Assembly (NCBI GenBank): GCA_900472295.1
Contig: UCIA01000002.1
Location: 496,001-560,000, forward strand
Source: Hyphomicrobiales bacterium
GTDB lineage: Bacteria > Pseudomonadota > Alphaproteobacteria > Rhizobiales > Rhizobiaceae
Direction of reading: 5' to 3'
Length of the DNA stretch: 64,000 nucleotides
In this document: positions 1-64,000 of the stretch, piece by piece
Layout of the letters: the number at the start of each line of letters is the position of its first letter
How positions within the stretch are numbered: the first letter of the stretch is position 1
The notes under the pieces: generated by a model
Told to the model about the DNA's origin: nothing
The model's database searches: none
The model's input: the letters and a program-made list of their open reading frames with translations, nothing else
Translations under genes and position numbers: made by a program

Positions 1-924
1 GATCATCAGCACCACCGGCAGGATGCACACCACCACCGGCACCGACATCTTGGCCGGCAAGGCATGCGCTTTCTCCTCGGCGAGCGACATGCGCTTGTGG
101 CGCATCTCGTCGGAAAAGACGCGCAGCGCCCCGGCGAGGCTGGTGCCGAGTTCCTTCGATTGCTGCAAGAGCGTGGCGAAGGAGCGGACCTCGTCCAGGC
201 TGAGGCGGTCGGCGAGCGCCTTCAAGGCATCGTCGAGGCTGCGGCCAGCCCTCAGCTCCAGCGACACCAGCTGCAGGTTCTGGCTGAGCGACGGATAGGT
301 CTTGGCAAGTTCCTTCGAGACTCGCTCGATGCCGGCTTCCATGCTCATCCCGGCATCGGAACAGACGATCATCAGGTCCATGAAGTCGGGAAAGCCGTTG
401 CGGTATTCGCGCATCTTTTCCCGCACCTTCTGGGTCAGCACCAGGCCGGGCATGAAATAGCCGGCGGCTCCCGACATGATGATGAAGGTCCAGCGGCTGG
501 TCGCGGTCGCATCGGCGCTCGCCATCCACTGGTTGACCAGGAACGCGCCGATGGCGCCGCAGACAAGGCAGGCAAAGCGGATCAGGAAGAACGTGCCGAC
601 CGCGCGCGGCTCCATATAGCCCGCCTGGATCAGCTTCATGCGCAGCCGGGCGACATTTTCCGGATCACTCTTGGCATAGAATTCCTGCGCCCGCTTCACC
701 GCCTTTTCGCGCACGACGCTTTGGCTCTTCTTCGGCGCCGCCTCGACCTGTTCGGAAACCTTCCCGTCTTCGACCTTGAGCCGGCGCTTGAGGTCGTTGC
801 GGTCGCCTTTGGCCACCACCAGCGGCCATGCCACCGCGCCGCCGCCCAAAGCCAGCAGCAGTGCTGCCACCGGCATCAGCGAAGTCGGCGCCAGCGAGGC
901 GAGGAAGCGGATCACCTCTTCCAT
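1..924 (-). CDS. tadC: Tad pilus inner-membrane platform protein TadC (3' end cut by window edge)
   Basis: This encodes a T2SSF (GspF-like) integral membrane protein that pairs with TadB to form the platform on which the CpaF ATPase works during Flp pilus assembly. The reading frame is open for 308 codons from the ATG at 924 to base 1. An N-terminal membrane segment is followed by a basic region, more hydrophobic segments around residues 100-155, and the family helix containing FPDFMDLMIVCSDAGMSMEAG. TadC proteins are usually about 320-330 residues, so only a short tail is missing. The ATG lies 1 nt beyond the tadB stop, which implies translational coupling. Confidence 0.93.
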   Translation of the reverse strand, partial: MEEVIRFLASLAPTSLMPVAALLLALGGGAVAWPLVVAKGDRNDLKRRLKVEDGKVSEQVEAAPKKSQSVVREKAVKRAQEFYAKSDPENVARLRMKLIQAGYMEPRAVGTFFLIRFACLVCGAIGAFLVNQWMASADATATSRWTFIIMSGAAGYFMPGLVLTQKVREKMREYRNGFPDFMDLMIVCSDAGMSMEAGIERVSKELAKTYPSLSQNLQLVSLELRAGRSLDDALKALADRLSLDEVRSFATLLQQSKELGTSLAGALRVFSDEMRHKRMSLAEEKAHALPAKMSVPVVVCILPVVLMI

Positions 925-925
925 C

Positions 926-1891
926 TCAGAACCGGAAGTTCGACATTTTGAACATGATGAGGTTGCCCAGCATCAGCCAGCTGACCGAGCCGCCGAGCAG
1001 GTACCAGGTCTTCGGTACATCCCAGACATCGCTGTAGAATTGCGGCATCAGCACCATGATGGCGGCAAACAGCAGCGCCGGCACCGCCGTCAGAATGTAG
1101 GCCGACATGCGGCCTTCGGTCGAAATGGCGCGCACCTTGCGTCGTAGCTTGCCGCGTTCGCGGATGGTCGTCGACAGCCCGTCGAGGATCTCGCGCAGAT
1201 TGCCGCCCGAGCTTGTCTGGATCGACACCGCGGTGACGAACAGCGGCAGATCTTCCTGGCCGACGCGATCGAACAGCGCATTCAGCGCCGTGACCAGGTC
1301 GGAGCCATAGGTCACTTCGTCTGAGATGACACCGAACTCGGTGCCGATCGGATCCGGCATCTCGCGCGACACCATGGCAATGGCCACCGGAACCGGGTGA
1401 CCGGCCTTGAGGCCGCGCGTGATCAGTTCCAGCGCTTCCGGCAGTTGCACGCCGAACTGCTTCACCCGCCGGCTACGCTTGGAACGCAGCACCATTACCG
1501 GCAGCAGCGGCACCAGCACGACAAACAGCAGGAAGCCAAGCAGCAGCGGCAGGCCGTACCACAGCGCTGCCAGCATCATCGCCAGCGCCACGCCCGTCGT
1601 CGTCGTCAGGAATCGCGGCAGCGGCGTCGTCATGCCAGACTGCGTGCGCAGGGCGCGAAAACGGTCGGGCGAGAACAACGACGTGCCGGCCTCCAGGCCG
1701 CGCTCCTTGCGCAGTTGGATCAGCACCTGTTCCTGGCTGATCTTGTTTTCCTGCAGCTTCATGCGCCGGTTGATGGCGGTGCGCTTGTCGCTGCGCCCGG
1801 CGTAGAGCAGGTAGCAGCCTTCGGCGATCATGATGCCGGTCAGTGCTGCCGCGGCATAGACGACATAAATCGGGCTGAACCCCTCGAACAC
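926..1891 (-). CDS. tadB: Tad pilus inner-membrane platform protein TadB
   Basis: This 321-residue protein is the second T2SSF-family platform subunit of the Flp pilus machine. It has an N-terminal membrane helix (residues about 8-28), a cytoplasmic linker, two central hydrophobic segments (about 95-135), the T2SSF domain with the signature EALELITRGLKAGHPVP, and C-terminal membrane helices. The start is a GTG at 1891, with a GGAG ribosome-binding site inside the end of cpaF and 4 nt between the cpaF stop and this start. The position between cpaF and tadC is the standard order of the locus. Confidence 0.93.
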   Translation of the reverse strand: MFEGFSPIYVVYAAAALTGIMIAEGCYLLYAGRSDKRTAINRRMKLQENKISQEQVLIQLRKERGLEAGTSLFSPDRFRALRTQSGMTTPLPRFLTTTTGVALAMMLAALWYGLPLLLGFLLFVVLVPLLPVMVLRSKRSRRVKQFGVQLPEALELITRGLKAGHPVPVAIAMVSREMPDPIGTEFGVISDEVTYGSDLVTALNALFDRVGQEDLPLFVTAVSIQTSSGGNLREILDGLSTTIRERGKLRRKVRAISTEGRMSAYILTAVPALLFAAIMVLMPQFYSDVWDVPKTWYLLGGSVSWLMLGNLIMFKMSNFRF

Positions 1892-1895
1892 CGGC

Positions 1896-3317
1896 CTACT
1901 CCTGCGGCCGGCCGGGTTCGAAGTATTTGCCGGGGAATTCGATGCCCATGGCGCGCAAATCTTCGAGGAAGCGTGGGCGGATGCCGGTCGCTTCGTAATA
2001 GCCGAGGATCTTGCCGTCGGCTTCCATGCCGGTGCGCACGAAGCGGAATATTTCCTGCATCTGGATGACGTCGCCTTCCATGCCGGTCACCTCGGCGACG
2101 CTTGTCACCTTGCGCTTGCCGTCGGAGAGCCGGGTCAACTGGACGATGATCTCGATCGCGCTGGCGATCTGGCTGCGGATCGACTGCACCGTCATCGGCA
2201 TGCCGGTCATGCCGAGCATCTGCTCCAGGCGCGAAATGCAATCGCGCGGCGTATTGGCGTGGATGGTCGCCATCGAGCCTTCATGGCCGGTGTTCATCGC
2301 CTGCAGCATGTCGAAAGCCTCCTCGCCGCGGCACTCGCCGAGGATGACGCGGTCGGGGCGCATGCGCAGCGCGTTCTTGACCAGGTCGCGCTGCTTCAAC
2401 TCGCCATGGCCCTCGATGTTGGCCGGACGCGTTTCCATGCGCGCGACATGCGGCTGCTGCAATTGCAGTTCGGCCGCGTCCTCGATGGTGATCAACCGCT
2501 CGTCTTCCGGGATGAAGGCCGACAGTGCGTTGAGCATCGTCGTCTTGCCTGTGCCGGTACCGCCGGAGATGATGGTCGTCTTGCGGGCGTGCACGGCGGC
2601 GGCCAGCACTTCGGCCATGTTCTGGGTGATGGCGCCGAACTCGACCAGCTTGTGCAGGCCGAGCTTGTTCTTGGAAAATTTGCGGATCGACACCAGCGGC
2701 CCGTCGACGGCGACCGGTCGGATGGCGGCGTTGAAGCGCGAGCCGTCGAGCATGCGCGCATCGACCATCGGCTGCGATTCGTCGACGCGCCGGCCAACGG
2801 CGGCGACGATCTTGTTGACGATGCGCAAGAGATGCGCCTCGTCCTTGAAAGGGATATGGACCGGCTGCAGCTTGCCCCGCTTTTCGACGAAGCAGTTCTG
2901 GTGGCCGTTGATCAGGATATCGTTGATATCGGGATCTTTGAGCAACGGCTCCAGCGGGCCAAGGCCGACCATCTCGTCGACGATGTCGTCGACCAGCGCT
3001 TCAAGCTCGACGGTGTTGATCGCCATCCGTTCCTGGCGGGTCTTTTCCGACACGAATTCCTGCACTTGCCGGCGCATCTCGTCCTTGGGCAGGCGCTCCA
3101 GCGCGACCAGGTTGATCTCCTCGAGCAGCAGGCGGTGGATGCGCACGCGGGCGTCGAGCACCTTGTTGGCGCTTTTGGCGGGCGTTGCTTCCGGCTTCGG
3201 CGGCAAGGCCTTGCGCGTGGTCGGAATGACCACGGCATGATGCGCCACGGGTGCGGCTTCAGCCGGCCTCAGCGGGCGGATGTCGCGGTTCTGCAGGGTC
3301 GAGAAGCGGCTGGTCAT
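1896..3317 (-). CDS. cpaF: Tad pilus assembly ATPase CpaF/TadA
   Basis: This is the secretion-type ATPase that powers pilus subunit assembly in the cytoplasm. The 473-residue protein has a proline-rich N-terminal region, the N-terminal domain of the type II/IV secretion ATPases (about 110-230), the Walker A motif GGTGTGKTT at 252-260, and the Walker B region with ILGECRGEEAFDML followed by the conserved HANTPRD. The ATG at 3317 overlaps the cpaE stop in an ATGA quartet. The same frame stays open upstream, but inside cpaE and without a good start, so the coupled ATG is preferred. Confidence 0.95.
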   Translation of the reverse strand: MTSRFSTLQNRDIRPLRPAEAAPVAHHAVVIPTTRKALPPKPEATPAKSANKVLDARVRIHRLLLEEINLVALERLPKDEMRRQVQEFVSEKTRQERMAINTVELEALVDDIVDEMVGLGPLEPLLKDPDINDILINGHQNCFVEKRGKLQPVHIPFKDEAHLLRIVNKIVAAVGRRVDESQPMVDARMLDGSRFNAAIRPVAVDGPLVSIRKFSKNKLGLHKLVEFGAITQNMAEVLAAAVHARKTTIISGGTGTGKTTMLNALSAFIPEDERLITIEDAAELQLQQPHVARMETRPANIEGHGELKQRDLVKNALRMRPDRVILGECRGEEAFDMLQAMNTGHEGSMATIHANTPRDCISRLEQMLGMTGMPMTVQSIRSQIASAIEIIVQLTRLSDGKRKVTSVAEVTGMEGDVIQMQEIFRFVRTGMEADGKILGYYEATGIRPRFLEDLRAMGIEFPGKYFEPGRPQE

Positions 3318-4528
3318 CCGGCCTTCCTCTTCAAGAGGCTCTTGCCGAAGCCGAACAGCGAGCGCGATTTCACGGGCGTCACGACTGCTTCCTCCGGCAG
3401 GATGATCTTCTTCAGATCGTTGATGACATTGGCGTTCGGATCGATCTCGTGCAGCGGCACGCCGCGGTCGACCGCCTCGCGCACCAGCCGGTAATTGTTG
3501 GAGATGCCGCCGACGAAATGCTCGCCGAGGATTTCCTGCACATCGGCCTGCTTGATGCCGTTGTCGAACATCTTCTGCTCGAAGCGGTTGACGATGACGT
3601 TCGGCTTCACTTCCTTGCCGGCCGTCTCGTAAACCGCCTGGATCAGCCGCTGCGTATGGCGCAGGCACGGCACCGTCATTTCAGCGACGATGTAGAGCTT
3701 GTTGGAACCGAGCAGCACCGTTTCCGTCCACGGAAACCAGGTGCGCGGCATGTCGATGACGACATTGTCGAAATAGGCCGAGACGAGGTCGAGCATGCGC
3801 ACCACGACATCGGTCTTGAACGAGCGCATTTCCGATGGATGCGTGGGCGCGGCCAGCACGCAGAGCCCGCTTGCATGCTTGGACAGCATCACGTCCAGCA
3901 ACTGCCGGTCGAGGCGCTCGGGCTGGTTCTCGATTTCGGTGATGTCGAAGCGCGGTTCGAGGTCGAGATACTCGGCGCAGGCGCCCTGTTGGAAATTGAG
4001 ATCGACCACGCAGGTCGAGGCGCCGCGCGTCACCGAGTGATGCAGCTGGAAAGCAGTCTGTAACGCCAGCGTGGTGGTGCCGACACCGCCGGCCGCCGGC
4101 ATGAAGGTGTAGATCTGCGACTCGGTGTTTTCCTCGCGTCCCGGCCCTTGCAGCGCGCGCACGACCGAACGCACCAGATCGGCCGTGCTGATCGGCTTGA
4201 CCAGGAAGTCGGCGACCTGGAGCTGCACCAGGATGCGCACCGCGGCGGCGTTGAATTCCTGGGTGACGACGACGACCGGAACGCGGCCTTCGAGCCGACG
4301 CATGATGCGCTGCAGTGACTCGATCTCCTCGAGCTTGGCTGCATCCATATCGACGATGAGCGCGCCGAAATCGGCCTCCTGGACCTCGCCGCGGAGTTCG
4401 GAAATGTTCTTCTCGACCGTCGAAAGCTGGATCACCTCCGAAGCCGCGAAGGCCGTGCGCGTGTCCTGCAGAAAGGTCCGGTCGCTGGACACCAGCAGGA
4501 TTTTCTTGGTCTTGATGCCGCTTGCCAT
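3314..4528 (-). CDS. cpaE: Pilus assembly protein CpaE (receiver-like plus ParA/MinD-like ATPase)
   Basis: The 404-residue protein joins a receiver-like N-terminal domain (about 8-125) to a ParA/MinD-type ATPase domain. CpaE proteins localise the pilus machinery at the cell pole. The P-loop at about residue 147 reads AAGGVGTTTLALQ: it keeps the glycine pattern of the deviant Walker A but lacks the signature lysine seen in MinD, a divergence common in CpaE. The receiver part has an Asp at VDMDAAKLEE, but the usual acidic pocket is not obvious, so it may not be phosphorylated. The stop overlaps the cpaF start; 45 nt separate the start from the preceding lipoprotein gene. Confidence 0.92.
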   Translation of the reverse strand: MASGIKTKKILLVSSDRTFLQDTRTAFAASEVIQLSTVEKNISELRGEVQEADFGALIVDMDAAKLEEIESLQRIMRRLEGRVPVVVVTQEFNAAAVRILVQLQVADFLVKPISTADLVRSVVRALQGPGREENTESQIYTFMPAAGGVGTTTLALQTAFQLHHSVTRGASTCVVDLNFQQGACAEYLDLEPRFDITEIENQPERLDRQLLDVMLSKHASGLCVLAAPTHPSEMRSFKTDVVVRMLDLVSAYFDNVVIDMPRTWFPWTETVLLGSNKLYIVAEMTVPCLRHTQRLIQAVYETAGKEVKPNVIVNRFEQKMFDNGIKQADVQEILGEHFVGGISNNYRLVREAVDRGVPLHEIDPNANVINDLKKIILPEEAVVTPVKSRSLFGFGKSLLKRKAG

Positions 4529-4573
4529 TTTGTCAGCCTGTCAGGTCATTTCCCGGTCAAATCGCCAGGCAGA

Positions 4574-4840
4574 TCAATCGGTTGTCGATGTTGGCTGCAC
4601 AGCCTTGGCACCCGCCGCCTGATCGGCGGCGTTCACCGCCACCTCACTGCGCTGCGCCGGCACCAGCAGCCTGGTGTTCTGGACGCCGTATTTCCAGGGA
4701 TCGACCATCTGCATGGCCGTATTGGCAGCCTGTGCATTGCCGGCGGCCATCGTCGGCCCCTCTGAGCGGATGTAGTCGTCGCTGGTGCAGCCGCTGGCGA
4801 GGCCGGCGAGCAACAGGGCAATGCATGGTCCCACGCGCAT
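4574..4840 (-). CDS. Small lipoprotein in the CpaD position of the pilus operon
   Basis: This 88-residue protein has a type II signal peptide ending in LASGC (lipidated Cys at residue 18), then a short hydrophilic chain. The ATG at 4840 is chosen because AAGGA lies 9 nt upstream; a TTG at 4849 would overlap the cpaC stop but leaves no spacing for that site. In classical cpa operons this slot holds CpaD, a periplasmic lipoprotein of roughly 200-230 residues. This protein is far shorter and I see no CpaD signature, so it may be a reduced or non-homologous replacement supporting the secretin. Confidence 0.75.
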   Translation of the reverse strand: MRVGPCIALLLAGLASGCTSDDYIRSEGPTMAAGNAQAANTAMQMVDPWKYGVQNTRLLVPAQRSEVAVNAADQAAGAKAVQPTSTTD

Positions 4841-4845
4841 GGCTT

Positions 4846-6291
4846 TCAATCCTTCGGCAGGTCGAGGAAATGTCCGACCGTGGTGACCGCAGCCGGCTGT
4901 GCCGTGCTGCCGCTGGCCATTGCCATTGCACGGTTGGCATCGGACGACTTCACTTCGTCGGTGTTGTTGAGGAAATAGTCGACATTGCTGGCCGGCTGCG
5001 ATCCGTCGGTCGGCTCAAGCAGCTTCTTCGACGGATCGACCGGCTTGACCAGATAGGGTGTGACGATGATCACCAGATCGGTCTCGCGCCGCTGATAGGA
5101 TTTTGAGGAGAACAGCGGACCGAGCACCGGCAGCTTGCCGAGGCCGGGAAGACGCGAGGTGGTGATGTCGTTCTGCGACTGCAGCAGGCCGGCGATCATG
5201 AAGCTCTGGCCGTTTTTCAGGTCGACCGATGTCCTGGCGCGGCGCACGATGAAGCCCGGCACCGAGATTTCGCCGATATTGTAGGAGGCCGAGGCATCGA
5301 TCGAAGACACTTCCGGCGCGATGTCGAGGCTGACCAGCCCGTCCTTGAGCACGGTGGGTGTGAAATCGAGGCTGACGCCGTACTTCTTGTAGCTGACGGC
5401 AATCTTGCCGTCGTCCGCGGACACCGGGATCGGGAACTCGCCGCCGGCGAGGAAGCTCGCCGTCTGGCCCGAGCGGGCGATCAGGTTCGGCTCGGCCAGC
5501 CTTCGGGCCAGGCCACGTTCCTCCAGCGCCTTGATGGCTACGTCGATCGACAGCCCGTTCGACAGCAGTCGGCCGATGATCTCGCCATTGCCCGCCCCCG
5601 GCAGCGTGCCCGGCTCGATGGTGACGTCGCGCCCGCCAATGCCGTAGGCGAAATTGGCGCTGTATTTGGCGCCGAGATCCTGTCCGGCCTGACGGTTGAT
5701 TTCGACGAAGCGGACGTTGAGCTGAACCTGCTGCGACGACGAGATGTTGACCGAGTTGATCACTTCCTCATTGCCCGAGAAGCGGCTGGCGATCTTGCTG
5801 GCCTTCTCGGCGGCGACCGCGTCATCGGCCTCGCCCGATAGCACGACCCGGCCGTTGGCCGAGCCGACCTTGATCTTGGCGTCCGGCACGCTGGCGCGAA
5901 TGGTGCTGGCCAGCTGGTCGGTATCCAGCGTCACCTCGATGTCGACGGTGCCGACCAGCTGCTTGTTTTCGTCGAACAGCGCGATGCCGGTGGTGCCGAG
6001 ATTGTTGCCGAGTACATAGAAGGATTTGTCGGTCAGCGGATTGACGTTGGCGATCTCCGGATCGCCGATGACGATCTGGTAGAAGGCGGCACTCGTCATG
6101 ACCGTCTTCGGTTTGCCCTTGGCCACCTTGATCGATGCATTCTTGGTCGACGACACATAGACGATGTCGTTGTCGGCCCTGGCCGGCGCGCTGACGCCGA
6201 GCATTCCGGCCGCCGCGAAACAAGCCGCCAACGCCAGCGCCCGTACGGGGCGCAGCCCTTTCGTCATCCGATATGCATGAAGTCCCGACAT
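4846..6291 (-). CDS. cpaC: Outer-membrane secretin CpaC/RcpA of the Flp pilus
   Basis: This 481-residue protein forms the outer-membrane channel for the pilus. It carries a signal peptide (cleavage near APARAD), a pilus/NTD domain of the CpaC type (about 50-120), a BON-like domain (about 120-190), and the C-terminal secretin domain containing the VPGF and LPVLGPLFSS segments. The ATG at 6291 is preferred, with a purine-rich GAGGGG upstream; an ATG at 6267 is an alternative and would still leave a full signal peptide. Its stop lies just ahead of the start of the small lipoprotein gene. Confidence 0.94.
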   Translation of the reverse strand: MSGLHAYRMTKGLRPVRALALAACFAAAGMLGVSAPARADNDIVYVSSTKNASIKVAKGKPKTVMTSAAFYQIVIGDPEIANVNPLTDKSFYVLGNNLGTTGIALFDENKQLVGTVDIEVTLDTDQLASTIRASVPDAKIKVGSANGRVVLSGEADDAVAAEKASKIASRFSGNEEVINSVNISSSQQVQLNVRFVEINRQAGQDLGAKYSANFAYGIGGRDVTIEPGTLPGAGNGEIIGRLLSNGLSIDVAIKALEERGLARRLAEPNLIARSGQTASFLAGGEFPIPVSADDGKIAVSYKKYGVSLDFTPTVLKDGLVSLDIAPEVSSIDASASYNIGEISVPGFIVRRARTSVDLKNGQSFMIAGLLQSQNDITTSRLPGLGKLPVLGPLFSSKSYQRRETDLVIIVTPYLVKPVDPSKKLLEPTDGSQPASNVDYFLNNTDEVKSSDANRAMAMASGSTAQPAAVTTVGHFLDLPKD

Positions 6292-6324
6292 CTGTCCCGC
6301 CCCTCGCCCGGTCCCCACCGGCTG

Positions 6325-7251
6325 CTATTGCTGGTCCCGCGCAGGAACCTGGTATTCCTCGACCTGCGTGCCGCGCGTCACGATGATCGTCTTGAATTTC
6401 GGCTTCTCAGGCTCCTTGGCCGCGGCTGTGAACAGCGCGCCGGCCGCGGCCTGGACGCCGGAGGCGACCGAACCGCCGAAGGATGAGATGGTGGTAACGC
6501 CGTCCTTGGAGGCGCCGCCATCGGCAGATGAGCGCAGCGACAGCGACAAGGTGCCGACGGTGCGGGCAAGCGCCACTTTCTGCGCGCCCTCGGTCGTTAC
6601 CTCGATGGTCACTGAGTTGGCGATTTGCGGCGTGGTCTGGCGCTCGTCGGCGCCCTGGCCAACGGTCAGCACCTTGGCGTCAGAGACGACGATTTCAGAG
6701 GTGATGGTCGAGCCGGTGGCGCCCTGCGCGTTCTTGGCAACTTCCTGGATTTCGCCGGCATCGCGCGTCAGCACCACGTCGACCCGGTCGCCCGGCATCA
6801 CGAAGCCGCCGACACCGGCGATCTCGTCGGTTCGGATGGTCACCGCCCGCATTCCGGGCGTCATCATGTTGGACAGCGTCGCGCGGCCGTTCGGCCCCGA
6901 CAATTTGCTGATCAGCACCGGCTCGTTGATCTCGATCGGCGACAACACCACGCGGCTGCCGTCGGCGAGCAAGGAATTGATAGTGGTGAAGGCGCCCTGC
7001 GGCACCGAGCCTTCCGACCACGGGATTTCGGTGAGTTGCGCCCGGTCGAGCTCCATGCCGTAACGCAGCGGCGCGTTGGCCACCACGATGGTCTTGAACT
7101 CGACTTTGGGGGTCACGGGCGCCGGGATTGCCGCCGTCTTTTCCTCGGCATCGGTCCTGGCCTGGCTCTTGACCCAGAAATCCGCGGCAAAGATCGAGAT
7201 CGCGCCGAATACGGCGGCGATGCCAATCATCGTTATGGCCTTGCCCCTCAC
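6325..7251 (-). CDS. cpaB: Flp pilus assembly protein CpaB/RcpC
   Basis: The 308-residue protein has an N-terminal membrane anchor (about 5-25), an SAF domain (about 50-115), and a C-terminal region typical of CpaB/RcpC. It acts in the periplasm, where it is thought to stabilise the secretin and contact peptidoglycan. The start is a GTG at 7251 with AGGGG about 8 nt upstream. It is the first gene of the pilus operon in this window. The prepilin peptidase gene cpaA and the pilin gene, often found immediately upstream, are absent because parE lies there. Confidence 0.92.
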   Translation of the reverse strand: MRGKAITMIGIAAVFGAISIFAADFWVKSQARTDAEEKTAAIPAPVTPKVEFKTIVVANAPLRYGMELDRAQLTEIPWSEGSVPQGAFTTINSLLADGSRVVLSPIEINEPVLISKLSGPNGRATLSNMMTPGMRAVTIRTDEIAGVGGFVMPGDRVDVVLTRDAGEIQEVAKNAQGATGSTITSEIVVSDAKVLTVGQGADERQTTPQIANSVTIEVTTEGAQKVALARTVGTLSLSLRSSADGGASKDGVTTISSFGGSVASGVQAAAGALFTAAAKEPEKPKFKTIIVTRGTQVEEYQVPARDQQ

Positions 7252-7480
7252 AACTAACCCCTGACACCTGATGGTCTTTTGTTTTGTTGAGGCGACGCTA
7301 GGCCGCTTTGTTAAAGATTCAGGAATCCCGAGCGCTCTCGTTGGACCTATTTCCGCCGGCTTGGTTATCGAAAGGTTTTAGGATAAGAAGGGGTTAAATC
7401 CCCGAACGTAACAAGAACTTCCGTCGCTTGGCGCTGAAAAGCGTGGCAGTATCGACGGGTGATTCGCGGCATCGGATTCT
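7252..7480. promoter_or_regulatory. Divergent promoter region between cpaB operon and parE
   Basis: This 229-bp non-coding stretch is visibly more A/T-rich than its flanks and must hold the promoters for the pilus operon (minus) and for parE (plus). TTAA tetrads occur near 7312 and 7393, but I do not see a full TTAA-N7-TTAAC CtrA box. No clear -35/-10 pair can be assigned by eye. Confidence 0.5.
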
Positions 7481-9535
7481 ATGGCAGGCATGGACGATCT
7501 TTTCGGCAATGACGACAACAAACCCCAGCCGGTTCGCACGCCTTCGCGCCCGGCTGACCCGTTGGTGCAAGCCACGAAGCGTCCTGCAGCAACCAAGGAT
7601 GGCAGCGAAGGCTATAGCGCCGCCGACATCGAGGTGCTGGAAGGGCTGGAGCCGGTGCGGCGGCGGCCCGGCATGTATATTGGCGGCACCGACGACAAGG
7701 CGATGCACCATCTGTTCGCCGAGGTCATCGACAATTCGATGGACGAGGCGGTCGCCGGCCACGCCACCTTCATCGATGTCGAGCTTTCGGCCGACGGGTT
7801 TTTGACCGTTACCGACAATGGCCGCGGCATCCCGGTCGATCCGCATCCGAAGTTCAAGAAGCCGGCGCTCGAAGTCATCATGACGACGCTGCATTCGGGC
7901 GGCAAATTCGACAGCAAGGTCTATGAGACCTCGGGTGGCCTGCATGGCGTTGGTGTCTCCGTCGTCAATGCGCTGTCCGATCATCTCGAGGTCGAAGTCG
8001 CGCGCGGCCGCCAACTCTATCGCCAGAGATTCTCGCGCGGCGTTCCGGTGAGCGGGCTGGAGCACCTCGGCGAGGTTCACAACCGGCGCGGCACCAAGAT
8101 CCGCTTCCATCCCGACGAGCAGATCTTCGGCAAGGGCTGCGCCTTCGAGCCGGCGCGGCTCTACCGCATGACGCGCTCGAAGGCCTATCTGTTCGGCGGC
8201 GTCGAAATCCGCTGGAACTGCGATCCCTCGCTGATCAAGGAAAAGGATCAGACGCCGGCCAAGGCCGAATTCCATTTCCCCGGCGGCTTAAAAGACTATC
8301 TCAAGGCATCGCTCGGTGACGACTTCCAGGTGACGCGCGAGATTTTTGCCGGCAAGAGCGAAAAGCAGGGCGGCCACGGCTCGCTCGAATGGGCGGTGAC
8401 CTGGTTCGGCGGCGACGGCTTCATCAATTCCTATTGCAACACTATCCCGACCGGTGAAGGCGGCACGCATGAGGCCGGCTTCCGCAACGTGCTGACGCGC
8501 GGGCTTCGCGCCTATGCCGATCTGGTCGGCAACAAGCGCGCCTCGATCGTCACCTCCGAAGACGTCATGATCTCGGCTGCGGGCATGCTGTCGGTGTTCA
8601 TCCGCGAGCCGGAATTCGTCGGCCAGACCAAGGACAGGCTGGCGACGATCGAAGCCATCCGCATTGTCGAGACAGCCATCCGCGATCCCTTCGACCACTG
8701 GCTGGCCGACAATCCGCAGGAAGCCTCGAAACTGCTGGAATGGGTGATCGCGCGCGCCGACGAACGGGTGCGCCGGCGCCAGGAAAAGGAAGTGTCGCGC
8801 AAGAGCGCGGTGCGCAAGCTCCGACTGCCCGGCAAGCTCGCCGACTGCACGCAGAATGCTGCCGCGGGCGCTGAACTGTTCATTGTCGAAGGCGACTCGG
8901 CCGGCGGCTCGGCCAAGCAGGCGCGCGACCGCGCCAGCCAGGCTGTGCTGCCGCTGCGCGGCAAAATTCTCAACGTCGCCAGCGCCGGCAACGATAAGCT
9001 GGCCGCCAACCAGCAGATCTCGGACCTGATCCAGGCGCTCGGCTGCGGCACGCGGTCAAAATATCGCGACGAGGACCTTCGCTACGACCGCGTGATCATC
9101 ATGACCGATGCCGACGTCGACGGCGCCCACATCGCCTCGCTGCTGATCACTTTCTTCTACCAGGAAATGCCGAACCTGGTTAATGGCGGCCATCTCTATC
9201 TGGCGGTGCCGCCGCTCTATTCGATCCGGCAAGGCGGCAAGGTCGCCTATGCCCGCGACGATGCGCACAAGGACGAGCTCTTGCGCACCGAATTCACCGG
9301 CCGCGCCAAGGTCGAGATCGGCCGCTTCAAGGGCCTGGGCGAGATGATGGCGGCGCAGCTCAAGGAAACCACCATGGATCCGAGGAAGCGCACGTTGCTC
9401 AGGGTCGATGTGATCGATGCCGTGGCGGCGACCAAGGATGCGGTCGATGCACTGATGGGCACCAAGCCTGAGGCGCGCTTCCGCTTCATCCAGGAACGCG
9501 CCGAATTCGCCGCGACGGAAGTGCTGGATATCTAA
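7481..9535 (+). CDS. parE: DNA topoisomerase IV subunit B
   Basis: This 684-residue ATPase subunit of topoisomerase IV works with ParC to decatenate daughter chromosomes. It shows a GHKL ATPase domain with EVIDNSMDEA at about 80, DNGRGIP and GGLHGVGVSVVNALS, then a transducer domain, then a TOPRIM domain with EGDSAGGSA at about 469 and DADVDGAH at about 543. The N-terminal extension of about 45 residues before the ATPase core is typical of alphaproteobacterial ParE. The alternative GyrB is less likely because the length is short for GyrB. The ATG at 7481 is the first in the frame. Confidence 0.95.
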   Translation: MAGMDDLFGNDDNKPQPVRTPSRPADPLVQATKRPAATKDGSEGYSAADIEVLEGLEPVRRRPGMYIGGTDDKAMHHLFAEVIDNSMDEAVAGHATFIDVELSADGFLTVTDNGRGIPVDPHPKFKKPALEVIMTTLHSGGKFDSKVYETSGGLHGVGVSVVNALSDHLEVEVARGRQLYRQRFSRGVPVSGLEHLGEVHNRRGTKIRFHPDEQIFGKGCAFEPARLYRMTRSKAYLFGGVEIRWNCDPSLIKEKDQTPAKAEFHFPGGLKDYLKASLGDDFQVTREIFAGKSEKQGGHGSLEWAVTWFGGDGFINSYCNTIPTGEGGTHEAGFRNVLTRGLRAYADLVGNKRASIVTSEDVMISAAGMLSVFIREPEFVGQTKDRLATIEAIRIVETAIRDPFDHWLADNPQEASKLLEWVIARADERVRRRQEKEVSRKSAVRKLRLPGKLADCTQNAAAGAELFIVEGDSAGGSAKQARDRASQAVLPLRGKILNVASAGNDKLAANQQISDLIQALGCGTRSKYRDEDLRYDRVIIMTDADVDGAHIASLLITFFYQEMPNLVNGGHLYLAVPPLYSIRQGGKVAYARDDAHKDELLRTEFTGRAKVEIGRFKGLGEMMAAQLKETTMDPRKRTLLRVDVIDAVAATKDAVDALMGTKPEARFRFIQERAEFAATEVLDI

Positions 9536-9579
9536 GCGCAGCCTGGTCTAGCCTGCGCTTCTGATACGGAGACCAGCTG

Positions 9580-11648
9580 GTGATCTGGGCGCGGCTGAAG
9601 GGCTACTTCGAAATCGGTTTGGCAGGGCTGACGCAGCCGACGCGCTCGGACTGGATTTTCGCGCTGCGCACCGTTTCGGCCGGTCTGATCGCGCTTTTCG
9701 CCGCATACGCGCTGAAACTCGACCACCCGCAATGGGCGATGATGACGGTCTTCATCGTTGCCCAGCCGGTCGCCGGCATGGTGCTGGCGAAAGGTTTCTA
9801 CCGGCTGCTTGGCACATTGGCCGGCGGACTGGCGGCGATCGCCATCACCTCGGTTTTCGGCACCAATCCCTGGTTGCTGGTGACCGCCTGTCCGTCTGGA
9901 TCGGCCTGTGCACGCTGGTCTCGTCACTGCTGCGCAACCCGGAAGCCTATGGCGCCGCTCTTGCCGGCTACACCGCCATGATCATCGGGCTGCCGGCTTT
10001 CGGCCAGCCGCATCTGGTCGTCGATCTCGCCGTCGCGCGCTGCGCCGAGATCGTGCTCGGCATCGTCTGCGCCGGGCTGACCAGCCGACTGATCCTGCCC
10101 AAGCTGGCGGCCGATGCCATCATCTCCAGGCTGAAGCGCAGCATCCTCGACCTAGCCGCCTATGCCGGCGGCGCTTTCTCCGGCGGCGATCCGGCAGTGC
10201 TGGCCGGCCTGCACCGCAAGCTGATCACCGATGCCCAGACGCTTGCCGAGATGCGCACCTATGCCCGGCTCGAAGCCCCGAGTTTCGCCACCCGCGCCCA
10301 TCCGGTCAGGCGCACCATCGGCCAGCTTCTGTCGGCACTGTCGGCGGCGCGCGCGCTGCATTCGCATGCCGCACCGAAGAACGCCGCCCTCATTCCGGTG
10401 CGCTCGGAATTGCAGTCGCTGGTCGGCGAACTGGCGGCCAGGCCCGAGGCACTGGACGATACATCGCCCTGGGTGATGCGGCTCAACGCGATTGCCGGCA
10501 AGGCCCGGCAAGTGCCCGACGCCTCGGCCGATCAGGGTGACGACAGAGTTGGCACGATCACCCGCCTGACCATCGCCGCCGATTTCGCCGAAGCCTTCAA
10601 GCAGGTGCTGCGCGGTCTCGACGCTCTGCGCGCGCCAGCGACGCGCCCGGGCCGAGGCACCAGGCAGCAGCCGGCACTGGTTGTGCACCGCGATTATCCC
10701 GGCGCGGCGCGCAACGCCATACGCGCGGCACTGGCCACGCTGGCGGTCGCCGCCTTCTGGCTGACGACGAAATGGTCCGACGCGGCCGGCACCGTCATTC
10801 TGGTTGCCGTCGTGTCCAGCCTTTTCGCCGCGCGTCCCGACCCGGTGCAGGTGTCCTGGGGCTTCTTCAGGGGAACGCTGCTCGCTCTGCCCTTTGCCTT
10901 TCTTGTCGGCCAGGTCGCGCTGCCTGCCCTGCCCGGCTTCGGCTGGTTCACGCTGTTTGTCGTGCCGATCCTGGTGCCGACGGCGCTCGGCATGGCCAAT
11001 CCACGCACCGTCGGCGTGGCGACGGCCTTTGCCATCAACTTCCTCGCCTTCCTCAACCCGCATCAAGCAATGATCTACGCTCCAGGCACGTTCTTCGCCG
11101 GCTCGGCGTCGGTGCTGGTCGGCATCCTGCTGGCGATCGGCGTCTTCATCGTCGTGCTGCCCGCCGATCCATGGCTCGCCGCCAACCGCATCGTGCGCGC
11201 CATGCGCGAGGATCTGGCGCGGCTTTGCCTGCATGAGCGGGTGCCGCGGCGTTCAGCCTTCGAGAGCCTTGCCTATGACCGCATCAACCAGCTGATGCCG
11301 CTTTTGCAGAATGCCGGCCGGAAAGGCGATGCCATCCTCGGCGGCGGCGTCGCCACCGTCACCGTCGGCCTCGAAATCCTGCGCCTGCGCGCCGCGCAGC
11401 AGAATACGGCGATTCCTGCCGAAACCGCGCTTTCGATCACCAATTTCCTGCGCGGCCTGGCGCGCGAGCTGCTCTTTCGCGCCCCTAGCGACCCGCAGAC
11501 GGCGACCATCACCGTCGCCCGGCAATATGCGGCAGGCCTCTCGGAGCGCAGCGACAGTGCCGACATGCTGCAGATCGCAGCCTCGCTGCGCATCATCGCC
11601 GCCGCGATCGAGGACTTTCCGGATTTTTTCGCCAAGGATCGCGGCTAG
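9580..11648 (+). pseudogene. FUSC-family aromatic acid exporter, interrupted by a single-base frameshift
   Basis: Two reading frames together encode one FUSC-type inner-membrane protein (AaeB/YccS-like, about 689 residues), a family that exports aromatic acids or related compounds. The first frame starts at a GTG at 9580 (GGAGA 7 nt upstream) and encodes the first membrane helices to about 9888. The protein then continues in the -1 frame, beginning LSVWIGLCTLVSSLLRN, and ends at 11648. Restoring one C in the GCC/CTG junction at 9886-9890 would join the two parts exactly. A second cluster of membrane helices occurs near residues 375-530. No slippery heptamer is present, so this is either a genuine inactivating mutation or a sequencing error. 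Confidence 0.85.
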
Positions 11649-11652
11649 AGCT

Positions 11653-12774
11653 TCAAGCCGCCGCTATCGCCAGTGCATGACCGCGCGCGTTTTCGCGCAG
11701 CGCGTCGAGATGGATCGACTTGACCAAGGCGGCGAGATCGCCTTCTGCCGACTGTCCGCCGAGTTCCTTCATCATCAGCCAGCTGGTCTCCTGCACGCCG
11801 GCGATGCGCTTGCCGTTGGCGACCTCGCGCCAGATCTTGAGCGCCCGCAGGATGATGCCATGGGTGGGAGCGGCAAGGCCGGCGCTGCGAAACAGCGCCT
11901 GCAGCGCCACGTCCTGTCCGCCGGCAAGCAGCGCCCGCACCCGCTGCTCCGACTGCTGGCTGAGCGCGACCAGGGTCGAGCCGAAGAAGTCGACCTTGCC
12001 GTGGGCGATGGTGCGGATGATGAAGCTTGCGGTCAGGTCGCCGCGCAGGCGCAGATGTTCGATGAGTGCGGCATGTTCTTCCGTGCGCGTGCCTTCGACC
12101 AGCCGCACCGAAGCCTTGACGCAGGCATCGCGCGTGACGCGCTCGGCTCTCGCCGCCCCCATCAGCGCCATCACCAGCGGCGAAGCCTTCAGCGTTTCAC
12201 CAAGCTTGACCAGCAGCATGTGCCGGCAGTCGGCCGGCAGTCGCGCGTCGGTGACCATCGCCTCGCGCAAATGCGCGATATGGCCATGCCGCTCGGCCAT
12301 GCGGCGAAAGCTGAGCGACGCGATATCGGCGCCGTCATTGGCAAGCAGCGCTGCACAGGCTTCCGGTTCGCCGATCTCGGCAATGGCCGCGGCAACCGCC
12401 ATCGAAACCACCGGTCGGTCGGCGATCAGTTTCTGCGTCGCCTTGTGGCCTGCAGCCACGCGGTCGATCAGATCGGCATCGGTGAGCAGCGGCGAACGCG
12501 CCAGAACCAGGGCTGCCACTTCCGGCTGGTCGGAGGCAAGCGCACTGATGATCTGGAGCGGCGCGTGATGGCTCATCGACAGCGCCTCGGCCATCGCCAG
12601 CCGCACCTTCGACGAGGCGTCGTCGAGCAACAGCGTCAGCGCCGCCTCGGCGGCGCAGCGATCCTCGAAAGGCAGGTCGGAATTGATGTAGGCGCGGGCC
12701 AGCGCGCTCGCCGCCGCGGCACGCTCCGAGACCCTCGCCGTATAGATCCATTTGAGAAAATGCGAGACAACCAT
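11653..12774 (-). CDS. DUF2336 domain protein (alpha-helical repeat)
   Basis: This 373-residue soluble protein is rich in short Ala/Leu helices such as SERAAAASALARAYI and AEAALTLLLDD, which give a HEAT-like repeat pattern along most of its length. It matches the DUF2336 family, which is widespread in alphaproteobacteria and has no settled function; I infer a scaffold or protein-interaction role. It has no signal peptide or membrane segment. It converges on the FUSC gene with 4 nt between stops, and is divergent from the MaoC gene. Confidence 0.8.
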   Translation of the reverse strand: MVVSHFLKWIYTARVSERAAAASALARAYINSDLPFEDRCAAEAALTLLLDDASSKVRLAMAEALSMSHHAPLQIISALASDQPEVAALVLARSPLLTDADLIDRVAAGHKATQKLIADRPVVSMAVAAAIAEIGEPEACAALLANDGADIASLSFRRMAERHGHIAHLREAMVTDARLPADCRHMLLVKLGETLKASPLVMALMGAARAERVTRDACVKASVRLVEGTRTEEHAALIEHLRLRGDLTASFIIRTIAHGKVDFFGSTLVALSQQSEQRVRALLAGGQDVALQALFRSAGLAAPTHGIILRALKIWREVANGKRIAGVQETSWLMMKELGGQSAEGDLAALVKSIHLDALRENARGHALAIAAA

Positions 12775-12925
12775 ACTGCCTGTTACGCCCCTTGCCGGAA
12801 AGCTTCCGGCCCCGGGAATGACCCTAGGCAGAAATGGTTTACGAACGGTTCACCATGTTTATTAACTGGCTTGCGAGCGCTGGAAGCAGCGCCTATCAAC
12901 CGTCAGGCAGCGGAGGAGAAATACG
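12775..12925. promoter_or_regulatory. Divergent intergenic region with a small hairpin
   Basis: This 151-bp region separates the DUF2336 gene (minus) from the maoC-like gene (plus). It contains a perfect 7-bp inverted repeat GCCGGAA-AGC-TTCCGGC at 12794-12810, close to the DUF2336 start. An A/T-rich stretch at about 12838-12867 is the likely promoter area. GGAGGAGA at 12910-12919 is the ribosome-binding site for the maoC-like gene. Confidence 0.4.
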
Positions 12926-13378
12926 ATGGCCGGGCTTTATCTCGAAGAGTTCGTCGTCGGCCATGTCTTCCGGCACACGCTGCGCAAGACCGTCACCGAA
13001 AGCGACAACATGCTGTTCTCGGTGATGACGCTGAACCCGCAGCCCCTGCATATCGACTTCGACTTCGCCGCCAAGAGCGAATGGGGCAAGCCGCTGGTCA
13101 ATTCGCTGTTTACGCTCGGCCTGATGATCGGCATCTCGGTCAACGACATCACCGTCGGCACCACGGTCGCCAATCTCGGCATGAAGGAGACGGTGTTTCC
13201 GCACCCGGTCTTCCATGGCGACACCATCCGTGTCGAGACGACGGTGATCTCGGTGAGGGAGTCGAAATCGAAACCGGACCGCGGCATCGTCGAATTCGAG
13301 CATCGCGCCTACAACCAGAACGATGCGCTCGTCGCCAAATGCACGCGCCAGGCGATGATGATGAAAAAGGCGGCTTGA
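12926..13378 (+). CDS. MaoC-like acyl-CoA hydratase
   Basis: This 150-residue single hot-dog-fold protein belongs to the MaoC hydratase family, which adds water to enoyl-CoA or related unsaturated acyl-CoA esters. The region from SDNMLFSVMTLNPQPLHID to AAKSEWGKPLVNSLFTLGL corresponds to the hydratase core, with Asp and His as likely catalytic residues. Its stop overlaps the start of the CitE-like lyase (ATGA), so the two products are translated together. The pairing suggests a hydratase plus C-C lyase acting on a C4-C5 hydroxyacyl-CoA such as malyl-, methylmalyl- or citramalyl-CoA; the exact substrate cannot be read from the sequence. Confidence 0.85.
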   Translation: MAGLYLEEFVVGHVFRHTLRKTVTESDNMLFSVMTLNPQPLHIDFDFAAKSEWGKPLVNSLFTLGLMIGISVNDITVGTTVANLGMKETVFPHPVFHGDTIRVETTVISVRESKSKPDRGIVEFEHRAYNQNDALVAKCTRQAMMMKKAA

Positions 13379-14259
13379 TGCGCTCGCTGCTGTTCGTGCC
13401 CGGCGATTCCGAAAAGAAGCTGGAAAAGGGCTTTGGCGCCGGCGCCGACGTGGTCATCGTCGACCTCGAAGATTCCGTCGCGCCGCAGAACAAGGCGGAG
13501 GCGCGCGAGATCGCGGCACGCTTCATCGTCGGCAACAGGCATCAGACCAGCGCCGCGATCTATGTCCGCGTCAACGATCTCTCCACCGGATTGACCGATG
13601 ACGATCTGGCCGCCTTGGTTGCGGCCAAACCCGACGGCATCATGCTGCCGAAGTCGAACAGCGGCCAGGACGTGCAGCAGCTCTCGGCAAAGCTGCGGGT
13701 GCATGAAGCCGAACACGGCCTGCCGGACGGCGCCATAAAAATCCTGCCGATCATCACCGAGACTGCTGCTGGCGTGCTTGCGGCTGCAACCTATGCCGGG
13801 GCAAGCGCGCGGCTTGCCGGCCTCACCTGGGGCGCGGAAGATCTTTCCGCCGCGATCGGCGCCCGCGCGGCGCGCGACGAGAACGGCCGCTACACCGACG
13901 TCTTCCGCCTTGCCCGCATGATGACCATCCTTGCCGCGAGTGCGGCGGAAGTCGCGGCGATCGATACGGTTTTCCCCGCCTTTCGCGACATGGCGGCGTT
14001 TGAAGCAGAATGCACGGAAGCCGAGCGCGATGGCTTTACCGGCAAGATGGCGATCCACCCGGCGCAGGTGCCGGTCATCAACGCCGCTTTCACGCCGTCA
14101 GCCGAAGCCGTGCAACGCTCGCAGGCGATCGTCGCGGCGTTCGAGGCAGCGGGAAATCCCGGTGTCGTCGGCATTGACGGCAAGATGTACGACCGGCCGC
14201 ATCTGAAACTGGCCGAACGGCTTCTGGCGCGAGCAAGGCCGGCGGGGATTTCGATTTAG
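13378..14259 (+). CDS. HpcH/HpaI aldolase / citrate lyase beta-like CoA-ester lyase
   Basis: The 293-residue protein is a TIM-barrel CitE-like enzyme. It starts MRSLLFVPGDSEKKLEKG and contains the family signatures VDLEDSVAP (metal-binding Asp/Glu), the Glu in ITETAAGV, TWGAEDLSAAIG and KMAIHPAQV. Such enzymes cleave malyl-CoA, citramalyl-CoA or relatives to an acyl-CoA and a 2-oxoacid or glyoxylate. The alphaproteobacterial set includes malyl-CoA lyase, malyl-CoA thioesterase and citramalyl-CoA lyase, and I cannot choose among them. The ATG overlaps the maoC-like stop. The stop overlaps that of the convergent flavin reductase gene by a few bases. Confidence 0.87.
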   Translation: MRSLLFVPGDSEKKLEKGFGAGADVVIVDLEDSVAPQNKAEAREIAARFIVGNRHQTSAAIYVRVNDLSTGLTDDDLAALVAAKPDGIMLPKSNSGQDVQQLSAKLRVHEAEHGLPDGAIKILPIITETAAGVLAAATYAGASARLAGLTWGAEDLSAAIGARAARDENGRYTDVFRLARMMTILAASAAEVAAIDTVFPAFRDMAAFEAECTEAERDGFTGKMAIHPAQVPVINAAFTPSAEAVQRSQAIVAAFEAAGNPGVVGIDGKMYDRPHLKLAERLLARARPAGISI

Positions 14260-14864
14260 TCTTTTCCCCAGTGTGGCCGGCGCATCGAAAAGATCTCGCT
14301 GACACTGGCATAGTCCATATAGCCGAGACGGCCGACATTGCCCGCCCCGACAATATCGAACATCCCGTCTTTCAGGAACGCATCGTCGATGTGCACGCCG
14401 ACGACTTCACCGGCTACGACGACCGCGCTCGTCGGCGTCCCGTCCAGCGCCTTTGGCCGCAGGATTTCCGTCACCCGGCATTCAAGGGCTGCGGGCGCTG
14501 CCGCGACGCGGGGCGGCGCAACAAGGCGCGACGGCGCCATAGCCAGATCGGCATAGTCGAATTCGCTGATGCCGCGCGGTGCATCTACCGCCGTGCGGTT
14601 CATCTTTTCAGCCAGATCGCGGCTGACCAGATTGGCGACGAATTCGCCGGTCTCTTCGGCAAAGGTAGCGCTATCCTTCTCGCCTTCGGATGAAAACCAG
14701 ACGATGAAGGGTCGCGTCGAAAAGGCGTTGAAGAAGGAATAAGGAGCAAGGTTGATCTTGCCTTCCCTGTTTAGGGTCGAAATCCAGCCGATCGGACGTG
14801 GCGCTACGATCGCCTTGGACGGATCATGTGGCAGCCCATGCCCCTTTGACGGCTCGTAGAACAT
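14256..14864 (-). CDS. Flavin reductase-like domain protein (FMN-binding)
   Basis: This 202-residue protein belongs to the flavin reductase/DIM6-NTAB family. It has the N-terminal pattern PRPIGWISTLNREGKINLAPYSFFN and the segment EFVANLVSRDLAEKMN, both typical of FMN-binding split-barrel proteins. It may supply reduced flavin or bind FMN for an unidentified oxygenase. It directly follows the nitroreductase gene: the nitroreductase stop begins one base beyond the start codon here. A two-gene redox operon is therefore likely. Confidence 0.88.
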   Translation of the reverse strand: MFYEPSKGHGLPHDPSKAIVAPRPIGWISTLNREGKINLAPYSFFNAFSTRPFIVWFSSEGEKDSATFAEETGEFVANLVSRDLAEKMNRTAVDAPRGISEFDYADLAMAPSRLVAPPRVAAAPAALECRVTEILRPKALDGTPTSAVVVAGEVVGVHIDDAFLKDGMFDIVGAGNVGRLGYMDYASVSEIFSMRRPHWGKD

Positions 14865-15449
14865 TCACCCCACCCACGGCCCCGTATAATCGGCGTAGAG
14901 CTTTGCCGGATCCGGCCGTGGCCGCTCCGGTGCGGGGCCTTGATAGGAGCCGATATGGATGAAGCCAACGACGCGCTCGTGCGGCGCCAGCCCCAGCATC
15001 GCTCTGGCCTCCGGTAAGTCGGAATACCAGTTGCTGATCATGTTGGTGCCGTAACCCAGCGCATTGGCCGCGATCATCAGGTTCATCGCCGCCATGCCGC
15101 CGGACAGGAACATTTCCCATTGCGGGATTTTTGGATTTTCCTTCGGGCTCGAGACCACGCCGATGACCAGCGGCGCGCGCGAAAAGCGCGCCAGTTCCTG
15201 GTTGCGGCGGTTCTCGGGCAACGGCCCTTCGCGCTGTTCGGCAAGGGCTGCCAGCTTCCTGCCGATCTCCACGCGCGCTTCGCCGCGATAGAGGATGAAG
15301 CGCCACGGCTCCAGCCGGCCATGGTCGGGCACCCGGCTTCCGGCGGCGATCATCGTCGCGATATCGGCATCGCTAGGCGCAGGTTCCTTCAATTCAGGGA
15401 TCGGCGCGGAATTACGGGTCAGCAGGAAGTCGATGATCGGCGACGCCAT
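14865..15449 (-). CDS. Nitroreductase family protein (YdjA-like)
   Basis: The 194-residue protein is a compact FMN-dependent nitroreductase-family oxidoreductase. It has the N-terminal LLTRNSAPIP and RVPDHGRLEPWRF segments that form the FMN phosphate site in the short YdjA type, and GGMAAMNLMIAANALGYGT as the second flavin-contacting helix. Members reduce nitro groups or quinones with NAD(P)H; the natural substrate is unknown. GGAG lies about 6 nt before the ATG at 15449. It is the first gene of the pair with the flavin reductase-like gene. Confidence 0.9.
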   Translation of the reverse strand: MASPIIDFLLTRNSAPIPELKEPAPSDADIATMIAAGSRVPDHGRLEPWRFILYRGEARVEIGRKLAALAEQREGPLPENRRNQELARFSRAPLVIGVVSSPKENPKIPQWEMFLSGGMAAMNLMIAANALGYGTNMISNWYSDLPEARAMLGLAPHERVVGFIHIGSYQGPAPERPRPDPAKLYADYTGPWVG

Positions 15450-15602
15450 GGAGTCTCCTGGAATTTGAGCTGAAGCGCGCCATTGCGGATCGGAGCGGCT
15501 CGGGCATTGGCGCGGCGCGCGCCGGACGAAAGAGCCTGTAGCCGACGCGGATCGGACTCTTAAGCCTTGAAATTGCCACCGCCTTGGGCTTCAACGCAAG
15601 GC

Positions 15603-16568
15603 ATGTTTGAGGGGACATTGCGCCTTTTCCTGATTTGGCTCGCCGCCGCACTGTTGATGGTGCCGGTTTCGTCTGCCATGGCGCAGAATGCGGACGGCAT
15701 CGGCGATCTGAAACTTCCCGATATTTCGAGCTATGCGACGCCCAAGAGCGAAACGTCACTGGCGCTCGGCAGCGGCGGCACCATCACGCTGTCGGCACAA
15801 CTGACCGACAAGGGCGCCGACATCACTCGCGGCATCGTCTGGCGCGTGTTCAAGCCTGAAGCCGCCAGCGACGGCAAACTGCCGATGGTCGCTTCCGCAC
15901 ATGGCGGCAGCGCCGTCTTCCAGCTCCAACCCGGCTCCTATCTGGTCCACGCCTCCTATGGACGCGCAGGCGCCACCAAGCGCATCACCGTCGGCAAGGA
16001 CGCCAAGCGCGAGAGCCTGGTGCTCGATGCCGGCGGCCTCAAGCTCGACGCCGTGCTGTCGGGCGGCGTGCGCATCCCGCCGAAGAATCTGCGCTTCTCC
16101 ATCTATGAGGGCCACGCTGAGGCCAATGGCGACCGTGCTTTGATCATCCCCAATGTCGAGCCGAACACCGTCGTGCGGCTCAACGCCGGCGTCTACCATG
16201 TCGTCTCCACCTATGGCGCGGTGAATGCCGTGATCCGCTCCGACATCCGCGTCGAGGCCGGCAAGCTGACCGAAGCCACCGTCGAGCATCGCGCGGCGGA
16301 GGAGACCATGAAGCTGGTGCGTGAGACCGGCGGCGAGGCCATTGCCGATACCTCCTGGTCGCTGCTCAACGAATCCGGCGATCCGATCAAGGAAGCTGTC
16401 GGCGCCTTCGCCTCTATGGTGCTGGCCGAGGGCCAATACACCATCATCGCCAAGAACCGCGACCGCATCTACCAGAAGGATTTTACAGTCGTTGCCGGGC
16501 AGAACCAGGAGATCGAGGTTCTGGCCACCGAGGCCTCGGCCATCGATCCCGAGGAAGGCGCCGACTAG
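15603..16568 (+). CDS. Secreted protein of unknown function (repetitive beta-rich)
   Basis: The 321-residue product has a signal peptide (hydrophobic core about 8-24, cleavage after SSAMA). The mature part looks like repeated beta-sandwich units: similar segments recur at about 65-125 (VWRVFKPEA, then GSYLVHASYG), 145-220 (LRFSIYEG, then AGVYHVVSTYG) and 240-310 (SWSLLNESG, then EGQYTIIAKN). I do not know a named family, but three carboxypeptidase-regulatory-like or Ig-like repeats in the periplasm is a reasonable reading. The ATG at 15603 is preferred over an upstream TTG because it leads directly into the signal peptide. A two-hairpin repeat follows the stop. Confidence 0.75.
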   Translation: MFEGTLRLFLIWLAAALLMVPVSSAMAQNADGIGDLKLPDISSYATPKSETSLALGSGGTITLSAQLTDKGADITRGIVWRVFKPEAASDGKLPMVASAHGGSAVFQLQPGSYLVHASYGRAGATKRITVGKDAKRESLVLDAGGLKLDAVLSGGVRIPPKNLRFSIYEGHAEANGDRALIIPNVEPNTVVRLNAGVYHVVSTYGAVNAVIRSDIRVEAGKLTEATVEHRAAEETMKLVRETGGEAIADTSWSLLNESGDPIKEAVGAFASMVLAEGQYTIIAKNRDRIYQKDFTVVAGQNQEIEVLATEASAIDPEEGAD

Positions 16569-16571
16569 CTG

Positions 16572-16673
16572 GAGCAATTCCAGGAAAAGTGTGAGCGGTT
16601 TTCCGTCCGGAATTGCGACAAAACAATGAGACAGAGCGGTTCACCGTTTCCGTGAAACGGCGAACCGCTCTAG
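16572..16673. repeat. Two-hairpin intergenic repeat, copy 1
   Basis: This roughly 100-bp unit has two adjacent dyads. The first runs from GCAATTCC at 16574 to GGAATTGC ending at 16616, with inner arms GGAAAA/TTTTCC. The second runs from AGAGCGGTTC at 16633 to GAACCGCTCT at 16671, with inner arms CCGTTTC/GAAACGG. Both dyads are intact here. Related copies lie at 31467-31566 and 37711-37813. This copy sits between convergent genes and could also end their transcripts. Confidence 0.9.
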
Positions 16674-16680
16674 CGCCTTG

Positions 16681-17619
16681 TCAGGCCGCTTTGCGCAGGC
16701 GGCGCGGCAGGAAGTGGACACGACCGCGCGGCGCCTCGGGCGCCAGATCGAAGACACCGCGGTGCAGACGATCGAGCAGCGTCTTGCGGTCGCGCAGCGG
16801 CTCCAGCTCGGCCCAGCTCAACACGTTGCCGACGCGCACGTCGATCGCCTTGCCGGACAGCCGCGCGAATTCGCGAATGAGCATTGAAAGGCGCAATGTC
16901 AGCGAAGCCTTGCCGACGAATTTCGCCACCCTTCCCTCGCGCTCGGCCATATTCATCGGGCCGCTGACCAGATGGAACAGCCGCCCGTTCTGTCCGGAAA
17001 AATGCATCGGCACCACCGACGCCTTGGCGTCCTGCACGAGCCGCGCGGGAAACATCTTCCACGGCAGGTCGCGCGCCCGGCCAAAGCCTTTCGGCGCGGT
17101 GGCGACGCCACCGGCCGGAAACACCACGATGGTGACGCCCTCTTTCAACAACCGCACCGCCTCATGGCGCACCGCGATGTTGTTCTTGAGCGCGTCCTTG
17201 GTCTCGGAAAAATGGATCGGCAGCGAATACGGCTCCATCTCGCGGATCCTGAGCAGATCCTTGTGGATCATGACCCTGAACGGACGTCCTAGCTGCTCGA
17301 CCAGCGACAGCACGGCAATGCCGTCGCCAATGCCGAACGGGTGGTTGGCAACGATCACCAGCGGCGTGTCCGGCAGCCTGGCCAGTGGCCATTGCTCGGC
17401 GCCGCGCACCTTGACGTCGATCAGCTCCAGCATGCGGCTGAACACGCGCTCACCGGTCGGCGCCACCTGGCGGCGCCAGAAATCGTAGAGCGCGGCATAC
17501 CGGTCTCTCCCCGACAGGCCTTCGATGGAATGGATGAACCAGCGCGTCAGCGCCGGCTGGCTGGCATTGGCGTAGGAGAGCTCGGGAAACGGTCTTTCCC
17601 GCATTTTCAGCTTGAGCAT
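16681..17619 (-). CDS. Lysophospholipid/glycerol acyltransferase family protein
   Basis: The 312-residue protein contains a PlsC-like acyltransferase domain with the NHPFGIGDG block at about 90-98 (the NH...D catalytic motif) and a downstream VVFPAGGVA block that matches the acyl-acceptor site. Such enzymes transfer acyl groups to lysophosphatidate or ornithine-type lipids at the inner membrane; its relation to hemolysin-like acyltransferases suggests lipid modification. No membrane-spanning helix is obvious. It is transcribed alone, with repeat copy 1 immediately downstream and a hairpin terminator upstream that ends thrS transcripts. Confidence 0.83.
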   Translation of the reverse strand: MLKLKMRERPFPELSYANASQPALTRWFIHSIEGLSGRDRYAALYDFWRRQVAPTGERVFSRMLELIDVKVRGAEQWPLARLPDTPLVIVANHPFGIGDGIAVLSLVEQLGRPFRVMIHKDLLRIREMEPYSLPIHFSETKDALKNNIAVRHEAVRLLKEGVTIVVFPAGGVATAPKGFGRARDLPWKMFPARLVQDAKASVVPMHFSGQNGRLFHLVSGPMNMAEREGRVAKFVGKASLTLRLSMLIREFARLSGKAIDVRVGNVLSWAELEPLRDRKTLLDRLHRGVFDLAPEAPRGRVHFLPRRLRKAA

Positions 17620-17658
17620 GAGGGCTCGTTACAAGGTTGGCGTGACAGGCATGTGAAA

Positions 17659-17684
17659 ATGGCGGTGGATCGCTCCACCGCCAT
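17659..17684 (-). terminator. Intrinsic terminator after thrS
   Basis: A perfect 11-bp stem (ATGGCGGTGGA paired with TCCACCGCCAT) with a 4-nt loop is followed on the minus strand by TTTT. It lies 21 bp after the thrS stop and before the acyltransferase start, as expected for a terminator of thrS. Confidence 0.75.
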
Positions 17685-17704
17685 CTCCACAAAACATTGA
17701 TTGC

Positions 17705-19675
17705 TCAGGCCGCGCTGCGCCTCCGGTCTGGCGAAATAGCCTCGTCGGACAGCTGCTTCAGCGCGTCGGCAAGCGTGAGCGATTGCTGGTCGCGGGAGCC
17801 GAGCCGGCGGATGTTGACCGTTTCCTCTTCCGCCTCGCGCTTGCCGCAGACAAGGATGACCGGAACCTTGGCCAGCGAATGCTCGCGCACCTTGTAGTTG
17901 ATCTTCTCGTTGCGAAGATCCGCTTCGGCCAAAAGTCCTGCCGCCTTCAGCTGTGCGACAACCTTGCGCGCATAGTCATCGGCGTCGGAGGTGATGGTCG
18001 CCACCACCACCTGCAGCGGCGCGAACCACATCGGGAAATGGCCGGAATAGTGCTCGATCAGGATGCCGAGGAAGCGTTCCATCGAGCCGCAAATGGCGCG
18101 ATGCACCATCACCGGCTGTTTCTTCTCCGAATCGGAGCCGATGTAGAAGGCGCCAAAGCGTTCCGGCAGGTTGAAGTCGACCTGCGTGGTGCCGCACTGC
18201 CATTCGCGGCCGATGGCGTCCTTCAGCACATACTCGAATTTCGGTCCGTAGAAAGCGCCCTCGCCCGGATTGATCGAGGTCTTGATGCGATTGCCCGACC
18301 GCACCCGGATCGTGTCCAGCACGCTGCTCATGATCGCCTCGGCATGATCCCAGGCCTCGTCGGTGCCGACGCGCTTGTCGGGCCGCGTCGACAGTTTGAC
18401 GCTGACATGGTCGAAGCCGAAATCGGCATAGGTCGACAGGATCAGCTCGTTGATGCGCAGGCACTCCGCCGCCAGCTGCTCCTCGGTGCAGAAGATGTGC
18501 GCATCGTCCTGCGTGAAGCCGCGCACGCGCATCAGCCCGTGCAGCGCGCCGGACGGTTCGTAGCGATGCACATTGCCGAATTCCGCAAGCTTTACGGGTA
18601 GATCGCGATAGGATTTCAACCCATGCTTGAATATCTGCACGTGGCCCGGGCAGTTCATCGGCTTCAGCGCGAACACCCGGTCGTCGTCGGTGTCGTCACC
18701 GGCAACCGTCACCTTGAACATGGCGTCGCGGTACCAGCCCCAATGACCCGACGTCTCCCACAGGCTCTTGTCCAGAACCTGCGGCGCGTTGACCTCCTGA
18801 TAGCCCTGCTCGTCGAGGCGGCGGCGCATGTAGTTGACCAGGTTCTGGAACATCTTCCAGCCCTTGGCATGCCAGAAGACGACGCCCGGCCCCTCTTCCT
18901 GGAAATGGAACAGGTCCATCTCGCGGCCGAGTTTGCGGTGGTCGCGCTTCTCGGCTTCCTCCAGCATCGTCTGGTAGGCATCGAGCTCGGCCTGGTCGGC
19001 CCAGGCCGTGCCGTAGATGCGGGTCAGCATCGGGTTGTTCGAATCGCCACGCCAATAGGCGCCGGCGACCTTCATCAGCTTGAAGGCGTTGCCGATCTGA
19101 CCGGTCGAGGCCATGTGCGGGCCGCGGCAGAGATCGAACCAGTCGCCCTGGGCATAGATCTTGAGATCCTGGTCCTCGGGGATGGCGTCGATCAGTTCGA
19201 GCTTGTAGCGCTCGCCCTTGTCGGCAAAGACCTTTTTGGCCCTGTCGCGCGACCAGACTTCCTTGGTGAACGGCTTGTTGCGCGCGATGATCTCGCGCAT
19301 CTTCTTTTCGATCACCGGAAAATCGTCGGGCGTGAACGGCTCGTTGCGGGCAAAGTCGTAATAGAATCCGTTCTCGATCACCGGCCCGATGGTCACCTGC
19401 GTTCCCGGCCATATCTCCTGCACGGCTTCCGCCAGCACGTGTGCGGCATCGTGGCGGATCAGCTCCAGCGCGCGCGGATCGGTGCGGGTGATGATCTCGA
19501 CCTTGCCGGACGTGCCGAGCGGGTCGGAAAGGTCGCGAATGGTACCGTCGATGGCATAGGCCACAGCCCTCTTGGCCAGCGACTTGGAAATCGATTCGGC
19601 AAGGCCGGCACCGGTCATCGCCGCGCCGTAGTCGCGGACGGAGCCATCGGGAAATGTCAGGGAAACGGAATTCAT
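17705..19675 (-). CDS. thrS: Threonyl-tRNA synthetase
   Basis: The 656-residue enzyme charges tRNA-Thr. It has an N-terminal TGS domain (about 1-62), the editing domain with the HxxxH motif in [12 protein letters not shown], the class II catalytic core with [10 protein letters not shown] and the [20 protein letters not shown] motif 2 region, and a C-terminal anticodon-binding domain. The ATG at 19675 has GGAG about 9 nt upstream; the frame stays open further upstream but without a supported start. A perfect hairpin with a T-run follows the gene. Confidence 0.97.
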
Positions 19676-19724
19676 CTTGTATCTCCTATCCAGTCCCGCA
19701 AACGAGCGCGGGTGGTAAAATGCC

Positions 19725-19763
19725 TGTCGCCCAAAAGTGTCTAGCGGTTTTGGGAGAACGACA
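19725..19763. repeat. Palindromic intergenic element upstream of thrS
   Basis: Nested inverted arms TGTCG/CGACA and CCCAAAA/TTTTGGG surround an 11-nt loop. The arrangement resembles a short palindromic element that I recall as common between genes in Mesorhizobium. Only this copy is seen in the window. It lies in the presumed thrS leader or promoter region, so it could also form a hairpin in the thrS transcript. Confidence 0.5.
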
Positions 19764-19851
19764 TGCACATAGCAAGTGCCGGATGCGTCCGGCGGCGGGC
19801 TCTTTTATGAGCAGATTCTGCCGCCGTAAAGCCCGACCCAAATATCGGCGC

Positions 19852-20667
19852 TTATTTCACCAGCTGCGGCAAGTCCGTCAGGAACGCCGAGCGCGTTGCG
19901 GGGCCCTTTGGCGTGTCGATCGGCTTGGTGTCGACGACCAGCCGGGCAAAGACGATCCGGCGTCCGCCCTTTTCGGCCCAGCCGACGAACCAGCCCAGCG
20001 AGCGCTTGTCCTTGCTCTTGCCGAGCCGGGTGCTGCCGGTCTTGCCCTGCACCGTCCAGTCGCCGGCCTGAAAACTCGGCAGGATGGCCTGGGTCATCTC
20101 ATGCGCCTTGGCGGAAACCGGCATTTTGTCGGCAAGAAGCCGGCGCAGGAAGGCGGTCTGCTCAACCGGCGATATCTCAAGCGAGGAATTTATCCAGGAT
20201 TGCGTCAGCCCGTTGTCCTTGCCGGCATCGCCCGAGACATCCATATTGCCGTAACCGAATTTCGAGACGTAGCCGGCAAACTTCTCGCTCCCAAGCCGGC
20301 GTGTGATCTCGCGCGAATACCACACGATCGAGTCGCGCTCCCAGATCGTCGGGTCGACGGTCTTGTGGTCGCGCTTCACGGCGTTGAACTCAGGCTTGTA
20401 GTCCCAGCTCGGCGTATGCGCGTCGCTCAGTATGCCGCTGTCGTAGCCGATCAGCGCCAAGGGCACCTTGAAAGTCGACGCCGGGCTGACGCGCTGGTCG
20501 CAAACCCCGTTCTGGTAAAGCGTCTCGCCGCTCGCCGCATCCTGGATCAGCGTGCACGCGACATCGCCGAGCGGTGCCGATTGCGCCCGCATCGGAAACC
20601 CCAGGAACCAGGCCAGCAGGAACAGGACCGCGGCAATAATAAAGGGATGGGTTTCGATCCGACGCAT
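19852..20667 (-). CDS. Class D (OXA-type) beta-lactamase
   Basis: The 271-residue protein has a signal-anchor or signal peptide (about 8-30) and all hallmark motifs of class D serine beta-lactamases: STFK with the active-site Ser at about 64, SIV at about 113-115, YGN at 139-141, a Trp at 158 in the position of the conserved omega-loop Trp, and KTG at 209-211. It should hydrolyse penicillin-type beta-lactams in the periplasm; the spectrum cannot be predicted. GGAG precedes the ATG at 20667. It lies among housekeeping genes with no mobile element nearby, so it looks like a resident chromosomal gene. Confidence 0.92.
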
Positions 20668-20804
20668 GTGGGCTCTCCTGGCAATGACCAGGAGGCGCTT
20701 AGCGGAGCGTCTTGGCTCGATTTTGACTCAAATGCGCAGTCTTTGTGCAGGCCGTTGTTAACCCTACCGGACCGTAAAGAAATGCGGCCTTCGCGGCGTC
20801 GCCG

Positions 20805-21179
20805 TCAGGCCTCCGCTTCGCCGCGTTTCCTGCCGATCCGCCAATAGCGCCACGGGGTGAACCAGACATAGCGCGCTGCGAGCACCTCGGGCACACGGTC
20901 TATGCCATGCGTTCCAAACGGCCCGCAGCGCAGCACACGGAAAAGCCCCATCCAGCCCCCGGCCCACAGGCCATGGCGGGCGATCGCCTCATGCGCGTAT
21001 TCGGAACAGGTCGGCAGATGCCGGCAGGAATTGCCGACAAAGCCCGACAGCGTCAGTTGATAGAGCCGCACCAACGACGTGCCGAAAAGGCGGCCGGGCG
21101 TCCTGCGCCAGGGGCCGGGCCAGTTGCGCCCGCGCTGGGTCTGTCCGGCGGCATGCACATGCCGATGTTGGTCGCCCAC
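20805..21179 (-). CDS. yidD: Membrane protein insertion efficiency factor YidD
   Basis: The 124-residue protein matches YidD, a small inner-membrane-associated factor that helps YidC insert membrane proteins. The conserved core CRHLPTCSEYAHEAIARHG...RCGPFG is complete. A GTG at 21179, with AGAGGGG about 9 nt upstream, gives the N-terminus usual for rhizobial YidD, with a hydrophilic stretch before NWPGPWRRTPGRL; the frame extends upstream without a better start. In many rhizobia the gene also lies near thrS. Confidence 0.9.
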   Translation of the reverse strand: MGDQHRHVHAAGQTQRGRNWPGPWRRTPGRLFGTSLVRLYQLTLSGFVGNSCRHLPTCSEYAHEAIARHGLWAGGWMGLFRVLRCGPFGTHGIDRVPEVLAARYVWFTPWRYWRIGRKRGEAEA

Positions 21180-21304
21180 TGCGCCCCTCTTTCTGAACGT
21201 GATCCCGAACCCGGCCTCGGGATCAGCTTGCATTTCCAAGCCGATAGATGTGGGCTTCGGCAAGCGAACGCAATCTCTTTCATTCACGCGTCTCGTTGTC
21301 GACT

Positions 21305-21469
21305 TCAGGGGCGCAAGCGGCGAAAGGGATGCCGCTCAGTCGGCGTCGCCCAGCGATTGACCCTCGCCGGCCGCTCCTCGATGCACGGGGCATGATGCCG
21401 CCTGTCGCCATGCCATTGAAACGTCGCGATCCGCATCACATCGCCAAAGATTTCCAGAAACTGGATCAT
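21305..21469 (-). CDS. Small hypothetical protein with strong ribosome-binding site
   Basis: This 54-residue ORF starts at an ATG preceded by AAAGGAG at a spacing of 8 nt, which is the main support for it. The N-terminal part (MIQFLEIFGDVMRIATFQWHG) is amphipathic and the C-terminal part is Arg-rich. I recognise no family. It lies upstream of yidD on the same strand with a gap of 125 bp. It may be real or chance; the rest of 21180-21555 shows no other gene. Confidence 0.4.
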   Translation of the reverse strand: MIQFLEIFGDVMRIATFQWHGDRRHHAPCIEERPARVNRWATPTERHPFRRLRP

Positions 21470-21525
21470 GTCCGGGTCTCCTTTGAGATGGATTAGACGC
21501 CCACTGGTCTTCGCCTTCAAACGAG

Positions 21526-21531
21526 TATAAT
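21526..21531 (+). promoter_or_regulatory. Possible -10 box of the LysR gene
   Basis: A consensus TATAAT at 21526-21531 lies 25 bp before the ATG of the LysR-type gene. No good -35 hexamer is found 16-18 bp upstream, so the assignment is tentative. Confidence 0.35.
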
Positions 21532-21555
21532 TTCCGCTTCGGATAACTTTGGGTT

Positions 21556-22479
21556 ATGCGAATGAAGCGCGGACGGCTGCCGCTGACAGCGTTGCGAAGT
21601 TTCGAAGCGGCCGGCCGGCAATTGAGCTTCAGCCGGGCGGCCGAAGAGCTGTTCGTCTCGCAGGCCGCCATCAGCCGGCAGATCCGCGAGCTCGAACAAT
21701 TCCTGCGCCAGCCTCTGTTTCATCGCCATCACCGCCGCGTCGAACTGACCGAGGCGGGCCAGCGCCTGCTCGATCAGTTGGTCAGAAGTTTCGACGACAT
21801 CGACAGGCTGCTTTCCGAATTGGTGGCGGCCCCGGCACAGTCGGTGGTTCGCGTCAGCGTGGAGCCTTCGCTGGCCTCGGTATGGCTGTTGCCGCGCCTC
21901 AACCGCTTCAGCCAGTTGCGGCCCGACATCGACGTTTCGCTCGAGGTCGATCCGAGGCCGATCGAGTTCCGCAGCGATCAGCCCGAACTCGCCCTGCGCT
22001 TCAGCGCGCGCGCCACCTCATGGCCGCGCAGCGAGGCCGAACGGCTCGCCTCGACCGTCGATTCGCCTGTCCTGTCGCCAGCCTTGCTGGCCAAGGGTCC
22101 CGCTTTGGAAAAGCCGCTCGACCTTGCCCACTACACACTGCTGCACGAAGAAAACCGCCAGGGTTGGGCGCGCTGGTTTGAAGCCGCCGGCGTTCCGGCC
22201 GACACTATCCCGGCACGCGGCCCGATGCTGACGGACGCTTCGCTGTCGAAGCAGGCGGCCCTGCTCGGCCACGGCGTGGCGCTGGGCGATATGCTGCAAA
22301 TCGGCGAGGACATTGCGACCGGCGCGCTGATCAAGCCGTTCGACATCGACGTCGCGTCCGGCGCCTACTGGCTGGTGGCCAGAAGTTTGAAGGACCTGCC
22401 GGAGCCGGCCAAAGCGTTCGCCGACTGGGTGAGAAGCGAATTCGCCGAAAGCAGGCGGGCGAAGGAACAACAGATCTAA
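21556..22479 (+). CDS. LysR-type transcriptional regulator (GcvA subgroup)
   Basis: The 307-residue protein has an N-terminal winged helix-turn-helix (LTALRSFEAAGRQLSFSRAAEELFVSQ, about 10-65) and a C-terminal substrate-binding domain. The opening segment is typical of the GcvA/AmpR branch. It could regulate itself or a neighbour. A beta-lactamase gene lies 0.9 kb away, which recalls AmpR-AmpC pairs, but yidD and a small ORF lie between and the two are not directly divergent, so the link is weak. The gene converges with the TolA-like small protein. Confidence 0.88.
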   Translation: MRMKRGRLPLTALRSFEAAGRQLSFSRAAEELFVSQAAISRQIRELEQFLRQPLFHRHHRRVELTEAGQRLLDQLVRSFDDIDRLLSELVAAPAQSVVRVSVEPSLASVWLLPRLNRFSQLRPDIDVSLEVDPRPIEFRSDQPELALRFSARATSWPRSEAERLASTVDSPVLSPALLAKGPALEKPLDLAHYTLLHEENRQGWARWFEAAGVPADTIPARGPMLTDASLSKQAALLGHGVALGDMLQIGEDIATGALIKPFDIDVASGAYWLVARSLKDLPEPAKAFADWVRSEFAESRRAKEQQI

Positions 22480-22507
22480 GCCGGCGTGATTCTTAAGCCT
22501 TCGGCTA

Positions 22508-22906
22508 CTATTTCTGCTGCGGGCTGGATGACATGTCGCGCGGGTCGAATGTGACGACCGGTTCGCGCCAAGTCTGGTAACTGTCAGCATAGGCTGCCAA
22601 TCCCGTGAAGGGCGCACAACGGGTAATTGCCCGAACGGCGCTAACATTGAACCTCTTGCCCTCCGATTCTGTCGCGGGGTTGAGTATCTTTGGCGGTCCG
22701 GCCAGAGAACCATCCCGGTTCAGGCTGATTTGGACGCGTGTGATAGTAATCACAGATCCGTAGTCGACTGGGATAGTCCAGCAGCCAGCCAGTTTGTCAG
22801 AAAGGTAGGCGGCAGCCTCCTGCTTCGAAGCGCTTTCTGCTCCGGCAGCATAGCCGCTCGTCATCAGCGAAACCGCAAGACCCAAAGCCACCGTCGACCA
22901 ATGCAC
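22508..22906 (-). CDS. Periplasmic TolA/TonB C-terminal-like small protein
   Basis: The 132-residue product has a signal peptide (about 1-22) and a single domain resembling the C-terminal domain of TolA/TonB: a conserved Cys pair (DKLAGCW and RCAPF), a VQISLNRDGSL strand, and a final WREPVVTFDPRDM strand. It has no membrane anchor long enough to span the periplasm, so it is not a complete TolA. The GTG at 22906 has GGAGG about 6 nt upstream. Its stop is 28 bp from the convergent LysR stop. Confidence 0.7.
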   Translation of the reverse strand: MHWSTVALGLAVSLMTSGYAAGAESASKQEAAAYLSDKLAGCWTIPVDYGSVITITRVQISLNRDGSLAGPPKILNPATESEGKRFNVSAVRAITRCAPFTGLAAYADSYQTWREPVVTFDPRDMSSSPQQK

Positions 22907-22946
22907 GCGGTTCCTCCATCACGGCCAGCGCGAAGCCGACGCTATA

Positions 22947-23393
22947 TCACGCCGCCTCTTCGGCGCGTTTCTTCTCGATCTGGCCGATGGCGTCGACCAC
23001 CGCATCGAAGGTCAGCATGGTCGAGGCGTGGCGCGCCTTGTAGTCGCGCACCGGTTCCAGATATTTCAAATCGGCGAAGCGGCCTTGCGGCGGCGCGCCG
23101 TTTTCCTTGAGCATCTTCAGCATGGTGTTGCGCACCGCGCGCAATTCGTCGGCGGTGGCGCCGACGACATGCTGAGCCATGATCGAGGATGAGGCCTGGC
23201 CGAGCGCGCAGGCTTTTACGTCATGGGCGAAATCGGTGACGACGCCATTTTCCATCTTGAGATCGATGGTCACCGTCGAGCCGCATAATTTGGAATGGGC
23301 CTTGGCGCTCGCATCCGGATGATCGAGCCGGCCGATGCGTGCGATGTTTCCGGCAAAACCCAGAATTTTCGCATTGTAGACGTCGTCAATCAT
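22947..23393 (-). CDS. IscU/NifU N-terminal-like Fe-S scaffold family protein
   Basis: The 148-residue protein begins [17 protein letters not shown] and has the IscU/SufU-type fold with Cys at about 37 (SKLCGST) and about 62 ([10 protein letters not shown]). The usual Asp after the first Cys-Gly is replaced by Ser, and the third Cys position in the [11 protein letters not shown] segment is occupied by Arg/His, so two metal ligands of canonical scaffolds are missing. It may bind a cluster or metal differently. The ATG at 23393 is preferred to upstream starts. It is divergent from the folE riboswitch leader. Confidence 0.8.
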
Positions 23394-23575
23394 ATTTTTC
23401 CAATCCGTCGCCGCCAAGCGAACAGCGATTGCCGCTGTAGCGTCTTTCATTCGCTGCGCACGACCATATATAATGCTGGCAGTCGGGTATCGACAAGGCA
23501 ACGCAAAGCCGCCGTCCTTGCCCATTTCGTTCACGCCGCTTGCGGGCTGGAAGCCGGGCGAATTTCCAGCACCCG

Positions 23576-23634
23576 AAAGGTCGTGGTCCGTTCAACTCGT
23601 TCCTCCTGAGAGAGGAACTACGGGAGACGCCTTT
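23576..23634 (+). promoter_or_regulatory. THF-II riboswitch (folE RNA motif)
   Basis: The folE leader matches my recollection of the THF-II riboswitch of Mesorhizobium: the block CCGTTCAACTCGT, a variable hairpin (GTTCCTC/GAGGAAC with a 6-nt loop at 23599-23618), and the block ACTACGGGAG. The outer stem pairs AAAGG at 23576 with CCTTT ending at 23634, just before the ATG. CCGT at 23588 can pair with ACGG near 23620. The ribosome-binding site GGGAG lies inside the fold, so binding of tetrahydrofolate would repress translation of folE. A TATAAT-like box at about 23468 may be the promoter. Confidence 0.85.
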
Positions 23635-24270
23635 ATGGATGCCGTCATCAAGAAAATCATGCCCCCTTCCGATTATCTGGACAAGCCGGTCACCGACCGG
23701 CCGAGCGAAGCCGAGGTTGAGGCCGCCGTGCGCACGCTGTTACGCTGGACCGGCGACAATCCGGACCGCGAGGGCCTGATCGACACGCCCAAGCGCGTCA
23801 CCAAGGCCTATCTCGAAATGTTCAACGGCTACGACATGTGCCCGGCCGAAGAACTTGGCCGCACTTTCGAGGAAGTCGCCGGCTATGACGATCTCGTCAT
23901 CGTCAGGGACATCACCTTCCACTCGCATTGCGAACATCACATGGTGCCGATCATCGGCAAGGCTCATGTCGGCTACCTCCCGGACGGCAAGGTCGTCGGC
24001 CTGTCCAAGATCGCCCGCGTCGTCGATATCTTCGCCCATCGCCTGCAGACGCAGGAAGCGATGACGGCGCAGATCGCCGGCGTCATCCAGGATGTGCTCA
24101 ACCCGCGCGGCGTCGCCGTGATGATCGAGGCCGAGCATATGTGCATGGCCATGCGCGGCATCCGCAAGCAGGGCTCCACCACACTGACCTCAACCTTCAC
24201 CGGCGTGTTCAAGGACACGCCCGAGGAACAGGTCCGTTTCGTCACCATGGTGCGCGGCCTGGGCGCGTAA
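23635..24270 (+). CDS. folE: GTP cyclohydrolase I
   Basis: This 211-residue enzyme converts GTP to dihydroneopterin triphosphate, the first step of tetrahydrofolate synthesis. The zinc-binding Cys and His residues are present in [10 protein letters not shown] (Cys about 98) and in [11 protein letters not shown]. The length is normal for the short bacterial form with an N-terminal helix. The ATG at 23635 directly follows the THF-II riboswitch. hisI follows 35 bp later on the same strand and may be co-transcribed. Confidence 0.96.
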
Positions 24271-24305
24271 GCCCCTTGCCGTCATCGCTAGATCAAGGAC
24301 CGGCG

Positions 24306-24764
24306 ATGTCGGCACTAACATTTCCCAAGGCTTCATCGGACAAGACGGCGCTGGAAGAAGGCGCGGTTTTTTCACCGCGCTTTGACGCCAGCGGTCTTGT
24401 CACCGTCGTGGTCACCGATGCAACGGACGGCATTCTATTGATGGTCGCGCATATGAATGCGCAGGCTCTGGCGCTGACGCTTGAGACCGGCATCGCCCAC
24501 TACTGGTCGCGCTCGCGCAACGCGCTGTGGAAGAAGGGCGAGACCTCCGGCAACCTGCAGACTGTTGTCGAGATGCGCACCGATTGCGACCAGGATGCAC
24601 TCTGGCTTCGCGTGAAAGTGTTGGGCCACGACGCAACCTGTCACACTGGCCGGCGTTCGTGTTTCTATCGGACGGTGGGGCTGAACGACGGCAAGGCGAC
24701 GCTTGCTGGCGACGGCAGCACGCCGCTGTTCGATGCGGAAAAGACGTATCGGAAGCCTGCGTGA
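24306..24764 (+). CDS. hisI: Phosphoribosyl-AMP cyclohydrolase
   Basis: The 152-residue protein catalyses the third step of histidine synthesis, opening the adenine ring of phosphoribosyl-AMP. Conserved blocks are [14 protein letters not shown], the metal-binding [11 protein letters not shown], and [10 protein letters not shown] with its Cys residues. It is a stand-alone HisI without the fused HisE domain, as in most alphaproteobacteria. The ATG at 24306 lies 35 bp after folE, and the two form a folate/histidine pair. Confidence 0.95.
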
Positions 24765-24845
24765 ACCATTCGACAGTCGCAAACCACTCATGTTCACTAT
24801 TCTAAAACGTCCTTCCGCTACAAAGGACCTGGGACAAGGGAGATC

Positions 24846-25820
24846 ATGATGCTCGAGTGGGCGTCATTGCGTAACAGACCAGATGTCAGGGAGGCCAACG
24901 GCCTGTCCTCATCCGGCGGCGCATCCGACACAAAATCTCCGAAGAAAACAGCCATTTCGCTGGCTCTCGGCGGCGGCTGCGCGCGCGGCTGGGCGCATAT
25001 CGGCGTGCTGCGCGCGCTCGACGAGGCCGGCATCGAAGTGTCGATGATCGCCGGCACCTCGATCGGTGCGCTGGTCGGCGGCTGCTATCTCGCCGGCAAG
25101 CTGGACGAACTCGAGGAGTTCGCCCGCAGCCTGACCAAGCGCCGCATTTTCGGCCTGCTCGATCTCAATTTGCGCGGCAGCGGCCTGTTCGGCGGCATGA
25201 AGCTCGACGCACGGTTACGCGAACATATGGCCGGCATTCGTTTCGAGGATCTGACAAAGCCGTTCGTGGCCGTCGGCGCCGAAATCCGCACCGGCCATGA
25301 AATCTGGCTCTCGAGCGGTTCGCTGATCACCGCCATGCGCGCTTCCTATGCGCTGCCCGGCGTATTCGAGCCGGTGAATTGCAATGGCCGCATCCTGGTC
25401 GACGGCGCCCTGGTCAACCCGGTGCCGGTTTCGGTCTGCCGCGCCTACGAGCAGCCGCTCGTCGTGGCCGTCAACCTTCACTACGATCTGTTCGGCCGCG
25501 CCGCCGTCATCAAGCACAGTGCCGGCGAACTGGTCATCGAAAAGGACGCGCCGCGGCCCGGCCATGCCGACGCCGACTACCAGGCGCACCAGACGCGTCT
25601 CGGCATTACCGGCGTGATGGTCGAAGCTTTCAACATCATCCAGGACCGGATTTCGCGCGCCAGGCTGGCCGGCGATCCGCCTGACATGTCGTTGCAGCCG
25701 AAGCTCAGCCATATCGGCCTGACCGAATTCCACCGCGCCGACGAGGCCATCAGCCTTGGCTATCAGGCGACGATGGCACAGATCGGCGAACTCACCCGTC
25801 TGCAGACGGTCTTGGCCTGA
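24846..25820 (+). CDS. Patatin-like phospholipase (RssA type)
   Basis: The 324-residue protein carries the patatin fold: oxyanion-hole motif GGGCARGWAH at about 42-51, the nucleophile in GTSIG at about 70, and the catalytic Asp in DGALVNP at about 185. It probably hydrolyses membrane lipids or fatty-acyl esters; bacterial RssA-like members are cytoplasmic or membrane-associated with no clear substrate. The ATG at 24846 is preceded by AAGGGAG; a second ATG follows at once. The upstream interval has an inverted repeat GTCCTT/AAGGAC. It converges on recJ with a 10-bp gap. Confidence 0.9.
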   Translation: MMLEWASLRNRPDVREANGLSSSGGASDTKSPKKTAISLALGGGCARGWAHIGVLRALDEAGIEVSMIAGTSIGALVGGCYLAGKLDELEEFARSLTKRRIFGLLDLNLRGSGLFGGMKLDARLREHMAGIRFEDLTKPFVAVGAEIRTGHEIWLSSGSLITAMRASYALPGVFEPVNCNGRILVDGALVNPVPVSVCRAYEQPLVVAVNLHYDLFGRAAVIKHSAGELVIEKDAPRPGHADADYQAHQTRLGITGVMVEAFNIIQDRISRARLAGDPPDMSLQPKLSHIGLTEFHRADEAISLGYQATMAQIGELTRLQTVLA

Positions 25821-25830
25821 ACCTTCCTGT

Positions 25831-27615
25831 TCAAGCGCGTGCCGCGTCGATGATGCGAAACTGCACCGTGCGGTTGCCGTTCCAATAATTGCCCGACAGC
25901 GAACCGGCGACATGGATCGTCTTGCCCCGGTTCTTGAACAGGAATTCGCCAAGTGCTGTATCGACGGCGCGAAAGGCGATCGCCTGGATGCGTCCGCCGC
26001 TTTCCGACTGCAGATCGGCGCGGATGTGGTTGGTGCCGACCGCCCTGGCGTCGGCGAGCCGGTGGCGCGGCAGCGCAAACACCGGCGCGACATGGCCGGC
26101 GCCGAACGGGCCGGCCCGTTCCAGCGCGTCGAGTAAGCCAAGCGTCGCGCCTTCGGCAGCGAGCGCGCCGTCTATGGGCAGGCTTTCCTCATCCTGCAGC
26201 CGAAACACTTCAGTCGCCGCGCGCTCCTCGAAGAAGGCTCTGAGTTCACCGAGCTTCGCCCGCTCCACCGTAATCCCGGCCGCCATGCCATGGCCGCCGC
26301 CCTTGACGATCAGCCCGGCATCGGCCGCCGCACGCACCAGCCGGCCGAGATCGAAGCCCGACACCGAGCGGCCCGAGCCGGTGCCAATGCCATTGGCGTT
26401 GAAGGCGATGGCGAAGGCCGGCCGCCGCGCATGGTCCTTCAGCCGCGAGGCGATCAGCCCGACAATGCCGGGATGCCAATTGGTGCTGGCGGTGACGATG
26501 ATGGCTGGGCCATTGCCGCCGGCAAGCTCGGCGTCGGCCTCGGCGCGCGCCGCGGCCAGCATCTCCAGCTCCATCTGCTGGCGTTCCTGGTTGAGCCGGT
26601 CGAGCGTCTCGGCAATGGTGCCGGCCTCGACCGGATCGACGGTGGCGAGCAGCCGGCTGCCCAGCGCTGCATCGCCGATGCGCCCGCCGGCATTGATGCG
26701 CGGGCCGATCAGATAGGCGAGATGAAAGGTGCTGATCGGCTCGCCGATGCGCGACACCCGCGCAAGCGCCGCCAGCCCCTCATTCTTTTGCTGGCGCGCC
26801 ATCTGCAGCCCCTTGACCACGAAGGCGCGGTTGACGCCGATGAGCGGCACCACGTCGCAGACCGTGGCCAGCGCCGCGAGATCGAGCAGTGACAAGAGAT
26901 CCGGCTGCGCTGCATCAGGCAAGCGGCTGCGCAAAACTCTCGCCGTCTGCACCAGAGCGAGAAAGACGACGCCGGCGGCGCACAAATGGCCCTGCCCGGA
27001 CAGATCGTCCTCGCGATTGGGATTGACCACCGCGGTCGCCTCCGGCAGCGCACCCCCGACCTGATGGTGGTCGAGCACCACCACATCGGCGCCGGCTTCC
27101 TTGGCCGCATCGATGGAAACCGCGCTGTTGGTGCCGCAATCGACGGTGACGATCAGGGTCGCGCCGCGCGAGACCAGGTCGCGCATCGCCTCCGGATTGG
27201 GGCCATACCCCTCGAAAATGCGATCGGGAATGTAGATCTCCGACGGCACCGAGAAGTGCGCCAGGAAACGCTTGAGCAGCGCCGAAGAGGCGGCGCCATC
27301 GACATCGTAATCGCCGAAGATCGCAACTTTCTCCTTGGCCATGATCGCCTCGGCGATGCGGGTCGCCGCCTTGTCCATGTCGGTCAGCGAGGCCGGGTCC
27401 GGCAACAGGTCGCGGATCGTCGGATCGAGGAAGCGCTCTGCCTGGTCGGCGGTGACACCGCGCCCGGCAAGCACGCGTGCGACAATGTCGGGCACGCCAT
27501 GGCCCTGCGCTATGGCAAGCGCAGTCATATCCTGCCGTTCGCTCAACCGATGTTCCCAGGAAACACCTGTTGCCGACTGCCTGACATCGAGGAAGAGGCG
27601 TTTGTCGCCCGTCAT
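25831..27615 (-). CDS. recJ: Single-stranded-DNA-specific exonuclease RecJ
   Basis: This 594-residue 5'-3' single-strand exonuclease acts in recombination and mismatch repair. The DHH phosphoesterase motifs are present: DYDVDGAAS (about 100), DCGT, DHHQ, and the DHHA1 motif GGHGMAAG, followed by the C-terminal OB domain. The ATG at 27615 shares its A with the stop of the upstream 76-residue gene (TAATG), so the two genes are coupled. Confidence 0.95.
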   Translation of the reverse strand: MTGDKRLFLDVRQSATGVSWEHRLSERQDMTALAIAQGHGVPDIVARVLAGRGVTADQAERFLDPTIRDLLPDPASLTDMDKAATRIAEAIMAKEKVAIFGDYDVDGAASSALLKRFLAHFSVPSEIYIPDRIFEGYGPNPEAMRDLVSRGATLIVTVDCGTNSAVSIDAAKEAGADVVVLDHHQVGGALPEATAVVNPNREDDLSGQGHLCAAGVVFLALVQTARVLRSRLPDAAQPDLLSLLDLAALATVCDVVPLIGVNRAFVVKGLQMARQQKNEGLAALARVSRIGEPISTFHLAYLIGPRINAGGRIGDAALGSRLLATVDPVEAGTIAETLDRLNQERQQMELEMLAAARAEADAELAGGNGPAIIVTASTNWHPGIVGLIASRLKDHARRPAFAIAFNANGIGTGSGRSVSGFDLGRLVRAAADAGLIVKGGGHGMAAGITVERAKLGELRAFFEERAATEVFRLQDEESLPIDGALAAEGATLGLLDALERAGPFGAGHVAPVFALPRHRLADARAVGTNHIRADLQSESGGRIQAIAFRAVDTALGEFLFKNRGKTIHVAGSLSGNYWNGNRTVQFRIIDAARA

Positions 27616-27845
27616 TACACCTTCTGCTTTTCAGCTGCGCGCCGAAGCCATTCGTCGGCGGCATCACCCATCGTCTTTTCCACGCCGTCTTTCAACCAGG
27701 CCATGAAAGGCCGATCGAATTTGAAGGCAGCGCCGCACTCCTTGATGAAGAAGCGCCTCACGTTCTGGGTGTTGCGATAGGACTTGGCAATGACCGTATT
27801 GCGCGAAATCGAATCCGAATGCCAGTCGAACGATTTCATCCTCAT
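27615..27845 (-). CDS. Small conserved protein, DUF6434-like, upstream of recJ
   Basis: The 76-residue protein has a compact domain with SFDWHSDSISRNTVI, SYRNTQNVRRFF and FKFDRPFMAWLK. It resembles my recollection of the DUF6434 family, which occurs alone or with SAP-type domains; its function is unknown. The stop overlaps the recJ start by one base, so a role near RecJ is possible but only inferred. An alternative ATG lies two codons downstream at 27839. Confidence 0.7.
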   Translation of the reverse strand: MRMKSFDWHSDSISRNTVIAKSYRNTQNVRRFFIKECGAAFKFDRPFMAWLKDGVEKTMGDAADEWLRRAAEKQKV

Positions 27846-27990
27846 GTCCCCGCACTCAAAGCCGACGCAGCCACAGGGCTAGCAACCGCGCCGCGCATAA
27901 GCAAGAACCGGGCGCCCGCCGTGGCGTAAGTCATCTGTAAGCTCGGACTTGTCAGCATCCCCTCGCAACCAAGTTGATATGGAGAGGATC

Positions 27991-28443
27991 ATGACAAGCC
28001 ACAGATCTATTCTTGCCTGTTTACTCGCATCGTACTGCCTGTCTGCTACCCAGCCGGCGGAAGCAGCGGTCGGTTGGCAGATCTGCAACAGGACGGCCGA
28101 ACCGATGTGGGTTGCCATCGCCTACGATCCCGGCAACGGCCGCCATGTCTCGGAAGGCTGGTGGAAGCTCAATTCGTGTGGCGGCTGCGCCAGCCTCGGT
28201 TCCTACGACGTGCGAAACGTCTGGTACCACGCCCACAACAAGGGCAGCAGCCGTGTCATCGAAGGCAATGATCTCTTCTGCACGAGTTCCCCCAAAGCCT
28301 TCAGAATCGGCAATCAGGCCGCATGCCACCGTCGGCCCACCTCGTTGGACACCACAGGCTTCCGCTCGGTCGTCCTGAGCGGCACGAAGTTTACATCCAA
28401 CATAAGAGGCAGAGCCGCCAACGGAGCTGTTTGCATCGACTGA
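27991..28443 (+). CDS. Secreted DUF1036 protein
   Basis: The 150-residue product has a signal peptide (about 1-25, cleavage near AEA) and a DUF1036 domain: GWQICNRTAEPMWVAIAYD, then a Trp/Cys-rich segment (EGWWKLNSCGGCASLG). The ATG at 27991 is chosen over one at 27979 because GGAGAGG sits 4 nt before it. Six or more Cys residues in the mature part suggest disulfide bonds in the periplasm or outside the cell. It is followed after 71 bp by a second secreted protein on the same strand. Confidence 0.75.
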   Translation: MTSHRSILACLLASYCLSATQPAEAAVGWQICNRTAEPMWVAIAYDPGNGRHVSEGWWKLNSCGGCASLGSYDVRNVWYHAHNKGSSRVIEGNDLFCTSSPKAFRIGNQAACHRRPTSLDTTGFRSVVLSGTKFTSNIRGRAANGAVCID

Positions 28444-28514
28444 CCATCCGCGTGGCCGGGCCGGCCACGCCCGACGGCAAGCATTTCGAACCCGATCACA
28501 GTGGAGAACGTCCC

Positions 28515-28901
28515 ATGTACCGAAGCACCGTTTTTGTCTGTATTCTGTTGATGGCGAACCCCGCATCGGCATCGAGCACGGGCCCCCTGAGGGAAGCCTA
28601 CTGCAAGCTTTGGGAGCACCGCGACATGCAAGGGGCACGAATGCGAATGCCCAACGGCGATCGCGTCAGCTTCGCCCACAATGAAGAGTATGGCAGCACC
28701 GCCTGGAGAGAGCGGCCCGACTGGAATGATGTCGTCTCCTCGGCGACCATCGATGCCGGCTGCAAACTGCAAGTGTGGGAGCACATGGAAGCCGGCGGCG
28801 CCTCCAAGACCTGGTCTGGCGGTCCAAATGGCTGGCGCGTCAACTATGTCGGAAGCGCTTGGAACGACCGGATATCGTCCGCGACCTGCTATTGCGATTA
28901 G
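28515..28901 (+). CDS. Secreted beta-gamma-crystallin-like protein
   Basis: The 128-residue product has a signal peptide (cleavage near SASAS, about 20) and two Greek-key-like halves. Each ends in the calcium-binding pattern N/D-N/D-x-x-S-S: NDVVSS at about 71-76 and NDRISS at about 117-122. Each half also shows the KLWEH/QVWEH plus Gly pattern of crystallin folds. Four Cys residues are present in the mature chain. I infer a secreted calcium-binding protein with a role at the cell surface or outside; no function is known for such orphan microbial crystallins. Confidence 0.75.
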   Translation: MYRSTVFVCILLMANPASASSTGPLREAYCKLWEHRDMQGARMRMPNGDRVSFAHNEEYGSTAWRERPDWNDVVSSATIDAGCKLQVWEHMEAGGASKTWSGGPNGWRVNYVGSAWNDRISSATCYCD

Positions 28902-28920
28902 CCGCCCCATCTGGGCGCAC

Positions 28921-29958
28921 TCACCCCAAAAAGCCGCCGCCTGAACCAGCGGGCGGTGGCTTTCCGTGGATGCCTTGAAACTTATCCAGATCCTGGTGCC
29001 GCGCCTTGATCTCGCGCACGGTGCGCGACGACGAGCGCAATACGATTGTATGCGTGGTGATGAAGTTGCTGCCGAACTTGACCCCGGCCAGCATGTTGCC
29101 GTCGGTAACGCCTGTCGCCGCAAACAGCACATCGCCGCGCGCCATGTCCTCGGCGCGATAGACCCGCTTCGGATCGGCAATGCCCATTTTTGCCGCGCGC
29201 GCAACCTTTTCCTTCGTATCGAGGATCAGCCGGCCCTGCATCTGGCCACCGGTGCACCGCAGCGCCGCCGCCCCCAGCACGCCTTCCGGCGCACCGCCGG
29301 TGCCGAGGTAGATGTCAATGCCGGTCTCTTCCGGATCGGTGGTGTGGATGACGCCGGCGACATCGCCGTCGCCGATCAGCCGGATCGCCGCCCCGGTGGC
29401 GCGCACCGCTTCGATCAGTCTTTCATGGCGCGGTCGGTCGAGGATGCAGGCGGTGATTTCGGACACCGCGACGCCCTTGGCCTTGGCCAGGCTGGCGATG
29501 TTTTGCGCCGGTGAGGCATCGATGTCGATGACGCCTTCGGCATAGAACGGGCCGATGGCGATCTTGTCCATATAGACGTCGGGCGCAAACAGCAGGCTGC
29601 CTTTTTCGGCAATGGCGATGACGGCCAGTGCATTGGGCAGGTTCTTGGCACAGATCGTCGTGCCTTCGAGCGGATCGAGCGCAATGTCGACCGCCGGGCC
29701 TTTGCCGCTGCCGACCTCCTCGCCGATATAGAGCATCGGCGCCTCGTCGCGCTCGCCCTCGCCGATCACCACCGTGCCCTTGATGGCGAGACGATTGAGT
29801 TCCTGCCGCATGGCGTCGACGGCGGCCTGGTCGGCGGCTTTCTCATCGCCGCGTCCGCGCAGTCTGGCGGCCGCGACCGCGGCGCGCTCGGTGACGCGCA
29901 CGACTTCCATGGTCAGTATCCGGTCGAGACCGGCGACAATGTTCTGGGCCACATTCAT
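28921..29958 (-). CDS. glpX: Class II fructose-1,6-bisphosphatase
   Basis: The 345-residue GlpX-type enzyme dephosphorylates fructose-1,6-bisphosphate in gluconeogenesis or the Calvin cycle. Metal and phosphate motifs include VIGEGERDEAPML and DPLEGTT, with the downstream GDGDVAGVI and LGTGGAPEGVLGAAALRC blocks. The ATG at 29958 is the first of the frame; a downstream Met in LTMEVVRVTERAA is a possible alternative. It follows hom on the same strand after 144 bp. Confidence 0.94.
   Translation of the reverse strand: MNVAQNIVAGLDRILTMEVVRVTERAAVAAARLRGRGDEKAADQAAVDAMRQELNRLAIKGTVVIGEGERDEAPMLYIGEEVGSGKGPAVDIALDPLEGTTICAKNLPNALAVIAIAEKGSLLFAPDVYMDKIAIGPFYAEGVIDIDASPAQNIASLAKAKGVAVSEITACILDRPRHERLIEAVRATGAAIRLIGDGDVAGVIHTTDPEETGIDIYLGTGGAPEGVLGAAALRCTGGQMQGRLILDTKEKVARAAKMGIADPKRVYRAEDMARGDVLFAATGVTDGNMLAGVKFGSNFITTHTIVLRSSSRTVREIKARHQDLDKFQGIHGKPPPAGSGGGFLG
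28930..28963 (+). terminator. Possible bidirectional hairpin at the end of glpX
   Basis: A stem AAGCCGCCGCC/GGGCGGTGGCTT with one mismatch and a 9-nt loop is followed on the plus strand by TTT. It lies 28 bp after the beta-gamma-crystallin stop and inside the last codons of glpX, so it could end transcripts from both sides. Confidence 0.45.
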
Positions 29959-30102
29959 CGGGGGAAGATCCTGGTTGGCACACCGCCTCCCGCCAGAGGC
30001 GCGTTTCTTGTGTCAAAGCTCCATGACAACGGCAAGACCTGGCCGCTCAATTTTTCGAAATCGCAGCAATATCAATCGATTAAAGGAAAATTATGACCGA
30101 AC

Positions 30103-31416
30103 CTAACCTGCCCGTTCGATGCGGATGACCTGCGGCTTGTCGGTGAGATGGCCGTCCTTGGTGATGCCGTCGACGGCCTTGCGCACAGCGGCTTCCGTGG
30201 TCTCGTGAGTGACCAGGATCACCGTCTTTTGCGCATCCGTCTCGCCGCTGACCGCATGCTGGACGATCGATTCCAGCGAAATATCATTGTCGGCCATGCG
30301 CTTGGCGATCGCGGCAAAGACACCGATGCGGTCATGCACGGTCAGCCGGATGAAATAGCCGCCGGCATGGCTGCGCATCTGCGCCTTCTTGTAGGGGCGC
30401 AATTCCTTGGCCGGCAGGCCGAACACCGGACCGTGCTGGAAGCCCGGCCGGCTCTTGGCGATGTCGGCGATATCGCCGACCACCGCCGATGCCGTGGCGT
30501 TGCCGCCCGCACCCGGTCCGGAGAGCAGCAGCTCGCCCAAAATGTCGGTTTCGATGGCCACCGCATTGGTGACGCCATGCACCTGCGCGATCACCGAAGC
30601 CGTCGGCACCATTGTCGGGTGCACGCGCTGCTCGATGCCGCTGTCGGTGCGCTGGGCGACGCCGAGCAGTTTGATCCGGTAGCCGAGATCGGCGGCGGCG
30701 CGGATATCGGCCTGGCTGATGTTGGAGATGCCTTCCATATAGATGTCGTTGGCGGCGATTTTGGTGCCGAAAGCCAGGCTGGTCAGGATCGACAGCTTGT
30801 GCGCCGTGTCATGGCCCTCGATGTCGAAGGTCGGATCGGCTTCGGCATAGCCCAGGCGCTGCGCGTCCTTCAGGCACTCGTCGAAGGAAATGCCTTCGGC
30901 CTCCATGCGGGTCAGGATGTAATTGCAGGTGCCGTTGAGGATGCCGAAGACGCGGGTGACCGAATTGCCGGCCATCGCCTCGCGCATCGTCTTGATGACA
31001 GGGATGCCGCCGGCCACCGCCGCTTCGTAATTGAGCAGCACGCCCTTCTTCTCGGCGATTTCGGCAAGCGCCACGCCGTGCTTGGCCAACAGTGCCTTGT
31101 TGGCGGTGACGACATGGCGTCCGGCTTCAAGTGCTGCCTTGACCGAGGAACGCGCCGGCCCCTCATCGCCGCCGATCAGTTCGACGAAGACGTCGATGTC
31201 GGCGGTCTGTGCCATCTTGACCGGATCGTCGAACCATTTGGCGGCGCCGAGGTCGACGCCACGGTCGCGCTTGGCATCGCGGGCCGAAACGGCGGTGACG
31301 ATGACATCGCGGCCGCACTGGCGGGTCAGCTCGGCTGCCTTGTCACGCAGCACGCGCGCCACCGAGGCGCCGACAGTGCCCAGACCCGCAATTCCAATAC
31401 GCAACGCTTCAGCCAT
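30103..31416 (-). CDS. hom: Homoserine dehydrogenase
   Basis: The 437-residue monofunctional enzyme reduces aspartate semialdehyde to homoserine for threonine and methionine synthesis. It has an NAD-binding GLGTVG at about 11-16, the catalytic-domain block GILNGTCNYILTRME with DPTFDIEGHD downstream, and a C-terminal ACT domain (about 355-430) that probably senses threonine. It lies between alaC and glpX, and repeat copy 2 separates it from alaC. Confidence 0.96.
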   Translation of the reverse strand: MAEALRIGIAGLGTVGASVARVLRDKAAELTRQCGRDVIVTAVSARDAKRDRGVDLGAAKWFDDPVKMAQTADIDVFVELIGGDEGPARSSVKAALEAGRHVVTANKALLAKHGVALAEIAEKKGVLLNYEAAVAGGIPVIKTMREAMAGNSVTRVFGILNGTCNYILTRMEAEGISFDECLKDAQRLGYAEADPTFDIEGHDTAHKLSILTSLAFGTKIAANDIYMEGISNISQADIRAAADLGYRIKLLGVAQRTDSGIEQRVHPTMVPTASVIAQVHGVTNAVAIETDILGELLLSGPGAGGNATASAVVGDIADIAKSRPGFQHGPVFGLPAKELRPYKKAQMRSHAGGYFIRLTVHDRIGVFAAIAKRMADNDISLESIVQHAVSGETDAQKTVILVTHETTEAAVRKAVDGITKDGHLTDKPQVIRIERAG

Positions 31417-31466
31417 GTCCGGCGACGCCCCTCAAACTATGCTCAAATAAGATTTGCGGCGACCTT

Positions 31467-31566
31467 AGAGCAATTCCAGGAAAAGTGTGAAGCGGTTTTC
31501 CGTCCGGAATTGCGTCAAAACAATGGGTTAGAGCAGATCGCCGTGAAACGGTGAACTGCTCTAACG
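31467..31566. repeat. Two-hairpin intergenic repeat, copy 2
   Basis: The first dyad (GCAATTCC at 31470 to GGAATTGC ending at 31513) is intact. The second has arms GTTAGAGCAG at 31527 and CTGCTCTAAC ending at 31565; these are perfectly paired, but the inner arms have drifted from copy 1. The change on one side is matched by a compensating change on the other (GCGG to GCAG and CCGC to CTGC), which suggests that hairpin pairing is maintained. The second dyad overlaps the last bases of alaC. Confidence 0.88.
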
Positions 31567-32778
31567 ATGCGCGGCGAGCGGCACCACATTGTTCGGCTGC
31601 TTGGCGCTGGATGCCAGGAAGCGCTTGATGTTGCGCGCCGCCTGCCGGATCCGGTGCTCGTTCTCGACCAGCGCGATGCGCACATGATCGTCGCCATGCT
31701 CGCCAAAGCCGATGCCCGGCGCTACCGCCACATCGGCGTGCTCGATCAGAAGCTTGGAGAATTCGAGCGAGCCGAGATGCTTGAAAGGCTCCGGGATCGG
31801 CGCCCAGGCGAACATCGAGGCCGCGGGCGCCGGAATGGTCCAGCCGGCGCGGCTGAAAGCGTCGACCATGACGTCGCGGCGCTTCAGATAGACCTCGCGC
31901 ACTTCGGCGATGTCGGCGCCATCGCCGTTGAGCGCATGCGCAGCCGCCACCTGGATCGGCGTGAAGGCGCCGTAATCGAGATAGGACTTCACCCGGGTCA
32001 GCGCCGAGATCAGCCGCTCATTGCCGACGGCAAAACCCATGCGCCAGCCGGGCATGGAGAAGGTCTTCGACATCGAGGTGAACTCGACGCAGACATCGAT
32101 GGCGCCCGGCACCTGCAGCACCGAGGGCGGCGGATTGCCGTCGAAATAGATCTCCGAATAGGCAAGGTCCGACAGGATGATGATGTCGTTCTTCTTGGCG
32201 AAGGCGACCACGTCCTTGTAGAAATCGAGCGAAGCGACCAGCGCCGTCGGGTTCGACGGGTAGTTGAGGATCAGCGCCAGCGGCTTAGGGATCGAGTGAC
32301 GGACACCGCGCTCAAGCGCCGGAATGAAGCCGTCATCCGGCTCGACCTGCAGCGAACGGATGACGCCGCCCGACATGATGAAGCCGAAAGCATGGATGGG
32401 ATAGGTCGGGTTGGGGCACAGGATCACGTCGCCGGGCGCGGTGATCGCCTGCGCCATGTTGGCGAAGCCTTCCTTGGAGCCGAGTGTCGCCACCACCTGC
32501 GTGTCGGGATTGAGCTTCACGCCGAAGCGGCGCTGGTAGTAGGCGGCCTGGGCGCGGCGCAGGCCGGGAATGCCGCGGGACGAGGAATAGCGATGCGTGC
32601 GCGGATCGCGCACCACTTCGCACAATTTGTCGACGATCGCCTTCGGCGTCGGCAGGTCCGGATTGCCCATGCCAAGGTCGATAATGTCGGCGCCGCGTGA
32701 GCGGGCGCTGGCCTTCAGCCGGTTGACCTGCTCGAACACGTAGGGTGGAAGCCGGCGGACCTTGTGAAATTCTTCCAT
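31561..32778 (-). CDS. alaC: Class I/II aminotransferase (AlaC-like)
   Basis: The 405-residue PLP enzyme belongs to the alanine/aspartate aminotransferase subgroup found upstream of hom in rhizobia. The Schiff-base Lys is in SMSKTFSMPGWRMGF, with LDYGAF, LNYPSNPTA and the C-terminal RIALVENEHR (Arg that binds the carboxylate). A glutamate-pyruvate activity is the usual assignment; diaminopimelate aminotransferase is an alternative. The ATG at 32778 with GGAAC upstream is preferred to a TTG at 32793. The two-base repeat ATTGGTAG occurs in tandem just upstream, at about 32799-32817. Confidence 0.88.
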   Translation of the reverse strand: MEEFHKVRRLPPYVFEQVNRLKASARSRGADIIDLGMGNPDLPTPKAIVDKLCEVVRDPRTHRYSSSRGIPGLRRAQAAYYQRRFGVKLNPDTQVVATLGSKEGFANMAQAITAPGDVILCPNPTYPIHAFGFIMSGGVIRSLQVEPDDGFIPALERGVRHSIPKPLALILNYPSNPTALVASLDFYKDVVAFAKKNDIIILSDLAYSEIYFDGNPPPSVLQVPGAIDVCVEFTSMSKTFSMPGWRMGFAVGNERLISALTRVKSYLDYGAFTPIQVAAAHALNGDGADIAEVREVYLKRRDVMVDAFSRAGWTIPAPAASMFAWAPIPEPFKHLGSLEFSKLLIEHADVAVAPGIGFGEHGDDHVRIALVENEHRIRQAARNIKRFLASSAKQPNNVVPLAAHR

Positions 32779-32872
32779 GTCAGTTCCAGACAATTAGAAT
32801 TGGTAGATTGGTAGAATTGGCTTTGCAAAGCGGACCTTTGGCAAAAGGCGGCTTTCGGCGCGCGATATAGCC

Positions 32873-33283
32873 TTATTTGCAGGTAGGGTCGAGGGCGGGA
32901 TCGCATTTGGCTTCGATCTGCTTCAGCGTGTCGTTGCCATGGTTCTTCGCCAGCGAGTTCAGCGCCGCCGGGCTGGTGCCCTGGACCCCGCCGCCACCCT
33001 TGATCGCCTGCCCCTGCTGCTCGGCCTTCAACTGGGCAAGCTTGGCCTTGGTCTCCTCAGGCGTGAGCTGCTTTGCCGCCACCTGCGGAGGGATGTTGAG
33101 ATTGGGATAGGAACCGGTGTCCTGGGCGCCCTCGGTCAGGGCGACATTCATCCCGTTGCCGGTGTTGTTGCTGGTGCAGCCACTTGTTGCCAACAGCCCT
33201 GGCGCCAGGCAGGCGACCGCAACCGCGATGCGGCAAAAGCGGCCTGCTCCCGAAAAAATGGTCTTGCCGGTGTTAATCGTCAT
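32873..33283 (-). CDS. Small outer-membrane-type lipoprotein
   Basis: The 136-residue product has a type II signal peptide ending LLATSGC (Cys at about 36), then a Gly/Ala/Gln-rich chain with ETKAKLAQLKAEQQGQ as a likely coiled helix and a C-terminal pair of Cys (AKCDPALDPTCK). No known family was recognised. The ATG at 33283 has AGGAAAAC upstream; an upstream open frame lacks a signal. It is divergent from phaC with a 97-bp gap. Confidence 0.75.
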   Translation of the reverse strand: MTINTGKTIFSGAGRFCRIAVAVACLAPGLLATSGCTSNNTGNGMNVALTEGAQDTGSYPNLNIPPQVAAKQLTPEETKAKLAQLKAEQQGQAIKGGGGVQGTSPAALNSLAKNHGNDTLKQIEAKCDPALDPTCK

Positions 33284-33380
33284 ATTGTTTTCCTGGCAGC
33301 CGGGGTACAGCACATTGGACCCGGTCAGATGTCCCATGGTAATATGTCAAGAAAACGCCTCGGGAGGAACCCCGCGAGCC

Positions 33381-35216
33381 ATGTCCAAAACACCTGATTC
33401 GAGCAAAGCGGAAGATGATCAATCTTCTGCCGTCGAGCAATATCTGGTTAAGGACCCGGAACGCTTCGCGTTGAACATGGCGCGCATGGTCGAGCAGGCC
33501 GGCAAGGCGGCCTCCGCCTGGGCCGAGCCGCGCGAAAAGGGCGAGGTGCGCGATCACGTCGCCGAACCTGTCGTCGACATGGTCAAAACCTTCTCCAAGC
33601 TCTCGGAATACTGGCTTGCCGACCCGCAGCGCGCGCTGGAGGCCCAGACGCGGCTGTTCGCCGGCTACATGACGGTCTGGGGCAACGCCATCCAGAAGGT
33701 CAGCGCGAATGCCGAAGCGCCCGACGATGCGGTCAAGCCCGAGCGCGGCGACAAGCGTTTTCAGGACCCCGAATGGGGTCGCAACGCTTTCTTCGATTTC
33801 CTCAAACAGGCCTATCTCGTTACCTCGCGCTGGGCGGCCGACCTGGTCGAGCATGCCGAAGGCCTCGACGACCACACCCGCCACAAGGCCAGCTTCTACG
33901 TCAAGCAGGTGTCCAACGCCATCTCGCCATCGAACTTCATCCTGACCAATCCGGAGCTGTTTCGCGAAACGGTCGCCTCGAATGGCGAAAACCTGGTGCG
34001 CGGCATGAAGATGCTGGCCGAGGACATCGCCGCAGGCAAGGGCGACCTGAAGCTGAGACAGGCCGACTATTCCCCCTTCGAGATCGGCAAGAACGTCGCG
34101 ATGTCACCCGGCAAGGTGGTCGGGCGCAGCGATGTCGCCGAGATCATCCAGTATGATCCGACGACCGAGACCGTGCTGAAGCGCCCGCTGCTGATCTGTC
34201 CGCCATGGATCAACAAATACTACATCCTCGACCTCAACCCGCAGAAATCCTTCATCCGCTGGGCGATCGAACAGGGCCACACCGTCTTCATCATTTCCTG
34301 GATCAACCCCGACGAGCGTCACGGCGCCAAGGGCTGGGAAGCTTATATCAGGGAAGGCCTGCAATACGGCCTCGACACGATCGAGAAGGCCACCGGCGAG
34401 AAGGACGTCAACGCCATCGGCTACTGCGTCGGCGGCACGCTTTTGGCGGCCGCACTCGCCCTGCTGGCGCAGGAGGGCGACAACCGCATCAAATCGGTGA
34501 CCTTCTTCACCACGCAGGTCGACTTCACCCATGCCGGCGACCTGAAAGTCTTCGTCGACGAGGATCAGGTGGCGGCGGTCGAGAAATCGATGAACGAAAA
34601 GGGTTATCTCGACGGCACCAAGATGGCGACCGCCTTCAACATGCTGCGCTCGGGCGACCTGATCTGGCCCTATGTCATCAACAATTACATGCGCGGCAAG
34701 GATCCCCTGCCCTTCGACCTGCTCTATTGGAACGCCGATTCCACCCGCATGGCAGCAGCCAACCATTCCTTCTATCTGCGCAACTGCTACCTCGAGAACA
34801 ACCTCACGCGCGGCGTGATGGAACTCGCCGGCCGCACTGTCTCGCTGGCCGACGTCACCATCCCGGTCTACAACCTGGCGTCGAAGGAAGATCACATCGC
34901 GCCCGCACTTTCGGTGTTCCTCGGTTCGCAATATTTCGGCGGCGAGGTCGAATATGTGATGGCCGGTTCCGGCCACATTGCCGGCGTCGTCAACCCGCCG
35001 GCAGCCAAGAAGTACCAGTACTGGACCGGCGGCAAGCCGGTGGGCGACTTTGCACAGTGGTTTGCCAACGCGGTGGAGCATCCCGGCTCCTGGTGGACGC
35101 ACTGGCAGCACTGGATCGAGACCCAGGACGACACACTCGTTCCGGCCCGCAAACCTGGCAAGCATATGAAAACCTTGGGCGATGCCCCCGGCACCTATGT
35201 GAAGGTGCGTGTGTAA
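33381..35216 (+). CDS. phaC: Class I polyhydroxyalkanoate synthase
   Basis: The 611-residue enzyme polymerises 3-hydroxyacyl-CoA to PHA storage granules. It has the PhaC N-terminal domain, the alpha/beta hydrolase core with nucleophile Cys in GYCVGG (about 348), the catalytic Asp in SKEDHIAP (about 503), and the catalytic His in GSGHIAG (about 532). The class I length and a single subunit suit short-chain monomers. GGAGGAA precedes the ATG at 33381. No phaA/phaB or phasin gene lies beside it. Confidence 0.96.
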   Translation: MSKTPDSSKAEDDQSSAVEQYLVKDPERFALNMARMVEQAGKAASAWAEPREKGEVRDHVAEPVVDMVKTFSKLSEYWLADPQRALEAQTRLFAGYMTVWGNAIQKVSANAEAPDDAVKPERGDKRFQDPEWGRNAFFDFLKQAYLVTSRWAADLVEHAEGLDDHTRHKASFYVKQVSNAISPSNFILTNPELFRETVASNGENLVRGMKMLAEDIAAGKGDLKLRQADYSPFEIGKNVAMSPGKVVGRSDVAEIIQYDPTTETVLKRPLLICPPWINKYYILDLNPQKSFIRWAIEQGHTVFIISWINPDERHGAKGWEAYIREGLQYGLDTIEKATGEKDVNAIGYCVGGTLLAAALALLAQEGDNRIKSVTFFTTQVDFTHAGDLKVFVDEDQVAAVEKSMNEKGYLDGTKMATAFNMLRSGDLIWPYVINNYMRGKDPLPFDLLYWNADSTRMAAANHSFYLRNCYLENNLTRGVMELAGRTVSLADVTIPVYNLASKEDHIAPALSVFLGSQYFGGEVEYVMAGSGHIAGVVNPPAAKKYQYWTGGKPVGDFAQWFANAVEHPGSWWTHWQHWIETQDDTLVPARKPGKHMKTLGDAPGTYVKVRV

Positions 35217-35470
35217 CGTCCGGCACCTTTTCCAGGTCCTATGTGTAACGGAATGTAATGTCTGGTGAGTTGACGGGCCGGCAAAACGGGGCGAAATGGT
35301 GTCGTCAACCATCAAGTAGCCTCAATTCGCCTCCAACGAGCGATTAATTCAGAGGCTTGCAGAATTGACACAAGTCTCGTTTCCGGTTTGGGAACACAAG
35401 GTTATTGGACGTAAACGTTTCGACGCCGCACCAATAACAGGCCGACCGGACACCGAGGGGGAATTTAGTT
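35217..35470 (+). promoter_or_regulatory. Leader/promoter region of the M15-type lipoprotein with a long inverted repeat
   Basis: This 254-bp interval is more A/T-rich than its flanks. A consensus-like TTGACA at 35365-35370 has no good -10 partner 17 bp downstream. A perfect 8-bp inverted repeat, GTTATTGG at 35401 and CCAATAAC ending at 35438, encloses an AAACGTTT palindrome and would form a hairpin in the 5' leader of the next gene. GAGGGGG at 35455-35461 is the ribosome-binding site. Confidence 0.4.
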
Positions 35471-36694
35471 TTGAGATCAGTGGGTTCGCGTCTCGCGGGG
35501 AGAGAGGGTCGCACCGTAGCGGCAGCGCTTTTCTCCGTGCTTCTGGCGTCCTGCACCTCCGCCGGCGACCCCACAATGTCCGTCGGCATGCCCGGTTATA
35601 ACGCCACTGCATCCGACATCGCCACGGCTTCCGGCACCACCACGACGGTAACGGCCGATTCGTCCGCGCAGGTCACATCGACCGGACCGCAGATGATGAT
35701 GACGGCTGCAGGCGACGCCACGCTGCCTGAGAAGGTCGCCTATGTGCCGATGTCCAAGCCCGGCGCCGGCTTCCCGGTCAATGTCCCTGCCGGGTCCGAA
35801 ACCATCGTCGGCCAGACGCCGCAGTCGCTGCAGCAGCCGACGCAGAGCGCGGCCCAGACAGATGCCGTGGCGCAGAAGATAGCCGCCGCCGATGCCGGCG
35901 CGATCGCACCGAAACAGACGGCCACAGCAGCGGCGACCAACGAAGTCTACGTGACCGCCGCCGCCCCGCAGGCCGATGCGCCCAAGAAGGGCTTCCTCGC
36001 CTCGCTGTTCAGCACAGCACCAGCATCGGCCGCACCCGCGCCGCTGGTCAATTCCCGCTCGGGCCAACAGCCTGCGGTTGCCGCCCAGCCCAAGGCTGCA
36101 AAGCCGATCGTCACGCTGGCTTCCGCCAACGCGGCTGACAAGCCCCTGCAGCTCGCCTCGCTCGGCGCCGACAGCAACCACATCACCGGCAGCGATGCGC
36201 TGCCCGGCGTGCGCCAGACGGCGCTGTTCGAGATCAAGCGCAAATCCGGCATCGACGACGAAAGCGACGTCGACCTGAACGAGGACGAAGGCTCGGGCGG
36301 CGCCTATCAGGTGGCGTCGGCCGCCGGCCTCGCCCGGCTGGCGCCCAACGGCCTCTTGAGACAGAACGAGAGCGTCGATGTCGCCTGCCTGAAGCCGTCG
36401 CTGGTGCGCGTGCTGAAGACGATCGAGGGCCATTACGGCCGCAAGATGGTCGTCACTTCAGGCTATCGCGACATGGCCCGCAATCGCCGCGCCAACGGCG
36501 CCAAGAATTCGCTGCACATGTATTGCGCCGCCGCCGACATCCAGGTGCCGGGCGTCTCCAAATGGGAGCTGGCAAACTACATCAGGACCATGCCTGGCCG
36601 TGGCGGCGTCGGCACCTACTGCCACACCGAATCCGTCCACGTCGACGTCGGCCCCGAGCGCGACTGGAACTGGCGCTGCCGCCGGCGCGGCTGA
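35471..36694 (+). CDS. Lipoprotein with C-terminal M15-type (DUF882/YcbK-like) peptidase domain
   Basis: The 407-residue product has a lipobox VLLASC (Cys about 28), a long low-complexity Ala/Thr/Pro-rich spacer (about 30-280), and a C-terminal peptidase domain with TSGYRD, H-x6-D in SLHMYCAAAD and H-x-D in SVHVDVG, the zinc ligands of the M15/DUF882 group. I infer a lipid-anchored peptidoglycan-acting enzyme at the periplasmic side. The TTG at 35471 is supported by GAGGGGG 9 nt upstream; no ATG gives a complete lipobox. Confidence 0.85.
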   Translation: MRSVGSRLAGREGRTVAAALFSVLLASCTSAGDPTMSVGMPGYNATASDIATASGTTTTVTADSSAQVTSTGPQMMMTAAGDATLPEKVAYVPMSKPGAGFPVNVPAGSETIVGQTPQSLQQPTQSAAQTDAVAQKIAAADAGAIAPKQTATAAATNEVYVTAAAPQADAPKKGFLASLFSTAPASAAPAPLVNSRSGQQPAVAAQPKAAKPIVTLASANAADKPLQLASLGADSNHITGSDALPGVRQTALFEIKRKSGIDDESDVDLNEDEGSGGAYQVASAAGLARLAPNGLLRQNESVDVACLKPSLVRVLKTIEGHYGRKMVVTSGYRDMARNRRANGAKNSLHMYCAAADIQVPGVSKWELANYIRTMPGRGGVGTYCHTESVHVDVGPERDWNWRCRRRG

Positions 36695-37163
36695 GCGCAC
36701 GTCTATACGACCCGGCCATTTGGCCGAGAGGCTTTCAGCCGCTCGTCGTTCCTTCCGGCCGGCGTCAGCGACGTCTGAGATTAGCCGAAGCCACCCGCGC
36801 CTTCGTCATCCTAGGGCGAAGCAGGAGCGCAGCTCCGTCGCGGAGCCCCTAGGATCCATTCCGTGACCTTAATCGAAGGGTGCAGCGATGCAGAATTCTT
36901 CTGCACCATAGCGGCGCTCACAGTTCGCGGCATGGATCCTCGGGTCTGCGCCGCGTCGCTACGCTCCTTGCTTCGCCCGTGGATGACGACCGTGAGGGCG
37001 TTCCGGCTAGTCTCCAGAGCAAGCACCACCATGAGGGGCCAGAAAACCCTGCGCTGGCTCACCGAAACGACCGTTCCCGCCACTTTTGAAAAAAGTTGTC
37101 ACATCTGGCGAGTGATGGGTTGCCGGTTGGCAACAACGCAATTATAAGCCGCTTCGTCTGAGC
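36695..37163. other. Gene-free interval containing a long inverted repeat
   Basis: No protein gene is supported in these 469 bp. The interval holds the inverted repeat described at 36804-36989, A/T-rich sequence near 37085-37150 that could serve as the tRNA-Glu promoter, and little else that I can interpret. Confidence 0.6.
36804..36989. repeat. Long imperfect inverted repeat (mosaic intergenic element)
   Basis: Two arms of about 57 bp lie in opposite orientation: 36804-36860 (begins CGTCATCCTAGGGCGAAGCA) and 36931-36989 (ends in the reverse complement of a closely related sequence). Both share the CGTCATCC, GGGCGAAGCA and GGATCCAT blocks. The centre contains TGCAGAATTCTTCTGCA, a small dyad. 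Similar sequence is, to my recollection, common between genes in Mesorhizobium. The transcript would fold into one long hairpin. Confidence 0.75.
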
Positions 37164-37238
37164 GCGCCCATCGTCTAGCGGTTAGGACACCGCCCTTTCA
37201 CGGCGGTAACAGGGGTTCGATTCCCCTTGGGCGTACCA
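37164..37238 (+). tRNA. tRNA-Glu (anticodon TTC)
   Basis: The 75-nt sequence folds as a tRNA: acceptor arms GCGCCCA/TGGGCGT, a D arm, anticodon loop CTTTCAC with anticodon TTC and stem ACCGCC/GGCGGT, a T arm with GGTTCGATT, and encoded CCA at 37236-37238. A T-rich run follows immediately. Confidence 0.95.
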
Positions 37239-37364
37239 GATTTTTCAATGACCTGACTATGATCTGATGACTGCAGACCCGACAAGGGACGGCGCAGGTG
37301 TGTCCTTAAGTCGCAAACTATTGGCTTCAAATGCAGGGCGCCGGGCTTCACTGACGGCGCGACC

Positions 37365-37380
37365 AGCACCATATGGTGCT
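37365..37380. promoter_or_regulatory. Perfect 16-bp palindrome
   Basis: AGCACCATATGGTGCT is perfectly self-complementary and lies between the tRNA-Glu gene and the GcrA-like gene, 95 bp before its ATG. It could be a dimeric protein-binding site; nothing else supports this. Confidence 0.3.
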
Positions 37381-37474
37381 TCAAAGCCCTCCAAAACGAG
37401 AGAAGCTAGCCCGACAGGTCGCATTGCGGCTGTCAGCCGGCAATGGCTATGAACCAAGGAACCTGGAAACCATC

Positions 37475-37711
37475 ATGCCTGAAAAAAATGTCAGACTAAA
37501 TTCGCGAGACGTTCCCCTCATTCAGCTCGGCGTCTATCAGTGCCGCTTCCCGGTGAGTGAAGACGCGTCAGTACCTGGCGGCTACCGTTTTTGTGCCGGG
37601 CCAACGTCGACGGATCGTGTCTACTGCGATCACCACCACACCATTGTGACCGCCGTCGACCCTCGTCGAGCCCGTCCGGGTCTCCAGATCCCCCAACGGC
37701 GCGCCGCTTAA
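37475..37711 (+). CDS. Short GcrA C-terminal-like protein
   Basis: The 78-residue product contains YQCRFPVSEDASVPGGYRFC and VYCDHHH, the spacing of Cys and His that ends GcrA-family cell-cycle regulators. The N-terminal helix-turn-helix that reads DNA in full-length GcrA (about 170 residues) is absent, so only the sigma-70-interacting/C-terminal part would remain. The ATG at 37475 has GGAAAC upstream. Its stop abuts repeat copy 3. It may be a stand-alone paralogue or a truncated remnant. Confidence 0.65.
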   Translation: MPEKNVRLNSRDVPLIQLGVYQCRFPVSEDASVPGGYRFCAGPTSTDRVYCDHHHTIVTAVDPRRARPGLQIPQRRAA

Positions 37712-37813
37712 AGCAATTCCAGGAAAAGCGTGAGCGGTTTTCCGCCCGGAAATTGCGAAAAAACAAAGAGATAGAGCGGTTCGACGTTTCCGTGAAACGG
37801 TGAAACGGTCTAG
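37711..37813. repeat. Two-hairpin intergenic repeat, copy 3
   Basis: The first dyad runs from GCAATTCC at 37713 to GGAAATTGC ending at 37756, with one inserted A. The second runs from AGAGCGGTTC at 37773 to the degraded arm GAAACGGTCT at 37802-37811. This is the most diverged of the three copies. It sits between the convergent GcrA-like and LysR genes. Confidence 0.85.
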
Positions 37814-37828
37814 GCGGCACCTAATTTG

Positions 37829-38734
37829 TCAGCGGCCGACGCGTGGCGAGGGATCGGCGGGCAACGCCTGCTCTCGCAACCACTCCCACGTCCCCCGCAC
37901 ATCGACATCCCGAAGCCGATCCTGCGTGGAAATTGCGTACCATCCGCGCCCGGCATCAAGCTCGTGCTCGAATGGCTGTACCAGGCTCACTGAATCAAGC
38001 GCCGCTGCCGCCAAGACCAAGCTGCCCAGCGCCACGCCCTGGCCGTGTTCGGCAGCCGCGAGCGCCAGGTCGCTGTCGCTGAAATTGGTGCCGTGCCAGG
38101 TGCCGGTCGGCTCGACACCGGCGCTGCGCAGCCAGTCGGCCCAGCCGGTCGGGCGTTCGTCATGGATGAGCGACGCGCCGAGCAGGTCGGCGGGCGTGTG
38201 GAGCGTGCCGGCCAATTCCTTCGTCGCGACCGGTGATAGAAAATCCCTGGCGATCAGCAGGCTTTCGCAGCCTTCGGGCGGCGCGTCGGCGTAGACGATT
38301 GCGAGGTCGAGTTCCATGGTTTCGAAATCGACTGATGCACCGCTGGTGTCGAGCCACGGCTCGCAGGCCGGCACGGCCGCCCGCAGGGATGGCAGGCGAT
38401 TGAGCAGCCAGCGCCGGCTGAAATCGCGCGGCGCGTAGATCACGACGCTGCCGGGCTTGCGATAGGGCTCCAGTCGCCGGTACCCCTCCTCCAGAAGCTC
38501 GAGGCAGCGGCGCACGGTGCGCTGATAGTCGCGGCCGGCATCGGTCAGCCGCACCTCGCGGCCGAAGCGCATGAACAGAGGCTGGCCGATATGGCCTTCG
38601 AGCAGGCGCATCTGGTGACTGATCGCCGACTGGGAGAGACCGAGTTCTTCTGCGGCGCGGCTAAAGCTTTCCAGGCGCGAGGCGGCCTCAAACCCCTTCA
38701 GGAATTGTGTTGGCGGAATATGCCGGAACTTCAT
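37829..38734 (-). CDS. LysR-type regulator divergent from the agmatine operon
   Basis: The 301-residue regulator has an N-terminal helix-turn-helix (FLKGFEAASRLESFSRAAEELGLSQSAISHQ) of the GcvA-like branch and a type 2 periplasmic-binding-fold effector domain. It is divergent from the aguA gene, so it probably controls the agmatine/putrescine operon in response to a pathway compound. The first ATG is at 38734; a GTG at 38737 directly precedes it. Repeat copy 3 lies just after the stop. Confidence 0.88.
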   Translation of the reverse strand: MKFRHIPPTQFLKGFEAASRLESFSRAAEELGLSQSAISHQMRLLEGHIGQPLFMRFGREVRLTDAGRDYQRTVRRCLELLEEGYRRLEPYRKPGSVVIYAPRDFSRRWLLNRLPSLRAAVPACEPWLDTSGASVDFETMELDLAIVYADAPPEGCESLLIARDFLSPVATKELAGTLHTPADLLGASLIHDERPTGWADWLRSAGVEPTGTWHGTNFSDSDLALAAAEHGQGVALGSLVLAAAALDSVSLVQPFEHELDAGRGWYAISTQDRLRDVDVRGTWEWLREQALPADPSPRVGR

Positions 38735-38832
38735 CACTCATGAATTCCATTCACTGAATCAGGGAATCCTTCTCAGTTGTACGGCTGCCTCAGCCGATTA
38801 ACAATGAGTTCAGTACATGAATGGAGAATTTG
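38735..38832. promoter_or_regulatory. Divergent promoter/operator between LysR gene and aguA
   Basis: The 98-bp interval contains the dyad ATTCACTGAAT at 38749-38759, close to the LysR start, in an A/T-rich stretch. LysR-type regulators bind such imperfect dyads in divergent promoters. The GGAG at 38823-38826 is the ribosome-binding site that selects the aguA ATG at 38833. Confidence 0.5.
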
Positions 38833-39855
38833 ATGAACGCCATCGAATGGCCGGCGCAGCAGTTGAAGATCCGCCGGCCCGCCGAGTTCGAGCCGCATGC
38901 CAGGACATGGATGGCCTGGCCGCATCGGCGCGACATGTATGGCGCCACGCTGCCCGCCATGCAAAAGGCCTATGCCGATGTCGCCCATGCCATCGCCCAG
39001 TTCGAGCCGGTCACCATGGTGGCGCATCCCGATCATGCCGGCGGCGCCCGCGCACAGCTTGGGCTCGGTATCGAAGTCGTGGAAATCCCGATCGACGATT
39101 GCTGGATCCGCGATTCCGGCCCGACCTTCCTGAAACTCGCAGATGGCAGCCTTGCCGGCGTGTCCTGGCGCTTCAATGCCTGGGGCCGCAAGCATGAGCC
39201 CTATGACCAGGACAATGCGCTGGCCGAACGGCTGCTCACGCGGGAAGAAGCCCTCATTTTACGCTCCTTCCTGCATTGCGAAGGCGGCTCGCTGACCACC
39301 GACGGGCAAGGCACGCTGATCGCCACCGAAACCAGTCTGCTCCATTCCAACCGCAACCCCGGCATCTCCAAGACCTGGGTGGAGAAGGAACTGTTGCGCA
39401 TGCTCGGCCTGGAAAAAGTTGTGTGGCTTCCCGGCGATCCGCTGGATCTGGAAACCGACGGCCATATCGACGGCATGTGCTGTTTCGTCCGCCCCGGCGT
39501 GGTGATGTTCGAGTACAATCCCGATCCGTCCGACCTGCACGGCCGCATCCTTGCCGACAATCTTGCCGCACTTGCCAGCCAGACCGATGCGCGCGGCCGC
39601 AGCTTTGAAGTCATCCCCATCCCCGAGGCCTATGATGTCGAGGCGACGAGCGCAGTGTTTGCCCGCTCCTACATCAATTTCGCGCTCGCCAATGGCGGCG
39701 TCGTCATGCCGGATTTTGGGCACCCGTCCGGCGAGGAGGCCAAAGCGGCCGTCGCCCTTGCCTTCCCGGACCGACGCATCGTCACCGTCGATGTCGGCGC
39801 GGTTGTGCCGGCTGGCGGCGCCATCCACTGCATCACCCAGGAACAGCCGGTGTGA
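38833..39855 (+). CDS. aguA: Agmatine deiminase (cytosolic copy)
   Basis: The 340-residue protein belongs to the peptidyl-arginine-deiminase-like fold and hydrolyses agmatine to N-carbamoylputrescine and ammonia. Motifs include PHARTWMAWP, DDCWIRDSGPTF (about 91), HCEGG (about 148), DGHIDG (about 209) and the catalytic Cys in IHCITQEQP (about 332). The ATG at 38833 has GGAG 6 nt upstream, while an upstream ATG at 38821 is inside this site. No signal peptide is present. It is the first gene of the polyamine operon. Confidence 0.93.
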   Translation: MNAIEWPAQQLKIRRPAEFEPHARTWMAWPHRRDMYGATLPAMQKAYADVAHAIAQFEPVTMVAHPDHAGGARAQLGLGIEVVEIPIDDCWIRDSGPTFLKLADGSLAGVSWRFNAWGRKHEPYDQDNALAERLLTREEALILRSFLHCEGGSLTTDGQGTLIATETSLLHSNRNPGISKTWVEKELLRMLGLEKVVWLPGDPLDLETDGHIDGMCCFVRPGVVMFEYNPDPSDLHGRILADNLAALASQTDARGRSFEVIPIPEAYDVEATSAVFARSYINFALANGGVVMPDFGHPSGEEAKAAVALAFPDRRIVTVDVGAVVPAGGAIHCITQEQPV

Positions 39856-40952
39856 CGAGGACATCATGGACACGACGTCACGCCATTTTGGCAGCATCGG
39901 GGTTAGCGCTCATGCCTGAGATCGCGATCAAGGCAGTCAGGGCCGAAAGCTGGAAGGTCACCGCGCCATCCGAGGCCGAGCCGCATGCCAGGACCTGGAT
40001 GGCCTGGCCAAGCACGCCGGCGGTCTATGGCGGACCGGGCGCCTATTACGAGAGCGTGCAGGAAACGCTGGGCCGGCTGGCCGCGGCGATCGCCGAGAAC
40101 GAGCGTGTGGCGATGGCCGCCTCCGCGGATCAGCACGAGTTGGCGGCAAAGCTTTGCGGTCCAAAGGTCGAACTCGTCGACATCGAGACCGACGACATGT
40201 GGATGCGCGATTCCGGCCCGGTGTTCGTGCGCGCCGAGACTGGCGCCATTGCCCCCGTCGACTTCCGCTTCAACGGCTGGGGCGACAAGCAGGCGCATGC
40301 CAGCGATGCCGGGATCGCCGGCAAGGTCGCGCAGCACCTCGGCGCGACCCGCCATGTCGCTGCAATCCGCGGCGAAGGCGGCGGCATCGAATATGACGGC
40401 GACGGCACCTTGCTTCTGGCCGAAAGCTGCTGGGTCAACGACAACCGCAATCCGGGTCTTTCGCGCGCCGATATCGAGCGGCATCTGAAGACCATACTCG
40501 GCGTCGAGACTGTGATCTGGGTTCCCGGCGTGCGCGGCCTCGACATTACCGATGGCCATATCGATGGCTCGCTGCGCTTCGTCAAACCGGGCCTGCTCAT
40601 CGCCAGCAGCATGACCGGCGACACTTCCGAATGGGGTCGCGCTCATGCAGAGGCGCTTGCCATGTTGGCCAAGTCCAGGGATGCGCGTGGGCGTGGCTTC
40701 GAGATTGTTTCGATCCCCGCCGCCGCCGACGTGCGTTCGACCAGCGACGAGTTTCTGACCAGCTACGCCAATTACTACATCGGCAACGGCGCGCTCTACA
40801 CGCCGCAGTTCGGCGACAAGAAGGCCGATGCTTTTGCCCGGGAAACCCTTGGCCGGCTGCACCCGGACCGCCGCATCGTCGAGCTCGACATGGACCGCAT
40901 CTACGAGAATGGCGGCGGCATCCATTGCGTCACCCAACAGCAACCCTTGTGA
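39852..40952 (+). CDS. Agmatine deiminase paralogue with twin-arginine signal
   Basis: The 366-residue paralogue keeps the active-site blocks PHARTWMAWP, MWMRDSGPVF, GEGGG, DGHIDG and the catalytic Cys in IHCVTQQQP (about 359). The N-terminus is an added segment with TRRHAIL at about 7-13, a hydrophobic core, and a VRAES cleavage-like site near 31, as in Tat signals. The GTG at 39852 overlaps the upstream stop and has AGGAA about 8 nt before it, supporting this start. I infer export to the periplasm by Tat. The gene is coupled to aguA. Confidence 0.85.
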   Translation: MTRTSWTRRHAILAASGLALMPEIAIKAVRAESWKVTAPSEAEPHARTWMAWPSTPAVYGGPGAYYESVQETLGRLAAAIAENERVAMAASADQHELAAKLCGPKVELVDIETDDMWMRDSGPVFVRAETGAIAPVDFRFNGWGDKQAHASDAGIAGKVAQHLGATRHVAAIRGEGGGIEYDGDGTLLLAESCWVNDNRNPGLSRADIERHLKTILGVETVIWVPGVRGLDITDGHIDGSLRFVKPGLLIASSMTGDTSEWGRAHAEALAMLAKSRDARGRGFEIVSIPAAADVRSTSDEFLTSYANYYIGNGALYTPQFGDKKADAFARETLGRLHPDRRIVELDMDRIYENGGGIHCVTQQQPL

Positions 40953-40960
40953 GGTGAGCC

Positions 40961-41851
40961 ATGCGCCAACTGATCGCCGCCGCTGTCCAGATCGCTTGCA
41001 CTGATCAAGTAGGGAGCAATCTCGACAAGCTCGAAAATCATGTCCGCGAAGCTGCACGGCGCGGCGCCGGACTTGTCGTGCTGCAGGAGTTGTTCGAGGG
41101 CGTCTATTTCTGCATGGACGACGATATCAGGCACAACAGCCGCGCCCTACCCCTCGATGGCCACAAGACCATCGCCCGGATGGCCGCGCTGGCGCGCGAA
41201 ACGGGCGTCGTTTTGCCGGTCTCGCTGTTCGAACGCGACGGATCGCGACTGTACAACACGCTGGTCATGATCGACGCCGACGGCAAGGTGCTCGGCCACT
41301 ACCGCAAGAGCCATATTCCAAATAGTCCGGGCTATTCCGAAAAGCTCTATTTCGCCGATGGCGACACCGGCTTCCGCATTTTCGAAACCGCCGCCGGCAA
41401 GATCGGCGCCGGTGTCTGCTGGGATCAGTGGTTTCCCGAAGCGGCGCGGGCCATGGTGCTCATGGGCGCCGAAGTGCTGATCTATCCCACCGCCATCGGC
41501 TCTGAGCCGTCCTTTCGCGGCTGGGATTCGCGCGACCATTGGCAGCGCGTCATGCAAGGCCATGCCGGCGCCAATCTGACCCCGGTCATCGCCGCCAACC
41601 GGGTTGGAGTCGAGACCGGCGAAGCCAACGAGATCGTCTTCTATGGCTCGTCCTTCATCGCCGATCACACCGGCGCCAAGCTGGCGGAAGCCGACCGCGT
41701 CTCCGACAGCGTGATCACGGCGGCACTCGACCTCGACGAGATCGCTGCCGTAAGACGCAGCTGGGGCGTGTTCCGCGACCGGCGCCCCGAACTCTACGGC
41801 GTGCTGCTGGAGCCGACGCCGGAGCGCCTGCTCGCCAAAAATGCAGCCTGA
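40961..41851 (+). CDS. aguB: N-carbamoylputrescine amidase
   Basis: This 296-residue nitrilase-superfamily enzyme converts N-carbamoylputrescine to putrescine, CO2 and ammonia. The Glu-Lys-Cys triad is present in LQELFEG (about 45), HYRKSHIP (about 117) and GVCWDQWFPE (about 152). It follows the second deiminase by 8 bp, and completes the agmatine-to-putrescine pathway. GAGG precedes the ATG. No signal peptide is seen, so the amidase is cytosolic. Confidence 0.93.
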   Translation: MRQLIAAAVQIACTDQVGSNLDKLENHVREAARRGAGLVVLQELFEGVYFCMDDDIRHNSRALPLDGHKTIARMAALARETGVVLPVSLFERDGSRLYNTLVMIDADGKVLGHYRKSHIPNSPGYSEKLYFADGDTGFRIFETAAGKIGAGVCWDQWFPEAARAMVLMGAEVLIYPTAIGSEPSFRGWDSRDHWQRVMQGHAGANLTPVIAANRVGVETGEANEIVFYGSSFIADHTGAKLAEADRVSDSVITAALDLDEIAAVRRSWGVFRDRRPELYGVLLEPTPERLLAKNAA

Positions 41852-41889
41852 CTGAACGGCCCCGATCGGGGCCACCAAGGGAGGACATC

Positions 41890-42975
41890 ATGAAATATTG
41901 GCTCGCGCTTGCCGCGGCGTGCCTTTTTGCGACCTCGGCCCAGGCCGAGGAAAAAATCCTGCATCTCTATTCCTGGGAGTCCTATTTCGGGCCCGGCACC
42001 ATCGAAAAATTCGAGGCCGAGAGCGGCATCAAGATCACCTACGACATGTTCGATTCCAACGACATCGTCGAAACCAAACTGCTCACCGGCGGTTCGGGCT
42101 ACGACCTCGTCACCATCAACCTCGCGCCGCATCTGCAACGCGAATTGCCGGTCGGCGTCTGGGCTGCGCTGGACAAGAGCCGGCTTTCCAACCTCGGCAA
42201 TATCGAGCCGGCGGTCGCCGCCCGTCTTGATGAGGTCGACAAGGGCGGCGCACATGGCGTGCCGTGGATGTGGGGAACGACGGGCGTCGGCTACAACGTC
42301 GAAAAAATCCACGCGATCATGCCCGATGCCCCGGTCGACTCGCTGCGCATGCTGTTCGACCCGGAGATCGCCGCCAAATTTGCACCTTGCGGCATCACCA
42401 TGCTCGACGATGCCGAGCAGGTTCTAGGCCTGGCGCTGATCTATCTCGGGCTCGACCCGGACACGACCATTCCCAAGGAATTGCAAAAGGCGGTGGACGT
42501 GGTTGCGAAGGTTCGCCCTTACGTGCGCAAGTTCCACAGCTCGAGCTACATCAACGACCTCGCCGAAGGCGATGCCTGCCTGTCGCTCGGCTTCTCCGGC
42601 GACATGCACATAGCCGACATCAGGGCCAAGGAAGCGAAGCGGCCGTTCAGCATCACCTACCGCCTGTCGAAGGAAGGCAATTTGGTCTGGGCCGACATAT
42701 TGGCGATCCCGGCTGACGCCCCGCATCCGGAAGCCGCGCACGCGTTCATCGATTTTGTCTTGCGTCCGGAAATCGCCGCCTCGGCGGCTACTGACACCGG
42801 CTTCTCGACCGCGAACAAGGCAGCACTTCCGCTGCTTGACGAGAAACTGCGCGCGGACGCCAATCTTTACCCCTCGGAGGAAGCCCAGAAGCGCCTGCAT
42901 CTGCCGAAAGCACTCGACCAGAAGTCGCTCAGAATGTGGTCGAAAGCCTGGGACCGCGCCAAGGGGTTGGAGTAG
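41890..42975 (+). CDS. PotF/PotD-like polyamine-binding protein
   Basis: The 361-residue protein has a signal peptide (cleavage after SAQA) and the periplasmic binding fold of the spermidine/putrescine family, including LHLYSWESYFGPGTIEKFE and YDLVTINLAPHLQRELPVG. It lies 38 bp after aguB with GGGAGGA before the ATG, so it is probably in the same operon. It could capture agmatine, N-carbamoylputrescine or putrescine in the periplasm. No permease or ATPase gene follows, so it must use a transporter encoded elsewhere, or act as a sensor. Confidence 0.85.
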   Translation: MKYWLALAAACLFATSAQAEEKILHLYSWESYFGPGTIEKFEAESGIKITYDMFDSNDIVETKLLTGGSGYDLVTINLAPHLQRELPVGVWAALDKSRLSNLGNIEPAVAARLDEVDKGGAHGVPWMWGTTGVGYNVEKIHAIMPDAPVDSLRMLFDPEIAAKFAPCGITMLDDAEQVLGLALIYLGLDPDTTIPKELQKAVDVVAKVRPYVRKFHSSSYINDLAEGDACLSLGFSGDMHIADIRAKEAKRPFSITYRLSKEGNLVWADILAIPADAPHPEAAHAFIDFVLRPEIAASAATDTGFSTANKAALPLLDEKLRADANLYPSEEAQKRLHLPKALDQKSLRMWSKAWDRAKGLE

Positions 42976-43118
42976 GAGAAAGACCGCGCCCCGCCCGCCG
43001 AGGGCCGGTGCGCAGCCAACCTTTTTGCGTTGCCGCATGCATTCGGGGTAATGTCATCAGCGGCGGTCCATGGTATATTTTCCGAGCGCACGCAGAGGCG
43101 CCTGGATAAAGAACAGGA

Positions 43119-44084
43119 GTGAACGGGGAGTGGCCACTATTGACGCGCTATAGGAAATTTATCCTACATTGCGGAATTCACAAGACTGGAAGCTCTTATC
43201 TTCAGGCGAGCCTGGCTTCCAACCGAGATCTGTTGGCGGCCAATTCGATCCACTACCCCGAACCCATAGACCCGGCGAATGAAGCGTTCGGGCCGCAGCA
43301 CAGCATCGCGGCAATCGGTTACGACGACGGCAAGTCGTTTGAGCAGAACGTTGGCGCGTTCTTCGCACTCGATTCCGACTGTGAAACGTTGCTGATGTCA
43401 GGCGAGGAGTTTTCGCGAGCAAGCGCTCATCCCTCTTTCTTTCAAGGCCTGTTGGATGTTGGCGCCGAGGTGACGGTGGTGTTTTACCTCAGGCGCTTCG
43501 ATCACTTGCTTGAGAGCGTGTATTCGCAAGGCGTCAAAGATTACCTGACAGGCCCTATCGAAGTCGCGGAATATCAGCTTGATTTCTACGAAACCCTGCG
43601 ACCGTTTGTTGCCGCGCTCGGTGCCGATCGTGTTGTCGTTCGACCATACAACCCCAAATTTTGGCCCAGCGAATCGATCGGTCAGGATTTCTTCTCTGCG
43701 ATTGGCTTGCCTCATCTCTGGGGCTCCATGAGAAAGCCGGCCGGCCGGATCAACGAAAGCCTGTCACGGCCGGAAACATACATGCTTTCAGTCACTGAAG
43801 GCATCGCTGAAAAGCAGCGCTTGATGGACCACTTCCGTGCCCTGCCTTTCCCGGAGCGCGGCAGGGCTAAATTCTTCCGGTCACCCGATTCTCGCTTTGA
43901 CTTCAACCTGAAATATATGGGTTTGAACTCAGGCGTCGCCGCCCTCAATGGCGGGGTGGACATCACAGAGTTTCTCGATCTGGCCAACGTCGATGATGAT
44001 CCACATTGGCAAGCGTTCGACCCGAACGACCGTCAGATTGACGATTATCTCGAGATCTTCAGGACCCAGGCATTCGTGAATTAG
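43119..44084 (+). CDS. Sulfotransferase-like P-loop protein
   Basis: The 321-residue protein begins with FILHCGIHKTGSSYLQASL, the 5'-phosphosulfate-binding loop of PAPS sulfotransferases and related NTPase-fold proteins, and has a 3'-phosphate-type segment near VTVVFYLRRFDHLLESV. It may sulfate a polysaccharide or small molecule. The start is uncertain: GTG at 43119 or TTG at 43140, the latter with GGGGAG about 9 nt upstream. By eye its base composition is more A/T-rich than its neighbours, which suggests acquisition. Confidence 0.65.
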   Translation: MNGEWPLLTRYRKFILHCGIHKTGSSYLQASLASNRDLLAANSIHYPEPIDPANEAFGPQHSIAAIGYDDGKSFEQNVGAFFALDSDCETLLMSGEEFSRASAHPSFFQGLLDVGAEVTVVFYLRRFDHLLESVYSQGVKDYLTGPIEVAEYQLDFYETLRPFVAALGADRVVVRPYNPKFWPSESIGQDFFSAIGLPHLWGSMRKPAGRINESLSRPETYMLSVTEGIAEKQRLMDHFRALPFPERGRAKFFRSPDSRFDFNLKYMGLNSGVAALNGGVDITEFLDLANVDDDPHWQAFDPNDRQIDDYLEIFRTQAFVN

Positions 44085-44125
44085 AGCACGATCCTGAAAA
44101 GTGGAAACCGGTTTTCTCGGGCAAA
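44085..44125. repeat. Remnant of a palindromic intergenic repeat
   Basis: AGAGCACGATCCTGAAAAGTGG is followed by AACCGGTTTTC, giving a GAAAA/TTTTC dyad. The motif resembles a common Mesorhizobium repeat as I recall it. It lies between convergent genes; only this copy is visible. Confidence 0.4.
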
Positions 44126-44153
44126 CAAAAGCGGTTCCGGCCAACCCAGCCGA

Positions 44154-44822
44154 TCACCCTTGGTCGTGCACCGGTTGCGGCCAGCGCTGCAGCGCCGCAT
44201 GGCCGACCTCGGTCAGCGCATAGACGCCGCGCTCGGCCCTGGCGAACCATCCATAGACATTGTCCAGGAGGATGCTGGCCGCGCGTGGCGAAATCGTTTT
44301 CAGATCGCGCGGGCGCTTCGGGCCATCGGTCATGGCGGCGGCGCAGGCCAGCGCATCCTGCCTGTAGGCGGTCATAACAGGCGCCCGCGAACCGCCGCCG
44401 ACCACCGGATCGCCGCGCCGGCGCTTATGCTCTTCCATCAGACGTGAGCGTCGCTTCGGGTCGCGGCGCGGCGGCAGAGCGGCCGGGCTGAGCAGCAGTT
44501 CGACCTCGCCCTTGCTACTGACGGCCAAAAGCCCGAAACCGAGCCGCCGGCAGAGCGCGCGAAAACGGCTGTCGTGCTCGCGGCCCTTGCCGCGCGCCGA
44601 CATGCGCGCCGCCAGCCACACCTCATCACAGGCAGCGGCGCGATCGACACCTTGCAGGACGAGTTCCAGATTGAACTGCAATTTCAGTTCGCAAATGACC
44701 AGCACCGGCGGCTCGCCGTCGCGCACCGCAACGATATCGCAGTGGCCGACTTCGCCCTTGACCGTGAATTCCAGGCCCTCGAGAAACCGCTTCACCGGGA
44801 CGTAGAGAGACGTTTCCTGCAT
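44154..44822 (-). CDS. DUF2161 (PD-(D/E)xK nuclease-fold) protein
   Basis: The 222-residue protein begins ETSLYVPVKRFLEGLEF and shows the D-x(n)-E-x-K pattern of PD-(D/E)xK nucleases: Asp in GHCDIVAVRDG (about 29) and Glu/Lys in CELKLQF (about 45 and 47). It matches the DUF2161 family, often called a putative phosphodiesterase. The C-terminal part looks like a winged-helix-type region. The ATG at 44822 is preferred over upstream codons that lie in a shadow frame. Confidence 0.8.
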   Translation of the reverse strand: MQETSLYVPVKRFLEGLEFTVKGEVGHCDIVAVRDGEPPVLVICELKLQFNLELVLQGVDRAAACDEVWLAARMSARGKGREHDSRFRALCRRLGFGLLAVSSKGEVELLLSPAALPPRRDPKRRSRLMEEHKRRRGDPVVGGGSRAPVMTAYRQDALACAAAMTDGPKRPRDLKTISPRAASILLDNVYGWFARAERGVYALTEVGHAALQRWPQPVHDQG

Positions 44823-44886
44823 GGCGCAGGCATAGCCGATTCGGACCGTGCCGGCACAGGGATCGCCGAAAGGTCGACGCCATGCG

Positions 44887-46128
44887 CTAAACCGCCTTGA
44901 AACCCACCGTCTGCAACAGCCCGCCGCCGGGCAGGTTTTCCAGTGTGATCGTCCCGCCATAGCGCTCGACGATTTCCTTGGCGATAGCCAGGCCCAGGCC
45001 GGCGCCGGGTATCGACTGCCAGCGGGCGGGATTGACGCGAAAGAACGGCTCGAACGCCTTGTTGAGCAATTCCGGTGGAATGCCGGGGCCATGATCGGCG
45101 ATTGCCAGGACGGCGCGGCCGTCGGCAGCGGTTAGCAGAACGCTGCACCCCTTGCCGTGCGTCGCCGCGTTGACGATCAGATTGCGCAGAGCGCGGCGCA
45201 GGCCAAGCGCCCCCGCCCGCACGGACACCTTGTCCAGCCGGTCGGCCGACACCTGATGCCCCAGCGACCTCATCTCGGCCGCGATGTCGCGGACCAGTCT
45301 TTCCAGGTCGATCGGTTCGACCGCATCCTGGTTGACCTCCTCGCGCACCAGCCGGATAGCGCTGTCGGCGATGCGGTCGAGCTCGTCGAGGTCTTGCAGC
45401 CATTTGTCGCGGTCGTCGTCGAGGAATTCGGCGCGCAGGCGCATGCGCGTCATCGGCGTCCTGAGATCATGGCCGGCGGCGGCGACCAGCCGCATGCGGC
45501 TTTCCATCGCCGTCTTCAGCCGGGCGGAAAGCTGGTTGAGCGCATGCGCGGTCGCCTTGACCTCGGCCGAGCCCACTTCCGGCACCGACGCCAGCACGCC
45601 GTCCGAACCGATCTTGGAGACAGCGGCTTCCAGCATTTCCAGCGGCCGGATCAACACAGAGGTGAAATAGACGGAGACCGCCGTGGCGCCGGCCACGATC
45701 AGTGAGATCCAGCCGGCCAGAACCAGCCATTCGCGCCTCGGCGCCTTGACGTGAGGCACCTCCAGGATCGCCCAGCGGCCGTCGGGCAGTTGCACCGATG
45801 CGAGTTGCTCGGGTTCGTTGGCCTTCTCGCTGACAATGGCCCGGAGGTCGAAGCCCCGGCGGCGCAGTATGTCGTTGAGCATCGCCGTTTCGGCACGCGC
45901 GACCTTGCCGCCGGCGGGATGATCGGTGAGCTGCACGTTCAGCACATCAGGGACAGGGCCGGGCTGCAACCGCACCACGAGTTCCATCTGCTGCGCAATC
46001 CAGGGCACGGTCAGTTCCGGCGGCGGCCCGCCGCCGCGCACGCTGATCACGGCGGCGGTGGCGAGGCCGACCACGCCGACGATCGAAGCAACCAGCAACA
46101 GGATGAGCCGCCGGCGCAGCGAATTCAT
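44887..46128 (-). CDS. Two-component sensor histidine kinase
   Basis: The 413-residue kinase has two membrane helices (about 8-28 and 135-157) around a periplasmic sensor of about 105 residues, a HAMP linker, a dimerisation domain with phospho-acceptor His in AAAGHDLRTPMTR (about 220), and an HATPase domain (NLIVNAATHG, DHGPGIP, GAGLGLAIAKEIV). It pairs with the OmpR-like regulator, with which it overlaps by 4 nt. The signal is unknown; its neighbours suggest envelope stress. Confidence 0.93.
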   Translation of the reverse strand: MNSLRRRLILLLVASIVGVVGLATAAVISVRGGGPPPELTVPWIAQQMELVVRLQPGPVPDVLNVQLTDHPAGGKVARAETAMLNDILRRRGFDLRAIVSEKANEPEQLASVQLPDGRWAILEVPHVKAPRREWLVLAGWISLIVAGATAVSVYFTSVLIRPLEMLEAAVSKIGSDGVLASVPEVGSAEVKATAHALNQLSARLKTAMESRMRLVAAAGHDLRTPMTRMRLRAEFLDDDRDKWLQDLDELDRIADSAIRLVREEVNQDAVEPIDLERLVRDIAAEMRSLGHQVSADRLDKVSVRAGALGLRRALRNLIVNAATHGKGCSVLLTAADGRAVLAIADHGPGIPPELLNKAFEPFFRVNPARWQSIPGAGLGLAIAKEIVERYGGTITLENLPGGGLLQTVGFKAV

Positions 46129-46850
46129 GCGTCGTTCTCCGCCGTCTCGACCCGGGTGGTGAGCTGGTAGCCGCCATTGCGCACCGTCTTGAACAGCGGC
46201 TCTTCACCCATCTCGCCGAACTTGCGGCGCAGCCGGCTCATCAGCACGTCGACCGATCGGTCGAGCGGATCGCGCTCCCGGCCCTGCGTGAGATCAAGCA
46301 ACTGGTCGCGCGACAACAACCGGCCGGGCCGGTCGAGAAACACCTGCAACAGATCGAATTCGGCGCCGGTGAGATCGACAGGCACCCCTTGCGCATCCGT
46401 CACCTTGCGGGTGTCGGGCTCCAGCGTATAGCTGGCGAAGCGGTAGATGCGCGCGCGGGGTGCAGCAAACTCCTCCGGGGTCGCCCGCCGCAGCACGGCG
46501 CGGATGCGGGCGGTCAGCTCGCGCGGATTGAACGGCTTGCCAATATAGTCGTCGGCGCCGAGCTCCAGGCCGATGATGCGATCGACATCCTCTTTCAGCG
46601 CCGTCAGCAAGATGATCGGTATATGCGGTTTGCGGTCGCGCAAGCCGCGGCAGATATCGAGCCCCGAGCCGTCGGGCAGCATGACATCGAGCACCATCAG
46701 GTCGAACTGGCCGGCGCCGAGCTTCTGTTCGCATTCGCGCCGGTCCGCCGCCATCGACACGCGAAACCCCTGGCCGTCGAGATAGCGCCCGAGCAGCGTC
46801 CTGATCTCGCGGTCGTCGTCGACGACGAGGATATGGGGTTGCGATTGCAT
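46125..46850 (-). CDS. OmpR-family response regulator
   Basis: The 241-residue protein has a receiver domain with Asp at about 55 (LMVLDVMLPDG) and a winged-helix DNA-binding domain (about 140-235) ending in SVDVLMSRLRRKFGE and KTVRNGGYQL. It is the first gene of the regulator-kinase pair, and is divergent from the Spy-like gene, which is the likely target. A tandem 10-bp repeat in the intergenic region is its probable operator. Confidence 0.94.
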   Translation of the reverse strand: MQSQPHILVVDDDREIRTLLGRYLDGQGFRVSMAADRRECEQKLGAGQFDLMVLDVMLPDGSGLDICRGLRDRKPHIPIILLTALKEDVDRIIGLELGADDYIGKPFNPRELTARIRAVLRRATPEEFAAPRARIYRFASYTLEPDTRKVTDAQGVPVDLTGAEFDLLQVFLDRPGRLLSRDQLLDLTQGRERDPLDRSVDVLMSRLRRKFGEMGEEPLFKTVRNGGYQLTTRVETAENDA

Positions 46851-46963
46851 TGCCTGCGATACGTCCTTTGCCGGTTTGACTCACCGATTATGGGGCCGAT
46901 TATAGGCAAGCCGCCGGCGCACATCAGATAAAATTGCAACCGAATGTTGCCGGCAATCCGGCA

Positions 46964-46983
46964 GAAACATTTCGAAACAAATC
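46964..46983 (+). promoter_or_regulatory. Tandem 10-bp direct repeat, candidate OmpR-type operator
   Basis: GAAACATTTC at 46964-46973 is directly followed by GAAACAAATC at 46974-46983, giving the consensus GAAACAWWTC with one-helical-turn spacing. OmpR-family regulators typically bind such tandem half-sites. It lies 99 bp before the Spy-like ATG and 114 bp from the response-regulator start. Confidence 0.6.
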
Positions 46984-47081
46984 TCCCTTTGCTGGAAACC
47001 TTCGGCAACACACCGAAGCAAAGCGGAAAAAGAGGCACCCTATCCTGCTGCCATCCGATGCATGTGGGAAAGGACTACATC

Positions 47082-47753
47082 ATGCAAAGCAGACTTCTGG
47101 CGCTCGGCCTGTTCTCCACGGTCGCCATTCATCCCGCCCTTGCGCAGCAGGCCGATTTTGTCGCGCCGCCCGGCGAGCAGCCGCAGATCGTGGCAATGCA
47201 GGGCGCCCTGGATCAGGGTCCCCCGGATCAAGGTCCTTGGTCGCACCGGCCGGGAGGCTTCGGCCCGCATCGCATGGGACCGCCGCCCCAATTCAGGCTC
47301 GCGGCCCGGCTTGCCATGATTGAGACCCGCATCGGTGTTCGCAGCGAACAGCTCGATGCCTGGCGCGACTATACCAGCGCGCTGCAGGCGGTGCTGGCGC
47401 CGCCCGGGCCGGATCACGGCTTCGGTGGTTCCGGCGCCCGTGGTCCTGATGGGCGTGGCGCAGAAGACGGCAAAGCCGATCAAGGGCCTCGCGATCCCTT
47501 CGCCTTCCAGGAAAGGCTGGCCGACGATGTTACCGAGCGCGCGGTCGCAGCCACCAAGTTGAAGGACGCCATCTCAGCCCTTCGCACCAAGCTGACGCCC
47601 GAACAGCTTGAAATTCTTGCCTCGGCGGAACCTCACGGACCACCCCCCGGTCCTTGGGGCCATCCGCCGGACGCAGCCGGTCCAGGAGGTCTGCCTGGCA
47701 ATGACGACAGACACGCTCCCGACGCCCTACCCCGGACTGACGAGCAACTCTGA
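47082..47753 (+). CDS. Periplasmic Spy/CpxP-like LTxxQ protein
   Basis: The 223-residue product has a signal peptide (about 1-22), two Pro/Gly/Gln-rich linkers, and two Spy-type helical segments: [26 protein letters not shown] (about 83-110) and the C-terminal [13 protein letters not shown] with the LTxxQ motif. Spy/CpxP-like proteins act as periplasmic chaperones or stress sensors. The ATG at 47082 has AAGGA upstream. It is divergent from the two-component genes and preceded by the candidate operator. Confidence 0.82.
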
Positions 47754-48293
47754 CCGGCTGCGCCGGCCGGCCCGCTGCCACCCGGTCTCGGGCCGGCCGG
47801 TTTCTCTCCCCTGAGATGATGGCCGTTTCCGGCCGTCATCATCCAACGAAAGCACCACAAATGTGGGAAGCCATCATGATGCTGCGGCTGATCGCGGCCT
47901 TTGGCCCAGTCAGTGGCCCTGCCGGTTCGGCCGGTCACGACACCCGAACCATACCGGCCCTGCCGGCGGACACGCTCAAGGGCGCGATCCGGCTGAGCTT
48001 TGCCGCCTGGCGGTTGTCGCTGCCGCTTTCAACGAATTCGAACGTCGCCATTGATGACAAGAAAATTGCGTAGAGGCCGCCCGTTGCCGATCACGGGCAA
48101 AGCGCTTGGCGTAGTGCCGTTTATTGGCCTATTGATGAGCTGGGCATCGCGGCCAAGACTTCGTTCTGCTTGTCGAATACGCCCTGGCCGCCGAGAAGGA
48201 GCGCACGATGAGCCGCTTCGAGGCATTGCTCGACGCCGCGCGCAAGCGTGCGCAACCGATTGCCATGGCGCCCGACCGCAACCCCAGCGAAAG
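47754..48293 (+). other. Interval without a confident gene; possible decayed small ORFs
   Basis: A short ORF from ATG 47876 to 48073 (65 residues) has GGGAAG upstream. Near 47990-48055, two frames share a run of coding-like residues (FAAWRL in one, VVAAAFNEFERR in the next), as if a small protein had a frameshift. A third piece, 48139-48297, reads as plausible coding sequence ending in EYALAAEKERTMSRFEALLDAA but lacks a good start. I do not recognise a family. The region could hold the promoter of the efflux operon. Confidence 0.35.
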
Positions 48294-49574
48294 ATGATCA
48301 ACCCCATGCCGCTCCAGTCCAGCCAATCCTTTGTGCCGTTTCGCCGGTCCGCATCCTGGGCCGCGATGCTGGGTGCCGCGCTCTTTCTCGCAGCCTGCTC
48401 GCAGGAAGGTGCCAAGGCCCCGGCTGGCATGGGCGCTGCCGGCAGGCCCGAGGTCGGTGTCGTCACCCTGCATCCGCAGTCGGTGGCCATCACCGCCGAA
48501 CTGTCCGGACGCACGACCGCTTCGCTGACCGCCGATGTGCGCCCGCAGGTGAACGGCATCATCCAGGCCCGGCTTTTCCAGGAAGGCAGCGAGGTCGTGG
48601 TCGGCCAGCCGCTCTATCTTATCAACCCCGCGAGCTACCAGGCATCCTTGGATAGCGCGAAAGCAGCCCAGCAGAAGGCTGAAGCCGCGGTGCCTACCGC
48701 GCAGTCCAAGTTCGACCGCTACGCCGGCCTGCTGGCGCAAAAGGTGGTCTCGCAGCAGGATTACGACGACGCTGCCGCGACGCTGGCACAGGCGCAGGCG
48801 GATGTGGCGTCGGCCAAGGCCAGCGTGGAAACCGCGCGCATCAATCTCGACTACACCAAGATAACCGCGCCGATCGCCGGCCGCATCGACAAGTCGTCGC
48901 TGACGCCCGGCGCCCTCGTCACCGCCAACCAGGACACAGTGCTCACCACCATACGCGCGCTCGATCCGATCAATGTCGATGTCACGCAGTCGAGCACCAA
49001 CCTGCTTAATTTGCGCCAGGCGATCAATGAAGGCCGGCTGAAGTTCAGCGGCCCCAACGTCTCGGTCAAGCTGAAGCTCGACAATGGCACCGTCTATACG
49101 CAGACCGGCAAGATGGAGTTCGCCGGCGCCAATGTCGACCAGTCCACCGGCACCTTCGCGCTGAGGGCGCAGTTCCCCAACCCGGATCGCTTGTTGCTGC
49201 CCGGCATGTATGTGCGCGCGCTGGTCGAAGAAGGCGTCGCCCAGAACAGCTTCCTGGTGCCGCAGCGCGCCGTGAGCCGCAACACCAAGGGTGAAGCGAC
49301 CGCCATGGTCATCAACGCTGCCGGCAAGGTCGAGCAGCGCGTGCTGACCGTGCGTAACAGCGTCGGCAACAGTTGGCTGGTGGATTCAGGCGTCGGCGAT
49401 GGCGACCGCGTCATCGTCGAAGGCATCCAGTTGGTGCGGCCCGGCGGCGACGCGACCGCCGTCGAGGTGACGATCGACGAGGCGACCGGCGAGGTCAAGG
49501 ACCGCGCCCAAACCTCCTCGGCCGTGCCTGCCACCGCCGAGGTGGCGGCCAACGCCCCGAAGACCGGGAACTGA
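48294..49574 (+). CDS. RND efflux periplasmic adaptor (AcrA/MexA family)
   Basis: The 426-residue membrane-fusion protein has a lipobox FLAACS (Cys about 35), the biotinyl-lipoyl-like and beta-barrel domains with [23 protein letters not shown], and a long helical hairpin (about 120-185) that contacts the outer-membrane channel. It links the inner-membrane pump to the outer-membrane tunnel. Start ATG 48294 is the first in frame; ATG 48306 is a possible alternative. The pump gene follows after 4 bp. Confidence 0.94.
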
Positions 49575-49578
49575 GCCG

Positions 49579-52500
49579 ATGTCCGCATTTTTCATCAACC
49601 GGCCGATCTTCGCCTGGGTGATCGCCATCGTGATCATGCTGGGCGGCCTGCTCGCGCTCACCACGCTGCCGATCTCGCAATACCCGCAGATTGCGCCGAC
49701 CACGGTCAACATCAGCGCCACCTATCCCGGCGCCGATGCGCAGACGGTTGAAAACTCGGTGACCAAGGTCATCGAGCAAGGCATGACCGGCATCGACAAT
49801 CTCGACTACATGACGGCGACGTCGACCTCGACCGGTGCGGCCTCGATCACGCTGACCTTCACCACCGCCGCCGATCCCGATACCGCCCAGGTGCAGACCC
49901 AAAACAAGCTGCAGCTGGTACAGTCGCAGCTGCCGCAGGTGGTGCAGAGCAACGGCATCACCGTCTCCAAATCCTCGACCGGCTTCCTGATGGTCATCGG
50001 CTTCGTCTCCAGCGACGGCAAGATGAACTCGACCGACCTTGCCGACTATGTCGATAGCACCATCAACGACACGCTGAAGCGCGTCGAAGGTGTCGGTTCG
50101 ACGCAGCTGTTCGGTTCCGGCTATGCCATGCGCATCTGGCTCGACCCCGACCAGCTCGCCAAATATGCCCTGATGCCGAGCGACGTTGCGTCCGCGATCG
50201 AGGCGCAGAATACGCAAGTGTCGGCCGGCCAGCTCGGCGGCCTGCCTCAACGCAAGGGCCAGCAGCTCAACGCCACGGTGACCGCCAAGAGCCGGCTGCA
50301 GACCGCCGAACAGTTCCGCAACATCATCCTGAAGAGCCAGACCGATGGCTCGCTGGTGCGGCTCAACGATGTTGCCACCGTCCAGCTCGGCGCCGAAAGC
50401 TATACCACGCAGGCCAATTTCAACGGCAAGCCGGCGGCCGGCGTCGCCATCAATCTGGCGACCGGCGCTAACGCCATCAGCACGGCGGAAGCAGTGCGTT
50501 CGACGATCAACCGGCTGAGCTCGACCTTCCCGCAAGGCGTCGAGGTCGTCTACCCCTACGACACCTCGCCCTTCGTGCGGCTGTCGATCGAAGAGGTGGT
50601 CAAGACGCTGCTGGAAGCGATCGTGCTGGTGTTCCTGGTGATGTTCGTCTTCCTGCAGAACCTGCGCGCCACCATCATCCCGACCATCGCCGTGCCGGTG
50701 GTGCTGCTCGGCACGTTCGGCGTGCTCTCCTTCTTCGGCTACTCGATCAACACGCTGACCATGTTCGCCATGGTTCTGGCCATCGGCCTGCTCGTCGACG
50801 ACGCCATCGTCGTGGTCGAAAATGTCGAGCGCGTCATGCAGGAGGAAGACCTGTCGCCAAAAGAGGCGACACGAAAATCGATGAACGAGATCACCGGCGC
50901 GCTGGTCGGCATCGCCACCGTGCTGTCGGCGGTGTTCGTGCCGATGGCCTTTTTCGGCGGCTCGACCGGCATCATCTACCGGCAGTTCTCGGTCACCATC
51001 GTCTCAGCCATGGTGCTGTCGGTGCTGGTCGCCTTGGTGCTGACCCCGGCGCTCTGCGCCACTATCCTGCGGCGGCCCAAGGACCATGCGACGCAGACCG
51101 GCCCGTTCGGCTGGTTCAACCGCGTCTTCGACCGCGGCACGACGGCCTATCGCGATGGCTCGCACGGCATCATCGACCGCTCCTGGCGTTTCCTCGCCGT
51201 GTTCCTTGCCATCGTCATTGCCATGGGCTGGATGTTTGCCCGGCTGCCGAGTTCCTTCCTGCCGGAAGAGGACCAGGGCATCCTGATCACCAGCGTGTCG
51301 CTGCCGGTCGGCGCGACGCAGGATCGCACCGAGCGCGTGCTGAAGCAGGTCACCGACCACTATCTCAACGACGAAAAGGACGCTGTCGCAGGGGTCTTCA
51401 CCGCCTCCGGCTTCGGCTTCGGCGGCGCCGGGCAGAATGTCGGCATTGCTTTCGTGCCGCTGAAGGAGTTCAGCCAGCGCTCATCGCCGGCCTTGTCGGC
51501 GCAAGCGGTCGCCGGCCGCGCCATGGGCGCCTTCCGCAAGATCAGGGACGCGCAGGTCTTCGCGCTCGCCCCGCCCGCCATCCAGGGCTTCGGCAACACC
51601 AACGGCTTCGATTTCTACCTGCAGGATGTCAACGGCGCCGGCCATGACGCGCTGATCCAGACCCGCAACCAGCTTCTGGCTCTTGCCGGCCAGAGCAAGG
51701 TGCTGGCCAACACCCGTCCCAACGGCCAGGAGGACCAGCCGCAATTTTCGGTCGACATCGACCAGGAGAAAGCCAGCGCGCTTGGCGTCAACCTCGCCGA
51801 CATCAACAACACCCTGTCGGCCGCCTGGGGCAGCGACTACGTCAACGACTTCATCGACCGCGGACGGGTCAAGCCGGTCTATCTGCAATCCGACCCGAAC
51901 TTCCGCATGCAGCCGGAGGACCTCGACAAATGGCAGGTCCGCAACTCCGCCGGCGCCATGGTGCCGTTCTCCTCCTTCGCCTCCAGCCACTGGACATTCG
52001 GCTCGCCGCGCCTCGAACGGTACAATGGCTCGGCCGCGGTCGAGATCCAGGGTGCGGCAGCCGCGGGCGTCAGCTCGGGTGCCGCCATGGACGAGATCGA
52101 TAAACTCGTGGCGCAGCTGCCGCCCGGCTACTCCCATGAGTGGACCGGGCTGTCGCACCAGGAACGTCTCTCCGGCAACCAGGCGCTGTCGCTCTATGCG
52201 ATCTCGGCACTGGTCGTGTTCCTGTGCCTGGCAGCGCTCTATGAAAGTTGGTCAATCCCGTTCGCGGTCATGCTGTCGGTGCCGATCGGCATTTTTGGCG
52301 CGCTGCTGGCGGCAAGCTTGTTCGGCCAGACCAACGACGTCTATTTCAAGGTCGGCCTGCTGACGACGATCGGCCTCGCCGCCAAGAACGCCATTCTGAT
52401 CGTCGAATTCGCCATCGAGCGGCAGACGGCCGGCATGGGGCTCGTCGAGGCGACGCTGGAGGCGGCGCGACAACGATTGCGACCGATCCTGATGACGTCG

Positions 52501-52722
52501 CTGGCCTTCATCCTCGGCGTCACGCCGCTGGCGATCGCCAGCGGTGCCGGTTCAGGCGCGCAGAACTCCGTCGGCATCGGCGTCATGGGCGGCATGATCG
52601 CGGCGACGGTGATCGGCGTGTTCCTGGTGCCGCTGCTGTTCGTCACGGTGCGGCGCATCTTCAAGGGCAAGGCGGCTAAAGAGGATACGGGCGAGACGCC
52701 AGCAGCAGCCAACCAGCAATAA
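49579..52722 (+). CDS. RND multidrug efflux pump, AcrB/MexB family
   Basis: The 1047-residue proton-driven pump belongs to the HAE1 family: an N-terminal helix followed by two large periplasmic loops and 12 membrane helices. The proton-relay Asp pair is in [17 protein letters not shown] (about 407-408), with the conserved second-half Lys in [14 protein letters not shown]. Substrates cannot be predicted. It overlaps no gene, with 4 bp to the adaptor and 11 bp to the channel gene. Confidence 0.96.
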
Positions 52723-52733
52723 GGGTTCTTCGT

Positions 52734-54233
52734 ATGACAAGTTTTGAACGTGGCTCGCGAGCCGCGAGGCGGACGCTTGCGCCTCTACTTACCGCCGCCG
52801 TACTCTCGGGCTGTGTCGTCGGCCCGGACTATCAGAAGCCGTTTCTGGCAATGCCGGCAGCTTGGAGCGACCAGAAGTCGTCCAAACCGGCCAGGCCGCC
52901 GCAACTGTCGCAATGGTGGCAGCGCTTGCGCGATCCGCAGTTGAACAGCCTTGTCGAGGAGGCGGTTGCCGGCAATCTCGATGTCGCTACCGCCAAGGCC
53001 AAGATCCGTCAGGCGCGCGCCAGCTACCGCCAGAGCACTGGGACCTTGTTCCCCACCGCCGATGGCAGCGGCTCCGCCACCCGCAACAAGACCGCCGCGA
53101 CCACCGAAAGCGGAGCCGCCAGCGACGCCTACGGCTATTACCAGGCCGGCTTCGACGCCAGCTGGGAGCTCGATCTGTTCGGTGCCAACCGCAGGGGCGT
53201 CGAGGCCGCCCGCTATGGCGTGGATGCTTCCGAGCAGGAGCTGCGCTCAACGCTGCTGACCTTGGTCGGTGACGTCGCCTCCTACTACGCTCAGGCGCGC
53301 GGCTATCAGGCGCGCATCCAGCTGGCGCGGCGCACCGCCGCGTCGCAACAGCAGACCGCGGCGCTGACCCGCACGATGTTGCTGGCTGGCTCGGCAACGG
53401 CGGCGGATGTCGCCAAAGCCCAGGGACAGGCAAGCGCCACCGAGGCCGATGTTCCAACGCTGGAGGCCAGTTACGCCCAAGCCGTGCATCGGCTGTCCGT
53501 GCTGACCGGCCGCCCGCCGGCGGCACTGAACGAGCGGCTGAAGCGCGGCGCGCCGATCCCGACGCCGCGCCTGCCGCTTCCATCAGGCATTCCCGCCGAC
53601 ATCCTGCTGACCCGGCCGGATGTGCGCGTGGCCGAGCGGCAATACGCCCAGTACACCGCCAAGGTCGGCCAGGCCGAGGCGGCGCGTTATCCCTCTGTGA
53701 GCCTCACCGGCAACATCGACACCTCGGCCTTCAAGCTCGGCGACCTCGGCAAGAACTCAACCATCGGCTGGTCGTTCGGACCGGCGCTGAGCGTGCCGAT
53801 CTTCAATGCCGGACAGCTGAAGGCGGCGGCCGACGTCGCCAGGGCCGAGCGCGACCAGTATTTCATCGCCTACAAGGCGTCCGTGCTGACGGCGCTCGAA
53901 GATGTCGAAAACGCCATCGTCGCGCTGCGCCAGGAGCGCATCAGGAACGGCAAGCTCGCGGCTTCCGTAAAATCCTATGGCGAGGCCGCCAATCTCGAGC
54001 GCACGCTGTTCAAGTCAGGCGAAGCCAGCCTTCTCGATGTGCTGGACGCCGAGCGTTCGCTTTATTCGGCAGAGGACGATCTCTTGCAAAGCCGCATCGC
54101 GATTGCCACCGACTATGTCGCGCTCAACAAGGCGCTCGGCGGCGGCTGGGACGGCACTATCGACAGCGCAAGACCTGAAATTGTCGATGCCAAAGCCGGT
54201 CCACGGCTGGCGTCAGCGCCTGCTACGCAATGA
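52734..54233 (+). CDS. RND efflux outer-membrane lipoprotein (OprM/NodT family)
   Basis: The 499-residue TolC-like channel has a lipobox VLSGC (Cys about 27), the family start CVVGPDYQKPFLAMP, and two repeats of the outer-membrane factor helical domain, ending near YVALNKALGGGW. It completes the tripartite pump. The operon therefore contains all three parts and lies just after a two-component system and a Spy-like gene, which fits a stress-responsive exporter. Confidence 0.94.
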   Translation: MTSFERGSRAARRTLAPLLTAAVLSGCVVGPDYQKPFLAMPAAWSDQKSSKPARPPQLSQWWQRLRDPQLNSLVEEAVAGNLDVATAKAKIRQARASYRQSTGTLFPTADGSGSATRNKTAATTESGAASDAYGYYQAGFDASWELDLFGANRRGVEAARYGVDASEQELRSTLLTLVGDVASYYAQARGYQARIQLARRTAASQQQTAALTRTMLLAGSATAADVAKAQGQASATEADVPTLEASYAQAVHRLSVLTGRPPAALNERLKRGAPIPTPRLPLPSGIPADILLTRPDVRVAERQYAQYTAKVGQAEAARYPSVSLTGNIDTSAFKLGDLGKNSTIGWSFGPALSVPIFNAGQLKAAADVARAERDQYFIAYKASVLTALEDVENAIVALRQERIRNGKLAASVKSYGEAANLERTLFKSGEASLLDVLDAERSLYSAEDDLLQSRIAIATDYVALNKALGGGWDGTIDSARPEIVDAKAGPRLASAPATQ

Positions 54234-54254
54234 TGAGCGTTTCGGTGCTTGAAG

Positions 54255-54542
54255 CTAGAGGCGGGTGCGTGTCTGGCGCTGTCCCGGTGCGGCATCGTCC
54301 GCCTTGAAATGCATCTCGTCCTGGACGGCGGCAAAAAACCGCCGGACATCGTTGGCGGCGCAAGCCGCATCGCTGCCGGCGGCGATCGCCTTGTCGAGGA
54401 GTTCGCGGGCCGTGGCCTTCCAGAAGGAGTTGGCCGTATCGCCGTGCAGCCTGCCCAGCCTGGCCGCCACCTCACGCACCAGCATGGTCTGCCGGTCTAG
54501 CGGGAAGGCACGCACATTGGCTGAGGACATATTCTGCACCAT
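54255..54542 (-). CDS. Small rhizobial protein, DUF6074-like
   Basis: The 95-residue protein has the pattern VRAFPLDRQTMLVREVAARLG, then a helical segment FWKATARELLDKAIAAG and DVRRFFAAVQDEMHF. It resembles my recollection of the DUF6074 family, which is restricted to Rhizobiales and has no known role. The ATG at 54542 is used; a second Met at residue 5 is possible. It converges on the efflux operon with a 21-bp gap. Confidence 0.6.
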   Translation of the reverse strand: MVQNMSSANVRAFPLDRQTMLVREVAARLGRLHGDTANSFWKATARELLDKAIAAGSDAACAANDVRRFFAAVQDEMHFKADDAAPGQRQTRTRL

Positions 54543-54677
54543 GACACTGACGCAACGAATCAGACGCTGCTCTATGGCGTCATGACTAGCTGTGAAGTCG
54601 GAAACGGAACCTTAACGCCGCGGAGTCCACGCCTAATCTGGCGAGTCGGTTGGTCGGCCTTCAGGTCGAGCAGAACT

Positions 54678-54974
54678 CTAGATCCGCAGGCCCCTCGCCT
54701 CGCCGCCGCGCTTGGGCGCAATCATCATGTCCCTGGCAAGCAGGCCGCTGACTCGGCAGAACGCCATGAAGGCACGGCAGGCTTCCTCGGTCTTGACCAC
54801 ATCCACAGTGGCGCCGAAGCAGGCATTGAAAGCTGCTTCATAGACCTTGCCCTGGCGCTTCGACGGCCAGCCATGCAGGACATCCAGCGCCTGTTCGACG
54901 CTGTATATTTCCTCTACCGGCATGCCGGGCGCCGGCGCGATGCGCACCGGCACCTCGAATTGCAATCTGTCCAT
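54678..54974 (-). CDS. DUF982 family protein
   Basis: The 98-residue protein has the DUF982 pattern: VPVRIAPAPG, then EQALDVLHGWPSKRQGKVYEAAFNACFGA, then ACRAFMAFCRVSGLL. DUF982 proteins occur in large numbers in rhizobia and their function is unknown. The ATG at 54974 has GGGAG 9 nt upstream; a TTG at 54980 is too close to that site. Confidence 0.82.
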   Translation of the reverse strand: MDRLQFEVPVRIAPAPGMPVEEIYSVEQALDVLHGWPSKRQGKVYEAAFNACFGATVDVVKTEEACRAFMAFCRVSGLLARDMMIAPKRGGEARGLRI

Positions 54975-55127
54975 TTCCAAGTCTCCCGAACTGGCGTCGC
55001 CACAGCAACGCCGTTCGTTCCGTAAAGTTGCTTTGGCCGCTTCTTGCGCAAAAATGTGTCGTCACTGCGGTCGCCGCATCTCGGGGGAGGCCCCGCGCCC
55101 AAGCGCGCGCTTTTCCTGGGACTGCCC

Positions 55128-55364
55128 CTACTGGTTGGCCGGATCGGTCTCGGCCTCATAGGCCATGCGCACGGCCAAGAAGATCACATAGGCCGACGGC
55201 AAAGCGAAGATGGCCGCAAGAACCAGCGCGGCGGTTCCCGCCATGCCGAGCGTCTCGGCGATCGCCCAATAGACCGTGCCGATGCAGATGAGCACCTGTA
55301 CGGAAAGGAACAAGGCAGCCGAGACCGCGCGGGTGACTGTAAGGGTTGTTCTTACGCGTTGCAT
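55128..55364 (-). CDS. Small two-helix membrane protein
   Basis: The 78-residue product has two hydrophobic segments (about 10-32 and 38-62) and a short charged C-terminus, so it is probably an inner-membrane hairpin with no known family. The ATG at 55364 is preferred because CGGAG lies 7 nt upstream. A longer frame from 55412 would start inside the perfect hairpin at 55392-55432 and lacks a ribosome-binding site. The hairpin and a T6 run precede the gene. Confidence 0.65.
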   Translation of the reverse strand: MQRVRTTLTVTRAVSAALFLSVQVLICIGTVYWAIAETLGMAGTAALVLAAIFALPSAYVIFLAVRMAYEAETDPANQ

Positions 55365-55391
55365 GAAAAACTCCGAAAAAACGGCGCGCCG

Positions 55392-55432
55392 CGCGACATC
55401 CGTGACGGCCATCGGCCGTCACGGATGTCGCG
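55392..55432 (-). promoter_or_regulatory. Perfect 19-bp stem hairpin with T-run in the leader of the small membrane gene
   Basis: Two 19-nt arms (55392-55410 and 55414-55432) are perfectly complementary around a 3-nt loop. On the minus strand the stem is followed within 16 nt by a run of six T (55376-55381) and then by the ribosome-binding site of the small membrane gene. It also lies 54 bp after the secreted-protein stop at 55487. It may end transcription from upstream, act as an attenuator of the membrane gene, or be a protein-binding site. Confidence 0.7.
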
Positions 55433-55486
55433 ACGCGAAAACAATGGGATAGGTCTGGAGGTGCGGCGCTCTAGGCCGCGCTCAGC

Positions 55487-55879
55487 TTACGCTGAGGGCG
55501 GCGCCCGGGGTTGGTTGGCATGGCCGCGCGGTGCCGCGATAAAAGCGGATGGCGCCGCTGCCAGAACCGGCAAAGCCTGGTCCAGCAGCAAGAAGCCTGT
55601 AACAGGCGCAATCGCCGCTGCATTGCCGCTGACGGCTTTGGCCGGCACTGGCCTGCCGGCGCGGATTTCGAGCCCTTGCGCCTTGGCCGTGACGCGCAGC
55701 AGCGCAACCGCATCGCCCTGGCGCGCCGTGCTGACGCTCGGCCCGCCCAGATTTGCGGTCACTGACGCTGTCGCTTCCACCTGGAACAGGCTGAGCAACG
55801 ACAGCAGCAGCAAAGCCATCAGGCCCGAGCAGGTTGCCCTGATCGGCGTCATGACTGGTTTTGCGCGCTTGAACGCCAT
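55487..55879 (-). CDS. Putative secreted hypothetical protein
   Basis: The 130-residue product has a basic start, a hydrophobic segment (about 12-35) that fits a signal peptide or anchor, and a low-complexity Ala/Pro/Val-rich remainder with no recognised domain. GGAG lies about 14 nt before the ATG at 55879, which is long. Support for this gene is moderate: the frame is open and the region is otherwise empty. Confidence 0.5.
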   Translation of the reverse strand: MAFKRAKPVMTPIRATCSGLMALLLLSLLSLFQVEATASVTANLGGPSVSTARQGDAVALLRVTAKAQGLEIRAGRPVPAKAVSGNAAAIAPVTGFLLLDQALPVLAAAPSAFIAAPRGHANQPRAPPSA

Positions 55880-56092
55880 GGGAAAGCAAAAATCTCCGAA
55901 TTGTTATATATCGGCCTAGCCGACTGAGCCTCAAAAGGAAAGGTCGGAAGACAACGCCTTCGATCATGAATATCGTCGCCGCGAGCCCGTCGCCGGCAGT
56001 TCTTCCTTGAACCTTGTGGCTTCCGGTGCCAAATCTGAGGAAGTTTTCGAACGGGCTGATATGCACGGCCCGCTTACAGGCAAACGGACACC

Positions 56093-56920
56093 ATGGTCAC
56101 TTATCTCGACGCCGCCACGGCACCCCTCAGGAACACCGGCCAGATCCGCCTCTACGGCGAAGAAGGCTTCGCCGGCATGCGCAAGGCCTGCGATCTCACC
56201 GCGCGCTGCCTGGACGAACTGGTACCGATGGTGCAGCCCGGCGTCACCACCGAAACCATCGACCGTTTCGTCTTCGAATTCGGCATGGACAATGGCGCGC
56301 TGCCGGCGACGCTCAACTATCGCGGCTACACCAAATCGTCCTGCACCTCGATCAACCACGTCGTCTGCCACGGCATCCCCGACAACAAGCCGTTGAAGGA
56401 CGGCGACATAGTCAACATCGATGTCACCTACATTCTCGACGGCTGGCACGGCGATTCCTCGCGCATGTATCCCGTCGGCACCATCAAGCGCGCCGCCGAG
56501 CGCCTGCTCGAAGTCACCCATGAATGCCTGATGCGCGGCATTGCGGCGGTCCGGCCCGGCGCCCGCACCGGCGCCATCGGCGCAGCCATCCAGACCTTTG
56601 CCGAGGCCGAGCGTTGCTCGGTGGTGCGCGACTTCTGCGGCCACGGTGTCGGCCAGTTGTTCCACGACGCGCCCAACATCCTGCACTACGGCACTGCAAG
56701 CGAAGGCGTCGAGATGCGGCCAGGCATGATCTTCACCATCGAGCCGATGATCAATCTCGGCCGCCCGCATGTGAAAGTTCTGTCGGACGGCTGGACGGCG
56801 GTAACGCGCGACCGCTCGCTGTCGGCGCAATACGAGCACACCATCGGCGTCACCGAGACCGGCTGCGAGATCTTCACGCTCTCGCCAAACAAGCTCGACC
56901 GCCCCGGCCTGCCGGCCTGA
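56093..56920 (+). CDS. map: Type I methionine aminopeptidase
   Basis: The 275-residue enzyme removes the initiator Met. The metal ligands are present: Asp in NIDVTYILDGWHGDSSRMY, His in GHGVGQLFHDAP, Glu in FTIEPMI and Glu in QYEHTIGV. The substrate-binding His is in NHVVCHGIP. The ATG at 56093 is the first in frame. radC, often next to map in rhizobia as I recall, lies 2.9 kb away here with a block of three genes between. Confidence 0.95.
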   Translation: MVTYLDAATAPLRNTGQIRLYGEEGFAGMRKACDLTARCLDELVPMVQPGVTTETIDRFVFEFGMDNGALPATLNYRGYTKSSCTSINHVVCHGIPDNKPLKDGDIVNIDVTYILDGWHGDSSRMYPVGTIKRAAERLLEVTHECLMRGIAAVRPGARTGAIGAAIQTFAEAERCSVVRDFCGHGVGQLFHDAPNILHYGTASEGVEMRPGMIFTIEPMINLGRPHVKVLSDGWTAVTRDRSLSAQYEHTIGVTETGCEIFTLSPNKLDRPGLPA

Positions 56921-56937
56921 GCAGTCGAGTTAGGTCA

Positions 56938-56954
56938 GGGCCGGTTAGCGGCCC
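56938..56954. terminator. Small hairpin between convergent map and SDR genes
   Basis: GGGCCG and CGGCCC form a perfect 6-bp stem with a 5-nt loop, 18 bp after the map stop and 6 bp before the SDR stop. No T-run follows on either strand, so termination is only possible. Confidence 0.3.
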
Positions 56955-56959
56955 ATCCC

Positions 56960-57862
56960 TCAGCCGACAACAGCCGGGTGAAGCAGGTCTTCCAGGCCGA
57001 TGTTGCGGTAGATTTCCCGGCGCATCCTGTCGGCGACGCCGTTGACGATCTCGGCGCCGTCCTGCGACGGGTCGACATGGACGCGGAACGGCCGCTTGCC
57101 GAACGGCATGTCCACGACGCGGACGATCTCGCGCGCCACTTCCGACGGGTCGGCGTCGGCTGGCTCGAGGCCGGCCAGTCCCTTCAGCGCCCGTTCGGCG
57201 ATCCCGGCATAGGGTCCGGCTTCATATTCAGCGGCCCGTGCCGCATCCGACGGCTTGCCGGAATGCGCAAAATGATTGGTGCCCTTGGTGAAGGCGCCGG
57301 GAACCATGATGGTGGTTTCGATCCCCCACAGAGCGAGCTCGGTGGAGTAGGACACCGCCAGCGCATCCATCGCCGCCTTGGCGGCAAAGTAAGGCGCGAG
57401 GAACGGCGGAGTACCGCCGCGTGTCGATGACGAGCCGACCCAGACCAGCAAGCCCTTGCCCTGCCCGCGCAGATGCGGAAGGGCGGCGCGATTGACCCGC
57501 TGCGCCCCCAGAACGTTGACATCGTACTGCTGGATGAACTGGTCGGGGGTAAAGGCCTCCGCGGGACCGAACACCATATGACCGGCATTGTGGACGATGA
57601 CGTCGAGCCGGCCTGCATCGGCGATGATCTGGGCGATGCCGGCCTGCGCCGAAGCGTCCGACTGCACGTCGAGTTCAGCGGTGCGCAGATCGGCTTTGTG
57701 CTCTGTGGCCCAGGCGGCGACGGCCGCGACCTGGGGTGCATTGCGCCCGGTGGTCTCGCGCATCGTGGCGTAGACGGTGTGGCCGGCTTCGGCGAGCGAC
57801 TTGGCGGTCATCAGGCCGAAGCCCGAGGACGCGCCGGTGACGAGGATGACGAATTTGGACAT
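56960..57862 (-). CDS. Short-chain dehydrogenase/reductase
   Basis: The 300-residue oxidoreductase has an N-terminal NAD(P)-binding TGASSGFG, NAG at about 93, and the catalytic Ser and YxxxK in SSSTRG...PYFAAKAAMD. The length suits a ketoreductase or steroid-like SDR; the substrate is unknown. It follows the second SDR on the same strand with 66 bp between, and both are divergent from a LysR regulator. Confidence 0.9.
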   Translation of the reverse strand: MSKFVILVTGASSGFGLMTAKSLAEAGHTVYATMRETTGRNAPQVAAVAAWATEHKADLRTAELDVQSDASAQAGIAQIIADAGRLDVIVHNAGHMVFGPAEAFTPDQFIQQYDVNVLGAQRVNRAALPHLRGQGKGLLVWVGSSSTRGGTPPFLAPYFAAKAAMDALAVSYSTELALWGIETTIMVPGAFTKGTNHFAHSGKPSDAARAAEYEAGPYAGIAERALKGLAGLEPADADPSEVAREIVRVVDMPFGKRPFRVHVDPSQDGAEIVNGVADRMRREIYRNIGLEDLLHPAVVG

Positions 57863-57928
57863 GACGATTTCTCCTTGATTGAAGCTAGGGGTGATTGAAG
57901 CGGTTCGGGGTTGGCGGGGCCGGCAGGA

Positions 57929-58669
57929 TCAGATGATCCCGCCATTGGCCCTGAGGGTCTGGCCATTGATCCAGGCGCCGTCCGGACCGGCGAGGAAGGC
58001 GACGGCGTCGGCGATATCCCTAGGTTGGCCGAGACGTTCGAGCGGGGCCAGTTTGGCCAGGCGGTCGATGAGGTCCTGCGGCTTGCCGTCGAGGAACAGC
58101 TTGGTTGCCGTCGGTCCCGGCGCGATGGCGTTGACGGTGATGTTGCGGCCGCGCAATTCCTTGGCCAGCACGCTGGTCATCGCCTCCACGGCAGCCTTTG
58201 TGGCGGCATAGACGCCATACGTCGGCTGCAGCAGGCCGACGACGCTGGATGAGAAATTCACGATTCGGCCGCCGTCGCGCAGGCGCTTTGCCGCCTCCCG
58301 CAACGTGTTGAACGTGCCCTTGAGATTGACGGCGATCGTGCGGTCGAACAGCGCATCGTCGCTGTCGGCGATGGCGGCGAGGTTCATGATGCCGGCATTG
58401 TTGATCAGCACATCGATGCCGCCGAAAGCGGTTTCGACCGTGTCGAACATGCGCGCCACCGCGGCTGCGTCCGAAATGTCGGCCTTGGCCGCTACCGCCT
58501 TGCCGCCTGCCGCTTCGATCCTGGCGACGACCGCCTCCGCGGCAGCGGCGTTGCCGGCATAGTTCACCACGACGGTGAAGCCGTCCCTGGCGAGGCGCTC
58601 GGCGACGGCAGCACCTATGCCGCCCGAGGCGCCGGTGACGATGGCGATCTTGTTGGTCTGGTTGGTCAT
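57929..58669 (-). CDS. Short-chain dehydrogenase/reductase (FabG-like)
   Basis: The 246-residue SDR has TGASGGIGAA at about 12, NNAGIMN at about 88, and the active-site SSSVVG...VYAATKAAVE. It is a typical 3-oxoacyl- or general reductase. GGAG precedes the ATG at 58669; an upstream open frame is in the regulator's promoter. It is the first gene of the two-SDR operon controlled, by inference, by the divergent LysR. Confidence 0.92.
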   Translation of the reverse strand: MTNQTNKIAIVTGASGGIGAAVAERLARDGFTVVVNYAGNAAAAEAVVARIEAAGGKAVAAKADISDAAAVARMFDTVETAFGGIDVLINNAGIMNLAAIADSDDALFDRTIAVNLKGTFNTLREAAKRLRDGGRIVNFSSSVVGLLQPTYGVYAATKAAVEAMTSVLAKELRGRNITVNAIAPGPTATKLFLDGKPQDLIDRLAKLAPLERLGQPRDIADAVAFLAGPDGAWINGQTLRANGGII

Positions 58670-58776
58670 GATCTGTCTCCTTGTTGGATGCCGTTGATCG
58701 GCTGCCAACAAGATGCGCCTTCCCGCGCTGCGGATAATCAGGCATAATCCGACATCATCATTCGAGAATTCGAACA
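58670..58776. promoter_or_regulatory. Divergent promoter with a LysR-type T-N11-A dyad
   Basis: GGAT at 58732-58735 and ATCC at 58747-58750 are separated by exactly 11 nt, the T-N11-A geometry of LysR boxes. A second inverted repeat, CTTGTTGG at 58680 and CCAACAAG ending at 58712, lies near the SDR start. Together they fit regulation of the SDR operon by the LysR gene at 58777. Confidence 0.55.
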
Positions 58777-59679
58777 ATGGATCGCTTCGACGCCATGCGC
58801 GTCTTCATCCGCATCGTCGAGCGGCGCAGCTTCACCAAGGCCGCCGACGATCTTGGCCTGCCCCGCTCATCCGTCACCGATGCGGTAAAGGGTCTGGAGA
58901 GCAGGCTGGGCGTGCGGCTCTTGCAGCGCACGACCCGTCAGGTCAGCCCGACCCTGGATGGCGAAGCCTATTATCAGCGCTGCGTCAGCCTGGTCGCCGA
59001 TCTGGAAGACGCCGAAGGCGCTTTTGTCGGCGCCAAGCCATCGGGCCTGGTCCGCGTCGACATGCACGGCACCCAGGCGCGGTATTTCCTGCTGCCGGGC
59101 CTGCCCCGCTTTCGCGAGCTGTACCCCGACATTCGGCTGCATATCAGCGAGATGCACCAGCCGCTGGATATGATCCGTGAAGGGTTCGACTGCCTCCTGC
59201 GCGCCGGTGAACTCACAGACAGTCCGCTGATCAGCCGGCGCCTGGCCACACTGGAAAGAGGCACCTTCGCCAGCCCCGACTATCTCGCCCGCCTCGGCAC
59301 ACCACAGACGCCCGACGATCTAGCGGGTCACGAGATGGTCGGCCTGATGTCGCCTGATGCAGCCGAGATCATTCCTCTCGTCTTTAGCATCGACGGCAAG
59401 CCTCGCCGGATCACCTTGCCCGCCATGGTGACGGTGACCGGCCCCGAGACCAATGTCGCGTCCGCTTGCCTCGGCCTCGGGCTCATCCAGGTCCCGCGCT
59501 ACCGGGTCGTCTCGGAACTGGCCGGCGGCGCGCTGGTCGAAGTGCTCGCCGGCTTTCCACCGACGCCCTTGCCGGTTCACGTCCTGTATTCACCGACACG
59601 TCAATTGTCGCCGCGCCTGCGCGTGTTCATCGACTGGATGGCCCAACAGTTCCGTATGCGGACCGCGCTGGCGGAGTGA
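58777..59679 (+). CDS. LysR-type regulator of the SDR block
   Basis: The 300-residue protein has the helix-turn-helix MRVFIRIVERRSFTKAADDLGLPRSSVTDAV and a C-terminal effector domain with the AaeR/DmlR-type profile (GxLRVDxxG-like GLVRVDMHG). It is divergent from two SDR genes and probably responds to a substrate of one of them. The ATG is at 58777. The interval to radC, 184 bp, has no evident gene. Confidence 0.9.
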   Translation: MDRFDAMRVFIRIVERRSFTKAADDLGLPRSSVTDAVKGLESRLGVRLLQRTTRQVSPTLDGEAYYQRCVSLVADLEDAEGAFVGAKPSGLVRVDMHGTQARYFLLPGLPRFRELYPDIRLHISEMHQPLDMIREGFDCLLRAGELTDSPLISRRLATLERGTFASPDYLARLGTPQTPDDLAGHEMVGLMSPDAAEIIPLVFSIDGKPRRITLPAMVTVTGPETNVASACLGLGLIQVPRYRVVSELAGGALVEVLAGFPPTPLPVHVLYSPTRQLSPRLRVFIDWMAQQFRMRTALAE

Positions 59680-59863
59680 GGATTGCCGGGCCACGGCAAG
59701 CTGCATTCGATATGTCCGCGCTGTGGCTGCCTCTATGGTCTCTGACCGGCCTCGATATGACAGGCGCAATCCGTTGACCGCTGGCCTTACGCTCACCGCG
59801 AAAAGCACTCGACCGCTGCCGGCCTGTCGCTCTAGTCTTATGCGAAAGCCTTTGAGGTGATCG

Positions 59864-60631
59864 ATGGGGAAAAGTGGCGAAGACGAGCGGGGGTTCTTCT
59901 CCGAGCGGTGGATTGAACCGCCGGCGAAGGACAAGGCGCCAAAGGACAAATCGACCGAGACGCCGCACTATCACGGCCATCGCGACCGCTTGCGCGAGCG
60001 TTTCGTTGCCGGCGGCGCGGATGCCCTGCCCGACTACGAGCTTCTCGAACTGCTGCTGTTTCGCCTGATCCCGCGCGTCGACACCAAGCCGATCGCCAAG
60101 GCGCTTTTGGCGCGCTTCGGCACATTCGGCGAGGTGTTGGGCGCGCCGGTGGCGCTGCTGCAGGAGGTGAAGGGCATTGGCCCCGCCGTGGCGGTCGACC
60201 TGAAGGTGATGGCCGCTGCCGCGCAGCGCATGGCGAAAACCGAAGTCCACGGCCGCGAAGTGCTGTCCAACTGGACGCAGCTTCTTGCCTATATCCGCTC
60301 GGCCATGGCGTTCGAGAACCGCGAACAGTTCCGCATCCTGTTCCTCGACAAGAAGAACGTGCTGATCGCCGATGAGGTGCAGCAGGTCGGCACCGTCGAC
60401 CACACGCCGGTCTACCCACGCGAGGTGATCAAGCGCGCGCTGGAACTCTCGGCCAGCGCCGTCATCCTGGTGCACAACCACCCCTCGGGCGACCCGACGC
60501 CGTCGCGCGCCGACATCGAGATGACCAAGCAGATCATCGACAGCGCCAAGCCGCTCGGCATTTCCGTGCACGACCACATCATCATCGGCAAGAAGGGCAA
60601 TGCCTCGATGAAGGGTTTGTTGTTGATCTGA
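59864..60631 (+). CDS. radC: DNA repair protein RadC (JAMM domain)
   Basis: The 255-residue protein has an N-terminal helix-hairpin-helix region ([26 protein letters not shown]) and a C-terminal JAB/MPN domain with the metal motif [14 protein letters not shown] (about 204-217). The precise biochemical role of RadC is not settled. The ATG is at 59864 after a region with no clear promoter. The extra N-terminal 35 residues are charged and variable. Confidence 0.94.
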
Positions 60632-60794
60632 GCCAGGCAAGCTGCAGTCCACTTGCTCTCTGCCGGTCGCGGCACCGCAGAAAGATCAAATTCGGCTGTA
60701 TTTCGAAGCAAAAACTTGCCAGCCACCTTCCAACTTGAATTTTCCGCCTATCTGGGTTTCATAAGTCGGCAAATAACCTAGGGAGGAATTCAAT

Positions 60795-61817
60795 ATGATA
60801 AAAAGGGCAATTCTCGGCGCCAGTATCCTTGCCGCCGGCATGTGGACGTCATCGGCGTCCGCCGAAAGCCTGACCATGTATTGCGGCGTCGACGAGGTCT
60901 GGTGCCAGCAGACGGCGCGGGCCTTCGAGGAAAAGACCGGCATCACCGTCGACATGACCCGCAAGAGCGCCGGCGAAATCTATGCCCAGCTGCGCGCCGA
61001 GGCGGCCAATCCCAAGGGCGACATCTGGTGGGGCGGCACCGGCGACCCACACCTGCAGGCGGCCGAGGAAGGTCTGACCGAGGAGTACAAATCGCCCCTG
61101 CTCGACCAGTTGCAGCCCTGGGCGATCAAGCAGGCGGAAACATCCGGCCACCGCACGGTCGGCATCTACTCCGGCGCGCTGGGCTTCGGCTACAACAAGG
61201 ATCTGCTCGCCAAGAACAATCTGCCCGAGCCGAAATGCTGGGCCGATCTGACCAAGCCGGAGTACAAGGGGCATATCCAGGTCGCCAACCCGAATTCCTC
61301 AGGTACCGCCTACAACATGTTGGCGACCATCGTTCAGCTGTTCGGCGAGGACAAGGGTTTCGAGTACCTGAAAGCCCTGCACAAGAACGTCAACCAATAC
61401 ACCAAGTCGGGCTCGGCGCCGATCAAGGCCGCCGGGCTTGGCGAGACCACGATCGGCATCGTCTTCATCCACGACGCCGTGTCGCAGGTCGTCGCTGGAT
61501 TCCCTATCGTTCCGGTCATCCCTTGCGAGGGTACCGGCTACGAGATTGGCTCGGAATCGATCATCAAGGGCGCCCGCAACATGGAGGCCGCGAAAAAATT
61601 CTACGACTGGGCGCTCGAGGCCGATGTCCAGTCCACGGCGCAGGATGCAGGGTCGTTCCAGGTTCCGTCGAATAAGGCGGCAAAAACCTCCGACAAGGCG
61701 CCTGACCTCTCGACCATCAAGCTGATCGACTACGACTTCAAGAAGTATGGATCGAGCCAAGAGCGCAAGCGCCTGCTGAAAAAATGGGACGAGGAGGTCG
61801 CGTCGCTGCCGCAATAG
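60795..61817 (+). CDS. Iron(III)-type ABC transporter substrate-binding protein
   Basis: The 340-residue protein has a signal peptide (cleavage after SASA) and the class of binding fold seen in AfuA/FbpA-like proteins: LTMYCGVDEVWCQQTARAFEEKTGI, GDIWWGGTGDPHLQA and GYNKDLLAKNNLPEP. It probably binds ferric iron or another small ligand in the periplasm; phosphonate or thiamine-type ligands are alternatives. GGGAGGA precedes the ATG. The permease gene follows after 3 bp. Confidence 0.88.
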   Translation: MIKRAILGASILAAGMWTSSASAESLTMYCGVDEVWCQQTARAFEEKTGITVDMTRKSAGEIYAQLRAEAANPKGDIWWGGTGDPHLQAAEEGLTEEYKSPLLDQLQPWAIKQAETSGHRTVGIYSGALGFGYNKDLLAKNNLPEPKCWADLTKPEYKGHIQVANPNSSGTAYNMLATIVQLFGEDKGFEYLKALHKNVNQYTKSGSAPIKAAGLGETTIGIVFIHDAVSQVVAGFPIVPVIPCEGTGYEIGSESIIKGARNMEAAKKFYDWALEADVQSTAQDAGSFQVPSNKAAKTSDKAPDLSTIKLIDYDFKKYGSSQERKRLLKKWDEEVASLPQ

Positions 61818-61820
61818 CAG

Positions 61821-64000
61821 ATGCGCTTTCGCCAAACCCGCTGGTCCCTTGAACCGGCCGCCGTCCTTTGGATGGCGGTCGGGTGGCTCGGGTTTGCCTT
61901 GCTGCCATGGTACGGCATCGACGACGGGTTCTTCGGCTTTTCCTGGCTGCTCGACGGCTACCCGTTCGACAGCAAATTCGCACCGGCGCTGGTTCTGGCC
62001 CTAAAGGGCGAGAAACTGTGGCTGGCGCCGCTCGGCTTCCTGCTGGCGGCGCCGCTGCTGCTGTGGGGTCGCAACAAATCCGATCCGTTTTTCAGCCGGC
62101 TGCTGATCATTGTCGGCGCTGCCGGTTTTGGCTGGCTTTTGTTCCAGGGCTTCGCCATCGGGTTGCACGGCTGGCAGTTCAGCTGGCTGACCAGCCTGTT
62201 CGGCGATCTTGGCGACCGCCAGTTCGGCATGGGCTACGGCGCCCTACTGGGCAGCGGCGCCTTTCTGTTTCTGCTCACCCTTGGCATTGCCGCGCGCGGT
62301 GCCGTCGGTGGCGACGTATTCGTCGTCAGCTCGATCGGCTTCGTCGTCGCGGTGGTTTCCATCTTCATCTTCATGCCGATCCTGATGATGCTGGCCAACG
62401 CCATGCAGACCGACGACGGCGGCTATTCGCTTATCGCGTTCCTGGCCAAGCTGTTCAGTTCGCGCCTGTGGAGCCTGGACTGTCTCGCCGGCGGCAGCCG
62501 CTGCGGCGTTGCCTGGAACTCGCTGCTGCTCGCTGTACTCGTCGGCCTGCTCACCATGTTTCTGGGGCTGGTGTTCGCGCTTGTCGTGACACGCACCGGC
62601 TTCCGCTATGGCAGGCTGCTGCGTGCGCTGACCGTGTTGCCGATCATCACGCCGGCCTTCGTTATCGGCCTTGCCATCATCTTGTTGTTCGGGCTGTCTG
62701 GCACGGTGACCCAGGGCGTTGCCGGCGTCTTCGGCATCCAGCCGACACGTTGGGTCTATGGCCTTCCCGGCCTGCTTATCGCCCAGGTTCTCGCTTTCAC
62801 CCCCATCGCTTTCCTGGTTCTGATCGGCGTTGTCGAAGGCGTCAGCCCATCCATGGAAGAGGCCTCGCAGACGCTCCGCGCCAGCCGCTGGCAGACCTTC
62901 TGGACCGTATCCCTGCCGCTGATGCGGCCAGGCCTCGCCAACGCCTTCCTGCTCGGCTTCATCGAAAGCATGGCCGATTTCGGCAATCCGCTGGTGCTGA
63001 GCGGCAACTATGACGTCCTGTCGACGGAAATCTTCTTTGCCATTGTCGGCGCGCAGAACGATGCCGCACTTGCTGCGATCCTGGCGCTGGTGCTGCTGGG
63101 CTTCACGCTTGGTGCCTTCTATGCGCAGCGTTTCTGGATCGGCAGGCGTTCCTACACCACCGTCACCGGCAAGGGCGACGCCGGCGTCCATCCGCGCCTG
63201 CCGGACGGGCTGACACGCGCGCTCTATGTCATCGCCGGCCTGTGGACGGCGTTCACCGTGCTGGTCTATGCGGTGATCTTCTACGGCAGTTTTGTCAGGC
63301 TGTGGGGGGTCGATCAGAGCTTGACGCTGCAGCACTACAAGAAAGCGTTCGCCGTCAGCTGGAATGAATTCGGCATCCATTGGTCGGGGTCGGCGTGGAG
63401 TTCGTTCTGGACGACGATGGAGATCGCGCTGATATCGGCGCCGCTGACCGCCGGCATCGGGCTTCTGACCGCCTATCTCCTCGTCCGCCAGAATTTCCGC
63501 GGCAAGAATGCCTTCGAATTCGCCACCATGCTGTCTTTCGCGATTCCGGGCACCGTCATCGGCGTCAGCTACATCATAGCCTTCAACGTGCCGCCGATCG
63601 AACTGACCGGCACCGGCATCATACTCGTGCTGTCGTTTGTCTTCCGCAACATGCCGGTCGGCGTGCGCGCCGGCGTCGCCTCCATGTCGCAGATCGACCG
63701 CAGCCTGGACGAATCCTCGCTCACGCTTGGCGCCAACTCCTGGCAGACCTTCAGACGCGTCATCCTGCCATTGCTGAGATCGGCAATACTGGCGGCGCTT
63801 GTCTATTCCTTCGTGCGCGCGATGACCGCGATCAGCGCCGTCATTTTCCTGGTCAGTGCGCGCTACGATCTTTCGACCAGCTACATCGTCGGACGTGTCG
63901 AGAACAATGAATACGGCATCGCCATCGCCTATTCGACGGTGCTGATCGTCGTCATGCTGGTGGTCATCGGCCTGATGCAACTGGTCGTCGGCAGCCGCAA
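61821..64000 (+). CDS. Fused two-domain ABC permease (FbpB-like), cut by the right edge
   Basis: The frame is open from the ATG at 61821 to the window end (726 codons), so this is the permease partner of the binding protein. After several additional N-terminal helices (about 15-190) it has two binding-protein-dependent transport domains. Each has an EAA loop: EEASQTLRASRWQTFWTVSLPLMRPG (about 350) and ESSLTLGANSWQTFRRVILPLLRS (about 630). The fused arrangement is typical of the iron(III) FbpB family. The extra N-terminal helices make it longer than usual. The ATPase gene presumably lies beyond the edge. Confidence 0.9.
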   Translation, partial: MRFRQTRWSLEPAAVLWMAVGWLGFALLPWYGIDDGFFGFSWLLDGYPFDSKFAPALVLALKGEKLWLAPLGFLLAAPLLLWGRNKSDPFFSRLLIIVGAAGFGWLLFQGFAIGLHGWQFSWLTSLFGDLGDRQFGMGYGALLGSGAFLFLLTLGIAARGAVGGDVFVVSSIGFVVAVVSIFIFMPILMMLANAMQTDDGGYSLIAFLAKLFSSRLWSLDCLAGGSRCGVAWNSLLLAVLVGLLTMFLGLVFALVVTRTGFRYGRLLRALTVLPIITPAFVIGLAIILLFGLSGTVTQGVAGVFGIQPTRWVYGLPGLLIAQVLAFTPIAFLVLIGVVEGVSPSMEEASQTLRASRWQTFWTVSLPLMRPGLANAFLLGFIESMADFGNPLVLSGNYDVLSTEIFFAIVGAQNDAALAAILALVLLGFTLGAFYAQRFWIGRRSYTTVTGKGDAGVHPRLPDGLTRALYVIAGLWTAFTVLVYAVIFYGSFVRLWGVDQSLTLQHYKKAFAVSWNEFGIHWSGSAWSSFWTTMEIALISAPLTAGIGLLTAYLLVRQNFRGKNAFEFATMLSFAIPGTVIGVSYIIAFNVPPIELTGTGIILVLSFVFRNMPVGVRAGVASMSQIDRSLDESSLTLGANSWQTFRRVILPLLRSAILAALVYSFVRAMTAISAVIFLVSARYDLSTSYIVGRVENNEYGIAIAYSTVLIVVMLVVIGLMQLVVGSR

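Follow-up and report, generated by a model that had tools for sequence, protein, structure and literature searches.

Why should a bacterium carry two overlapping genes for agmatine deiminase-like enzymes, with an export signal on only one of the two proteins? The pair lies in the window, by which we mean the whole 64,000-nucleotide stretch of DNA analyzed here. The first-pass annotation described a tandem overlapping deiminase pair with a PotF-like binding protein in the same operon, and this description holds: both enzymes belong to PF04371, their reading frames share 4 bases (the stop of the first, A, and the start of the second, A'), and the binding protein gene, C, lies two genes downstream of A'. 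We read the locus as probably a Mesorhizobium version of an agu2-type operon for the use of external agmatine, made up of a LysR regulator, A, a Tat-exported A', AguB and C. Its features are as follows.

37829–38737, minus strand: LysR-family regulator, GcvA-like, divergent (PF00126 and PF03466; best NCBIfam NF008352 at 224.4 bits, missing the cut-off of 288).
38738–38820, no strand: 83-base gap between the divergent regulator and A, probably the promoter region from its coordinates.
38821–39855, plus strand: A, deiminase lacking an export signal, 344 aa, presumed cytoplasmic (PF04371, E 2e-104; TIGR03380 304.3 bits, missing the cut-off of 381.8).
39839–39842, plus strand: possible ribosome binding site AGGA, 9 nt 5' of the GTG, by reading of the sequence.
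39852–40952, plus strand: A', deiminase with twin-arginine signal, 366 aa, GTG start (PF04371, E 1.4e-99; TIGR03380 247.7 bits, under cut-off; AlphaFold2 mean pLDDT 88.1; nearest folds agmatine deiminases).
39852–39944, plus strand: A' signal peptide, residues 1–31, with RR at 39873–39878 and the cleavage-like site VRA/ES (orthologue comparison, dN/dS; AlphaFold2 pLDDT under 50 at residues 1–4 and 17–30).
40926–40928, plus strand: codon of the A' nucleophile Cys359, equivalent to Cys366 of Medicago AIH (alignment; Cys in 99/99 A' rows).
40961–41851, plus strand: aguB, N-carbamoylputrescine amidase (TIGR03381 425.9 bits, over the cut-off of 410.25).
41890–42975, plus strand: C, PotF/SpuD-like binding protein, 361 aa (NF007962 324.5 bits for a longer reading frame, under the cut-off of 636; SpuD 3ttm, E 2.7e-95).

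The A' protein starts with MTRTSWTRRHAILAASGLALMPEIAIKAVRA/ES, the slash marking the cleavage-like site, ends with GGGIHCVTQQQPL, and exceeds the PF04371 (PAD_porph) gathering cut-off (333.8 bits vs 25 bits). There is no permease gene within the operon. For a 321-aa reading frame 3' of the operon (43119–44084), neither Pfam nor NCBIfam gives a match up to E 0.1.

The RRHAI of A' matches the TatP default expression, RR.[FGAVML][LITMVF] (PMC1182353, in excerpt). The N-terminus has the features of a Tat substrate that the first-pass annotation had pointed out, namely the RR motif, a moderate hydrophobic stretch and an A.A-like cleavage site (V-R-A); the motif lacks the Phe of the usual S/T-RRxFLK, which counts against an agu2-type reading. 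The AlphaFold2 model of A' has a pTM of 0.86. The proposed comparison with other Mesorhizobium homologues finds the RR and hydrophobic stretch kept in nine of ten A' orthologues, the window's included, one of the nine (RRHII) missing the strict TatP expression. In the tenth, the A' frame lacks the RR and a related reading sits in another frame, so that its signal looks frame-shifted, while the enzyme domain is open. Among the nine, the RR codons vary synonymously, and dN/dS is 0.28 for the n/h part, 0.80 for the c part and 0.14 for the mature enzyme (36 pairs; our own script, with few codons and pairs that are not independent). By this comparison of sequences the RR and h part are under purifying selection, the behavior of a translated, selected signal peptide.

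Translation could instead start downstream of the RR, perhaps at the ATG of residue 21, leaving A' in the cytoplasm. The start codon itself gives some cause for this: among the 8 other readable Mesorhizobium orthologues the ATG lies 10–12 nt past the A stop in six, 26 nt past it in one and overlaps it in one, and the position aligned with this ATG in seven of the eight is ACG in the window, where the GTG that overlaps the A stop lies one codon further 5'. Such an overlapping GTG is, however, also found outside the genus, in Sinorhizobium RAC02 and a Shinella-type genome, AGGA precedes the window GTG at 9 nt, and the selection on the RR and h part in nine orthologues speaks for their translation; a late start is thus very improbable.

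Across the wider sample the signal, as called by our own rule (the TatP expression plus an 11-residue hydrophobic stretch), is present in 108 of 142 A'-type but in 2 of 57 A-type ORFs, types being assigned by the better BLAST match to window A' or window A. This sample includes the best 80 of 520 loci from a contig scan and over-represents A', since A' was the query. The counts cover 199 of 243 A-like ORFs: we removed 22 duplicate loci manually and excluded every ORF whose alignment spanned less than 220 residues (3 such ORFs over all loci); six duplicate pairs of loci were left in. A like, not identical, rule was passed by 316 of 20,000 shuffles of the A' N-terminus and by 21 of 592 other long ORFs. 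The genome has one match to TatC (235.6 bits). The P. aeruginosa counterpart, Agu2A' (PA14_48450), is an experimentally identified Tat substrate (PMC6085387, in excerpt, citing Williams et al. 2010), and an agmatine-metabolism protein is counted among periplasmic Tat substrates (PMC4899797, in excerpt). Because the signal is conserved and selected, TatC is present and the counterpart is a Tat substrate, export is well supported by sequence: the signal peptide is almost certainly real, and A' is very probably exported by Tat.

What would the exported enzyme act upon? The equivalents of Medicago AIH Asp94, Glu162, His224, Asp226, Cys366, Trp91 and Trp125, i.e. the guanidine ligands, channel tryptophans and nucleophile, are present in all 99 A' rows of a 120-row alignment, which bears out the earlier remark that the second deiminase keeps its active-site Cys. 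Agmatine deiminases are the nearest solved structures to A' in both sequence and fold (6NIB at 36% identity, TM 0.82). We rejected A' as a peptidylarginine deiminase, since the Porphyromonas enzyme (~19–21% identity, TM 0.71) ranks below them by fold. Both window enzymes miss the TIGR03380 equivalog cut-off, which counts against an agu2-type reading, but P. aeruginosa Agu2A (302.8 bits) and Agu2A' (245.6 bits) score like A and A' and miss it by almost the same margins.

The missed cut-off could also mean that exported A' has another guanidino compound as its real substrate (another amine, a guanidino acid or an arginine residue), widening what the operon uses or removes. A' rows differ from A rows at seven positions (G142, Q147, E180, I232, R242, D322, D348), and I232 aligns with Asp220 of plant AIH, which holds the agmatine amine (PMC6447857, in excerpt). 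At position 220, I, V or L occurs in 98/99 A' rows and E in 12/21 A rows, a further point against the agu2-type reading. The argument from I232 to a changed substrate is weakened by an acid at 219 or 220 in every A' row (99/99, and 17/21 A rows), and P. aeruginosa Agu2A itself has no acid at 220. AguB, which takes the product of agmatine, is encoded in the same operon, and the fold ranking favors agmatine deiminases over the peptidylarginine enzyme. We regard another substrate as unlikely. From its residues and fold, agmatine is the likely substrate of A', and a plausible one in the periplasm.

The genome has two PF04371 genes. SpeA has four partial matches and none over cut-off (best 53.9 of 624.1 bits), and neither OKR_DC_1 nor the pyruvoyl arginine decarboxylase (PvlArgDC) has a match in the genome. 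With the three arginine decarboxylase families absent over cut-off, we rejected internal agmatine as the input; outside agmatine is the probable one, and the operon most likely handles agmatine from outside.

The genus is, most probably, Mesorhizobium, judging by the close A' matches. Within it, A' at 78% identity or more is found in 10 of 146 genomes, the window's included, the nine others at 78–89%; among the matches listed (best 80 of 520 loci), five records titled Mesorhizobium carry A' at 78–85%. By our reading of gene neighborhoods, the order is LysR-A-A'-B-C in the window and nine Mesorhizobium loci, and LysR-A-B-C-A' in 12 loci. In three same-genus genomes an intact A is followed by remnants of A' before the next gene. 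Two of them retain about 45 codons from the 5' end, with the signal; the third has about 70 codons and then the 3' end of aguB. In three related genomes the order is LysR-A-C, and the 12–13 kb read contains no A' and no aguB.

These genomes bear on the binding protein. Each of the PotF pocket residues W37, D39, E185, D247, R254 and D278 is conserved in 96% or more of PotF homologues (PMC8666671, in excerpt). C fails this pattern, keeping W37, D247, R254 and D278 while D39 and E185 are replaced. All 18 C proteins of the Mesorhizobium/Shinella/Sinorhizobium clade keep the same four residues and share the changes S38 to E, D39 to S, A182 to D, E185 to Q and W244 to F. Among the 12 A'-last operons, the six of P. 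aeruginosa, Aeromonas and relatives keep D39, E185, D247 and D278 with R254 changed to A or S; in the other six, from Paraburkholderia, Aquitalea and relatives, E185 is T or A, D247 is A and R254 is K.

The first-pass annotation had coupled periplasmic deimination by an exported enzyme to import of the product, captured by the PotF-like protein. Export has the sequence support given above; capture fared worse. The idea is that A' makes periplasmic N-carbamoylputrescine, which C captures for import to AguB, and the unusual pocket lends itself to it, both in the 18 C proteins that have lost the D39 and E185 acids and in the other lineage, with its six operons altered at E185 and D247, as fewer pocket acids could suit a neutral ureido end. 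Yet new acids appear at 38 and 182, so the pocket charge may only have moved, and the P. aeruginosa lineage keeps D39, E185, D247 and D278 despite having A'. Above all, the same pocket is found in the three Mesorhizobium genomes with decayed A' and the three related genomes without an adjacent A', and the operon has no permease. Since six of the 18 C loci lack a working A', the binding protein goes with A and not with A', and the loss of E185 was rejected as support for product capture. C fits uptake for the cytoplasmic enzyme A better, and its capture of the A' product is quite unlikely. C might share the permease of a potFGHI-like set elsewhere in the genome, in which each protein is under its equivalog cut-off and the ATPase is over the TIGR01187 cut-off.

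Other pairings of deiminase and transporter occur. (i) Other Mesorhizobium genomes (L052–L066) have a different pair: the deiminase is about 40% like A, and its PotF-like neighbor has N at position 276 and retains the acids of the pocket. (ii) On a Phyllobacterium plasmid and in a relative, a deiminase with a Tat signal lies directly 5' of a complete ABC transporter (ATPase, two permeases and binding protein); there are thus exported deiminases encoded next to an importer of their own.

Several lines lead us to the agu2-type reading: the same genes as agu2ABCA', the like TIGR03380 scores, the signal evidence, the catalytic residues, the agmatine-deiminase folds, AguB over its cut-off, TatC, and the lack of SpeA, OKR_DC_1 and PvlArgDC matches over cut-off. 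In the scheme we propose, C would bind agmatine from the surroundings, with import through a permease encoded elsewhere; A would turn the imported agmatine to N-carbamoylputrescine, from which AguB would make putrescine. A' would be an accessory enzyme that performs the first step on the periplasmic side, where it would yield N-carbamoylputrescine and ammonia and reduce the agmatine outside, and so would either begin catabolism before uptake or strip agmatine from the surroundings. Import and use of the A' product is possible, though on balance we lean against it. That only remnants of A' are left in three same-genus genomes makes A' dispensable, and this counts against the agu2-type reading, as do the missing permease gene and the two orthologues whose signal looks frame-shifted or falls outside the TatP expression.

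Perhaps A' serves mainly to remove outside agmatine as a signal or toxicant, and not as a feeding step. An accessory gene that is gained and lost would suit such a role, but A' shares its operon with AguB and a binding protein, which together make up a catabolic set, and we know of no corresponding phenotype in rhizobia. Such a role has been suggested for biofilm control in P. aeruginosa, where agu2ABCA' responds to environmental agmatine and, without the operon, agmatine appeared to inhibit biofilm (PMC4211729, in excerpt). Taken together, a role chiefly in removal is somewhat improbable, and we retain external agmatine use as the main reading.

A tree of the deiminase domains alone (120 rows, quick method), labeled for signals by the strict or loose version of our rule, has one branch of full SH-aLRT support that divides 99 rows (85 with signal) from 21 rows (20 without); the whole tree has 16 label changes. 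The 14 rows without a signal on the 99-row side comprise five with a Tat-like signal upstream of the rule's limit, one truncated at a contig end, the Mesorhizobium orthologue with the apparent frameshift, and seven in which none was seen. With quick trees, and with groups named after the tree was seen, a single clade was rejected both for all operon-linked A' (15 rows, p 2.3e-5) and for the Mesorhizobium and P. aeruginosa-type A' (11 rows, p 0.0067). Such operons thus seem to have acquired an exported deiminase on at least two occasions.

The tree suggests that the export signal marks one large clade of the deiminase family, in which case the substrate question for exported enzymes could be asked once for many phyla. 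With 85 of the 99 rows on its side bearing a signal by the rules and five more on reading, we tentatively consider a broader scenario, itself rather unlikely: exported deiminases may form an old, separate, phylum-crossing Tat clade whose own substrate is not simply agmatine, recruited at least twice by agmatine operons as an outside module, the Mesorhizobium operon being one case.

Tat-type signals are also seen on agmatine-deiminase-like proteins in four Streptomyces loci, two Okeania loci and a Chloroflexi MAG. Several such signals in Actinobacteria, Cyanobacteria and Chloroflexi have GC after the hydrophobic part and look like those of lipoproteins. Seven loci have two or three adjacent A'-type genes, mostly each with a signal.

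The exported-deiminase operon is not a new kind of system. Expression of agu2ABCA' in P. aeruginosa is induced by agmatine. In the P. aeruginosa record LysR diverges from A, which is followed by aguB, a PotF-like gene and A', i.e. the agu2ABCA' genes, an operon also treated in PMC4287709 (in excerpt). The two systems have in common the divergent LysR, a cytoplasmic deiminase, AguB, a PotF-like protein and a deiminase with a Tat signal. They differ in gene order, A-B-C-A' in P. aeruginosa vs A-A'-B-C in the window, which we do not take as essential; in their A' proteins, which fall in different supported groups of the tree; and in their binding-protein pockets, the P. aeruginosa lineage keeping the D39 and E185 that window C replaces. 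The plant and bacterial agmatine deiminases (AIH, TIGR03380) share fold and catalytic residues with A', whereas A' is under the equivalog cut-off and has residues of its own; to our knowledge those enzymes carry no export signal. The Porphyromonas enzyme PPAD is exported, and has the pentein fold and the Pfam name in common with A', but is a weaker match than 6NIB. The present locus takes the exported-deiminase operon beyond the one pathogen in which it has been studied, to root-associated bacteria of the soil, in whose surroundings outside agmatine is a plausible nutrient or signal. What is new here, with no claim that rhizobial cases are unpublished, is the differently ordered rhizobial version, the evidence for at least two entries of an exported deiminase into such operons and for its decay in three of the genomes sampled, and the tree, where nearly all signal-bearing proteins, whatever their phylum, share one side of a single branch.
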